Source: Rickettsiales bacterium (lineage in GTDB: Bacteria; Pseudomonadota; Alphaproteobacteria; Rickettsiales; JAJNBL01). Taken from it: 43,573 bases of DNA. The notes beneath the pieces are model-generated. The model was not told the DNA's origin. It saw only the letters and a program-made list of their open reading frames with translations, and did not search any database. Below are positions 1-43,573 of the stretch, piece after piece. Every line of letters starts with the position of its first letter. The first letter of the stretch is position 1. Both the position numbers and the translations under genes were made by a program. The stretch is from positions 1 through 43,573 of the forward strand of contig JAJNBL010000011.1 in NCBI GenBank assembly GCA_021156175.1, in the 5' to 3' direction.

Positions 1-1
1 C

Positions 2-2647
2 TGTAGCGCACGTTTCATTATAGAACGCCAGGCGAAGAGCGAAACAGCAACCACTGCGGCAACCTGCGGAGGCGCTCCTATTGGAGCAAAGCGCATAAGC
101 GCTACTGCTGCGAACCACTGTCCGGATGGATTTAGAGGAAAGACGTTTGAAGTATGTCAAGCGAATGGAACCTGGGCGGTTTCTGCGAATAAAGGTCAAT
201 GTGAGTTGATGGCCTGTGGTGATGGGTATGTCCGTGGACAAACGCGTACGGTTGCCTGCCCGACGGGGTATACGGGAAGTATTGTGGAAACCTGTCAGCC
301 AACGGGATTATTCTCGCAGACAGCCAATAGCTGTACCATAAAATATACAGAAGGTACTGCATGTAAGAAAAGTGTGCTACTTGCCTGTCCGTTTGGTCAG
401 ACGGGGAAAGTGGAATTTAAATGCACTGCCGGTGTTTTGGCCGCAGCCACCAATACCTGTGCGAATATCGTTGCAGGGAGTCCAGGGGTGGATGTCAGTA
501 CAGCTTCGTGCGGAAGCTTCTCGGGTGGGAATACGGTGCATACCGTACGTACCTATGATGCAGGCACGTATAAAGCCTACCGCAATACCTGTTATCCGGA
601 TTATTCGGCGTGTCCTACGGTAGGTGTAAGCCGGACCATTACCTGCCCGACTGGAGAAGCGGGAACCCACCGTCAGATCTGTACGGGTAATGGGACAACG
701 AATGTGTGGGTGGATACGGAATTATGTAAACCCATCACCTGCGGTGGATCACCGATTGGCTCTTATCGTCCTACAGATGAAAAGAATCAATGCGTTTCCG
801 GTTTAGGGGTTGCCATTGAAATCTGTGATGAAAATGGACAATGGAAGCTGGATCAGAGTAACTGTATTGCGAGCTCGAGCGCTACAAGCTTTTGTCCGGT
901 AGATACTAGTCTGGCGGAATATTTCGCATGGCCGAAAACAGATCCCGGTGAGGTTGTGAATGGGAGATGCGCGACAGGCTACGTCACCGCGGATGCCAGC
1001 ATTCCTCAACGCCTGTGCAATCCAGATGGCACATGGGAAACGCCAGCCGCTGCGTGCGTAACTTCTGGGCCTACGCCTTGTGCTTTAAGCTATCCGGGGA
1101 GTTATAATCTTTCTCTTATTGCTTCAGGCAGTGGTACGGTGGGCACAACCATCAATGGCGATACGGCAGATGACGAGAGCGGCAGGTCGGTATCTTCTGC
1201 GGGGGATGTGAACGGGGATGGGTATGATGATATCTTGATAGGAGCTCGTTATGGTGATCCTGGCGGGCGTTCGAATGCGGGGGAGACGTATCTGGTGTGG
1301 GGTAAAGCAGGTGGTATTAATCTGGCAACCCTTCAACTTTCCACGCTTGCCGGAGGCGGAGGTACCAATGGAGTGGTCTTCAATGGCAATACGGCATCTG
1401 ACCAGAGCGGCTTTTCGGTATCTTCTGCCGGGGATGTGAACGGGGATGGGTATGATGATATTTTAATTGGAGCTCCGTACGGGGCGGTTTATTCCGGGGA
1501 AACGTATTTAATTTGGGGGAAAGCCACCTGGAGTTCGGGCAGTTTCAATCTTTCCGCACTTGCAGCAGGCGGCGGCGCCAATGGAGTGGTCTTCAATGGT
1601 ATTACTGGTACCGAGAGCGGCAGGTCGGTATCTTCTGCCGGGGATGTGAACAAGGATGGGTATGATGATATCTTGATAGGAGCTTATGTAGCTGATCCCG
1701 CCGGGCGTTCGGATGCGGGGGAGACGTATCTGGTGTGGGGTAAAGCGACCTGGAGTTCGGGCAGTTTCGATCTTTCCTCTTTGCGGTTGGGCGGGGGCAC
1801 GAATGGAGTGGTCTTCAATGGCGGTACGACAGGAGACCGTAGCGGCTGGTCGGTATCTTCTGCCGGGGATGTGAACAAGGATGGGTATGATGATATCTTG
1901 ATAGGAGCTCCTAGTGCTGATACCCCGTTTGCGGAGGCGGGGAAGACGTATCTGGTGTGGGGTAAAGCGACCTGGAGTTCGGGCAGTTTCGAGCTTTCCT
2001 CTTTGCCGTCGGGCGGGAGCACGATTGGAGTGGTCTTCAATGGTATTAGTTCGAATTACCAAAGCGGCAGGTCGGTATCTTCTGCCGGGGATGTGAACGG
2101 GGATGGGTATGATGATATTTTAATTGGAGCTTCGCTCGTGCCTTCTTATGCGAAGGGGGAGACGTATTTAATTTGGGGGAAATCGACGTGGAGTTCAAGT
2201 AGTTTTAATCTTTCCACGCTTACCGGAGGCGGCGGCGCCGATGGAGTGTTCTTCAATGGCGAAGCGAATTATGACCAGAGCGGCGAGTCGGTATCTTCTG
2301 CCGGGGATGTGAACGGGGATGGGTATGATGATATCTTGATAGGAGCTTTTGCTGCTGATCCCAGCGGGCGTTCGAGTGCGGGGAAGACGTATTTAATTTG
2401 GGGGAAATCGACGTGGAGTTCGGGTAAATTCGAACTTTCCACTCTTGCTGCGGGTGGTGGCACGAATGGTGTGGTCTTCAATGGCGATACAGGGGGTGAC
2501 GCTAGCGGCTATTGGGTATCGAGTGCCAGAGATGTGAGTGGGGAAGGGTATGATGATATTCTGATTGGAGCTTATGGAGGTGATCCCGGCGGGCGTTCGA
2601 GTGCAGGAGAGACGTATTTGCTCTACGGCTGTAGACAATTGCCATAA
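2..2647 (+). CDS. Large surface protein: cysteine-rich modules plus seven-bladed FG-GAP beta-propeller (5' end outside window)
   Basis: The frame is open from the left edge, so the start lies outside the window. The visible N-terminal part (about 370 residues) holds roughly six modules of about 45 residues with recurring Cys, CPxGxxG and NGxW signatures, resembling sushi/CCP-like disulfide modules. The C-terminal part has seven FG-GAP repeats of 70-76 residues, each with a DVNGDGYDDILIGA-type core whose DxNxDGxxD loop is the calcium-binding loop of integrin-alpha-type propellers. A half blade before repeat 1 could close the ring. FG-GAP propellers are extracellular, so an adhesin or surface-binding role is inferred. 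No sorting or anchor signal is visible at the C-terminus, which ends shortly after the last blade. Repeat 7 is the most diverged (DVSGEGYDD). The neighbour on the opposite strand starts its stop codon at the very next base. Confidence 0.85.
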   Translation, partial: CSARFIIERQAKSETATTAATCGGAPIGAKRISATAANHCPDGFRGKTFEVCQANGTWAVSANKGQCELMACGDGYVRGQTRTVACPTGYTGSIVETCQPTGLFSQTANSCTIKYTEGTACKKSVLLACPFGQTGKVEFKCTAGVLAAATNTCANIVAGSPGVDVSTASCGSFSGGNTVHTVRTYDAGTYKAYRNTCYPDYSACPTVGVSRTITCPTGEAGTHRQICTGNGTTNVWVDTELCKPITCGGSPIGSYRPTDEKNQCVSGLGVAIEICDENGQWKLDQSNCIASSSATSFCPVDTSLAEYFAWPKTDPGEVVNGRCATGYVTADASIPQRLCNPDGTWETPAAACVTSGPTPCALSYPGSYNLSLIASGSGTVGTTINGDTADDESGRSVSSAGDVNGDGYDDILIGARYGDPGGRSNAGETYLVWGKAGGINLATLQLSTLAGGGGTNGVVFNGNTASDQSGFSVSSAGDVNGDGYDDILIGAPYGAVYSGETYLIWGKATWSSGSFNLSALAAGGGANGVVFNGITGTESGRSVSSAGDVNKDGYDDILIGAYVADPAGRSDAGETYLVWGKATWSSGSFDLSSLRLGGGTNGVVFNGGTTGDRSGWSVSSAGDVNKDGYDDILIGAPSADTPFAEAGKTYLVWGKATWSSGSFELSSLPSGGSTIGVVFNGISSNYQSGRSVSSAGDVNGDGYDDILIGASLVPSYAKGETYLIWGKSTWSSSSFNLSTLTGGGGADGVFFNGEANYDQSGESVSSAGDVNGDGYDDILIGAFAADPSGRSSAGKTYLIWGKSTWSSGKFELSTLAAGGGTNGVVFNGDTGGDASGYWVSSARDVSGEGYDDILIGAYGGDPGGRSSAGETYLLYGCRQLP
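1190..2585 (+). repeat. Seven in-frame coding repeats of the FG-GAP propeller
   Basis: A core of about 55 bp beginning gtatcttctgc recurs at 1190, 1418, 1628, 1853, 2075, 2291 and 2516. Spacings are 228, 210, 225, 222, 216 and 225 bp, all multiples of three. Copies 1 to 6 are almost identical at DNA level, including third codon positions, while copy 7 has drifted. This suggests recent amplification or ongoing gene conversion. Confidence 0.93.
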
Positions 2648-2980
2648 TCACTCCCGCTTGCCGGGAACCGGCGGCCTGGCATCCGAAAGCAAGCTGATCA
2701 GATCACTCATCACTGTGTGGAACTTCTTCACTTCCTGCTGGGTAAAATCCGTAAACATATTCAGCCGATGCGCGGCATTATAAAGCCCGTGCCACAGGTC
2801 AGAGTTCAGCTGATGGTTGCTCAAATCCCCTTCCATAATATGATGCAGAATCGTCTCCGTCGCGAGTTTGATATCAGCGTGAATCGCCGAAAATTTCTCC
2901 ACAAAGCATGCTGCTTTCTCCAATGAGTCGGAGGCCGCCTGAAGCTGGTGCTCTGTTAGGGTTTTAAGGGGATTAGGCAT
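2648..2980 (-). CDS. Small helical protein of unknown function, 110 aa
   Basis: I do not recognise this protein. It is mostly polar and predicted alpha-helical by eye, with no signal peptide, no membrane segment and no cysteine pair. Amphipathic stretches such as the region around residues 15-60 suggest a small helical bundle. Its stop codon begins immediately after the stop codon of the FG-GAP gene on the other strand, so the two genes meet with no spacer. There is no strong Shine-Dalgarno upstream of the ATG; only a weak AGAG-like stretch is seen. The existence of the gene rests on the open frame, its amino-acid make-up and the lack of any better overlapping gene. Confidence 0.5.
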   Translation of the reverse strand: MPNPLKTLTEHQLQAASDSLEKAACFVEKFSAIHADIKLATETILHHIMEGDLSNHQLNSDLWHGLYNAAHRLNMFTDFTQQEVKKFHTVMSDLISLLSDARPPVPGKRE

Positions 2981-3066
2981 GGCCGCACAGCTCTAACGTT
3001 AATAGCACTCTGTTTCTAAAGAGTATTTCCTCTAACATCAAGAACTTTAAGGAACAAAGGCAATCA

Positions 3067-3088
3067 AGTCCTACGTGGGACTCTTTTT
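3067..3088 (+). terminator. Possible rho-independent terminator
   Basis: AGTCC pairs with GGACT around a six-base loop and is followed by cttttt. The stem is only five pairs. No plus-strand gene ends just upstream, so it may be left over from lost DNA or may close long transcripts from the FG-GAP gene. Confidence 0.35.
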
Positions 3089-3181
3089 ATTCGCGCCTTT
3101 AGGGTTCTTTTTAGCTCTATTTAAAGGCTTTATTGTCCCGAAGCATCAGGCGGATCGGAACCCCAGGAAGATCAAAGCTAT
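3087..3181 (-). pseudogene. Decayed duplicate of the der 3' end
   Basis: Read on the minus strand this segment encodes SFDLPGVPIRLMLR, matching the Der C-terminus (SFNLPGVPIRLMLR) found at 4494-4612. Identical blocks of 24 bp (3138-3161 and 4568-4591) and 18 bp (3114-3131 and 4521-4538) are shared. Relative to the intact copy there is a deletion of 23 bp, which shifts the frame and brings an early stop. The similarity ends abruptly at about 3181, inside the DSF codons. It is therefore a partial copy, flanking the 397-aa gene on the side opposite the intact der. Confidence 0.9.
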
Positions 3182-3299
3182 TGTAAATAGAAAATTTACT
3201 TAAACAAATAATTTATGGAAATAATTATCAAACTAATTGGTTGTTTATGCCTCAGCAACTACAGTCCATCATAAGTGCAACGCGTTAAAGGATAAGATA

Positions 3300-4493
3300 A
3301 TGATAAAAGCGTTATTTAGTAAATTTACTGGCTGGGTAAAAGAAACAGCTAATAAAGTGATGGATACATTTGGTATTAGGGTGAGGCAAAGATTTTTTGA
3401 GGCATTGGAGAAGAAGGACGAAGCTCGGGCTAAGGAAATTTTACAAAAAGCATCTCCCGAAAAGGTAAAGGATATTAGCACTAGGAAAATAGACAAGAAT
3501 TCACGTTATGGTTTTCACAAGGCGGTGGAAGAAACAAATGATGTGAACATAGTAAAAACTTTATACAATGCCATTCCCTCCGATGGAGAAAAACAAGGAA
3601 TACTAAAATTTCAAAATTATAGGGCGTTACGTTTAGAAATGTTTAATCGGAAGAAGCCAAGAATTTTACAATTTCTGTTTGATCAAATTCCCGATAAAGA
3701 TAAAAAAAGTTGTATCATGAAAATTGCAACGATGTTAGGTTTCGATTACGGCGCTACTCGTTTGATATACAGCCAATTTTCTCCTGAGGATGGTTTGGAA
3801 ATTTTGTTTTTTCAAAATGAACCTCTTAAGCGTGCTCTAGTATGTGGAACTGTTGAGCTTGTGCATTTTATTTTGGATAAATATCCGGATGAAAAAAAAG
3901 TGGAGGCGCTGAAGAATCTTGGAGATTCTGTACATATGTGGTATCCAGAAATCTCAAAACTCTTGCTTGCCCATATGCTCCAACTAAATGATAAGCTTTC
4001 AGAAGAAGATAAAATTGATATAAATCCATTCTTGTATGGGATGCGAGAAAAACAAAAGGAAATTACACCAACCATTACCACTCAAGAAATTCTTCAAGAT
4101 GTAAAAGAAAATAAAGATGCCATTTTTGCAATGGCAGAAAAAAGAATGCGCCATTGGGATGATATCCAATTTGCAAAAGAACTTTGCAAAACTCCTGCAG
4201 AAGGGAGGTTTATGCAAGGCAAAATGGATTTGATCCCCGAGAATTCTAGCGATAATCCAAATGCTTCTCCTCTTCTTACATTGCCTGAGGAAATTACTCA
4301 GCGTATAGAATCTTACAAAAAACTTTATGAGATGGGGTATAAGGGAGAAAATGTTGATAAATTTGTTGATCTCATTGGACCTCGGGGAAAAGTGAACACA
4401 GATGAAATTTATTCGCCTAGCAATGTGGTGAGTTTTTTAGAGGGAGTGCGGCAACAAGAAGGCCAATCGCAAAAGCAATTGCCGGCACGTTAG
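3300..4493 (+). CDS. AT-rich helical-repeat (ankyrin-like) protein of unknown function, 397 aa
   Basis: I chose the ATG at 3300 because an aaaggat ribosome-binding site precedes it; an upstream TTG at 3237 would add 21 residues of poor quality. The protein is rich in Lys and Glu and appears helical. Units of about 30-35 residues such as FHKAVEETNDVNIVKTLYNAIP, LRLEMFNRKKPRILQFLFDQIP and LKRALVCGTVELVHFILDKYP resemble degenerate ankyrin helices, but canonical ankyrin signatures are incomplete. There is no signal peptide. Codon use is AT-richer than the neighbours. The gene overlaps the der stop by four bases tail-to-tail and lies between two copies of the der 3' end, which points to insertion or duplication. 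A role as an effector or protein-binding factor is only a guess. Confidence 0.8.
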   Translation: MIKALFSKFTGWVKETANKVMDTFGIRVRQRFFEALEKKDEARAKEILQKASPEKVKDISTRKIDKNSRYGFHKAVEETNDVNIVKTLYNAIPSDGEKQGILKFQNYRALRLEMFNRKKPRILQFLFDQIPDKDKKSCIMKIATMLGFDYGATRLIYSQFSPEDGLEILFFQNEPLKRALVCGTVELVHFILDKYPDEKKVEALKNLGDSVHMWYPEISKLLLAHMLQLNDKLSEEDKIDINPFLYGMREKQKEITPTITTQEILQDVKENKDAIFAMAEKRMRHWDDIQFAKELCKTPAEGRFMQGKMDLIPENSSDNPNASPLLTLPEEITQRIESYKKLYEMGYKGENVDKFVDLIGPRGKVNTDEIYSPSNVVSFLEGVRQQEGQSQKQLPAR

Positions 4494-5908
4494 TTATTCG
4501 TGCTTTTCGGATTCTTTTTGGCTCTATTTAAAGGCTTTCTTTTCCCATCATATGGGTTCTCGCTCTTCCGAAGCATCAGGCGGATCGGAACGCCGGGAAG
4601 GTTAAAACTATCCCGCAGAAGGTTCACCAGGTACCGGACATAGCTTTTGGGCAAATCCTCGGGCTTATTGCTAAAGAGGGTGAAGGTTGGGGGCCTGGTA
4701 TTGCCCTGAGTGATGTATTTAAGCCGTATGCGTCTCCCATGGCTCCCAATCGGGGCCATATGGCGTTCTTCTGCCCATTTTACCCATTCGTTTAGCTTTG
4801 CGGTCGGGATACGCTGGTTCCAAAGGCCATAAATCCCAATCGCAGTGGAAATCAGCTTCGAGAGGTTATTATTATAGAGCGCTGAGAGGGTGACAATCGG
4901 TATCCCTTTTACTTGCGGCAAGGATTGTTCTGCCCGCTCACGGATAAGGCGCATGGTCGCATCTTTATCTTCCACCAAGTCCCATTTATTCACGCCAATC
5001 ACGACTGAACGGCCTTCACTGAGCATCATATCAGCGATAGCGATATCTTGTTTCTCTAAGGGCTGCGTTCCATCGACCAGCAAAATACACACATGCGCAT
5101 AACGCGCTGCGCGGAAGCAGTCACTCAAAGAAAGCCTCTCGAGTTTCGAGCTGACCTTTGCTTGCCGCCTGATTCCCGCCGTATCAATGAGGCGAATCGC
5201 CTGGCCTTGGAATACCCAATCAATCGCAATCGAATCGCGCGTAATCCCCGCTTCAGGGCCTGTTAACACCCGATCCTGGCCGATCAGTGCATTCAGTAAG
5301 GTTGATTTCCCAGCATTTGGGCGGCCTACAATCGCAATCTGGAGGGCTTTGGTCGTATCCCCATCTTCTGCAGCCTGCATAAGATCCACATCCAGTTCGC
5401 CAAATTCCGTCATATAGGCATCATGATGGGGCTCTAAGGCCTCATAAAGATCGCCCATACCTTCGCCATGTTCTGCCGAAATACACGTTGGTTCGCCTAA
5501 GCCCAACCGTATCATTTCTCCAAGGGTGTTGAGCGCGACGTTGCCTTCGCATTTATTAACCACCAGAATCACCGGCCGGCCTTTTTTCCGAAGCCATTGG
5601 CCGAAATGCTTATCGAGCGGTGTCAGGCCTGAGCGGGCATCCACGACGAAGAGGGAGATATCCGCTTCCTCGACCGCTTGTTCGGTTTGCTTGAACATTC
5701 TGGCTTCAAGCTGCGCACTTGGCGCTTCTTCGAGACCTGCGGTATCAATGATGGAAAACTGCATTGGGCCGATATGCCCCTGGCCGATACGGCGGTCACG
5801 GGTTACGCCTGGCGTATCATCCACGAGCGCATGGCGAGTGCCAGTCAAGCGGTTATAAAGGGTGGATTTTCCGACATTCGGACGGCCGATGATCGCAACG
5901 GTAAACAT
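4490..5908 (-). CDS. der: Ribosome-assembly GTPase Der (EngA)
   Basis: Der is a double-GTPase needed for maturation of the 50S ribosomal subunit. At 472 aa the length is normal. The first G domain has GRPNVGKS at 8-15, DTAG at 55-58 and NKCE at 118-121; the second has GRPNAGKS at 195-202, DTAG at 242-245 and NKWD at 307-310. The C-terminal KH-like domain ends in a basic Lys/Arg-rich tail. The Glu in the first NKxD-type motif (NKCE) is, to my knowledge, common in alphaproteobacterial Der. The start is set by the ATG directly before the conserved first beta strand, with an AAGAAG stretch upstream. A decayed second copy of its 3' end lies about 1.4 kb away. Confidence 0.98.
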   Translation of the reverse strand: MFTVAIIGRPNVGKSTLYNRLTGTRHALVDDTPGVTRDRRIGQGHIGPMQFSIIDTAGLEEAPSAQLEARMFKQTEQAVEEADISLFVVDARSGLTPLDKHFGQWLRKKGRPVILVVNKCEGNVALNTLGEMIRLGLGEPTCISAEHGEGMGDLYEALEPHHDAYMTEFGELDVDLMQAAEDGDTTKALQIAIVGRPNAGKSTLLNALIGQDRVLTGPEAGITRDSIAIDWVFQGQAIRLIDTAGIRRQAKVSSKLERLSLSDCFRAARYAHVCILLVDGTQPLEKQDIAIADMMLSEGRSVVIGVNKWDLVEDKDATMRLIRERAEQSLPQVKGIPIVTLSALYNNNLSKLISTAIGIYGLWNQRIPTAKLNEWVKWAEERHMAPIGSHGRRIRLKYITQGNTRPPTFTLFSNKPEDLPKSYVRYLVNLLRDSFNLPGVPIRLMLRKSENPYDGKRKPLNRAKKNPKSTNN

Positions 5909-6022
5909 GAGTTTAAAACTTCTTGCTGATTTTACGTGTGTTTCCTAGCAGGTTTTGTGGCGAAAGTCCAGCCTTCTACCCTCATCGTGAGAAATAATAA
6001 GAAGAAATAGAACGGCTAGAAT

Positions 6023-6115
6023 GAGGTCGTCATCGCGAGGAACGAAGCGATCCAGTATTTTTCTCCTCCTGGATTTCTTTGTCATCGTTTCACTTCTCCT
6101 CGCAATGATGACCTC
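6023..6115. repeat. Paired inverted REP-like element (93 bp)
   Basis: The left arm starts gaggtcgtcatcgcgagga and the right arm ends with its near reverse complement (tcctcgcaatgatgacctc). The inner arms continue with the gaacgaagcgatccag type of sequence and its imperfect complement. The tips GAGGTnnTCAT are shared with the elements at 18625 and 20172, although the bodies differ. An open frame over this stretch is not a gene. Confidence 0.85.
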
Positions 6116-6155
6116 GTTTTTGGGGTTCACCTCTAACATTGGTTGCCTTTAACAC

Positions 6156-6184
6156 TTGGTTTTTACCCCTGGATAGTCTATAAC
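6156..6184 (+). promoter_or_regulatory. Probable sigma-70 promoter of rfbBAD
   Basis: TTGGTT (6156-6161) and TATAAC (6179-6184) are separated by 17 bp, about 58 bases before the rfbB start. The -10 is good and the -35 moderate. Confidence 0.5.
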
Positions 6185-6241
6185 GGCTTAAGTAGAGGGA
6201 TTTTGTCGTCCTTGAATTGATAAAAACTCAATATATTCAAC

Positions 6242-7306
6242 ATGATACAGCCAAAGACGCTTTTAGTTACCGGCGGCGCCGGATTTATTGGTTCTACCTT
6301 TGTCGCACAATGCGTGGAGCGCGGGCAGAAGGTTATAGTGCTTGATGCGCTGACTTATGCGGGCCATCGGGAGAACCTCGATTGGATCGCTCAAAATCCT
6401 GGCTCCTGGGAGCTGGTGAAGGGCAATATCTGTGATGCGGAACTCGTAGGTTCCCTCCTTCGGAAATACCATGTGGATGCGGTGGTGAATTTTGCGGCGG
6501 AATCCCATGTCGATAACTCGATTCATTCTCCAGGTGCGTTCGTCGAGACCAATATCCGCGGGACGTATACGATGCTCGATACCGCACGTCACTACTGGAA
6601 AACGCTTCCCGATGCACAAAAATCAGAATTCCGCTTTGTCCAAATTTCGACCGATGAAGTCTATGGATCATTAGGAGAAACCGGGAAGTTTTCGGAAACC
6701 TACCCAATGCAGCCGAATTCTCCCTATTCTGCTTCCAAAGCAGCCGGAGATCATCTCGCGCGTGCCTGGTTCCATACTTATGGTTTCCCTGCAATTACAA
6801 CCAATTGCAGTAACAATTACGGCCCACGGCAATTTACCGAGAAACTTATTCCGCTGATGATTACACGGGCGCTCCAAGATGCAGCATTGCCGGTATATGG
6901 CGATGGGAAGAACATCCGCGATTGGATTCATGTAGAAGACCACTGTCAAGGGGTTTATCTCGCTTTAACAAAGGGTAAGCTTGGCGAAACCTATTGTTTC
7001 GGCGGCAATGCGGAACGGACGAATAACGAGATTGTGAAAGCCATTTGTGAGAGCTTAGAGGAGCTACAGCCTTCGAAAGAAAAACCCTATGCTTCGTTGA
7101 TTACCTATGTTCAAGACCGCTTGGGCCATGATCTTCGTTATGCGATTGACGATAGCAAAGCCGTGCACGAATTAGGATTTGTCCGTCACTATGATTTTGC
7201 TAAAGGATTACGCCAGACCATCGAGTGGTATCTGGCGAATATGGCTTGGTGCAAGGCGGTGGCGAGTGAAAATAAAGATCAGCAATGCGTTGCGTACAGA
7301 AGGTAA
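6242..7306 (+). CDS. rfbB: dTDP-glucose 4,6-dehydratase
   Basis: This enzyme converts dTDP-glucose to dTDP-4-keto-6-deoxyglucose, the second step of dTDP-rhamnose synthesis in the cytoplasm. It is an extended short-chain dehydrogenase: the NAD-binding glycine motif GGAGFIGS lies at 11-18, the catalytic STDEVYG at 136-142 and the YxxxK pair at Tyr162/Lys166. The length of 354 aa fits RmlB. The ATG directly precedes the first beta strand; no good Shine-Dalgarno is visible. It leads a tight three-gene run with only three bases before rfbA, so the products probably feed O-antigen or another surface glycan. Confidence 0.97.
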   Translation: MIQPKTLLVTGGAGFIGSTFVAQCVERGQKVIVLDALTYAGHRENLDWIAQNPGSWELVKGNICDAELVGSLLRKYHVDAVVNFAAESHVDNSIHSPGAFVETNIRGTYTMLDTARHYWKTLPDAQKSEFRFVQISTDEVYGSLGETGKFSETYPMQPNSPYSASKAAGDHLARAWFHTYGFPAITTNCSNNYGPRQFTEKLIPLMITRALQDAALPVYGDGKNIRDWIHVEDHCQGVYLALTKGKLGETYCFGGNAERTNNEIVKAICESLEELQPSKEKPYASLITYVQDRLGHDLRYAIDDSKAVHELGFVRHYDFAKGLRQTIEWYLANMAWCKAVASENKDQQCVAYRR

Positions 7307-7309
7307 GCT

Positions 7310-8239
7310 ATGAAAGGCATTTTACTTGCAGGTGGATCGGGAACCAGGCTCGCTCCGATGACCCGTACTATCAGCAAACAATTACTTCCCGTTTACGATA
7401 AACCAATGGTGTATTATCCCTTATCCACCCTCATGCAGGCGGGGATCCGGGATATTCTGATCATCAGCACGCCGCGTGATTTGCCGCATATTGAGCAGCT
7501 CTTGGGCGATGGGAGTGAGCTTGGTATCACGCTTTCCTATAAAGCCCAGCCAAGCCCGGATGGGATTGCGCAGGCCTTTATCTTGGGCGAAGAATTTATC
7601 GGCAACAGTCCGGTTTGCCTGATTTTGGGAGATAATATCTATTACGGTCAGAACCTGTCTAATACCCTTAAAGAAACCGCAGAAACCACGGCACAAGGCG
7701 GATGTGTGTTCGCTTATCATGTGAAAGACCCAGAGCGTTACGGTGTGGTTGAATTTGATGAGGCGGGAGCTGTTTTAAGTATTGAAGAAAAGCCGCTAAA
7801 TCCGCGTTCTTCCTGGGCGGTGACAGGAATTTATTTCTATGATTCTTCCGTTGTGGAAATCGCGAAGGCGCTGAAACCTTCTGCGCGTGGAGAGCTTGAA
7901 ATCACGGATGTGAATAAGGAATATTTGAAGCGTGGTAAGTTGCGGGTTGAGTGTATTGGACGCGGCACGGCGTGGTTAGACACCGGAACTCCGGCGTCAT
8001 TGCTGGCTGCTGCGCAGTTTATCGAGACGATCGAAGAGCGCCAGGGCTGGAAGATCGCATGTATTGAAGAAGTCGCCTTCCGCGAAGGATTTATCGATGC
8101 AGTTCAGGTACTTAAAATTGCTGAGAGCTACGGAAAGCCCGGAAAAAATAACTATGGCGATTACTTGCGACATATCGTGGATGAATCACGGTTCCTGATC
8201 GAGAAAAAAATACCTGCATTACAGGCAGTTAAAGGGTAG
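7310..8239 (+). CDS. rfbA: Glucose-1-phosphate thymidylyltransferase
   Basis: RmlA makes dTDP-glucose from dTTP and glucose-1-phosphate, the first step of the rhamnose pathway. The nucleotide-binding signature GGSGTRL is at 8-14, followed by the [12 protein letters not shown] segment typical of the family, and the LGDNIYYG metal-binding region further on. It is 309 aa, about 15-20 residues longer at the C-terminus than common RmlA. An AGAAGG ribosome-binding site lies inside the end of rfbB, three bases of spacer separate the genes, and translation is likely coupled. Confidence 0.97.
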
Positions 8240-8243
8240 TTAT

Positions 8244-9167
8244 ATGGAGCGCCGGCCTATCTTCGTATTGGGAGCAGAAGGGCAGGTGGGCAGCGCGCTG
8301 ATGCAGCTGTTGGGCGATAAGGGAATCGGATTTTCCCGAGCGCAAGCAGACCTTACTCAAGCCGATGCAATTATAGCGTTAATTCAACAACATAACCCAG
8401 AAGCGGTAATCAATGCGGCGGCCTATACAGCCGTCGATAAAGCAGAGTCCGAGCCAGAACTCGCGCGGATAATCAACGCGACAACGCCTGGGAAAATCGC
8501 CGAATATTGCAGCGCTCAAGGTATAATCTTTATTCATTATTCCACCGACTATGTCTTCTCAGGGAAGGGCGACCGCCCCTGGAAAGAAGATGATGCAACA
8601 GCGCCGTTAAATACCTATGGAAAGACGAAACGTGAAGGCGAAGAGCTTATCGAAAGAACGGGCGGGAACTATCTGATTTTCCGCACTTCTTGGGTCTATG
8701 ATGGTTTTCGGAAAAACTTCCTGACCACCATGCTGAACTTGGGAAAAGATCGGGAAGCCCTAAAGGTGGTTAATGACCAATTTGGCGCGCCGACGTATGC
8801 TCCCCATCTGGCCGAGGCGACACTTGAAGCGCTTGAAAATGCTAAAGAATCTTCTCCATTCCCCAGCGGAATTTATCACCTTTGCGGGGGCGGGATAACG
8901 AACTGGCATGAATTTGCGTGCGAGATCTTTGCTAAGGCAAAAGAGAACTATATTTCGCTAAAAATCAATCAGTTAGCAGGCATTTCTTCCACGGAATATC
9001 CAACGCCAGCAGCACGTCCCCCCAATTCCCGGATGGATTGCTCCCGCGCCTTCGCGCTTTTGGGCGTTCAGCTCCCATCCTGGCAAGAAGGGTTAACTGC
9101 ATGCTTTAAAGCATTGTATGAAAAGGATTCTTTACTCAAAAAGAGCGTGCTTAGTTGGTGGGGGTAA
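8244..9167 (+). CDS. rfbD: dTDP-4-dehydrorhamnose reductase
   Basis: RmlD performs the final NAD(P)H-dependent reduction to dTDP-L-rhamnose. The protein has the GxxGxxG motif (GAEGQVGS, 10-17), STDYVF at 100-105 and the YxxxK pair Tyr125/Lys129; 307 aa is a usual length. The gene starts four bases after rfbA. The epimerase gene rfbC, which normally accompanies this set, is not in the window. The last 17 bases overlap tail-to-tail with the secreted-protein gene on the other strand. Confidence 0.96.
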   Translation: MERRPIFVLGAEGQVGSALMQLLGDKGIGFSRAQADLTQADAIIALIQQHNPEAVINAAAYTAVDKAESEPELARIINATTPGKIAEYCSAQGIIFIHYSTDYVFSGKGDRPWKEDDATAPLNTYGKTKREGEELIERTGGNYLIFRTSWVYDGFRKNFLTTMLNLGKDREALKVVNDQFGAPTYAPHLAEATLEALENAKESSPFPSGIYHLCGGGITNWHEFACEIFAKAKENYISLKINQLAGISSTEYPTPAARPPNSRMDCSRAFALLGVQLPSWQEGLTACFKALYEKDSLLKKSVLSWWG

Positions 9168-9567
9168 CGGGTTTCGGATTAGGGCAGACAAACACTTCTC
9201 GCACCGCATCCAACAGCCCTTTATAGGCTTCATTGTTTATATCTTCGGGATGGGTTTTGACCCAGTGCTGATACGCAAGCGCCACATGGTCACTGTTCAT
9301 GCTGTCCGGGATGCACGCAATTTGTGCATGTTTTTCCGATTTCCCATCCTGATACCCTAGCTGATACCCATTTAAAATCCCATACATTAACCCCTTGCAT
9401 AAGCCGGTATCAAATCCATCTTTCGCATTCGGAGAGCGTTCTTTGGGCTTTTTGGAGAAGGTGAGGTAGGTTGCGCAGTAACGGACCATATCCTGATTCG
9501 TAAAGCCTTCAGCCCATGCACCAACAGGTAAGGCCATCAAAATGAATAATAAAACACACCGTCGCAT
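9151..9567 (-). CDS. Secreted Rap1a/Tai-family immunity-like protein
   Basis: I place the start at the ATG at 9567 because GGGAG lies seven bases upstream and the resulting 138-aa protein opens with a clear Sec signal peptide (MRRCVLLFILMALPVGAWA). Longer starts would put 20 odd residues ahead of it. The mature part has four well-spaced cysteines in the contexts MVRYC, GLCKGLMYG, ACIPDS and VFVCP, plus the HPEDINNEA helix. This is the pattern of the Rap1a/Tai family, known as periplasmic immunity proteins against type VI amidase effectors, although many members are standalone. No amidase or type VI gene is nearby, so an immunity role here is unproven. Confidence 0.72.
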   Translation of the reverse strand: MRRCVLLFILMALPVGAWAEGFTNQDMVRYCATYLTFSKKPKERSPNAKDGFDTGLCKGLMYGILNGYQLGYQDGKSEKHAQIACIPDSMNSDHVALAYQHWVKTHPEDINNEAYKGLLDAVREVFVCPNPKPVTPTN

Positions 9568-9800
9568 AATAATCTCCCTATTTAAAATATATACCATTAT
9601 GGTAAAGAAGCCCCTAAGCTTGAGCATAAAATCCGTATAATTAGAGGGTTTATAGCCAAATAGAAAAGCAACCGGGAATTGCCATTTTGTAAAATCCCTT
9701 GAGAACCCACCGCTTTTTTCTGAGGGTTATGCAATTGTTAATACTTATCGTGTTTACTGGTAATAGTAGGGCGTGAACGGATGGTTAAAGACTAAGGAAT

Positions 9801-10361
9801 ATGACAAATTTTCTCGATCCAAAACGGCAGTTTACGTTAGGTGCACAAGGGACGCAGGATTTCTTGCGCGAAGAGGTGATTTCCAAGCATCTGACGCGCG
9901 GGCATATGGATCTCTTCCGTATTATGCAGGAAACGGGATTTGATCCCAAAACTCCCCTAAATTTCGAGGGCATTGATCCTACAATACTGAATCAAATGAA
10001 TTTCCGTTTTATCCCACTTGAGGGCAAGCAATTTTCTGAAGAACAATTGCCTGTGCTGGTTGAGAAATTGCATAATGGAGAGGTGGTTCTAGAAGGACTT
10101 AACTTCGGAGATGCTACGATTGGAGAGCAGGGAGTTAGCTTGGATTTTAAAGGGTGTGTTTTCAAAGAATGTGATTTTTCCAAAGTGAAATTTATCAATG
10201 TGGATCTTAGGGATACTATTTTTGAGAAATGCAAACTCCCGCCTGCACGAAATTTTTCAAATGTGGCGATAGGCGGAGATACCTTCCCCGATACGAAAGT
10301 CGGGAAGGAATTGAATCGTGCGCTCCAAGGGCGTTCAAGCGGGGAAGAAAGAACGATCTAG
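9801..10361 (+). CDS. Protein with a short pentapeptide-repeat-like segment, 186 aa
   Basis: The C-terminal half carries consecutive five-residue steps with Phe/Leu at the centre (LDFKGCVFKECDFSKVKF, then VDLRDTIFEKCKL at about residues 114-147), the pattern of right-handed pentapeptide-repeat helices. The N-terminal 100 residues look like a separate helical domain. No signal peptide is present. The ATG is preceded by aaggaat. Pentapeptide proteins have varied roles, and nothing in the neighbourhood assigns one. It stands alone between the Rap1a-like gene and the guaD operon, facing guaD. Confidence 0.75.
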   Translation: MTNFLDPKRQFTLGAQGTQDFLREEVISKHLTRGHMDLFRIMQETGFDPKTPLNFEGIDPTILNQMNFRFIPLEGKQFSEEQLPVLVEKLHNGEVVLEGLNFGDATIGEQGVSLDFKGCVFKECDFSKVKFINVDLRDTIFEKCKLPPARNFSNVAIGGDTFPDTKVGKELNRALQGRSSGEERTI

Positions 10362-10406
10362 GTGGTGTCGCCTCAATGATCCCGATTAATGATTCCGTGT
10401 GCAAGT

Positions 10407-10877
10407 TTAATAAGGTGTTTTGTCTTGCTTATCTTTCCATAAAGCGAAGGATTTGACAGCTTCTTCACAAGGAAGAGCATAAAAGGGCAACAAACGCTTT
10501 TCCATGGGCAAAGCCAATTCCTGGTAAATCTCTTTATCATTAAAACCAATATTAGCGGCATCTTCTCGCGTATTGGCATAATAAACCGCATCCAGATGCG
10601 ACCAGTATATAGCACCTAAGCACATCGGACAGGGTTCACAGGATGTATAGAGTATACAACCTTTCAGGTGGAATGTTCCCAATGTTTTAGAGGCATGCCG
10701 AATTGCTGTTATTTCGGCATGAGCAGTAGGATCGGAACTGGCAATCACGCGGTTCCAGCCCTCAGCAATAATTTTTCCATCTTTCACTATAACGGCTCCG
10801 AAAGGTCCGCCTTCGCCTCGTTCCATATATTTAATGGCTAAGCTTGATGCATGTTTAAGAAAGTTTTGATGATCCAT
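10407..10877 (-). CDS. guaD: Guanine deaminase-like cytidine-deaminase-fold enzyme
   Basis: The zinc motif is intact: His53-Ala-Glu55 and Cys83/Cys86 in the context TSCEPCPMCLGAIYWS. The IYWS after the second motif, the AANIGFNDKEIYQEL segment and the length of 156 aa match the Bacillus-type guanine deaminase GuaD, which converts guanine to xanthine, better than the tRNA adenosine deaminase TadA. The gene lies 18 bp after dgt on the same strand, so both may be co-transcribed; together they would act on guanine nucleotides and bases. TadA cannot be fully excluded without alignment. Confidence 0.8.
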   Translation of the reverse strand: MDHQNFLKHASSLAIKYMERGEGGPFGAVIVKDGKIIAEGWNRVIASSDPTAHAEITAIRHASKTLGTFHLKGCILYTSCEPCPMCLGAIYWSHLDAVYYANTREDAANIGFNDKEIYQELALPMEKRLLPFYALPCEEAVKSFALWKDKQDKTPY

Positions 10878-10895
10878 GACCTATACCAAGGATTA

Positions 10896-12167
10896 TTACC
10901 CTTTATAATCCATATTAAATAATCGCTTATGCTCTTCAATTGCAAAACGATCGGTCATGCCTGCAATAAAATGGGCGATGGTTTCTGCGCGTGCTTCTGC
11001 CGTTTTGGCCGCGATTGCTTTATTCCGCCATTCGGTGGGTAGGCACTCAGGCTTCTCAAAAAGTCGGGTAAAGATTTCCTGGACAACGCTGCTCGCCTTG
11101 GTGGTCATCCGGCAAATACGGTAATGGCGATACATATGCTCCATCAGAAAGCTTTTGATCTCCAGGTTTTGCTTATGCAATTTTGCAGAGAAGCTCACCA
11201 ACGCATGCGGCAGCGCGCGCACATCATCGGCATGCGAAATTTTCGTGGCTTTCGCACGGCGCGTGGTTTCTTGGATCACGTCATGGATCATGCGGCTGAT
11301 CATCCGACGGATTGCCTCATGAATAATGCGGTCACGTTCAAGATTCGGATAGGCCTGCTTCACTTCGCGGAAAATTTCACCCACAAACGGTAGCGGATAA
11401 AGATCCTCTAATGTAAATAATCCTGCGCGAAGTCCATCATCCAAATCATGATTATTATAGGCGATATCATCTGCAATGGCGGCGACCTGCGCTTCTGCGG
11501 AAGGAAAACGATCCAGCGCCAAATCGAATTTTTTATTATACACTGCAATCGCTTTGGGCAATTTTCCCGAATAGCGTTTAATATCGCGATTCTTGCCCGT
11601 CAGAGGCCCATTATGCTTAAGTACGCCCTCAAGCGTTTCCCAGGTGAGGTTTAACCCATCGAAATGCGCGTAATGCTGTTCTAGCTGCGTAATCACGACA
11701 AGGGTTTGCGCGTTATGATCAAAGCCGCCATAAAGTTCCATCGCGGTATCGAGCGCTTCTTCGCCCGCATGGCCAAACGGCGGATGGCCAAGATCATGTG
11801 CAAGCGCTAAGCCTTCCGTTAAATCTTCATCCAGCCGGAGCAATCGTGCAATGGAGCGCGCAATCTGTGCGACCTCTAAACTATGGGTTAGCCGTGTGCG
11901 GTAATGATCGCCTTCATGGTTCACAAATACTTGGGTTTTATATTCCAAACGACGGAACGCCGTGCTGTGGATGATCCGGTCGCAATCCCTGCGGAAAGCC
12001 GAGCGATGCGTATCTTCTTTCTCTTTATGCACACGCCCGCGGGTGTCGCACGCGCGCGAAGCATAAGAAACCAGTCCCTGTTCTAAAACAGGAGCCGGTT
12101 CCTTGGAAAATGAAGTACGTTGGGTGGTAGTGGTTTGTGGTTTTTTTGCGGTACGTGTAGAGGGCAT
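10896..12167 (-). CDS. dgt: dGTP triphosphohydrolase-like HD protein
   Basis: HD-domain enzymes of this family cleave dNTPs to nucleoside and triphosphate, controlling dNTP pools. The protein has the metal motif His95 (RTRLTHS) and His124-Asp125 (LAHDLGHPPFGH), plus the family signatures DCDRIIHSTAFRRLEYKTQV upstream and DDIAYNNHDLDD downstream. It is 423 aa, with an N-terminal tail of about 30 residues rich in Thr, Gln and Lys. The start ATG sits seven bases after the stop of the upstream 110-aa gene; GGAGGAAG lies within that gene's end. Operon order on the minus strand is unknown gene, dgt, guaD. Confidence 0.95.
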   Translation of the reverse strand: MPSTRTAKKPQTTTTQRTSFSKEPAPVLEQGLVSYASRACDTRGRVHKEKEDTHRSAFRRDCDRIIHSTAFRRLEYKTQVFVNHEGDHYRTRLTHSLEVAQIARSIARLLRLDEDLTEGLALAHDLGHPPFGHAGEEALDTAMELYGGFDHNAQTLVVITQLEQHYAHFDGLNLTWETLEGVLKHNGPLTGKNRDIKRYSGKLPKAIAVYNKKFDLALDRFPSAEAQVAAIADDIAYNNHDLDDGLRAGLFTLEDLYPLPFVGEIFREVKQAYPNLERDRIIHEAIRRMISRMIHDVIQETTRRAKATKISHADDVRALPHALVSFSAKLHKQNLEIKSFLMEHMYRHYRICRMTTKASSVVQEIFTRLFEKPECLPTEWRNKAIAAKTAEARAETIAHFIAGMTDRFAIEEHKRLFNMDYKG

Positions 12168-12174
12168 AATGCGG

Positions 12175-12507
12175 TTATACTTCCTCCGGGAAGGTAAATG
12201 TACGTCGCGGTTCAGGCGAAGTTCCTGTCCGCCCTAATGCTGCAATACGCTCAATTTGTTCTACGGCATGCGCATAACGGAAAGCGGAATAACCCGGCTC
12301 TTCCTGCTGTTGGTGAAGCGAAAGCACCGCTTCACCTGAAAGGAGCGGTACATCGCGCGGAAGGTCATTGCGCCCGCGAGTAGGCAAACGCATTACATTC
12401 GCATCATCCACAAAAAGTGGCATGCGCTGGTTGTTTTCTTGGCGTGGGCGTTTTTTGGATTGATCGGCATCAGTGCCAGTCATGGGATTCGGAGCATCAA
12501 CAAGCAT
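12175..12507 (-). CDS. Disordered protein of unknown function leading the dgt operon, 110 aa
   Basis: I do not recognise this protein. It is rich in Pro, Arg, Gln and Glu, with no membrane segment, and a single likely helix at about residues 70-92 (YAHAVEQIERIAAL). A strong ggaggtg ribosome-binding site precedes the ATG and its stop lies seven bases before dgt, so it is very likely expressed with dgt. In many Alphaproteobacteria the gene next to dgt encodes an iron-sulfur A-type carrier; this protein lacks the cysteines for that. Confidence 0.7.
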   Translation of the reverse strand: MLVDAPNPMTGTDADQSKKRPRQENNQRMPLFVDDANVMRLPTRGRNDLPRDVPLLSGEAVLSLHQQQEEPGYSAFRYAHAVEQIERIAALGRTGTSPEPRRTFTFPEEV

Positions 12508-12525
12508 AGGGGCACCTCCGGTTTT

Positions 12526-12553
12526 AATAGTTCATAAACGTATATTAACTATT
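12526..12553. promoter_or_regulatory. Inverted repeat in a divergent promoter region
   Basis: AATAGTT (12526-12532) and AACTATT (12547-12553) form a perfect 7-bp inverted repeat between two divergently read genes. It could be an operator, but no partner regulator is evident. Confidence 0.3.
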
Positions 12554-12624
12554 GCTTTACATCCTAGCAGCTTATACAAAAAAATGCAACTAGAGATCTC
12601 AAAAGAAATAAGGAGGAAGCTATC

Positions 12625-13083
12625 ATGAAAATGTCCCCTGAACGTATTGAACGCGTAGCAGAAGATATTATGCAAAAAGCGGGTTTTACGCTGGAGCAGT
12701 ATTTTTACAAGCATCGTCAAGATGCCGATGCCGTGCGGGCGAATTTGGTTGAGAAACTGACATTCGCGATTGAAGAAATGCATGAGGCAGGGGAGGCGAT
12801 TTCGCAGGTGTTCGAGCCGATGATGAAAGTTTTGAGCGTAATTGTGGAGGACGAAAAAGGCTCTCCAAGCCTCTCCTTAAGCTATGAGGCGGTTCGGAAA
12901 ATCATCTATTCCCACCAGGCGGCCTATGTGAACAGTGAGGGGTTCTTCGAGGAACACCGCAGGCTTTACGAGAATGTCTCCGCCCGCACCCAGGAGCTTA
13001 TCACCAAGAAAATGGTGCAACAGCTTGTCCGCGATACGGTATTTTTGAAGAAGAAATTTCGGATTTTGGAGCGGGTGGTCTAG
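12625..13083 (+). CDS. Helical protein of unknown function, 152 aa
   Basis: The gene has a near-ideal Shine-Dalgarno (aaggagg) ten bases before its ATG, so translation is well supported. The protein is charged, strongly helical and lacks a signal peptide, membrane segment or cysteines. I see no motif that assigns a family. It is transcribed away from the dgt operon, sharing a 117-bp divergent control region, and is followed tail-to-tail by a small unknown minus-strand gene. Confidence 0.75.
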   Translation: MKMSPERIERVAEDIMQKAGFTLEQYFYKHRQDADAVRANLVEKLTFAIEEMHEAGEAISQVFEPMMKVLSVIVEDEKGSPSLSLSYEAVRKIIYSHQAAYVNSEGFFEEHRRLYENVSARTQELITKKMVQQLVRDTVFLKKKFRILERVV

Positions 13084-13099
13084 AATTATCTATTGATTC

Positions 13100-13396
13100 T
13101 TAGCGATGCCAACTTCCGCCTGTTGCTTTTGGTCCTTCTTCAAAACGTGCCCGAATTGTGGCGAGCTTTTTCTTCTGTTCATCTTGAGGTGGATGTTGAG
13201 CGAAAGATGCCTCTGTTTTCTGATGGGGATGAGCTATGAAGGAAACCTCTTCATATGAAGACATTAGTGTACGTTCAGTTTGTGGGCTCTTTAGGTTAAT
13301 ATCACTTCTACGCTGTATTACTACGGTAGGCTTTGATGGCTTTTGCTCCTGCTCAATAGGTTTTGAGGGTAACGCTTGTGATGCTGCTGGAACCAT
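13100..13396 (-). CDS. Small disordered protein of unknown function, 98 aa (tentative)
   Basis: The protein is low in hydrophobic residues and rich in Gln, Pro, Lys and Ser, hence likely disordered. The C-terminal piece KKLATIRARFEEGPKATGG could be a short helix. No ribosome-binding site is convincing. It is kept because no other gene fits in the 480-bp gap before kdsD and the composition resembles the disordered tail regions of other unknown proteins in this window. It may not be a gene. Confidence 0.4.
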   Translation of the reverse strand: MVPAASQALPSKPIEQEQKPSKPTVVIQRRSDINLKSPQTERTLMSSYEEVSFIAHPHQKTEASFAQHPPQDEQKKKLATIRARFEEGPKATGGSWHR

Positions 13397-13572
13397 AGAA
13401 AGAATTTGAGCAGTTTTAAATCAGGACCGACTGATACTAATATGTCAATTAATAACAGCCTATCATCACGGATGTTCTAGATTATAAAAGAGATTTCACT
13501 AGGACATACTCCCAGAATATGATAAAATCGCCTATCCCTTTGCAATAGCAAAGGAAAATCAATAGGTTGACC

Positions 13573-14577
13573 ATGTCCGCAGTGTTAAAGAAATTAGAGC
13601 TTATGCCCCACGACCTTTCCCATGAGAAAGCCGATATTGCGGCCGGCCGTGCCGTTCTTGCCAAAGAAATCGAGGGATTACAGGCACTAAGCGATGCGTT
13701 GGATGGTAAATTCTCCGCCTTTGTGGATTTGCTCTACCAGGCAAAAGGCAAAGTCATCGTCAGCGGTATGGGAAAAAGCGGCCATATTGCGCGGAAAATC
13801 GCAGCAACCCTGGCTTCTACCGGAACTCCCGCCTTCTTTATCCACCCAGGCGAAGCAAGCCACGGGGATTTGGGCATGCTCTCTAAAGATGACGTCGTTA
13901 TTCTCCTCTCTAATTCCGGGGAAACTGCGGAACTTCGCGATATCATGAACTTCACCCGCCGTTTTGGCATTCCGCTGGTCGGGATGGCGCGGCGCAAGAG
14001 TTCGGCATTGGTCGAGGCGGCTGATATTGGGATTGTACTGCCGGAGATTCCGGAAGCTTCTCCCGTAGGCGCTCCTACGACCTCTACCACCATGATGCTC
14101 GCTTTAGGCGATGCGGTGGCGATGGCACTATTGGAGCGCAAAGGCTTCACGAAAGCGGATTTTGGGGACCTCCACCCAGGTGGAAAGCTCGGCCAGGCGT
14201 TCACTAAAGTTGAAAATCTGATGCATAGCGGAAAGGAACTGCCGCTTGTATCCGAATCTACCGTGATGTCCGAGGTGCTGTTGGAAATAACCTCTAAGCG
14301 CTTTGGTTGTACGGGGGTGGTGGATGCGAAGGGAGTGCTTGTGGGTATCATCACAGATGGTGACTTGCGCCGCCATATGGGCAAGGATTTACTGACCACT
14401 GCTGCATCCGACGTGATGACCAAAAATCCGCGTACCGTTTCTTCCCATGCGCTTGCATCATTGGCGCTGAATATCATGCAGGAAAAAACGATTACGAGCT
14501 TGCTAGTGGTGGATGAAAAAAACACTCCGCAGGGTATATTGCATATTCATGATATTTTGCGGGCTGGAGTTATTTAA
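13573..14577 (+). CDS. kdsD: Arabinose-5-phosphate isomerase (KdsD/KpsF)
   Basis: This enzyme interconverts ribulose-5-phosphate and arabinose-5-phosphate, the first step to KDO for LPS inner core. The N-terminal SIS sugar-isomerase domain has GMGKSGHIARKIAATLASTG and HPGEASHGDLGM, followed by LSNSGET; two CBS domains occupy the last 130 residues (VMTKNPRTV in the second). I use the ATG at 13573; a TTG two codons earlier is also possible. The gene leads directly into lptC-lptA-lptB, linking KDO supply with LPS export as in many Alphaproteobacteria. Confidence 0.96.
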   Translation: MSAVLKKLELMPHDLSHEKADIAAGRAVLAKEIEGLQALSDALDGKFSAFVDLLYQAKGKVIVSGMGKSGHIARKIAATLASTGTPAFFIHPGEASHGDLGMLSKDDVVILLSNSGETAELRDIMNFTRRFGIPLVGMARRKSSALVEAADIGIVLPEIPEASPVGAPTTSTTMMLALGDAVAMALLERKGFTKADFGDLHPGGKLGQAFTKVENLMHSGKELPLVSESTVMSEVLLEITSKRFGCTGVVDAKGVLVGIITDGDLRRHMGKDLLTTAASDVMTKNPRTVSSHALASLALNIMQEKTITSLLVVDEKNTPQGILHIHDILRAGVI

Positions 14578-14604
14578 CTCCTTGTTCTGATCTTAAGAAG
14601 ATTT

Positions 14605-15249
14605 ATGGCCAATCGCTCTCTTTATCCTGCTGCTTTGCTCTCTCGTGCCCGTGCGATTGCACGGCTGAAATGGAGCTTGGTGGGATTTGCAGGTTTGTTG
14701 CTATTAGCACTCGTGCTGTGGCCCCTCATTAATCGTACAGGCGACGATGCAAGCACGCGCCTAACCTTCACAAGCATTGTGCCTTCGGATGTTGATTCAG
14801 AAAAACCCGGATCGGTAATGTTAAATCCCCACTTCCAGGGCGTTGATAAGCGTAACCGTCCGTTTAATGTGATGGCAGAGCGCGCCTATCAAGAGGGCGA
14901 AGACAAAGTGCTGTTAAGCAGCATGAAAGCGAAAATGGTTGCCGATAATAAAGGCTGGTATACACTGGAAGCCGATACCGCGCATTTTTATATTTCCCGC
15001 AAAACGATGGATGTGATGGGCGCGGTGCATATTGCATCGGATACGAACATGGAATTAAACACGGAATCCCTTCATGTAAATATGGAGAATGGGACGATAT
15101 CCGGTGTTGAACTGATAACAATTAAATCTCCCGATGGTAAGTTGACAGCGCAAGGTGTTTCTGTCGAACGCGAAGCGAGCAAAATCCGTTTTGATGGCCG
15201 GGTGGAGCTCGTTTTATATCCTCCAAATCAGAAAAACAAAAAGCAATAA
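14605..15249 (+). CDS. lptC: LPS export protein LptC
   Basis: LptC is the bitopic inner-membrane component that passes LPS from LptBFG to the LptA bridge. The 214-aa protein has a single N-terminal membrane segment at about residues 22-42 after an Arg/Lys-rich stretch, then a periplasmic beta-jellyroll with the repeated pattern MVADNKGWYTLEADTAHF and a segment on DGKLTAQGVSVE typical of the family. A taagaag ribosome-binding site precedes the ATG. It lies 27 bp after kdsD and in the usual gene order before lptA. Confidence 0.92.
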   Translation: MANRSLYPAALLSRARAIARLKWSLVGFAGLLLLALVLWPLINRTGDDASTRLTFTSIVPSDVDSEKPGSVMLNPHFQGVDKRNRPFNVMAERAYQEGEDKVLLSSMKAKMVADNKGWYTLEADTAHFYISRKTMDVMGAVHIASDTNMELNTESLHVNMENGTISGVELITIKSPDGKLTAQGVSVEREASKIRFDGRVELVLYPPNQKNKKQ

Positions 15250-15315
15250 TACCGTAGTATTCGCCGGTAATTCGTGGTAGAAAATAAGAAGCCACTCACT
15301 TATAAAGAAAGTATC

Positions 15316-15894
15316 ATGAGGAAACTTCTTCTTTTTTCTGCGCTCGGATTGATCCTTATTTTGGGGTCGAGTACCGTTTCGCTTGCAGCTCCAACAGAAG
15401 ATCTTGTCACGCATGATTCATCACAGCCCTTGCATGTTGCAGCGGATAATCTCGTCGTATTACAAGAAAATAGCCGCGCCGTATTCACCGGGAATGTCGT
15501 TGCTTCCCAAGGGGAAATGGTTCTTAAGTCCGATAAGATGACCGTTTTTTATCGCAATGCCCAAGAGAGAAAAGCCGGACAGAATGCGATTGCCCGCGTG
15601 GATGTAGCCGGAAACGTATTGCTCACCACACCAAAAGAAAAAGCTTCTGGGAATCAGGGCTATTATGATGTCGATGGCAGCACCGTGAAACTCATGGGCG
15701 ATGTGGTGTTAAGCCAGGGAGAGACCGTGATTCGCGGGCAGGATTTGGTGTATAACGTCAAAACACGCCAAAGCAGTATTCAATCCGCTAAAGCGCCGCA
15801 AGGCCAGGTGAAACAAGGCAAAGACGGACGTGTCGAGATGTATATACCGAATGTCGAAGCGCTTGATAAAGATAAAAACAAGAAAAAACTGTAA
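15316..15894 (+). CDS. lptA: Periplasmic LPS-bridge protein LptA
   Basis: I choose the ATG at 15316, preceded by aaagaaag, because it gives a proper Sec signal peptide (about 24 residues ending SLAAPTEDL); a GTG at 15274 would add 14 residues ahead of it. The 192-aa protein has the OstA/LptA-fold pattern: [20 protein letters not shown], then [20 protein letters not shown] and later [19 protein letters not shown]. LptA polymerises across the periplasm and carries LPS from LptC to LptD. The C-terminus is Lys/Asp-rich. It is six bases upstream of lptB. Confidence 0.94.
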
Positions 15895-15899
15895 CAACG

Positions 15900-16676
15900 A
15901 TGCCAATAAAACAACCAGTCAAAGGCGGATTTGTTCCCCTCGTGTTGGAAGGGAAGGGTGGACTTATTGCCCAAAACCTTGGTAAGCGCTATGGCGGAAG
16001 ACCTGTCTTACGCGATATCAGCATATCGGTGCAGCGGGGTGAAGCGGTCGGGCTGTTAGGGCCAAACGGTGCGGGGAAAACTACAAGCTTCTATATCATC
16101 ACCGGTCTGATTGCTCCTGATATGGGAGAAATTACGCTTGATGGGCAAGATATCACGGAACTCCCGATGTATCGCCGCGCGCGGCTGGGCGTGGGTTACC
16201 TTCCGCAGGAATCCTCTATCTTCCGTGGCTTAAATGTTGAGCAAAATATCCTGGCGGTACTGGAAGTGGTTGAAACTGACCCTGAGCGCCGCGCAATACG
16301 ATTAGAAGAACTGCTTGCCGAATTCTCCGTTACCCATTTGCGTAAGACGCCAGCAATTGCACTTTCGGGAGGGGAACGTCGCCGCGTGGAAATTGCCCGT
16401 GCGCTTGCTTCTAATCCCTCTTTTATGCTTCTCGATGAGCCACTTGCAGGGATTGACCCCATTGCGGTCGGCGATATCCGTCAGCTGATTTCTCAGCTCA
16501 AAGATCGCAATATTGGGGTGCTAATCACGGACCATAACGTTCGCGAGACGCTCGAGATTGTCGATCGCGCGTATATCATCCACGAAGGAAAAGTGCTGAT
16601 GGAAGGATCGCCCAAAGAGATCGTGGGCAACCAGGATGTGCGGCGTGTTTACCTAGGCGAGAAGTTCAGTTTGTAA
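15900..16676 (+). CDS. lptB: LPS export ABC transporter ATPase LptB
   Basis: LptB powers LPS extraction from the inner membrane together with LptF and LptG. Walker A GPNGAGKT is at 54-61, the Q-loop Gln at 93, the signature LSGGE at 145-149, Walker B FMLLDE at 165-170 and the H-loop His at 202. The 258-aa protein has an extra N-terminal stretch of about 18 residues compared with the E. coli protein. In many Alphaproteobacteria rpoN follows; here the next gene is convergent nrdR, so the operon ends with lptB. A 5-bp hairpin (cgtag/ctacg) lies just downstream but lacks a T-run. Confidence 0.97.
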
Positions 16677-16746
16677 GCGTAGTTAATCTACGTGCGCAGC
16701 CGCGAGTCTGAAGTACAACAATGCGTACGATCAAATGGGAAATGCT

Positions 16747-17202
16747 CTAGGACTTATTCCCCAACTGCTCCACAAGCGCTGCAAAATCTTTCACTTCTCG
16801 GAAATCACGATACACCGACGCAAAGCGGATATAAGCTACTTTATCAAGCTCCGCAAGCGCATCCATGACTTCTTTCCCGATACGTTCCGTTGGGATTTCT
16901 GTCTCGCCTAAGCTCTCAAGATTCCGCACGACATTATTGACAAGCATTTCCACTTGTTCCGGGGTCACAGGGCGTTTACGCACCGCAGTATTCACCGAAC
17001 GCACGAGCTTATCGCGATCAAACGGACGGCGTTCACCGGTTTTCTTCACCACAATCAATTCACGCAACTGGACGCGTTCAAACGTGGTAAAGCGGGAATC
17101 ACAGGAAGGGCAGAAACGACGGCGGCGAATGGCCGCATTATCCTCGGTCGGACGTGAGTCCTTCACTTGGGTATCGTCATTTCCACAAAAGGGACAGCGC
17201 AT
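16747..17202 (-). CDS. nrdR: Transcriptional repressor NrdR
   Basis: NrdR is a zinc-finger, ATP-cone regulator that represses ribonucleotide reductase genes. The zinc ribbon has Cys3, Cys6, Cys31 and Cys34; the ATP cone follows from about residue 49 ([16 protein letters not shown]). At 151 aa it is typical. It follows glyA by 24 bp on the same strand, an arrangement seen in many Alphaproteobacteria. No NrdR box is visible in the window. Confidence 0.97.
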
Positions 17203-17226
17203 CGCTCTGCTTTCCTATATCCAAGA

Positions 17227-18573
17227 CTAACGATAGATCGGGAACTGAACACACAAAGCTTTCACAGCCTCGCGCGCTTTTGCTTCCGCTGCACTATTAT
17301 TCTCTTTGTTTTTCTGCAAGCCGTCAAGCACGTCCCCTATCAGGTTCCCAACGGTGCGGAATTCCGCCACGCCGAAGCCACGGGTCGTTCCTGCTGGTGT
17401 ACCTAAACGCACGCCAGAGGTCACAAAAGGAGGTTGCGGATCGAAAGGAATCGCATTTTTGTTGCAGGTGAGGCCAGCGCGCTCAAGTGATTCTTCCGTC
17501 TCTTTACCGGTCAGGTTTTTCGGACGAAGATCAACAAGCACCACGTGGCTGTCAGTACCGCCAGTCACGATATCCACACCGCGTGAAATCAATGTATCCG
17601 CCAGCGCTCTCGCGTTCTCAACAACGGCTTTACCATAATCTTTGAAATCAGGCTGCAATGCTTCACCAAACGATACTGCTTTACCTGCGATCACATGCAT
17701 CAATGGACCACCTTGGATCCCTGGGAAGATCGCAGAGTTAATCGCGTTCGCGAGCGTCACATCCGCACCTGATGGGGTTTTGCGCACCACCAAATCCGGC
17801 TGGCAGGAAAGAATCATACCACCGCGAGGACCACGTAAGGTTTTATGCGTAGTCGTGGTAACCACATGCGCATGCGGCAATGGGCTTGGGTAAACACCCG
17901 CAGCAACGAGGCCTGCGAAATGCGCCATATCCACCATGAAGAACGCGCCGACTTTATCGGCAATCGCACGGAATTTTGCGAAATCTAAGGTGCGAGGATA
18001 AGCAGACCAACCCGCGATTAGCAGCTTTGGTTTATGTTCAACAGCCAAGCGCTCCACTTCTGCGTAATCCACCAATCCATCTTCTTTGCGAACGCCATAT
18101 TGGATCGCATTAAACCATTTGCCCGATTGGTTCGGCGCAGCACCGTGAGTCAAGTGACCACCGGATGCAAGCGATAGTCCCAGAATCGTATCACCTGGTT
18201 TGATCAGTGCGTTAAACACACCTTGGTTCGCTTGAGAACCCGAATTTGGCTGCACGTTGATGTAAGTACAGTTAAACAGCTTTTTCGCACGCTCAATGGC
18301 GATGCTTTCCACCTGATCCGCAAATTCACAACCGCCATAATAACGTTTACCAGGATAGCCTTCCGCGTATTTGTTGGTAAGCACCGAGCCTTGCGCATCC
18401 AAGACCGCACGGCTTACGATATTTTCAGAAGCAATCAGCTCAATCCCATCTTGCTCGCGCTTGAGTTCACCGGCAAGTGCAGCGGTGATTTCTTTATCCG
18501 TCTCGGCAACCGATGCGGTAAAGAAGCGGGTGGTTGACGGGCTGTTTTCCTTTTTAGCAGCTAGTGATGACAT
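17227..18573 (-). CDS. glyA: Serine hydroxymethyltransferase
   Basis: GlyA interconverts serine and glycine with tetrahydrofolate and supplies one-carbon units. The PLP lysine is Lys244 in [16 protein letters not shown], and other signatures ([35 protein letters not shown]) are intact. It is 448 aa; the N-terminus carries about 20 extra polar residues compared with the shortest family members. An aaggaa ribosome-binding site precedes the ATG. A REP pair sits between it and rpiB. Confidence 0.98.
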
Positions 18574-18624
18574 GGGTCAGTTCCTTTTTATTATTTAAAT
18601 TATAACAAGGTAGTAGCTCCAGAA

Positions 18625-18728
18625 GAGGTAGTCATTCCCGCGTAGGCGGGAATCCATTGTTCTTCAGTTTATACTTCTACCTTCAAAATAACCTGGCAGT
18701 GGATCCCCGCCTACGCGGGGATGACCTC
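18625..18728. repeat. Paired inverted REP element (104 bp), copy A
   Basis: The left arm gaggtagtcattcccgcg, continuing into taggcgggaatcca, is matched by a right arm ending in gcggggatgacctc. Each arm is itself a small palindrome (cccgcgtaggcggg and cccgcctacgcggg). It has the same layout as the element at 20172-20274, and the sites are between genes. Confidence 0.92.
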
Positions 18729-18739
18729 ACCGAGTAATT

Positions 18740-19183
18740 CTATATCTTCTCCGACAACTTCTTTACGCGGCCCTCGTGACGGCCTCCGGCAAATTTCGTA
18801 TCAAGAAAAGCAGTTAAAGCAGATTTCGCGGTGGTGTCGTCCACCATTCGTGCGCCTAATACCAAGACATTAGCATCATTATGCTCGCGTGCAAGTGTCG
18901 CAATTTCGGCGTTATGGCAAAGAGCTGCGCGGATAAACGGATGACGGTTGGCAGCAATGGAGATGCCCACCCCAGACCCGCAAATCAGTACACCACGTGT
19001 GGCTTTGCCTTCTTTCATCGAGGCAGCCAAAGCATTTGCAAAATCGGGATAATCGACGGAAGCATCGTTGTTGGTTCCAAGATCGATCGCCTTATAGCCT
19101 TTGGCTTCAAGCACGGCGATAAGCGAGGTCTTTAAGGATACCCCTGCGTGGTCGGAAGCGATGGCTATTGTTTCGGTGGTCAT
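18740..19183 (-). CDS. rpiB: Ribose-5-phosphate isomerase B
   Basis: RpiB interconverts ribose-5-phosphate and ribulose-5-phosphate in the pentose phosphate pathway. The family residues are present: Asp11-His12 (SDHAG), the catalytic Cys68 in ICGSGVGIS and His101 in EHNDANVLVLGAR. The 147-aa length is normal. It precedes glyA and nrdR on the minus strand, with a REP element in between, and follows the first pseudopilin gene by 32 bp. Its supply of ribulose-5-phosphate would also feed KdsD. Confidence 0.95.
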   Translation of the reverse strand: MTTETIAIASDHAGVSLKTSLIAVLEAKGYKAIDLGTNNDASVDYPDFANALAASMKEGKATRGVLICGSGVGISIAANRHPFIRAALCHNAEIATLAREHNDANVLVLGARMVDDTTAKSALTAFLDTKFAGGRHEGRVKKLSEKI

Positions 19184-19215
19184 GATACCGGAAGTCCGTT
19201 AGGGGCCCTTAAGGC

Positions 19216-20145
19216 CTACTTATACAGTCCGGCACAAAGGCTGTTGATTTCAGTAGCGAAAGACTCACATATGGTAACGCTGCTAGCGCCCGTACAAGTC
19301 AGATTCGTCCCGCTTAGGTTCTTTACCACATTCTCTGCCATCTGACAATTAGAAAAGGAGGGAATCGTACCCATATCGGCAATGATTTGCCATTTCTCGC
19401 TATAGCTCACAATATCGTCAAACGCCGCGGTAGGCTCCTTCTGGACGAATTGGGCATCAAAACTGGTCGTAGCGCCTGTCGAGTCCACATGGGCGTTTTC
19501 CTGCTCATCTGCATTCATGGAAGCGGTCGTAATCCGTGTAGTGCTTCCATTGGCCGGGTAAGCGCCATAGCCATTTGCGCCATAGCTAATGAGTACATAG
19601 GCTGCCGTGGTGGTTATGCTGGTATCATTGGCGACAATCCCAACACTGATCCCTCCGGAGGGAGTATAGGTAAAGCAGTTGATCGTGCCAACTCCATCGC
19701 AGACGGGGGTTGTCCAGTCCGCAATTGAGCTGATGAAGTTATTATCGACCACATAGACTATCCGGCGTCCCCATCCATCAAAGCCGACATCATTGGGTAA
19801 TTCAAGAGCACGCACGGGAACAGTGCCTGCAATGATATTACCGCTCGTACCCCAGTAGGTATCGTTACAGGTCCGTTTCGCAATTCCTGAAACCGAACTG
19901 CTATCTACCGCCCCAAATTGGGCAGCATTAAGCGCATCTCCTCCTGAATCTGGGCAAGGGAGCCTTCCGTTCTCATAGACATAATCTGCCATGGCACGTT
20001 TGATTTGCTCCATCCGCTGTTGGGTCTGAGCTATCCGGTCTCGCTTCTCTTTATTGCCAGCGATCGTGAGTAAGGTCCCGGTGGTAATCGCCATAACGGT
20101 AAGGACGATAGAAAGCTCGATGAGCGAGAAGCCCTTCTGTGTCAT
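19216..20145 (-). CDS. Large pseudopilin (type IV pilin-like), paralogue 1
   Basis: The N-terminus MTQKGFSLIELSIVLTVMAI is a class III prepilin signal: a four-residue leader ending in Gly, Phe at +1, Glu at +5 and a hydrophobic helix. The mature protein is about 300 residues, larger than usual pilins. It shares with the neighbouring 322-aa protein the pieces RLPCP, VPVRALELP, DGWGRRI, AAYVLISYGANGYGA and PTAAFDDIVSYSEKWQ, so the two are paralogues. Several Cys (at least eight) suggest disulfides. AGGAG precedes the ATG. Likely a minor pilin or pseudopilin of a type II/type IV apparatus. Confidence 0.9.
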   Translation of the reverse strand: MTQKGFSLIELSIVLTVMAITTGTLLTIAGNKEKRDRIAQTQQRMEQIKRAMADYVYENGRLPCPDSGGDALNAAQFGAVDSSSVSGIAKRTCNDTYWGTSGNIIAGTVPVRALELPNDVGFDGWGRRIVYVVDNNFISSIADWTTPVCDGVGTINCFTYTPSGGISVGIVANDTSITTTAAYVLISYGANGYGAYPANGSTTRITTASMNADEQENAHVDSTGATTSFDAQFVQKEPTAAFDDIVSYSEKWQIIADMGTIPSFSNCQMAENVVKNLSGTNLTCTGASSVTICESFATEINSLCAGLYK

Positions 20146-20171
20146 ATAAGTACTCCTGAGAGGCTCCCAAT

Positions 20172-20274
20172 GAGGTAGTCATTCCCGCGGAGGCGGGAAT
20201 TTATTGCCCAACTATGTGGCATATCTTCTCTACAGTTTTGCAGTGGATGCCCGCCTCCGCGGGAATGACACCTC
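20172..20274. repeat. Paired inverted REP element (103 bp), copy B
   Basis: Arms gaggtagtcattcccgcgg and ccgcgggaatgacacctc are inverted relative to each other, with inner palindromes cccgcggaggcggg and cccgcctccgcggg. It separates the two pseudopilin genes and belongs to the same family as the element at 18625-18728. Confidence 0.92.
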
Positions 20275-20314
20275 GTATGGGGCTTCGACCTTTTGTTATC
20301 TGCCATACTCCCCC

Positions 20315-21283
20315 TCACTGTAAACACAAATCATAGACAGTGACTGCCATCGTACGGCATCCTTCCGCATTAGCTGCGCCAACACAGTTAGAAGCAGTAC
20401 CTTTTACCTCGTTCTCAGCATCTTGGCACAACTGGCCTTGTGATACTTTCCCTGCCTCCCGGATGAGCTGTTTACGGGTTCTAAACTCAACAATATCGTC
20501 AAAAGTGGCGGTAGGATATTTCTGCGTGAATTCGCCGTCATAGCTTGTAATCGTGGCCGCTGCTGTCATATGGTTATTTTCGAACTCATCCGTATCTGCG
20601 CCAGAAAGCCATATCTGGCTCCCGCCATTCCTGAGCCACGCGCCATAGCCGTTCTTCCCATGGCTGACCAAAACATAAGCAGCTCTAGCCGTCTGCATCG
20701 ATCCAGGAAACGCGGCTTTTATGTCAAGATACGATTCATTCATGCCCGTGACATTGATAAAGTTTGTGGTTTGCGAAGGATCGCGCGCCATGTAGCCGTT
20801 AACCGCATAAGTAATCCGGTTTCCCCAGCCATCGAGCATGAAACTATCGGGGAGTTGTAAGGTACGAATTGGCACAACACCTCCTACCACCCGGCCAGAT
20901 GTGGTATAATAAGGAGAAGTATCATCGCAAGTGACGCCTGCTTTCTGTTCTAAGCCAAAGCTTGCATGATTTAACGCAAGCGTGCCACTGGCAGGGCAGG
21001 GCAGCCTGCGATTGATCGCAACGAATCCCGCAAGCGCTTCTTCAATCGCTTGCATCTTCATTTGTGTCTGGGTGAGTTTTACCGGGTCATCCTGATTAAC
21101 CGCAATCGAGATAGCGCTTCCCAGGATTACCGATATAATCACAAGAACGGCCGATAATTCAACAAGCGAGAACCCTCTGCTTTGTAAGGTATTGGGGCGT
21201 AGGGCAATAGAAAGCGCTGGCCAGCTTCGTGCTTTGGCCAGGAAAGTAATGATCGCACTATCCCTTTGTTTCTCTTTGTACAT
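20315..21283 (-). CDS. Large pseudopilin (type IV pilin-like), paralogue 2
   Basis: A prepilin signal with RGFSLVELSAVLVIISVILG begins at about residue 35, so the predicted leader is unusually long; no later start codon precedes the motif, and the ATG at 21283 is the only one seen. The remaining body is homologous to paralogue 1 (RLPCP, VVPIRTLQLP, DGWGNRITYAVNGY, AAYVLVSHGKNGYGA, KYPTATFDDIVEF). A cluster of cysteines ends the protein. It is transcribed divergently from the prepilin peptidase with a 68-bp gap. Confidence 0.88.
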   Translation of the reverse strand: MYKEKQRDSAIITFLAKARSWPALSIALRPNTLQSRGFSLVELSAVLVIISVILGSAISIAVNQDDPVKLTQTQMKMQAIEEALAGFVAINRRLPCPASGTLALNHASFGLEQKAGVTCDDTSPYYTTSGRVVGGVVPIRTLQLPDSFMLDGWGNRITYAVNGYMARDPSQTTNFINVTGMNESYLDIKAAFPGSMQTARAAYVLVSHGKNGYGAWLRNGGSQIWLSGADTDEFENNHMTAAATITSYDGEFTQKYPTATFDDIVEFRTRKQLIREAGKVSQGQLCQDAENEVKGTASNCVGAANAEGCRTMAVTVYDLCLQ

Positions 21284-21295
21284 TTTTACTGTTTC

Positions 21296-21325
21296 TTGTC
21301 AGTATCTAGTGTAATTAATTATACC
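21296..21325 (+). promoter_or_regulatory. Possible promoter of the prepilin peptidase gene
   Basis: TTGTCA (21296-21301) and TATACC (21320-21325) are 18 bp apart, ending 26 bases before the ATG at 21352. Confidence 0.4.
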
Positions 21326-21351
21326 ATAGGCCTGATGTAGAGAGAGTTAAC

Positions 21352-22104
21352 ATGTTGGAAATAATCGAAGCTAGCTGGATCAAAAATGCGCTTTTCCCCA
21401 TGTTTGGATTGCTCCTTGGGAGCTTTATCACGGCTGTCAGCTACCGGTTGCCCAAGGGAGAGGATATTATCCGCGCACGTTCCCGCTGCCCAGGATGCGG
21501 CCATACGCTAACGGTGCTAGATTTAGTGCCGGTTTTCTCCTGGATATTCTCCCTTGGAAAATGCCGCCATTGCGCCAAACGTATTAGCATTCGCTATCCC
21601 CTCATTGAGGTTATCACCGCGCTCTATTTCTTAGGTGTATATCACTATAGCCTTTCCACGGGAGGTATAACCCTCCAGACGGCAATGCTCTTAGGCCTGG
21701 GCGTGTGCCTGATGATGTTCTTGGTGATGGATATCGAATACCGATTTATCTCCGATCCGCTGCTGATGGTGACACTTTATATTGGCCTAGCCTATGGACT
21801 GATTGCGGGGACACCGACCTTGTTTGACATGCTAATCGGTGGACTGACTGCCGGGGGAATCGGTTATGCGATACGGCTTTTTCTCATCTGGTGGAAAGGT
21901 GCGGAAGCCTTACGGATGGGTGAGGTAAAGTTCCTGCTGGTCGCCGGAATTTATCTGGGCTATGCGTCACTGCCGGTGTTCTTTCTCGCCACGCTTATAT
22001 TAGGACTAGCGCTGAAACTCGTAAGCAGCATCAGGAAGAAATCATTCTCCCTGATTCCGGCGTTGGCCGTGGCGCTGCTAGGTGTCCTACTTTTTAGATT
22101 CTAG
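21352..22104 (+). CDS. pilD: Prepilin peptidase (PilD/GspO type) with altered GxGD motif
   Basis: This membrane aspartyl protease cuts and may methylate the leaders of pilins and pseudopilins. It has the N-terminal GSFITAVSYRLP signature, zinc-binding Cys46/Cys49 and Cys71/Cys74, the first catalytic aspartate Asp127 (MDIEYRFISD), and eight or so membrane helices over 250 aa. The second catalytic site, normally GxGD followed by xK, reads RMGEVK with Glu191 in place of Asp, which may affect activity. The neighbouring pseudopilins are presumed substrates. Its 3' end overlaps the next gene tail-to-tail by 11 bases. Confidence 0.92.
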   Translation: MLEIIEASWIKNALFPMFGLLLGSFITAVSYRLPKGEDIIRARSRCPGCGHTLTVLDLVPVFSWIFSLGKCRHCAKRISIRYPLIEVITALYFLGVYHYSLSTGGITLQTAMLLGLGVCLMMFLVMDIEYRFISDPLLMVTLYIGLAYGLIAGTPTLFDMLIGGLTAGGIGYAIRLFLIWWKGAEALRMGEVKFLLVAGIYLGYASLPVFFLATLILGLALKLVSSIRKKSFSLIPALAVALLGVLLFRF

Positions 22105-23311
22105 GCACGTTTCCCTGTTGCTTTTCTTCTTGGCCTGAAGAACGCTCTTTTAAGATGGCTTCCGTATGAGGCCCCAATCCCGCTGCTGCACGATTAACAG
22201 GAACCGCTCGTTGCGCTGCAAGAGGGTCTAAAGCGGCCATATATGCAGCGATTTCATTAGGCAAAGACACAGTACGGTCATTGCCGTCTTCCTCTTTAAC
22301 AACGACACCACCAGAGAGGACAGCAATCATCGCACGTTCTTGAGCAGCTTGGTTTTCTGGAAGTGACAATAAGTATTCCAAGCGAAGCGGTAATTTTTGA
22401 ATAATCGCATCACTCTTTTCTTTATCAAAGAAAAAAGGAATATCTCTTATGCACAAACCAGTAAAAGCCATTTCATACTTCTCTAGAAATGCCTTAAGTT
22501 TTACATTATTCGCAAGCAAATAAGCAAACGGTACTTCAGGTTCCTCTGCCCGAACTTCCTTCAATATGCCGCTAAATAAGCTCGAAAATTCCTCAACGCA
22601 ATCCGAAAAATCATAAATCCGCTCAATCGGATGGTGTTTCAAAAATTCAGGTAATGCGGCAAGACGCATAATAGCGTCAGGTCTATTTTCATTAAAAATT
22701 TCCTGTTTTTTTGAGGCTGCATCGTGAGCAGGATCGGTATAAATTTCTCTCTCTAGGTCTATATTACGCCACAACGCAAAGCACAGCGGAAATGCATTCC
22801 GGAACTCAGGGAGATCCAGTTCTTGCGGAACAAAGCCATGTTTTGTTAGTAAGTTGGAGACTCTCGCAGCCTCGCGTTCTTCTTCCGGCGTAGTTTCCGA
22901 GAAAAATGTTCCGGCGGCGTCGCTGGTAATATGCTTTGGAGAATTAAGCACAGTACGAATGCGGATATGATGAGAAGACGGTCCAGCTATCTGAGAAAGC
23001 GTAATATTTACTCTAGTTATATATTCAAACGGTTGTTCGAAAAAATTAGGAGAGCTTTCGATCAATGTCTTAAGCAGGGGAAGATTTAATCTTCCAACAT
23101 GTTCTCCATTTTTTAGAAGAAGATCGTTTATTTTTACCGCCGGAGTATGATTTTCTACCCAAGGAGTAGGGACCCATATTACGGGATAGTCATCCGCTTC
23201 TCCCGAAAAACTACTTTCAGTGTCTGAATAGCTGTTTTCTCCGTCCGAAAGGCTCTCTTCAAAAGAAGAACTTTCTTGTTCACTGTCGTAAGATGAAGAT
23301 GATTTTGACAT
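22094..23311 (-). CDS. Acidic-tailed protein of unknown function, 405 aa
   Basis: I do not recognise this protein. The N-terminal 40 residues are a Ser/Glu/Asp tract (SSSSYDSEQESSSFEES and more) that is almost certainly disordered. The rest is helical, with no signal peptide or membrane segment, and ends in a Gln/Arg-rich tail. Base composition is AT-richer than the flanking genes. AGGAG lies seven bases before the ATG. It sits inside the pilus locus, overlapping the prepilin peptidase gene by 11 bases on the opposite strand. A link to the pilus is unproven; an effector-like role is only a guess. Confidence 0.8.
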   Translation of the reverse strand: MSKSSSSYDSEQESSSFEESLSDGENSYSDTESSFSGEADDYPVIWVPTPWVENHTPAVKINDLLLKNGEHVGRLNLPLLKTLIESSPNFFEQPFEYITRVNITLSQIAGPSSHHIRIRTVLNSPKHITSDAAGTFFSETTPEEEREAARVSNLLTKHGFVPQELDLPEFRNAFPLCFALWRNIDLEREIYTDPAHDAASKKQEIFNENRPDAIMRLAALPEFLKHHPIERIYDFSDCVEEFSSLFSGILKEVRAEEPEVPFAYLLANNVKLKAFLEKYEMAFTGLCIRDIPFFFDKEKSDAIIQKLPLRLEYLLSLPENQAAQERAMIAVLSGGVVVKEEDGNDRTVSLPNEIAAYMAALDPLAAQRAVPVNRAAAGLGPHTEAILKERSSGQEEKQQGNVPRI

Positions 23312-23399
23312 TGCCGTTCTCCTAGTGTGTGTTTAAATTGTGAGGAATTATACATTAATATGTTAATTTTATCAACTTAAAGAACGCTCAACGGCAGAT

Positions 23400-23489
23400 A
23401 GAAAATCTCTCTCCAAAATGAAATCATTGTAAATTAAGTAAATCTTCACCTTTATCCTCTATAACTCGTGGGTATGAGAGAGAATTTCT
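23400..23489. repeat. Imperfect inverted repeat in the 238-bp gap before the secretin
   Basis: agaaaatctctctc (23400-23413) is matched by gagagagaatttct (23476-23489) with one mismatch in 14. It could form a long-range stem or two operator half sites upstream of the secretin gene. Confidence 0.35.
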
Positions 23490-23549
23490 GTGCTCTCTTA
23501 TTGTCCAATATCCCTTATGGGACACTATTTGTAAGGTAACACGAGGCCT

Positions 23550-25424
23550 ATGTACGGTACCAAGACAAATATATCATTAGGTATTCTTACTCTCGTCCTT
23601 TGGTACGGGCTGCTCACCGGCTGTACGCCTTCTCAAAGTATGTTGGACGCGGCAAAGGCTACTGCTACCCCTCAAAAGATACATAATATACACGATATCC
23701 CGGATTATATTGATCCTGCGATGAAACTGAATCGGGATGATTTTACAAATATACTCCTGCCGGAAAAGAAATCGGAGACTGCGGTAAAGCCAAGTCTTCC
23801 TGAAATTATGCCAATCCTCTCAACACCCAAACCTACACCGATTGGTAATGGCAAGCTGGTAACGCTTTCGGTAACGGAAGATATTCCGCTTAAAGATGTG
23901 TTGATTGAGCTTAGCCATCAGGCAGATATTGACATGGAGCTTGATCCGAGGATTTCCGGTGGGATTATCTTACGTGTGACAAATAAGCCGGTAGAGGAAG
24001 TGATCGAGCGTATCGCACGATTGGGACAATTGCGTTATATGGTAAAAGACGGTGTGCTTCGCATACAACAGGATGACGCGTATACTGTCAATTATTCTGC
24101 ATCGTTCCTCAATCTTTCCCGTTCTAATACAGGAAGTGTCTCTATTTCGACAGAAGTTTTGGGGGGTGGTGTCGGAGGCGGAAGTGGCTCTGAGAGCGGC
24201 AGTAATAGTAATAGTAGTAGCAGTAATAGCAGTAGTGGGTCAGGTAGTTCAAGCGGTGGTGGTGGTGCTGGTTTAACCTCAGGCTCACAAAATAGTATTA
24301 CATCCGAGTATAATGGTGATTTATGGGCGGCGATCGCAAGCGGTGTGGGAGATATTCTTGCGCAAAGTAATGGTGAAACAGCGATGGGTGCGACGCAAAT
24401 GAGCATGGGGCAGCCAACCCCTCTTGCTGATCCTACAACACCTGCAGCAACGGTTTCTGCAAATCAGAATGTTTCCGTGAATCGCCAGGCAGGTCTCATT
24501 AGCGTAATGGCAAACGGCCGTACACATGAAAAAATAGCGGAATATCTGGAGAAGGTGAAACGCTCTGTATCGGCGCAAGTCCTAATCGAAGCCAAAGTAT
24601 TGGAAGTGACGCTTAATGACGAATATCGTTCAGGGATTAACTGGAGCTTTACCGACGATAACCTCCAACTTTCGACCGCAGGAAGCTTTGTTGATTCTCT
24701 CGGAGGGCAAACAAGTTTATTCACGCTCTCTGGGCTTTCTAAAACACCGGCAGGGAATTTAGAGGCGGCGATCAATTTCACGCAGAAATTTGGTACTTCG
24801 CGTACGCTCTCAAGTCCGCGTGTACTTGCAACCAACAACCAACAGGCCGTTTTGACCTTTGCGGAAAACCAAGTGTTCTTTACCCTGACTTTGCAGGAGC
24901 AAGAAGAAGAGAACACGACAGGTAGTACGCAGAATACACTGACCGTAGAAAGCGAGATGCATAGTGTGCCGATTGGGGTGATCCTATCGCTTCAGCCATC
25001 CATTGACCTCGATAACAACGAAATCACGATGAATGTCCGTCCGACCCTTTCCCGGATTACGGAACATGTGACAGATCCAGGAACAAGCTTAATTGCGCGT
25101 CGTAATAACGTTTCGGATATCAGCAGCGAAGTGCCGATTGTGGAAGTGCGTGAGATGGATTCCGTCCTCAAAATCAAAAACGGTCAAGTGATGGTGATCG
25201 GTGGGTTGATGGAAGAGCGCAGTGTGAACGAGGATAAAGGTATCCCTGGCATCAGCAAAATTCCCGCCATTGGCAACTTATTTAAATCCGTTGAAAAAAC
25301 CAACGAAGTCGTAGAAACCGTGATTCTGATTAAAGCTACAATCGTCCCAGGTTACGGGGTAGGCGAGCATGACCAGAAATTGTTCAAGACCTTTACTCAC
25401 GATCCGCGCCCGGCTGCCTTTTAG
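23550..25424 (+). CDS. Secretin lipoprotein of MshL/PilQ type
   Basis: This is an outer-membrane secretin that would form the exit ring of a type IV pilus or type II secretion apparatus. The signal peptide ends in a lipobox LLTGC with Cys25. A short secretin/TonB N-terminal (STN) domain follows at about residues 108-180 (VTEDIPLKDVLIELSHQADI). Then comes a Ser/Gly/Asn tract of about 50 residues, and the secretin domain with QVLIEAKVLEVTLND, SPRVLATNNQQA and VMVIGGLMEERSV near the end. It is 624 aa, a usual size. An acgagg motif precedes the ATG. No ATPase or platform protein is in the window. Confidence 0.93.
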   Translation: MYGTKTNISLGILTLVLWYGLLTGCTPSQSMLDAAKATATPQKIHNIHDIPDYIDPAMKLNRDDFTNILLPEKKSETAVKPSLPEIMPILSTPKPTPIGNGKLVTLSVTEDIPLKDVLIELSHQADIDMELDPRISGGIILRVTNKPVEEVIERIARLGQLRYMVKDGVLRIQQDDAYTVNYSASFLNLSRSNTGSVSISTEVLGGGVGGGSGSESGSNSNSSSSNSSSGSGSSSGGGGAGLTSGSQNSITSEYNGDLWAAIASGVGDILAQSNGETAMGATQMSMGQPTPLADPTTPAATVSANQNVSVNRQAGLISVMANGRTHEKIAEYLEKVKRSVSAQVLIEAKVLEVTLNDEYRSGINWSFTDDNLQLSTAGSFVDSLGGQTSLFTLSGLSKTPAGNLEAAINFTQKFGTSRTLSSPRVLATNNQQAVLTFAENQVFFTLTLQEQEEENTTGSTQNTLTVESEMHSVPIGVILSLQPSIDLDNNEITMNVRPTLSRITEHVTDPGTSLIARRNNVSDISSEVPIVEVREMDSVLKIKNGQVMVIGGLMEERSVNEDKGIPGISKIPAIGNLFKSVEKTNEVVETVILIKATIVPGYGVGEHDQKLFKTFTHDPRPAAF

Positions 25425-25546
25425 AAACTACCCTGTCTTGCTGCAAATGCGATTTTCTTTGCTCCGATGCGCACGTACATGTGAGTACGCTTATACTTCG
25501 GTGCTCGAAAAAATCACCTTTGCGCTGACGACATGCTAGTTTCTCA
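25421..25546. repeat. Long imperfect palindromic element with 8-bp terminal inverted repeats
   Basis: agaaacta (25423-25430) and tagtttct (25537-25544) bracket about 106 bp that folds on itself around cgtac/gtacg. Inner arms match in blocks (gcaaa with tttgc, gattttc with gaaaaaatc, tccga with tcggt). The left edge covers the secretin stop codon and the right edge lies four bases before the devA stop, so the element fills the gap between convergent genes. Confidence 0.8.
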
Positions 25547-25549
25547 TCA

Positions 25550-26263
25550 TTATGAGTTCTCCAATATCTTCCCATCTTCCAACTCCACCACCCGATCTGC
25601 CATATCCAAGATTCGGTAATCGTGTGTCACAAGAAGAATGGTCGTGCCACGTTCACGGGCAAGGTTCTTGAGGATTTCCACTGCATCATGTCCGCTTTGT
25701 TTATCAAGCGACGCGGTTGGTTCGTCTGCAAGAACGATACTCGGATTTCTCACAAGCGCCCGTGCAATCGAAACGCGTTGTTTTTGCCCACCCGATAATG
25801 CATTGGGCATATAATGCAATTTATCCCCAAGCCCTACGGCTTTAAGCATTTCGGTGGAGCGATAGTGGCGTTCGTTTTCGGTTAAATTATCTTCCAGCTC
25901 AAGTGCCATGCAGACATTTTGCAATGCCGTTAAACTCTCAAGCAAATTATGTTGTTGGAAAATAAAACCAATATGTTGGCGTAAATCAACGCGCGCATCT
26001 TCCGTGGCTCCGACCATGGATTTCCCGAGTACATTCACGGTTCCATCTTCTGCTGCGCGTAAAGCGCCGATGAGGGTAAGTAATGTGGTTTTCCCTGAAC
26101 CCGAAGGGCCGGTGAGGATCACAATCTCGCCAGGATAAATGCTAAGCGACACATCCTTTAGTACCTGGATTTTCAGTTCTCCGGTGCCGTAAGAAAAATT
26201 CAAGCGCCGGACATCAATTGCGGGAAGCTTTGCATGAGCCGGAGTAGGGACTTTTTCAGGCAT
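25550..26263 (-). CDS. devA: ABC exporter ATP-binding protein, DevA-like
   Basis: DevA-type ATPases energise DevBC, MacB-like systems that export lipids or small molecules. Walker A GPSGSGKT is at 52-59, the signature LSGGQ at 156-160, Walker B IVLADE at 176-181 and the H-loop His at 214; 237 aa is typical. The start follows the remnant of a second devC 3' end by two bases. It is the last gene of devB-devC-devA on the minus strand. Confidence 0.92.
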   Translation of the reverse strand: MPEKVPTPAHAKLPAIDVRRLNFSYGTGELKIQVLKDVSLSIYPGEIVILTGPSGSGKTTLLTLIGALRAAEDGTVNVLGKSMVGATEDARVDLRQHIGFIFQQHNLLESLTALQNVCMALELEDNLTENERHYRSTEMLKAVGLGDKLHYMPNALSGGQKQRVSIARALVRNPSIVLADEPTASLDKQSGHDAVEILKNLARERGTTILLVTHDYRILDMADRVVELEDGKILENS

Positions 26264-26464
26264 GGTTAAAATATATCCGCAGGGTTGGCTGAACGCATTT
26301 TGCGCATCCTAATTACATATAATAAAACTCAAACCTGGCGCAGGGCCGATCCCCAGCAAGGGTTTGTCAAAATTTCACCATGGAAAAGTACACCGAAGCG
26401 AAGCGGAGGGACTTTTTCATGAACGCTCAAAACATATTCGCAGGGTTGGCCGAACGCATTTTAC
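26246..26464. repeat. Direct duplication spanning the devC 3' end and devA 5' end
   Basis: 26246-26303 and 26407-26464 are about 58-bp copies, 161 bp apart. Both include agggactttttca and the cgcagggttgg block. The devA-proximal copy joins a devC-like end to the devA start; the other joins the true devC end to a decayed devA-like start. About 100 bp of unique sequence separates them. Confidence 0.9.
26266..26303 (-). pseudogene. Remnant of a duplicated devC 3' end
   Basis: On the minus strand this segment reads MRKMRSANPADIF followed by a stop, nearly identical to the true DevC C-terminus MRKMRSANPANMF at 26427-26464. It lies two bases before the devA start codon, the likely original spacing between devC and devA. 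Confidence 0.88.
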
Positions 26465-27596
26465 GCATCGCAAGGGAACCAGAAATTGTACACATCCCCA
26501 ATATCAAACTAAACACATAAAGTACTTTCGTAAATGGCATCGGCATCGGAATATAGGTCACCGATTCCGCCATCTTATACAAGCCAAACGAGAGCGCAGC
26601 ACCCGGAATAAATCCAATCACCGCCAAAATCAGCGATGATGCAAACACGACAAGAATAAGGTAACGGTGCGAATAGCCCAGCGCCTTTAATGTCGCATAT
26701 TCATGCAAGTGGTTGGTGATATCAGTAAACAGAATTTGGTACACGATCACCATCCCCACGACCAGCCCCATAATCATGCCGAATCCAAAGATAAATCCGA
26801 TCGGTGCACTATTTGCCCAATAGCCCATTTCAAACGCAACAAATTCCTTGTGCGTAAAGAGATTCACATCCTCACTTAACAGTCCGCGCAGCTCTTCTTG
26901 TACCTTCTTCACATCGCTTCCGATTTTCAAACGAATCACGCCAATATCAATTTGCTCAACATTCCGAAGCGGGAAAATACGTTGGAAATTCTGATCGCTG
27001 ATGATCATATTCCCGTCCGCGGCAAATGAAATCCCCATCTTGAATGTGCCGATCACCTCGATGCGCCGATCGTTGAGTTCCGTAAACACCCGGCCTTTTT
27101 GCAGCATCGTCGTAAGCGGTCCAAATTCCGGGCGCGACATCATATCAAAAATCGCGGTATCGGGGAGGGTAAGCGCATCCTGATACGCTACAATATCGGG
27201 ATGATTAAATACTTTTGCTTCCGGCGCATAGCCAAACACCATTAAGGTGCGTTTGGTGCGTTTTTCTGGATTCTTAAAGGGCGCCTGCGCCACATACAGC
27301 GGATAGACTTCTGCCACATTGGGATTTCCCCACACGCGCATCAGCTCGCTGCGCGAGAAAATCTGCGTTCGCCAAATCGCTTCCGTTTGGCGGTGAACGA
27401 GGAACAAATCCCCATCCATTTTATGCGGCAAGATGCCCGTACTATAATAAAGCGAATCACGAAATCCGAGCTGCATGAAGACCAGCACGCAGGCAAAGAG
27501 CACTCCCAAAATCGCGGCAATCAATTTTGCCCGTTCAAAGGTAAGTTGCCGCCAGGAAAGGCGTGCGGCGAAGTAAAAGCTTTTATCCAGCCTCAT
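26427..27596 (-). CDS. devC: ABC exporter permease, DevC-like
   Basis: The 389-aa protein has the MacB/FtsX permease layout: one N-terminal membrane helix (about residues 22-44, ending FMQLGFRDSLYYS, a DevC hallmark), a large periplasmic domain, and three C-terminal helices from about residue 265. It works with DevA and with the HlyD-type adaptor encoded just upstream, whose stop overlaps its start by four bases. The exported substrate is not known; in cyanobacteria the same family exports glycolipids. Confidence 0.92.
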   Translation of the reverse strand: MRLDKSFYFAARLSWRQLTFERAKLIAAILGVLFACVLVFMQLGFRDSLYYSTGILPHKMDGDLFLVHRQTEAIWRTQIFSRSELMRVWGNPNVAEVYPLYVAQAPFKNPEKRTKRTLMVFGYAPEAKVFNHPDIVAYQDALTLPDTAIFDMMSRPEFGPLTTMLQKGRVFTELNDRRIEVIGTFKMGISFAADGNMIISDQNFQRIFPLRNVEQIDIGVIRLKIGSDVKKVQEELRGLLSEDVNLFTHKEFVAFEMGYWANSAPIGFIFGFGMIMGLVVGMVIVYQILFTDITNHLHEYATLKALGYSHRYLILVVFASSLILAVIGFIPGAALSFGLYKMAESVTYIPMPMPFTKVLYVFSLILGMCTISGSLAMRKMRSANPANMF

Positions 27597-28576
27597 GATT
27601 TCAGCCTTACATTCACCCGCATATAAATTAAATGCTGCAATTGCTCTGCTGCTTCTTTAGGCAAACTCAACCGCACTTCAATCACGCGACTGTCGCGATC
27701 GGCCAATGGATCGGTACTGTTAAGATCATTTTTCATCACGAGGAATCCCAGCTCGCGCACTTCGGCGGCGAAATTATCACTGAATCCCGGCACGACGACT
27801 TCCGCTTTCTGCCCGACTTGAACGCGCGGCATGTCGCGCTCATAGATTTCGGCAACGACATCAAGATCCGAGAGATCCGCAATACGCACCACACCGCGAT
27901 CCCCGACACGTTCGCCTGGCCGCACAAGGATTTTCAGCACCGTTCCATCAATCGGGGAAAGCAGTACACTTTGCTTTAACTCTTCTTCTGCCAACTGCAT
28001 TTGCGTGGTGGCGGTATCAAGCTCCGCCAGGAGCGCATCGAGGGTCGATTGCGATTGCTTATAATTGCGCGTTGTTTCATCTTGCTTGGCTTGCGAGGCA
28101 TAGTTTTTCTCTACAAGCTTCGTGTAACGGTTATATTCTTTTTCCACGTACGTGAGATTGGTGCGTTCCGCTTTTAATCGCGCTTGAATCATCGCAACGC
28201 CTGAGCGCGCAATCGCGAGCTTGGCTTTCTTGCGGTCATTATCACTAAAAATTGCAATCTGGTCGCCTTCTTTAACCAACTGGCCTTCCGTGACAAGAAG
28301 CTTCTGAATGCGCGCACCTTCCGGCCCTGCATCATGCGAAAGCTGTATCACACGGGAACGTGGTTCGATGGTGCCAAGTGCACCGATGCCATCACCGCTG
28401 ATAATGCTTGACGCTGGTTTGGAGTGCGAAGGAGCGGCGGCAGTGACTGTGGAAGCTGTAGTAGTATTTGTATCCGATGCTGCGCAATAGCTGATCCCGA
28501 GGCCCACGATAGCTAAACTCACCAAGGTTACTGCGAGTATTTTGGGCTGTTTTATGCGAAGAAAAAGGTCTTTCAT
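27593..28576 (-). CDS. devB: Membrane-fusion adaptor, HlyD/DevB-like
   Basis: This periplasmic adaptor joins the inner-membrane DevCA exporter to an outer-membrane channel. The 327-aa protein has one N-terminal membrane helix (about residues 12-30), a lipoyl-like half (IQKLLVTEGQLVKEGDQIAIF), a coiled-coil hairpin (residues about 118-200) and a second lipoyl half (LLSPIDGTVLKILVRPGERVG). The Thr/Ala-rich linker after the membrane helix is low complexity. It is the first gene of devBCA, overlapping devC by four bases. No TolC gene is nearby. Confidence 0.92.
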   Translation of the reverse strand: MKDLFLRIKQPKILAVTLVSLAIVGLGISYCAASDTNTTTASTVTAAAPSHSKPASSIISGDGIGALGTIEPRSRVIQLSHDAGPEGARIQKLLVTEGQLVKEGDQIAIFSDNDRKKAKLAIARSGVAMIQARLKAERTNLTYVEKEYNRYTKLVEKNYASQAKQDETTRNYKQSQSTLDALLAELDTATTQMQLAEEELKQSVLLSPIDGTVLKILVRPGERVGDRGVVRIADLSDLDVVAEIYERDMPRVQVGQKAEVVVPGFSDNFAAEVRELGFLVMKNDLNSTDPLADRDSRVIEVRLSLPKEAAEQLQHLIYMRVNVRLKS

Positions 28577-28603
28577 TATGTGTGCTCATATAAAACATAG
28601 AGC

Positions 28604-30115
28604 CTATGATAATAAAGAAGCCAGGCTCTGTTGTTGCTGCCTTTTTTCTTGTTTTACCGCAATCAGCATTACGGATTCTAGTAACTTCTGATCGTCTGCT
28701 CTTTGCGTTGCGCTTTTGGGTTGTTCCAGAGGATTAATGGTATTATTAATCCTCAATAGCATATTTAGTACAGTATTCGCATCACGTTCTGGAAGAGTAA
28801 TGGCGTTGATACTCTGCTTCAGTGACATATCTGCAACTTTATAAGGAGTGCAAGCAAGTCCTAATAAGTACTGTACTTCCTCCAAAGAGCGATTTGCAAG
28901 TACTTTAATCCCCTCTTTAAAAACAGGATGATTCTGGAGTGACGGAGCCATCTTTTGGGCTCTGGTCTGTGCTGTAGTATCTAGTTGATCCAGTAGCTTA
29001 TTTGTGTAGTGTTGGAATCGAAGAAAATCCCTTAATGTATTCGATCCCGATGAAGATGAAGCAACTTTCGTTACGAAGCTAGAGGATGATACGGAAGGAG
29101 AGGGTGCTCTAGAAGATACTGGCTGGGATTGTGAAGAAATCACAGAAGGTTTCGGTGTCGTAGTTTTTTCGACTTCTGTATCTTTCGGTAATTCAAAAGA
29201 AGCACCAAGCTCCGTAAGTTCTTTTTCTATGCGATTGTTGAATTCCACGAGATCATAAATTGCATGATTGTTATACCTTATATCATTCTTTAAAAGAGGA
29301 TCCAAAGTACCTTCTGCAATAGCATGATGAAGATGTTGAAGAAGGTTAATGTAATGAGTTCTATTTGAGGGATTGATAATCGCTGTAGGAGGAGTTAATT
29401 TGGATATTGTACGCCAAACATTTTGAGATTGGTTGCCTAAGTCAAAGGCAGCGGTTTGCGCTGCCTCGGAATGATTGCCCGCCTGAGAGATTGCTTCCTG
29501 AACATCACTCATTGACGCGCCATTCACCTCTAATAAGTTCGTGAAAAAGCTTGCAAAATAACCACCTTGACCTAGCAATCTCATAGGTATTGCTATGTGT
29601 GAAATTTGTGCACCGATTGGATCGTCTTCTCCTATAAATTTTTTATATTGGATAACATTAACTTCTCTAAGAGCTGCAAAGGCGGAGTCAGAAACCTGTT
29701 TAATTTCTGTATTCAACTGCTCAAAAGAATCCACAATTTTTTCCGTAACATCGGATAAATAAATGATAAATTCATCGATCTTTTCATCTTTTTGGTCAGA
29801 GTCTAATAGATTGTTAGCTAGATCCTGAAGAGATTCAATCTCACTAAGAAAATGTTTGAATTTGTTTAAAAACGGATTTTTAGGGTCTCTCAACGCCTTT
29901 CGACATTCTTTCAGTTTATTTTCTAATTGGCGGAACTCATCTGATTCTTTATCAGCTTTAAATTTGGGATCAAGGCATCTTTTAGCTTTTCCTCGATACT
30001 GATCTGAAATATCGCGAAGATTTCTAATATCTTCGTGGACAACCTTCGTAGCAGTTTCAGCCTCGCTCATGAGACGTTTTAGTTTCTTATAGTCATTTTC
30101 CGATATATTTTTCAT
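28604..30115 (-). CDS. Coiled-coil-rich protein of unknown function, 503 aa
   Basis: I do not recognise this protein. The first 170 residues are heptad-rich helices suggestive of coiled coil; a Ser/Pro/Thr-rich linker occupies about residues 305-355; the final 150 residues are helical again and end in a Gln-rich tail. No signal peptide or membrane segment is seen. Its DNA is clearly AT-richer than the adjoining dev genes. A well-placed AAGGA precedes the ATG. It lies upstream of devB on the same strand but with a separate control region, so co-expression is uncertain. Confidence 0.82.
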   Translation of the reverse strand: MKNISENDYKKLKRLMSEAETATKVVHEDIRNLRDISDQYRGKAKRCLDPKFKADKESDEFRQLENKLKECRKALRDPKNPFLNKFKHFLSEIESLQDLANNLLDSDQKDEKIDEFIIYLSDVTEKIVDSFEQLNTEIKQVSDSAFAALREVNVIQYKKFIGEDDPIGAQISHIAIPMRLLGQGGYFASFFTNLLEVNGASMSDVQEAISQAGNHSEAAQTAAFDLGNQSQNVWRTISKLTPPTAIINPSNRTHYINLLQHLHHAIAEGTLDPLLKNDIRYNNHAIYDLVEFNNRIEKELTELGASFELPKDTEVEKTTTPKPSVISSQSQPVSSRAPSPSVSSSSFVTKVASSSSGSNTLRDFLRFQHYTNKLLDQLDTTAQTRAQKMAPSLQNHPVFKEGIKVLANRSLEEVQYLLGLACTPYKVADMSLKQSINAITLPERDANTVLNMLLRINNTINPLEQPKSATQRADDQKLLESVMLIAVKQEKRQQQQSLASLLS

Positions 30116-30250
30116 TACTTAATCCTTGCTTATTTACTCGCAGTAAAGTAGCACAATTGGGTCCAGAATAGTAGTAAAAATCGCCTTAGATATTAACCGT
30201 TGGTAAGATATCCACAGCTAAGAAACTGAAAGCTGAAAATGGTGATCGTC

Positions 30251-30281
30251 TTGACAACCACGCCATAAATATGCCTATAGT
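30251..30281 (+). promoter_or_regulatory. Possible promoter close to the permease start
   Basis: TTGACA (30251-30256) is followed by TATAGT (30276-30281) after 19 bp, or by CCTATA after 17. A transcript would begin near the ATG at 30289, so that start would be nearly leaderless. This also argues against the alternative ATG at 30271, which lies inside the promoter. Confidence 0.45.
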
Positions 30282-30288
30282 AGGCTCC

Positions 30289-31065
30289 ATGAAAACAGTC
30301 ATTCGCTATGTCTTGCTTACCGCTTCCAGGGACTGGTTGTTCCTAGGGCTTTTTATTGCCAATTTCTCCGCGATTGCGCTTTCTGCCTTCTTGGGAAATA
30401 CCGCGATTGCAGAAGAGCAAGCGATGACGATTTCGTATATCGCCGGATCCGTCCGAACGGTGATGGTGGTGGGACTGATACTCTTTGTCTGCTTTCATGT
30501 GCGCCGAGCGTTTGACCACAAAGAAATCGAGCTGATGCTCTCGCGTCCTTTATCGCGTACACAATTTATGCTTTCATACTGGCTTGGATTTATCGCCATT
30601 GCTTTAGCCGCATTTATCCCGATTTTTGCAGTTATTTGCGCAATTGGTCTGACTTTTGCGCAAACACAAGTCCAGCCGATTGCTCTTATTTATTGGGGAG
30701 CAAGCATCGCAGCGGAAGTTGCGGTGATGGTGGGGTGTGCGCTCTTAAGCTCTCTTATTTTACGAAGCGCGGTGAGCTCCGTGATGTTCTGTTTCGGTTT
30801 TTATATCCTCTCGCGGATGATGGGCTTCTTTATTGCCGCAAGCTACTCTACACATAATCTTGCTGCGGGTCTTATGGATAAGGCGATGGAGTTTATTCTC
30901 CTTGGGATTTCGATTGCACTCCCGCGCCTTGATCTCTTCGGGAAAAGCGAATGGCTTCTGTATGGCATTGATAAAGCTGCCGATACCTGGATATACCAAA
31001 GCATCATCTATATCCCACTTCTTTTGGCCGTGGCGGTCACTGATTTCCGGCGCAAACAATTCTAG
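30289..31065 (+). CDS. ABC-2-type permease subunit (orphan)
   Basis: The 258-aa protein has about six hydrophobic helices and the cytoplasmic FDHKEIELMLSRPLSRTQFMLSYW segment, which is characteristic of ABC-2 type permeases such as the NosY/ABC-2 transporter family. No ATP-binding partner is encoded next to it; the dev ATPase on the other strand belongs to another system. I take the ATG at 30289, though an in-frame ATG at 30271 exists. It is followed ten bases later by an unknown membrane-anchored gene, and the two likely form an operon. Confidence 0.8.
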   Translation: MKTVIRYVLLTASRDWLFLGLFIANFSAIALSAFLGNTAIAEEQAMTISYIAGSVRTVMVVGLILFVCFHVRRAFDHKEIELMLSRPLSRTQFMLSYWLGFIAIALAAFIPIFAVICAIGLTFAQTQVQPIALIYWGASIAAEVAVMVGCALLSSLILRSAVSSVMFCFGFYILSRMMGFFIAASYSTHNLAAGLMDKAMEFILLGISIALPRLDLFGKSEWLLYGIDKAADTWIYQSIIYIPLLLAVAVTDFRRKQF

Positions 31066-31075
31066 TGGGGAAGGG

Positions 31076-31849
31076 ATGTCACGACTATTCCGCTATCCCT
31101 CTGATGCACTGGTTGCAGCCTTATTATCGATTCAAGCATTATTCTGGTTCGGCGTTCCCTCTTTTTGGGAAGGGACTCGCCATATTTTACCGCATATGGA
31201 GATTGTGCCGGATGTGCCGTCCGATGTTGCGGTGAAAGCGCTTTCGCTTGGGGATGCCCAATTTTTCTTCCGCACGCTTGCCTTTGAGATACAAAATGCC
31301 GGAGATTCCTTCGGGCGTTTTACCCCGCTCAAAGATTATGATTACCCGAAACTCAAACGTTGGTTTGAACTGCTGGATCGCCTCGACAGTCGCTCGAATT
31401 TCGTGCCGTCACTCGCTGCCTATTTATTTAGCCAAAGCCAACGTGCTGAGGATACGCGCTATATTGTGGAGTATCTGGATGAGCACGCATCACGCGATAT
31501 GGAAAACAAATGGTGGTGGATGTATCAGGCAACATACTTGGCAAATCATCGATTAAACGATAAACAACTTGCACTGAAGTTAGCCTATAAACTTGCCGCA
31601 ACACCGAAGAAAGATGTGCCGATTTGGGTGCGTCAGATGCCCGCACTTATTCATGAAGAATTAGGGGAGAAAGAAGAGGCGCTTGCGATTATTTATGGGA
31701 TCGGCGAAAAAGTGGATAACCTTTCCGAAGGCGAAATGAACTATATGCGTTACTTCATTACCGAGCGTTTAGGGCTCATGCAGGACAAGGTTAAGGAACT
31801 CGAGAGTATACGTGTCGCCAAAGAGAAAAAAGAAAAAGAGGGAAAATAA
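31076..31849 (+). CDS. Membrane-anchored helical-repeat protein of unknown function, 257 aa
   Basis: The N-terminus has one hydrophobic segment (about residues 10-28) that could be an anchor or uncleaved signal. The rest resembles TPR-like helix pairs (for example LFSQSQRAEDTRYIVEYLDE and NDKQLALKLAYKLAATP), ending in a Lys/Glu tail. I take the ATG at 31076, right after a GGGGAAGGG stretch; an in-frame extension back to 30833 would run through the permease gene and is rejected. Its tight spacing to the permease suggests joint function. A terminator covers its stop codon. Confidence 0.75.
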   Translation: MSRLFRYPSDALVAALLSIQALFWFGVPSFWEGTRHILPHMEIVPDVPSDVAVKALSLGDAQFFFRTLAFEIQNAGDSFGRFTPLKDYDYPKLKRWFELLDRLDSRSNFVPSLAAYLFSQSQRAEDTRYIVEYLDEHASRDMENKWWWMYQATYLANHRLNDKQLALKLAYKLAATPKKDVPIWVRQMPALIHEELGEKEEALAIIYGIGEKVDNLSEGEMNYMRYFITERLGLMQDKVKELESIRVAKEKKEKEGK

Positions 31850-31860
31850 GCCCTCTTTTT
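31835..31860. terminator. Bidirectional rho-independent terminator
   Basis: aaagaggg and ccctcttt form an 8-bp stem around an 8-base loop that contains the stop codon of the upstream gene, with T residues following on both strands. It can serve both the plus-strand permease operon and the minus-strand barrel protein gene. Confidence 0.85.
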
Positions 31861-31877
31861 CTTGTTATATAATGGGA

Positions 31878-32453
31878 TTAGAAATACGTCCTAAAACCAA
31901 CCTCAAACCCATGGGAATCGTAGTCCAGTCGACCGCGGTCGCGGGTGCCAAGACTGGTGGTATAACTATAGCTTGGGCCTTTTGGCACCGAGAAATAACG
32001 ATAGCCGGCATAAAACTGGCTTTGTTCGCTGACATTCCATGCAAGACCTGCCATTCCCTGATACGCAAATTTCGTTCCCGGATCCAAATAGCTTAGCCCC
32101 AGACCCGCGCCTAAATAGGGAACTACCGGAGAATTCATGAAATTATTGAAGTCGTAATAGACGTTGCCCATTAAAGAGAGGCTGTTTTGTTTAAGCTTGA
32201 ATGGGGAATGAAAGCGATTACGGCGGCCCGTAAGTTCAAATTCTGGGCGCAGTCCTCGCATACTATAACCTGTTGAAAGACCAAGCATCGGGCCTGTTTT
32301 GGAACCATCGAAATGGGTTCCTCCTGCATTAAAGGAGAAATAGCCTCCTTCGCGCACTTTATCAGGTTCTGCGGAAGCGAATGTTGGAACAAGAATGGCT
32401 GCTAATACTAAAAATGTTGGGATGCTGTATTTCGTTGGGATGCTGTATTTCAT
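31878..32453 (-). CDS. Outer-membrane beta-barrel protein, 191 aa (paralogue A)
   Basis: A signal peptide (cleavage near TFASA/EP) leads into alternating hydrophobic/polar strands with the signatures PYLGAGLGLSYLDPG, SQFYAGYRYFSVP and a C-terminal GFRTYF ending in Phe. These match small eight-stranded barrels of the OmpA/Opa/P44-surface-antigen type. It is paralogous to the next gene. The first codons are duplicated by an 18-bp tandem repeat. AGGAG stands before the ATG. Function is probably structural or adhesive; no ligand can be read from the sequence. Confidence 0.85.
   Translation of the reverse strand: MKYSIPTKYSIPTFLVLAAILVPTFASAEPDKVREGGYFSFNAGGTHFDGSKTGPMLGLSTGYSMRGLRPEFELTGRRNRFHSPFKLKQNSLSLMGNVYYDFNNFMNSPVVPYLGAGLGLSYLDPGTKFAYQGMAGLAWNVSEQSQFYAGYRYFSVPKGPSYSYTTSLGTRDRGRLDYDSHGFEVGFRTYF
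32416..32451. repeat. Perfect 18-bp tandem duplication in the start of barrel protein A
   Basis: gttgggatgctgtatttc occurs twice back to back (32416-32433 and 32434-32451), so the protein begins MKYSIPTKYSIPT. The frame is kept. Confidence 0.97.
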
Positions 32454-32545
32454 GGCCGTGTCTCCTGATTTATTACCTCACATCAAGACCCCATAATAAG
32501 GGATCTCTGCATAAAAAATCGACACGTCTACAGCGCGCTACACAT

Positions 32546-32575
32546 AAAAAAAGGAGAGCCGAAGCTCTCCTTTTT
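32546..32575 (-). terminator. Strong rho-independent terminator of barrel protein B
   Basis: On the minus strand GGAGAGC-TTCG-GCTCTCC forms a 7-bp stem with the extra-stable UUCG loop, followed by seven T. The A/T flanks extend the stem further. On the plus strand it also has a T-run. Confidence 0.92.
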
Positions 32576-32599
32576 CATTTAATTCTATGCTATGCATGA

Positions 32600-33184
32600 T
32601 TAGAAGAAGTTCCGGAAACCGATTTCCAATGCATGTGCATTATAATCCATTGTCGCACCTGGTGCTAAATCAACGCCGCCTGGTACAGAGAAATAACGGT
32701 AACCCGTGTATACCTGGCTTTGTTCGCCGACATTCATTGCAACACCGGTCATGAGTTGGTAAGAAAACTCGGTGCTGATTCCATCAACATCCGTTACGCC
32801 AAGACCACCGCCCACGTATGGAACGAAAGTCGCGCCTTCTGCGTAGTTGATGTCGTAGTATACGTTAGCCATATACGCCATGCTGTCTACGTCACCGGTT
32901 GCCTTGAATCCTGGGATTACAGGAGAGGTTACTTCAAAATCATTGAAACGGTACGCAAGTTCAAGCTCTGCGCGAAGACCGTTACCAAAACCATAACCAC
33001 CTGCAAGGCCGATTCCAACGCCTGGATCGAATTCTTGGTTCAGTGCAGGGCCAAGATTCGTATCTTCAAAGAAGACCCCTTGACCGTTAATGCCAACATA
33101 CATACCTTCGCGTTCTGCAAACGCCGCCATAGGAGCAGCGGTTACCGCCAGTGTCAATGCAAGTGCTTTTAAAGTATTGGTCAT
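32600..33184 (-). CDS. Outer-membrane beta-barrel protein, 194 aa (paralogue B)
   Basis: The signal peptide runs to about residue 23 (PMAAFA/ER). The mature part has eight-strand barrel character: MYVGINGQGVFFED, LAGGYGFGNGLRAELELAYRFND, VPYVGGGLGVTDVDG, SQVYTGYRYFSVPGG and ending GFRNFF with C-terminal Phe for Bam assembly. A P44/Msp2 or OmpA-like surface antigen is likely. It has a consensus promoter, a 5'-UTR hairpin and a strong terminator, all suggesting high expression. An aaaggg stretch eight bases before the ATG is the likely ribosome-binding site. Confidence 0.9.
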   Translation of the reverse strand: MTNTLKALALTLAVTAAPMAAFAEREGMYVGINGQGVFFEDTNLGPALNQEFDPGVGIGLAGGYGFGNGLRAELELAYRFNDFEVTSPVIPGFKATGDVDSMAYMANVYYDINYAEGATFVPYVGGGLGVTDVDGISTEFSYQLMTGVAMNVGEQSQVYTGYRYFSVPGGVDLAPGATMDYNAHALEIGFRNFF

Positions 33185-33213
33185 ATCGTCGCCCTTTAGA
33201 ATTATATAACTGT

Positions 33214-33238
33214 TTCTGGAGAAGCCTCTTTTCCAGAA
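33214..33238 (-). promoter_or_regulatory. 5'-UTR stem-loop of barrel protein B
   Basis: TTCTGGA and TCCAGAA form a perfect 7-bp stem with an 11-base loop, a few bases after the likely transcription start. Such hairpins often stabilise outer-membrane protein mRNAs. Confidence 0.6.
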
Positions 33239-33246
33239 GAGCCGTG

Positions 33247-33275
33247 TTTATAGGTTATTTATATGAACGTGTCAA
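33247..33275 (-). promoter_or_regulatory. Consensus sigma-70 promoter of barrel protein B
   Basis: On the minus strand TTGACA (33270-33275) and TATAAA (33247-33252) are separated by exactly 17 bp, about 65 bases before the ATG at 33184. Confidence 0.85.
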
Positions 33276-33288
33276 TGATTCCGGGGGG

Positions 33289-34086
33289 CTAGGTAAGGGA
33301 GGAAGGGGCTTTAGTAAACAGCGAGAAGAAATTGCGCGTTGTGGTTTTCGCTACTTCCTCGAAAGAAACACTCTTCAAATTCGCTAAAAATTCAGCGGTA
33401 TAGCGTGTATAAGATGGTTCGTTCGTCTGGCCGCGTTTGGGGACGGGCGCAAGGTAAGGTGCGTCTGTTTCAACCAAAAGCTTCTCGAGCGGAAGCTTGC
33501 GAATAATCTCCTGTAACGCTTCGGCTTTCTTGAAGGTCACAATGCCAGAGACAGAGATATAAAGTCCTAACTCAATCGCTTTCCAGGCCAAGGCTTCGCT
33601 TGAGCTAAAGCAATGAATGAGGCCAGGGAAGGCGCCTTTCACCATTTCTTCTTCCAGAATATCCAGCGTGTCTTGATCCGCGTCGCGCGTATGCACAATC
33701 AGCGGCAGCCCGGTTTCTCTGGCGGCGGCAATATGAATGCGGAAAGATTCCTGCTGGAGTGCGCGTGGGCTGTGTTCGTAATAATAATCCAGGCCCGTCT
33801 CGCCAATCCCAATGACTTTCGGATGTTTTGTTTCTTTTAGCAGGTCTTCAAGCGTAATTTTCGGCTGATGTTCCACCTCATGCGGATGGATGCCCACCGA
33901 GCAATAGACCTGTTTATAACGCTCCGCAACGGCAAGAACCTGGGGGAATTCGGTGATCTTCGTGGAGATTGTCTGCATCAACCCAACGCCATTTTCCATT
34001 GCCCGTGCGATAAAGCTATCCGGATCCGTTTGGAACTGCGGATAATCTAAATGACAGTGGGAATCGACAAGGAGGGGGAGAGTCAT
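33289..34086 (-). CDS. tatD: TatD-family metal-dependent DNase
   Basis: TatD-like enzymes are metal-dependent hydrolases acting on DNA ends or D-aminoacyl-tRNA related substrates. The protein has HxH at 10-12 (VDSHCHLD), then GIHPHEV, GETGLDYYY, VHTRDADQD, IHCFSSS and VETDAPYLAPVP in family order; 265 aa is standard. It stands alone, followed on the same strand by the barrel protein promoter. Confidence 0.95.
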   Translation of the reverse strand: MTLPLLVDSHCHLDYPQFQTDPDSFIARAMENGVGLMQTISTKITEFPQVLAVAERYKQVYCSVGIHPHEVEHQPKITLEDLLKETKHPKVIGIGETGLDYYYEHSPRALQQESFRIHIAAARETGLPLIVHTRDADQDTLDILEEEMVKGAFPGLIHCFSSSEALAWKAIELGLYISVSGIVTFKKAEALQEIIRKLPLEKLLVETDAPYLAPVPKRGQTNEPSYTRYTAEFLANLKSVSFEEVAKTTTRNFFSLFTKAPSSLT

Positions 34087-34155
34087 AATTTATCCTAAAG
34101 AGATTATCGCTACGCACGTTAGCAAAAAAATCTCGTAAGTGCTATGGCTTTGCTG

Positions 34156-34548
34156 TTAGGGTTTGGTGGGGAATAACTCAATATGCTGGTCACCGTTGCG
34201 TCCACAATAAATGACTTTCTTGCCGGTAATGAACACTTCATAATGCGAGCACCCAGCCTTCATAATCCGCGAAAGGAATGCCTGGTATTTGATACGCCCC
34301 TGCTGTGAATCGGTAATGGCGGATTTGACCGCTGTTGCATCGAATGCCTCTGCAACATCATTGTTATGCAACGTAATCGCCTCATGATAGGTCATGCCAT
34401 CAAGGCTGTAGCTTGATTTAGATTGTCCCACTAAATCAACCATATAACGCTCGACTCCAGTGGCAGCCAAGCGTGCTACCACTTCTGGAAAAGAGATTTG
34501 CTCGGCCAGTGACAGTGCGGTGCATTCTTCGATAACGTGGATATCCAT
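34156..34548 (-). CDS. DUF1398 (YbcV-like) protein
   Basis: The sequence matches the DUF1398 family pattern: an N-terminal TALSLAEQISFPEVVARL helix, GVERYMVDLVGQSKSSY, QQGRIKYQAFLSRIMKAGCSHYEVF and GRNGDQHIELFP at the end. The biochemical role of the family is unknown; 130 aa is typical. The gene lies eight bases after marR with its own AGGAG site, so both are probably one transcript under MarR control. Confidence 0.82.
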   Translation of the reverse strand: MDIHVIEECTALSLAEQISFPEVVARLAATGVERYMVDLVGQSKSSYSLDGMTYHEAITLHNNDVAEAFDATAVKSAITDSQQGRIKYQAFLSRIMKAGCSHYEVFITGKKVIYCGRNGDQHIELFPTKP

Positions 34549-34556
34549 AAATTCTC

Positions 34557-35027
34557 CTATTTCATGCGGTGTTTGCCATGTGTTGTTATATCCCAGTCAT
34601 TCGAAACCATAAGCCGTTGAATGGTAGCAAGTAGATCACGTTTTTCATTGCGCGAAAGCGAGTGAAAAAACGCTTCATCATTCTTATCCGCCTCTTTGGC
34701 CAGAAGGGGTACTAATCGTTTTCCCTCCGCTGTTAGCGCTAAATGTAGCATCCGGCGGTCAGAGCCGTTTTTACGGCTGATAAAGCCTTTGTGCACGAGC
34801 CGCTCTACCATGCGCGACAGCGAACTTTTATCGACGCCCACCATGGCTGCTGCTTCACTGAGGGTAAGCGGTTTTTGTTCATATAAATGACGCAACACCA
34901 TCCATTGCGCGACAGAGACATCGTGCGCGCCCAGTCTCTGTGCGAAACTATGCGACACAAGGTTGGAAAGGCAGCGCAGCCAATAACCAAGATGATCTTC
35001 TAAATTACTAGGGTATTTTGTGCTCAT
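34557..35027 (-). CDS. MarR-family transcriptional regulator
   Basis: MarR proteins are dimeric winged-helix regulators that often repress their own operon until a phenolic or oxidant ligand binds. The winged helix spans residues about 52-98 (TLSEAAAMVGVDKSSLSRMVERLVHKGFI, then the wing RKNGSDRRMLHLALT). I start at the ATG at 35027 because the -10 box ends nine bases upstream; a TTG at 35057 falls inside the promoter and is excluded. No Shine-Dalgarno precedes the ATG, fitting a nearly leaderless transcript. Confidence 0.92.
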   Translation of the reverse strand: MSTKYPSNLEDHLGYWLRCLSNLVSHSFAQRLGAHDVSVAQWMVLRHLYEQKPLTLSEAAAMVGVDKSSLSRMVERLVHKGFISRKNGSDRRMLHLALTAEGKRLVPLLAKEADKNDEAFFHSLSRNEKRDLLATIQRLMVSNDWDITTHGKHRMK

Positions 35028-35035
35028 GATGGGGA

Positions 35036-35078
35036 ATATAAGTTGCATATGCAACAATTGTCAATGCAATAATTTGCA
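35036..35078 (-). promoter_or_regulatory. marR promoter with two palindromic operators
   Basis: On the minus strand TTGACA (35059-35064) and TTATAT (35036-35041) are 17 bp apart. The spacer holds the perfect 14-bp palindrome gttgcatatgcaac (35042-35055). A second dyad TGCAA-n4-TTGCA (35065-35078) abuts the -35. Centres are 23 bp apart, about two helical turns. Confidence 0.82.
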
Positions 35079-35106
35079 AAAAAGGAAATGAAACGATATT
35101 ACAGAA

Positions 35107-35351
35107 CTAAGAAATTGTTCTAAGGATTTTATCTGTGCCTGTTATTAAATCTTCAACCTGCTCGGCGGTAGGTTCTTTCTTTTATTGTGGTCGCAAAGAT
35201 TGCGAAGATCAGCAAGCATAGAAATAAATCGCCATTGTGAAACCTCAGTGACAAAATTTGCTTTTAGGAGTTCATTTAAATCGCCAATGCCAGGATTTTT
35301 CTTTGTTACTGTTATAGAGTGGTCATCACAAACTTGATGCTTGATATAGGT
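35107..35351 (-). pseudogene. Frameshifted C-terminal remnant of an unknown protein
   Basis: Reading the minus strand gives pieces such as ITVTKKNPGIGDLNELLKAN, then WRFISMLADLRNLCDHNK. The frame breaks in an A-rich run near 35175-35185. After a one-base correction it continues as EPTAEQVEDLITGTDKILRT and a stop at 35107. Such RNLCDHxK...EPTxEEVxDLI endings occur in proteins seen near restriction and mobile genes, though I cannot name the family. Upstream the frame ends at an in-frame stop at 35352-35354. It lies just downstream of the tRNA pair. The remaining gap up to the tRNA holds only a short inverted repeat (tgtaat/attaca, 35367-35383). Confidence 0.75.
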
Positions 35352-35412
35352 TCAAACCTGATAAGCTGTAATGGAAAATTACACGACAATAAAGGGGGGG
35401 AAGCCATTAAAA

Positions 35413-35489
35413 TGGCGGGAGTGACGGGACTCGAACCCGCGACCTCTGCCGTGACAGGGCAGCGCTCTAACCAACTGAGCTACACCCCC
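35413..35489 (-). tRNA. tRNA-Asp (GTC)
   Basis: The 77-nt cloverleaf has acceptor GGGGGTG paired with CACTCCC, discriminator G, encoded CCA, a D-arm with AGCTCAGTTGGTTAGAGC, anticodon stem CTGCC/GGCAG around loop CTGTCAC, and the T-loop TTCGAGT. Confidence 0.98.
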
Positions 35490-35578
35490 ATAAAGGGGAG
35501 ATTGAAGGGAAAGCTTAGTACCCGATAATACGCGTTTAAGCAACCCTTTATTTCTACTTCCAGCTATCAATCAAGAAA

Positions 35579-35655
35579 TGGTGGGCGAGGAGAGACTCGA
35601 ACTCCCGACCCTCTGGGTGTAAACCAGATGCTCTAACCAACTGAGCTACTCGCCC
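35579..35655 (-). tRNA. tRNA-Val (TAC)
   Basis: The 77-nt cloverleaf has acceptor GGGCGAG/CTCGCCC, discriminator A, encoded CCA, anticodon stem TCTGG/CCAGA around loop TTTACAC, and T-loop TTCGAGT. It is read before tRNA-Asp, in the same direction. Confidence 0.98.
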
Positions 35656-35804
35656 ATTTCTTAAAATTCCCTGCAAAGCAGGCGTACACATATAGAGGAA
35701 CGATTTTTGTTTGGCAAGCAGAAAAATAGGGAGTTTTCGAGGAAATGGTAAGGGATTGAAAGAGGGGAGAAAGTGGCGTCCTGATAACCGTTTCCCCTCA
35801 CATC

Positions 35805-36458
35805 CTAATGCCCAAAATCAATCACCCATGTCTCTTTTTTCCCTGCCTCAACCCATTCTTTCACATGCGGATGCGCCAAAATCGCCTTCACATAGTCATT
35901 GGAAGCAGGGCGAAGTGCAACCGCATAACTCACAAACCGTAAGACAATCGGCGCATAAAACATATCGGCGATTGACCAATCGCCAAACAGGAACGGTTTA
36001 TCCGTCTTTGCGCCAAATGCTTTGCGCGTATCGGCCCATAATTCTTGAATACGGTCAATTTCCTTCTGTGTTTCAGGAACAGGCGCTGCCGCCACATCCG
36101 CCTGGTGCCGTATATCCATATGATAGGCTTTCCTGACCCGGATAAAGCCCGAATGCATTTCCGCCACAATCGAACGCGCAAGCGCCCGTGCTGCTTTGTC
36201 TTTTGGCCACAGCCCAGGAAACTGTTCTGCGAGATATTCCGCAATCGCTAGCGAATCCCATACGGTGATATCCCCATCTTTCAGCACGGGAACTTTACCC
36301 GTCGGGGAATAGGCAAGTGCTTTGGCTTTATAACCTTCTTGCGCCAGCACAATGAGTTCCTCTTTGAAATCCGCGCCCGTGGCTTTCATGGCAAGCCACG
36401 CCCTTAAGGACCAGGAAGAATAATTTTTGTTCCCAACAACGAGTGTAAAAGCGGACAT
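35805..36458 (-). CDS. Glutathione S-transferase family protein
   Basis: The start at 36458 follows aaaggagag closely and begins the thioredoxin-fold domain (MSAFTLVVGNKNYSSWSLRAWL); a longer frame to 36524 adds 22 unsuited residues. The NKNYSSWS loop places Ser in the glutathione-activating position. GKVPVLKDGDITVWDSLAIAEYL is the typical glutathione-binding beta-turn with cis-Pro and the Asp-Ser pair; the helical C-terminal domain includes FGDWSIADMFYAPIVLR. The 217-aa length fits. The physiological substrate cannot be told. It is divergent from ribBX with a 77-bp gap. Confidence 0.93.
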   Translation of the reverse strand: MSAFTLVVGNKNYSSWSLRAWLAMKATGADFKEELIVLAQEGYKAKALAYSPTGKVPVLKDGDITVWDSLAIAEYLAEQFPGLWPKDKAARALARSIVAEMHSGFIRVRKAYHMDIRHQADVAAAPVPETQKEIDRIQELWADTRKAFGAKTDKPFLFGDWSIADMFYAPIVLRFVSYAVALRPASNDYVKAILAHPHVKEWVEAGKKETWVIDFGH

Positions 36459-36535
36459 AGGCTCTCCTTTCCTTTGCTTTTTAGGACTTGAAAGATATAG
36501 TAGCGAAAAGTTATGTGTAATCAATAGTGCTTCCT

Positions 36536-37645
36536 ATGCCGTATAAAGAATTTCTTTCCCCCATTACAGATATCATTGAAGACGCCCGAAACGGCCGGAT
36601 GTTTATTCTGGTCGATGACGAAGACCGCGAGAATGAAGGCGATCTTGTGATCCCGGCTTCCATGGCGACGCCCGATGCCATCAACTTTATGGCGAAATAC
36701 GGCAGAGGCCTCATCTGTCTTCCGATGACCGTTGACCGCGTGCGGCACTTAGGTTTGCCGCTCATGGCACAATATAATGGCTCGCGCCACCAAACGGCCT
36801 TTACCGTCGCGATTGAAGCGCGGGAAGGGGTAACCACCGGAATTTCCGCCGCTGACCGTGCGCGGACGATTGCCGTTGCCATTGATCCTTCCAAAGGTCC
36901 TTCGGATATTGCATCGCCTGGCCACGTTTTCCCATTAATGGCGCGCGATGGTGGGGTATTAGTGCGAGCAGGGCACACGGAAGCATCGGTCGATATTGCT
37001 CGCCTTGCGGGATTAAACCCGAGTGCAGTGATCTGCGAAATCATGAAAGACGATGGCACAATGGCGCGCCTTCCCGATCTCATCGAGTTCGCCAAAATCC
37101 ATAACCTAAAAATTGCTACGATTGCGGATCTAATCGCCTACCGCCGTCGTCATGATATTTTAGTCCGCAAGGAAGTTGAGACCACGCTGGATTCGATCTA
37201 TGGCGGGGAGTGGAAGATGATGGTTTATGTGAATACGGTGGAATATGCGGAGCATATCGCGCTGGTTAAAGGCGATATCTCTTCCGATAAGAAGGTGTTG
37301 GTGCGGATGCATGCCTCCGACATTCTCCATGATAGCTTAGGTGATCGTTATGGCCAGAAAACGGGCGAACTCCAAAAGGCAATGGAAATCATCGGCAAGG
37401 AAGGGGCGGGCGTCGTTGTCCTGCTGCGTGAGCCGCGCAAAAACAGCGTAAGCGGCGTGATCAAAGCGCGCCTGGGCCACGAAGTCCCCAATTCCACCCA
37501 TTTGCGTGATTATGGTATTGGTGCACAAATACTGCTGGATTTAGGCGTCCGCCGGATGGAACTTCTCACTAATACGAAACGTGGCGTGATTGGATTAGAA
37601 GGCTACGGATTAACCATTGAAAGCTATAGAGAAATCTCTGCATGA
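36536..37645 (+). CDS. ribB: 3,4-dihydroxy-2-butanone-4-phosphate synthase with degenerate GTP cyclohydrolase II domain (RibBX)
   Basis: RibB makes the four-carbon precursor of riboflavin from ribulose-5-phosphate. The N-terminal domain is intact: DDEDRENEGDL at 27-37, GHTEASVDIARLAGL around 146-160. The C-terminal half (from about residue 207) follows the GTP cyclohydrolase II fold but lacks the zinc-binding cysteines: where family members have SECLTGDV...RCDCG, this one reads HASDILHDSLGDRYGQ. Such fusions are known as RibBX in Proteobacteria, so GTP cyclohydrolase activity must come from elsewhere. I use the ATG at 36536; a GTG at 36527 is possible. It overlaps the carbonic anhydrase gene by four bases. 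Confidence 0.92.
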   Translation: MPYKEFLSPITDIIEDARNGRMFILVDDEDRENEGDLVIPASMATPDAINFMAKYGRGLICLPMTVDRVRHLGLPLMAQYNGSRHQTAFTVAIEAREGVTTGISAADRARTIAVAIDPSKGPSDIASPGHVFPLMARDGGVLVRAGHTEASVDIARLAGLNPSAVICEIMKDDGTMARLPDLIEFAKIHNLKIATIADLIAYRRRHDILVRKEVETTLDSIYGGEWKMMVYVNTVEYAEHIALVKGDISSDKKVLVRMHASDILHDSLGDRYGQKTGELQKAMEIIGKEGAGVVVLLREPRKNSVSGVIKARLGHEVPNSTHLRDYGIGAQILLDLGVRRMELLTNTKRGVIGLEGYGLTIESYREISA

Positions 37646-38439
37646 AAATTAAACGATTCATTGCGGCTGCCTTAGATTATAAGCCTAAGCCGGTTTTTCA
37701 GGTAACTTCTTCCACGTTAGCCCCTATCGTGCGAGAGAAGAAGGAAGAATATCAAGATGTGGGTGAAAAGAAATTATTGGCCCGTAATTTGTTCAAACAA
37801 CATCGCCAGACAATAGAAAGGTATGAGGGGGCATATCCTTACGCACATTTGGCCAAAGAACAAAAACCGTGGGGACTGTGGCTTCAGTGCGGTGATTCTC
37901 GTATGCAGCCATTGATAAACTTAAATCTAACGCCAGGCAAGCTGCTCAAAGATGTAGCTGCTGGGAATATTGTACAGAAATTCCATGAAGGTATTGTTGA
38001 TAGTGCCTGGGCCATTATTCATCTGGGATTGCAGCGGAATGTGTCACATATTTTCCTGGTGGGACATACAGGCTGTGGGGCAATTCAGGCATTGATGGAA
38101 GATTCTGGGGAAAAGAATCCCCTTAATAACTGGGTACAATTAGCGAAAGGCTCAAAGGAAAAAGTGCTAAAACGCTTTCCACATGCTTCACTTGAAGTGA
38201 AGTTGCGTGCCTGTGAGGATCAAAATATTCTGGATTCTGCAAAGAATCTGCTAACTCACCCAGAAATAAAGAAAAGAGTAGAAGAGAAAACTCTTTTTAT
38301 TCATGCGGTTCGAGAGAATCTTGAAACTGGGATGTTAGATGTATGGGATGGAAAGAACGAGAAATTCGTACCCGCCCAAGGGCTTCCTATAATAGAGAGT
38401 AGAGTTGCGGCAACACACCAAAACGGTTGGAAGTTGTAA
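37642..38439 (+). CDS. Beta-class carbonic anhydrase
   Basis: Beta-carbonic anhydrases hydrate CO2 to bicarbonate at a zinc site. Cys83-Gly-Asp85-Ser-Arg87 and His142/Cys145 (VGHTGCGAIQALM) are the zinc ligands and catalytic dyad. The 265-aa protein has an N-terminal extension of about 60 residues and a C-terminal extension compared with the core fold. No signal peptide is seen, so it is cytoplasmic. Its start overlaps the ribBX stop (atga), indicating translational coupling. Confidence 0.93.
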   Translation: MKIKRFIAAALDYKPKPVFQVTSSTLAPIVREKKEEYQDVGEKKLLARNLFKQHRQTIERYEGAYPYAHLAKEQKPWGLWLQCGDSRMQPLINLNLTPGKLLKDVAAGNIVQKFHEGIVDSAWAIIHLGLQRNVSHIFLVGHTGCGAIQALMEDSGEKNPLNNWVQLAKGSKEKVLKRFPHASLEVKLRACEDQNILDSAKNLLTHPEIKKRVEEKTLFIHAVRENLETGMLDVWDGKNEKFVPAQGLPIIESRVAATHQNGWKL

Positions 38440-38488
38440 ATCTATTATATAAGAAATGGCGTTTAAGCTATTGAAAAGGGTGGAATGC

Positions 38489-38878
38489 ATGAAAGAAGTT
38501 TTAAAATGCCTTGTGGTGGATGATAATGAAGATAACCGCTTCATTCTTGCCCGTCTTTTGTCCGATCTTGGAGCTGCAACAGACGAGGTGACGGACGGTA
38601 AAAGCGCCTTAAAATATCTGCAAGACCATACGCCCCATATCGTATTTCTCGATTGGAAAATGCCGGGCATGAATGGGCTTGAAGTATTTCTGGCAATGCG
38701 CTCTAATTATAAAGAGCAGGCAAAAGAGATGCCTGTGGTGATCCTTTGCACAGCGGTGAATGAGAAGGGTGCGCTTGAAACGGCGCTCGAAGAAGGAATC
38801 AATGGCTTATTGCTTAAGCCTTTTGACGAGGAAAATATAGTGCAGTGCCTGAAGCAAGTGGGGATTTTCCTAAACTAG
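38489..38878 (+). CDS. Single-domain response regulator (CheY-like)
   Basis: The 129-aa protein is a lone receiver domain: acidic pair Asp11/Asp12, phosphoacceptor Asp55 (IVFLDWKMPGMNG), switch Thr88 and Lys110 (LLLKPFDEEN). There is no output domain, so it would act by protein contact, like CheY or DivK. I use the ATG at 38489 preceded by gggtgga; an in-frame ATG at 38456 is less likely. It is flanked by carbonic anhydrase and a dehydrogenase gene, with no histidine kinase nearby. Confidence 0.94.
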   Translation: MKEVLKCLVVDDNEDNRFILARLLSDLGAATDEVTDGKSALKYLQDHTPHIVFLDWKMPGMNGLEVFLAMRSNYKEQAKEMPVVILCTAVNEKGALETALEEGINGLLLKPFDEENIVQCLKQVGIFLN

Positions 38879-38897
38879 GCTTTCTTAAGGAGTCGGT

Positions 38898-40172
38898 ATG
38901 CTAAACAATGTTTTGGAAAGACTCTTAGCTGGCGAGTGGATTGATCCGAAGACTCAAAACCCCTTCGTGTTTCCGCTTAAACATATCGTTATTAACGAAG
39001 AAATACATAAGTCTCCCGAAAGCTACCTGCTGCCGCTGGGGCTGGGAAAGACGCTTGCGATTATCAGTGATGAGCGGACTTGGGAAGTATTGGGTAAGGC
39101 AGTGGAATCGGCGATCGGTGGGCAGGTAAGGCTCGTTTCGGTTAGGCTTCCTGGAATTCCTAAAGCAGATGAAGCTACTGTACAAAAGATTCGTGCTGCC
39201 ACCGAAAAAGCCGATGCGCTGGTTGCGGTGGGGAGTGGGACGATCAACGACCTCTGCAAATACGCCTCCTTCCAGGATAAAAAGCCCTATGTGGTGTTTG
39301 GAACGGCGCCTTCAATGAATGGCTATGTCTCCAGCAATGCGGCAATTACCATTAAAGATCATAAAAAATCTGTGGCTGCGCACTTGCCTGCGGCCGTATT
39401 TCTTGACCTTAAAATACTGTCCGAAGCGCCGCTGCGTTTGATTAGGAGCGGGGTAGGGGATATGCTCTGTCGACCAACCGCCCAGGCCGATTGGCTGCTT
39501 TCTCACCTCCTTTTAGGCACGCATTATACTGAAACCCCTTTCTTATTATTAGAAGAAAGCGAGGGCGAGCTTTTTGCTTCCGTAAAAGGATTGCTTGCAA
39601 AAGACAAATCCGTCATGGCAGCGCTGGCAAACGCGCTGCTACTCTCAGGCATTGGGATGTATTACGCGGGAGCGAGTTATCCCGCAAGCCAGGGCGAGCA
39701 TATGTTGGCCCACACCATGGAAATGGTGTATGGCGAGGAAATTCCGCCAACCTATCATGGTGAGCAGATCGGTGTGACGACCCTTGCAATGGTTCAGCTC
39801 CAGCAGGAGGCCTTAAAAACCCGCCCGTATTTTACACCTACAGCGCTGGATGATGCTGTGCTCTTAGCTTATTTTGGCAAAAAGCGGGGTGCAGAATGTA
39901 TTGAAGAATATAAGAAAAAGCGCTTAAGCCCGGAAGCTTGCGAGCGCCTAAACACCCGCCTTGAAACCGAATGGGATAGTATCCGTGAACGCATCGAAGC
40001 GGTGATGATGCCTTATACTATATTATATAAGGTATTAGAAACCATCGGCGCGCCGACAACACCCGGTGCGCTTGGTTGGAGTGATGCTAAATTCGCGGAA
40101 GTCATGACCTACGCCCGCTATACCAGGGATCGGTTTACTTTCTTAGATATAACGGGTGAACTTAGGCAATGA
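38898..40172 (+). CDS. sn-glycerol-1-phosphate dehydrogenase-like protein (AraM/EgsA family)
   Basis: The family reduces dihydroxyacetone phosphate to glycerol-1-phosphate (the archaeal-type stereoisomer), using zinc or nickel and NAD(P)H. The protein has the dinucleotide motif VAVGSGTINDLCKYAS, the GTAPSMNGYVSSNAAI segment, and metal ligands in SGVGDMLCR (Asp), SQGEHMLAHTMEM (His) and TYHGEQIGV (His). At 424 aa it is a typical AraM length. A strong aaggag precedes the ATG 19 bp after the response regulator, so co-transcription is likely. Physiological role in this organism is unclear. Confidence 0.88.
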   Translation: MLNNVLERLLAGEWIDPKTQNPFVFPLKHIVINEEIHKSPESYLLPLGLGKTLAIISDERTWEVLGKAVESAIGGQVRLVSVRLPGIPKADEATVQKIRAATEKADALVAVGSGTINDLCKYASFQDKKPYVVFGTAPSMNGYVSSNAAITIKDHKKSVAAHLPAAVFLDLKILSEAPLRLIRSGVGDMLCRPTAQADWLLSHLLLGTHYTETPFLLLEESEGELFASVKGLLAKDKSVMAALANALLLSGIGMYYAGASYPASQGEHMLAHTMEMVYGEEIPPTYHGEQIGVTTLAMVQLQQEALKTRPYFTPTALDDAVLLAYFGKKRGAECIEEYKKKRLSPEACERLNTRLETEWDSIRERIEAVMMPYTILYKVLETIGAPTTPGALGWSDAKFAEVMTYARYTRDRFTFLDITGELRQ

Positions 40173-40228
40173 AGACGCCATACCATTACCCCACCTGTAA
40201 TTTCCTTTAGAAAAAATACAAATTTCGC

Positions 40229-40257
40229 TTGACGCATAGTAGGCAGGTCAGTAGTAT
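40229..40257 (+). promoter_or_regulatory. Promoter of the str operon
   Basis: TTGACG (40229-40234) and TAGTAT (40252-40257) are exactly 17 bp apart, leaving a leader of about 148 bases before rpsL. The leader contains small hairpins such as ccgg/ccgg near 40270 and ctgg/ccag near 40350, but no recognised riboswitch. Confidence 0.8.
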
Positions 40258-40411
40258 GCGCCACTCACCGGCATAGCGTCCGGTTGAGGATATCTATTTC
40301 TTGTTGTAAAACGTAGAGGGTTTTTAGCCCTTAGAGTTGATGTTTCTGGGCCTGATTTAAGCCAGATAATGGCGGGTTCGGAAGTGATGTTGGGAATTTG
40401 GAGAATTTAGC

Positions 40412-40783
40412 ATGCCTACCATAAACCAGTTGGTGAGAAAGCCGAGACAGTCACGGCGTAAGATCAATAAAGTTCCTGCGATGGAAGGATGCCCACAGAA
40501 ACGTGGGGTTTGTACTCGTGTATATACAACGACTCCGAAAAAGCCGAACTCGGCGCTTCGTAAAGTAGCGCGTCTTCGTTTGACCAACGGTTTTGAAGTA
40601 ATCAGTTATATCCCAGGTGAGGGCCATAACCTTCAGGAGCACAGCGTTGTGTTGCAAAGAGGTGGACGGGTAAAAGACTTACCAGGGGTGCGTTACCACA
40701 TTATCCGTGGTGTATTGGATACCCAAGGTGTTAAAGATAGAAAGAAATCGCGCTCGAAATATGGCGCTAAACGTCCTAAGTAA
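40412..40783 (+). CDS. rpsL: 30S ribosomal protein uS12
   Basis: uS12 sits at the decoding centre of the 30S subunit. The 123-aa sequence has the invariant [22 protein letters not shown] and [14 protein letters not shown] blocks. The lysines and proline at positions where streptomycin-resistance mutations arise are wild type. It is the first gene of the str operon (rpsL-rpsG-fusA-tuf). Confidence 0.99.
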
Positions 40784-40807
40784 GCAAAGAAATAAGGTAG
40801 AAGAGTT

Positions 40808-41278
40808 ATGTCTAGACGTCACGCAGCGCAGCCACGGGAAGTTTTTCCAGACCCTAAGTATGGCAATGTGCTTTTGAGCAAATTCATGAACATGCTGATG
40901 CTTGATGGGAAGAAATCCGTCGCAGAGAGCATTGTATATGATGCTTTGGATCTTGTTACGAAATTCGAGAAGCGTGATGCGCTCGAAGTATTCGTAGAGG
41001 CAATTGAGAATGTGGAGCCTCCGGTTGAGGTGCGTTCTCGCCGTGTTGGTGGTGCTACCTATCAGGTGCCGGTTGAGGTGCGTGAGAAACGTAAAAAGAC
41101 CTTGGCAATTCGCTGGTTGATTAACACTGCGCGTGGCCGTTCTGAAAAAGAAATGGCGCAACGTCTTGCAAAAGAAATTATCGATGCCTCACACAAGCGT
41201 GGAAGCACGTTTAAGAAACGTGAAGATACTATCAAAATGGCGGAAGCAAATAAAGCATTCTCGCATTACCGTTGGTAG
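40808..41278 (+). CDS. rpsG: 30S ribosomal protein uS7
   Basis: uS7 initiates assembly of the 30S head and contacts the E-site tRNA. The 156-aa protein begins [20 protein letters not shown] and has the [12 protein letters not shown] hairpin and [13 protein letters not shown] helix. It lies 24 bp after rpsL with a gtagaag stretch before its ATG. Confidence 0.99.
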
Positions 41279-41347
41279 TTTTATAAATGCGCCTCGGACA
41301 TGTGTCAGGGGCAGGGTATAGAAATAGAAGTTCTTTAGGGTTTGATT

Positions 41348-43423
41348 ATGGCACGTTCCACTCCACTCACTCGGTACCGTAATATTGGTATCTGCGCTCA
41401 TATCGACGCAGGTAAAACTACGACCACTGAGCGTATTCTTTATTATACCGGGAAGTCCCACAAAATTGGTGAAGTGCACGAAGGTGCTGCAACGATGGAT
41501 TGGATGGAGCAGGAGCAGGAGCGGGGTATCACTATTACCTCAGCGGCAACTACCTGTTATTGGAATGATCACCGGATTAACATCATTGATACACCAGGCC
41601 ACGTAGACTTCACGATTGAAGTAGAGCGTTCGCTTCGCGTACTTGATGGAGCTGTTGCAGTATTTGATGGTGTGGCAGGGGTTGAGCCTCAGTCTGAAAC
41701 CGTATGGCGTCAAGCAGATAAATATGGCGTACCACGTATGTGCTTCGTCAATAAGCTTGACCGTATGGGTGCGAATTTCTACCGTTGCGTCGATATGATC
41801 AAAACTCGCCTGGGTGCGGTGCCATTGGTACTCCAGCTCCCGATTGGTGAAGAAGAAAATTTCGTAGGTGTGGTTGATCTCGTTAAAATGCAGTCCATTA
41901 TCTGGAAAGACGAATCGCTGGGCGCGGAATTCACCTATGGCCCGATTCCTGCAGACCTCAAGGCGAAGGCCGATGAATATCATCAGCAACTCGTTGAATT
42001 GGCGGTTGAAGTAGATGATGCCGCAATGGAATCCTATTTGGGTGGCGAGACGCTCTCTGAAGAGAAGCTGAAAGCCTGCATCCGTAAAGGTACAATCAAT
42101 GGTAGCTTCGTTCCTGTCGTAACTGGAAGTGCCTTCAAAAACAAAGGGGTGCAGCCTCTTCTTGATGCGGTGGTTGATTATCTTCCTGCGCCGATTGACG
42201 TACCTGATATCAAGGGTGTTAAAGTTGATAGCGAAGAAGCTATTACCCGTAAGAGTTCTGATACAGAGCCTTTGAGCGTACTGGCATTCAAAATTATGAA
42301 TGACCCATTCGTTGGTTCTTTGACCTTCGTGCGTGTTTATTCGGGTATCCTGAAAACCGGCGAAACTTTGATCAACAGCACCAAAGGCCATAAAGAGCGT
42401 ATCGGTCGGATGCTTCTGATGCATGCGAACAGCCGTGAAGACGTAAAAGAAGCTTATGCGGGTGACATTGTTGCGCTGGCGGGTCTCAAAAATACGACGA
42501 CAGGGGATACGTTGTGCGATCCTGCACATGCGGTGATCCTGGAGCGTATGGAGTTCCCAGAGCCGGTGATCGAGGTGGCTGTTGAGCCAAAATCTAAAGG
42601 TGACCAGGAGAAAATGGGCGTTGCGATTTCCCGTCTCGTGGCAGAAGATCCATCGCTTCGCGTTGCAACCGATGAAGAAACCGGTCAGACCGTGCTTAAA
42701 GGAATGGGTGAACTTCACTTGGAAATTATTATCGACCGTATGCGTCGTGAATTCAAAGTAGAAGCAAATATCGGTGCGCCACAGGTAGCATACCGTGAAA
42801 CCATTACCAAAAAGACCGAAGTGGATTATACCCACAAAAAGCAAAGCGGTGGTGCGGGTCAGTTTGCGCGTATCAAAATTATTTTCGAGCCATTGCCGCC
42901 AGGTGGTGGATTCGAATTCGAGAACAAGGTGGTTGGCGGTAACGTTCCGCGTGAATATGTTCCAGGCGTTGAGAAAGGCCTTGAAAATATCTGCTCAAAC
43001 GGTATTATTGCTGGCTTCCCAATGATTGACTTCAAAGCAACGCTGATTGATGGTGCATACCACGATGTAGACTCAAGCGTGTTAGCGTTTGAAATTGCTG
43101 CAAAAGGTGCGTTCCGTGAAGGAATGCCAAAAGCGTCTCCTGTGTTGCTTGAGCCAATCATGAAAGTGGAAGTGATTACCCCAGACGACTACATGGGTGA
43201 TATCATTGGTGACTTGAACAGTCGCCGTGGTCAGATCAGTGGGATGGAGACGCGTGGTAATGCCCAGGTGATTAGTGCGACCGTTCCGCTTGCCAACATG
43301 TTTGGTTACGTGAATACGTTGCGCTCAATGTCTCAAGGGCGTGCGCAATATTCAATGCAATTCTCACACTATGAGCAGGTACCTGCTCAGGTGGCAGATG
43401 AAATTAAGGCAAAAGTTGCCTAA
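41348..43423 (+). CDS. fusA: Elongation factor G
   Basis: EF-G drives ribosome translocation and, with RRF, ribosome recycling. GTPase motifs [28 protein letters not shown] and NKLDRMGA are intact, followed by domains II-V with [19 protein letters not shown] use the ATG at 41348 (MARSTPL), giving 691 aa; a TTG two codons earlier also exists. It follows rpsG by 69 bp. Confidence 0.99.
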
Positions 43424-43474
43424 GGTTTTGTAAGTTTAACATTAGTTATTAATTGAAAAAGGTAGGGTGTTTTC

Positions 43475-43573
43475 ATGGCCAAAGGAAAGTTTGAGAGAAC
43501 GAAGCCGCACTGTAATATTGGAACGATTGGTCACGTTGACCATGGTAAGACGAGTTTGACGGCTGCGATTACG
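43475..43573 (+). CDS. tuf: Elongation factor Tu (3' part outside window)
   Basis: Thirty-three codons are seen: [20 protein letters not shown] followed by [13 protein letters not shown], containing the P-loop. EF-Tu delivers aminoacyl-tRNA to the ribosome. The gene follows fusA by 51 bp in the normal str order and runs off the window. The [21 protein letters not shown] start agrees with Alphaproteobacteria. Confidence 0.98.

Follow-up and report, generated by a model that had tools for sequence, protein, structure and literature searches.

The element in the window

Between a secretin gene and a convergent ABC transporter ATPase gene of a Rickettsiales bacterium lies a long palindrome, raising the question of whether it is a terminator or a copy of a mobile repeat and, if it is mobile, how it came to begin on a stop codon. 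The window, by which we mean the whole stretch of 43,573 nucleotides that was analysed, is the whole of contig 7 in a genome of 2,015,189 bases on 12 contigs. A sequence-only reading of this DNA had described terminal inverted repeats of 8 bp and imperfect self-complementary arms around cgtac and gtacg, and both descriptions held. The outer 8 bp (AGAAACTA and TAGTTTCT) are a perfect match to each other within outer arms that are 87% complementary (25423–25437 and 25530–25544), a second arm pair (25443–25456 and 25510–25523) is 86% complementary, and the palindromic apex at 25469–25490 contains CGTAC-N6-GTACG (Table 1). The same reading correctly placed the start of the element in the secretin stop codon, but its distance of four bases from the other end to the stop of "devA", its name for the convergent ATPase gene, proved to be five.

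Table 1. Positions of the palindromic element, its parts and its neighbouring genes in the window.
Feature	Position	Strand	Basis or remark
Whole palindromic element	25421–25548	− (family model strand minus; gene-sense/secretin strand plus)	Arms, fold, DNA search of the host genome, model match
Covariance-model match, positions 1–106	25430–25536	−	85.7 bits, E 6.9e-19
Outer tip / terminal inverted repeat AGAAACTA	25423–25430	+	Covers last two bases of secretin stop
Outer tip / terminal inverted repeat TAGTTTCT	25537–25544	+	
Inner arm, belonging to the GCTGCAAATG box of the family (gene-sense strand)	25443–25456	+	
Inner arm, complementary partner of 25443–25456	25510–25523	+	
Apical hairpin CGTAC-ATGTGA-GTACG	25474–25489	+	One of the family's best-conserved parts
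Secretin stop codon TAG, at element boundary	25422–25424	+	ORF list
Secretin gene (PF00263), facing the element in the family's usual orientation	23550–25424	+	Pfam
ABC transporter ATPase gene (PF00005), convergent	25550–26263	−	Pfam; stop 25550–25552

As had been proposed, the element is non-coding, in that no ORF of at least 120 aa in the ORF list crosses it. The predicted RNA fold of 25421–25548 was more stable than that of any of 200 dinucleotide shuffles (−37.1 vs a shuffle mean of −26.2; z −3.35), and the DNA fold gave a z of −2.63, with 2 of 200 shuffles as good. No T-tract follows the outer stem, and the only part that fits a loose terminator pattern is the weak apical stem of five pairs, where 0.4 such stems were expected in shuffles. 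These results speak against a plain Rho-independent terminator. A known Rfam RNA was ruled out, as no Rfam family matched the element at its gathering score and the best permissive match had an E value of 4.9.

Other repeats are also present in the window. A different palindromic family, with the sequence GTCATTCCCGCG(G/T)AGGCGGGAAT and inverted partners, occurs at 18616–18725 and 20163–20269, and an 813-aa ORF at 206–2647 contains a tandem repeat of about 222 bp in up to seven copies. Two repeat pairs of 53 and 44 bp, at 3087–3181 and 4494–4611, flank an ORF at 3237–4493. A 63-bp direct repeat, 86% alike, is found at 26246–26308, at the start of the ABC ATPase gene, and at 26407–26469, at the end of the next gene, which encodes an FtsX-type permease.

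Copies in the genome and in other bacteria

A BLAST search of the host genome recovered the element itself and copies on other contigs, and those that aligned over most of its length were only 71–78% alike, indicating that they are old. We built a covariance model from nine copies, including the window copy, whose match (Table 1) is therefore that of a training member. The model found 64 places at E≤0.01 in the host genome, and 78 matches at E≤10, some of which were the opposite strand of the same element. Full, strong matches were 102–109 bp long; the family core is about 105 bp, or roughly 120–150 bp with its tips. The sequence-only reading had looked to a genome-wide search of the arms for several dispersed copies with the same tips: the dispersed copies were found, but the tips were not the same in all of them. 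Four copies (L007, L008, L010 and L015) form a second subfamily that has GCGTAAGCGTAC..GTACGTGCGCA as its core and AGAGCATTTTCGCTTTAATT-like tips, L008 and L010 being the clearest examples.

Within the order, 17 of 36 genomes, our own included (16 of the 35 others), had matches, with up to 24 in another genome; three of these positives (G006, G018 and G028) have one match each, at E 0.001–0.004. A sparse sample of the class, searched with stricter filters, yielded matches in 16 of 289 genomes, again counting our own. We also scanned named genomes by pattern and applied the covariance model to 36 of the 66 pattern loci, which revealed full-length members in Phyllobacterium, Mesorhizobium, Pseudochrobactrum, Rhizobium, Asticcacaulis and other Alphaproteobacteria, and a nearly full one in Sphingobium. 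Eight genomes picked because one locus had already matched all had matches at E≤0.001: Phyllobacterium trifolii (59), Sphingobium sp. DEHP117 (44), Pseudochrobactrum saccharolyticum (22), UBA6187 (14), Asticcacaulis tiandongensis (12), a Brucellaceae MAG (12), Mesorhizobium sp. STM 4661 (7) and a Rhizobium MAG (2). BLASTN with one Phyllobacterium copy matched 30 plasmid records, one from Legionella and the others listed under genera of Alphaproteobacteria, and no phage record. The distribution across the order, the class, the named genomes and the plasmids indicates that the family is wide but patchy.

Matches outside the Alphaproteobacteria were left out of the member counts. They were weak or partial, and came from a Myxococcales MAG (50.4 bits, positions 27–80), a MAG labelled Saccharibacteria (45.2), a Gammaproteobacteria MAG (36.6), a Pseudomonadales MAG (29.2) and a Bacteroidia genome (28.3), while pattern loci from Binatota, Rokubacteria and Paenibacillus matched mainly at the apex. 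The Candidatus Binatota MAG JAJRWY01 (L078–L143) holds many palindrome copies that share mainly this apex and are often near contig ends.

Conserved fold and variable tips

Pairing was retained across the family. In an alignment of 82 of 83 source sequences, 92.5% of cells were paired vs 76.5% in shuffles, none of 500 shuffles reaching the observed value, and 334 double changes were counted vs 98 in shuffles, although the structure alignment is fitted to the model and flatters these figures; control structures slid along the alignment paired 20–47% of cells. The folded core is thus conserved, with compensatory changes. A chance palindrome or plain terminator present as a single copy could draw on the one weak terminator-like stem, but it is contradicted by the 64 places in the host genome, the members in other genomes and this covariation, and we give it next to no probability. 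The single-copy terminator in particular was ruled out by the dispersed copies and the near-chance terminator pattern.

The outer arms vary between copies, yet they are complementary within each copy. When arms were swapped between copies, the arm score fell from 7.33 to 3.29 for copies of the host genome (n=30), from 9.67 to 3.26 for those of the same order (n=24) and from 11.86 to 4.37 for those of named genomes (n=14), and in each set none of 2000 permutations reached the within-copy score; L125 and L133, which are copies of others, were excluded. Comparison of the tips of 70 copies, with the weak L064–L066 left out, revealed that tips are shared within Phyllobacterium and differ among lineages, making it doubtful that one transposase served all of them. 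The idea that the core nested into terminator hairpins, which would explain the variable tips, is less needed given the shared Phyllobacterium tips, though it may hold for the host genome.

Wobble pairing was uneven, with G.T pairs outnumbering A.C pairs on the model strand (123 vs 59, 63 vs 16 and 34 vs 15), much of the excess coming from one conserved G.T pair present in 67–68 of 82 copies. Well-paired columns of structure-free alignments gave 35 G.T to 20 A.C, or 46 to 18, according to the alignment direction; without the conserved pair, the firm pairs gave p values of 0.058 or 0.0006, again by direction and with cells taken as independent. The four fastest-changing pairs, picked post hoc, showed 58 G.T vs 8 A.C, and we gave them no weight. 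This imbalance favours the strand antisense to the adjoining gene, and is no more than suggestive.

Association with stop codons

Unusually, the majority of the copies examined directly follow a stop codon, and do so in a single orientation. We took statistics on 50 of the 64 copies in the host genome, leaving out the 14 weakest (E about 8e-6 and worse), and counted on each side the longest facing ORF with a stop before the middle of the element, with an extra scan for frames that read further. The facing gene stops 0–15 bp outside the model on the 3' (model-strand) side in 34 of the 50 copies and on the other side in 4; a close stop was found on the usual side only in 31 copies and on the other side only in one. 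In the window copy (L034) the secretin stop lies 5 bp outside the model, with the ATPase stop 13 bp off the other side. In the window contig, the sole basis for the expectation, 4.2% of gene-free positions follow a stop at this short distance, and stop codons make up 2.9% of T[AG] sites. Among the first 30 copies, 29 had at least one neighbouring gene ending towards them (9 convergent, 20 tandem and 1 divergent).

Frames of at least 90 open codons that read into the element were found on the usual side in 4 of 50 copies (L039, L041, L045 and L179), and on the other side in 1 of 50. In those four copies a longer ORF in another frame stops 5–11 bp outside the model, so that the 90-codon frames are probably spurious. 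The scarcity of frames reading in is not a consequence of an element full of stops, since 30 of the 50 copies have a gene-sense frame that is open throughout.

The same association was seen in other genomes, for which 91 entries (90 after duplicates) were counted, with 6 of 73 matches left out as duplicates, an orthologue or a fragment. A stop lay within −30 to 35 bp of the model on the usual side in 19 of 24 copies of the same order and on the other side in 4 of 24, and the corresponding counts for the class and the named genomes were 49 and 17 of 66. Close stops were almost all TAA or TAG in the host genome (33 of 34), where TGA is rare anyway (6 of 42 in the window), and outside it they comprised 28 TAG, 21 TAA and 19 TGA (n=68); these 19 TGA stops reject a TA-only (YTAR) target as a general rule. 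Gene ends were taken from ORF calls, except in annotated plasmids. Of 12 plasmid regions opened, 11 were annotated, and 7 of these, two of which are orthologues, have a CDS ending at the boundary within about 2 bp; the other four (H1, H12, H17, and H11, with a CDS end on the other side) do not fit. We found no account of a stop-codon rule for such a family in the literature surveyed, which mostly excludes subscription papers, where a prior mention is possible.

Filled and empty sites in Phyllobacterium

Comparison of orthologous sites provided evidence of mobility. A stretch of P. bourgognense with two elements (sites 1 and 2) was compared with 20 Phyllobacterium genomes, and a second comparison (sites A, B and C) covered 19 genomes. 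At site 1, P. trifolii is empty (GAAGAG-AGCG-AGCCC) and P. bourgognense is filled (GAAGAG-AGCG-[element]-AGCG-AGCCT), with ESEPAYN-stop closing the reading frame of the empty allele and ESA-stop that of the filled one, where the TGA stop lies inside the element tip. At site 2, the gene of the filled allele runs up to the element and ends in VIMEFI-stop, and the element-free G347 and G341 have their stop at the same codon position; the empty allele of G347 keeps tip-like letters and may therefore be a deletion scar. In carriers at site A a TAG or TAA abuts the element, and the gene of the element-free G334 ends at the same codon with TGA. At site B, P. trifolii carries the element with a TTAG on either side; G333 and G330 lack it, and their alleles are not letter-identical. 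Site C is empty in at least G341 and G346, with 6 bases between the flanks. Direct repeats of 4 bp could be read at two sites only, AGCG at site 1 and TTAG at site B. The filled and empty sites show precise insertion or loss; beyond the possible scar in G347, either event would account for the differences at the other sites. This evidence is from Phyllobacterium, the same-order set having included no same-family relative of our organism. Together with the dispersed copies and the members in other Alphaproteobacteria, the filled and empty sites bear out the earlier suggestion of a mobile palindromic family.

Several other Phyllobacterium genomes hold unrelated palindromic repeats at site 2 (L229–L258), so that different palindromic families occupy the same 3' site in different species. 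This speaks for a rival reading in which the elements are domesticated 3'-end hairpins, kept as bidirectional terminators, as stabilisers of mRNA 3' ends or as dampers of translation, like the REPs of E. coli. The strong structural covariation and the genes ending towards 29 of the first 30 copies agree with such roles, and there is a precedent in E. coli, part of whose REPs lie within 15 nt of a stop codon according to passages of PMC12306157. However, the outer stem is not followed by a T-tract, alleles without the element exist, the wobble lean points to the strand antisense to the gene rather than the mRNA strand, and function alone would not fix a stop codon at the boundary base. We consider the domesticated-hairpin reading unlikely, though it deserves some weight.

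Search for a mobilising enzyme

Pattern searches with one tip type each, in the host genome and in P. trifolii, found no autonomous element with matching tips; in P. trifolii, 14 real matches compared with 9 in the control. The best unpaired tip match in P. trifolii was a broken copy that the model had missed; it again starts on a stop codon, and the ORF there may encode an autotransporter. The Y1 transposase (PF01797) was absent from all 17 element-bearing genomes of the order and present in 7 of the 36 genomes, none of which matched the element. Because the two never co-occur, for which we calculate a chance probability of about 0.006, a REP/RAYT system was rejected in this order. One of the Y1 genomes, G011, has 89 Y1 matches of nearly equal score in a 2.0-Mb genome without the element. 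No integron integrase (TIGR02249) scored over the cut-off in the 36 genomes, which speaks against integron attC sites. Weak TIGR02249 matches occurred in 35 of 36 genomes of the order and also in 13 of 14 control genomes, suggesting that they are ordinary tyrosine recombinases.

These searches bear on two further explanations. The ends of IS200/IS605 elements and attC sites act on one strand, and by analogy the family could be a single-strand-DNA mobile hairpin, in which the gene-antisense strand folds and a strand-specific recombinase inserts it beside stop codons. The fixed orientation favours this, as does the G.T excess on the model strand, which persists on the firm pairs of the structure-free alignments. 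Much of that excess is one conserved pair, however, the remainder depends on the alignment direction, Y1 was absent from the 17 element-bearing genomes of the order, and no integron integrase scored over the cut-off in the 36; we assign the single-strand hairpin a low probability. Equally improbable in our judgement is stop-codon homing, in which the strand antisense to the host gene would fold and insert one way only, its first base completing TAA, TAG or TGA. If true, genes would be spared, and the class-wide spread would have been achieved without a Y1 transposase or an integron integrase, implying a novel rule of insertion and perhaps also a novel recombinase.

Relation to known repeat families

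The element is a MITE-like palindromic repeat. Bacterial MITEs, exemplified by the Correia and RUP types, resemble it in being short and non-coding, with inverted tips and empty sites, and to this extent the comparison with MITEs in the earlier reading stands; direct repeats of the kind that MITEs leave could be read here at two sites only. They differ from it in that here the tips vary strongly, orientation at stop codons is one-way and no parent transposase was found by tip pattern, which a strict MITE label needs.

Among named repeats, Bru-RS1 and Bru-RS2 of Brucella come closest in size, palindromy, copy number and host, and we set them beside the family by description without claiming identity. 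Passages in PMC2267715, PMC3163539 and PMC10800456, citing Halling and Bricker (1994), describe palindromic, dispersed repeats of 103–106 bp, with Bru-RS1 as a putative landing site of IS711 at a YTAR target. By these descriptions the likeness extends to palindrome size (102–109 bp here), tens of copies and an intergenic location; those passages mention no stop-codon rule. Relatives of Brucella carry the present family (22 matches in Pseudochrobactrum and 12 in the Brucellaceae MAG).

CIR repeats are tied to CcrM methylation sites. They were reportedly described in Caulobacter by Chen and Shapiro in 2003. CIRs are inverted repeats of more than 100 bp, and our family shares this size as well as the inverted-repeat structure and the intergenic location. 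GANTC was found in 7 of 50 copies of the host genome, a smaller share than in random 107-mers drawn from the window, 24% of which contain it, and a CcrM-linked CIR was ruled out for want of enrichment. Many Rickettsia palindromic elements (RPE) insert in frame inside genes. They too are palindromic elements in an alphaproteobacterial genus, but they differ from our family, in which the facing gene stops just outside 34 of 50 copies and 90-codon frames read into 4 of 50. In-frame insertion within genes is not the rule here, and one Phyllobacterium insertion (site 1) shortened a frame. Passages of PMC10969869 name CIR repeats in Caulobacter and other alpha-proteobacteria, and give RPEs a length of about 150 bp.

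REP/BIME-RAYT systems are similar as dispersed palindromes near gene 3' ends, but passages of PMC3733652 give REPs a length of 20–40 bp compared with 102–109 bp here, and the element-bearing genomes of the order are without Y1. In Thalassospira lucentensis, two small RNA sequences from two loci, listed in Table 5 of PMC6413936, resemble the arms of the family.

Proposed insertion beside stop codons and its implications

The most probable explanation, in which we have reasonable confidence, is that the window element belongs to an old and widespread family of mobile palindromes that are non-autonomous, and that it was inserted in trans next to a stop codon. An enzyme supplied in trans would recognise the tips or the hairpin and insert the element after a T-A or T-G dinucleotide. 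Wherever this dinucleotide opens a stop codon, the element's first purine would supply the last base (TA+R or TG+A), so that the host gene would keep its end or lose only a few residues, and selection would then retain such harmless insertions. In the window, insertion would have taken place at the secretin stop (TA+G), and the element now occupies the space up to the convergent ATPase gene. The secretin mRNA would then carry a large hairpin at its 3' end. It is possible that this hairpin acts as a terminator or a 3'-end stabiliser.

A symmetrical target does not account for the orientation bias, and this is one point against trans insertion as set out here. Selection by itself would not readily place 34 of 50 copies at one end only, and it is likely that a preference on the enzyme's part, or a function of the hairpin after stops, contributed as well. 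The one-sided lock on stop codons demands either a stop-codon-directed mechanism of insertion or strong selection at gene ends. Families of such size can form a notable, seemingly unannotated share of the 3' intergenic DNA of Alphaproteobacteria.
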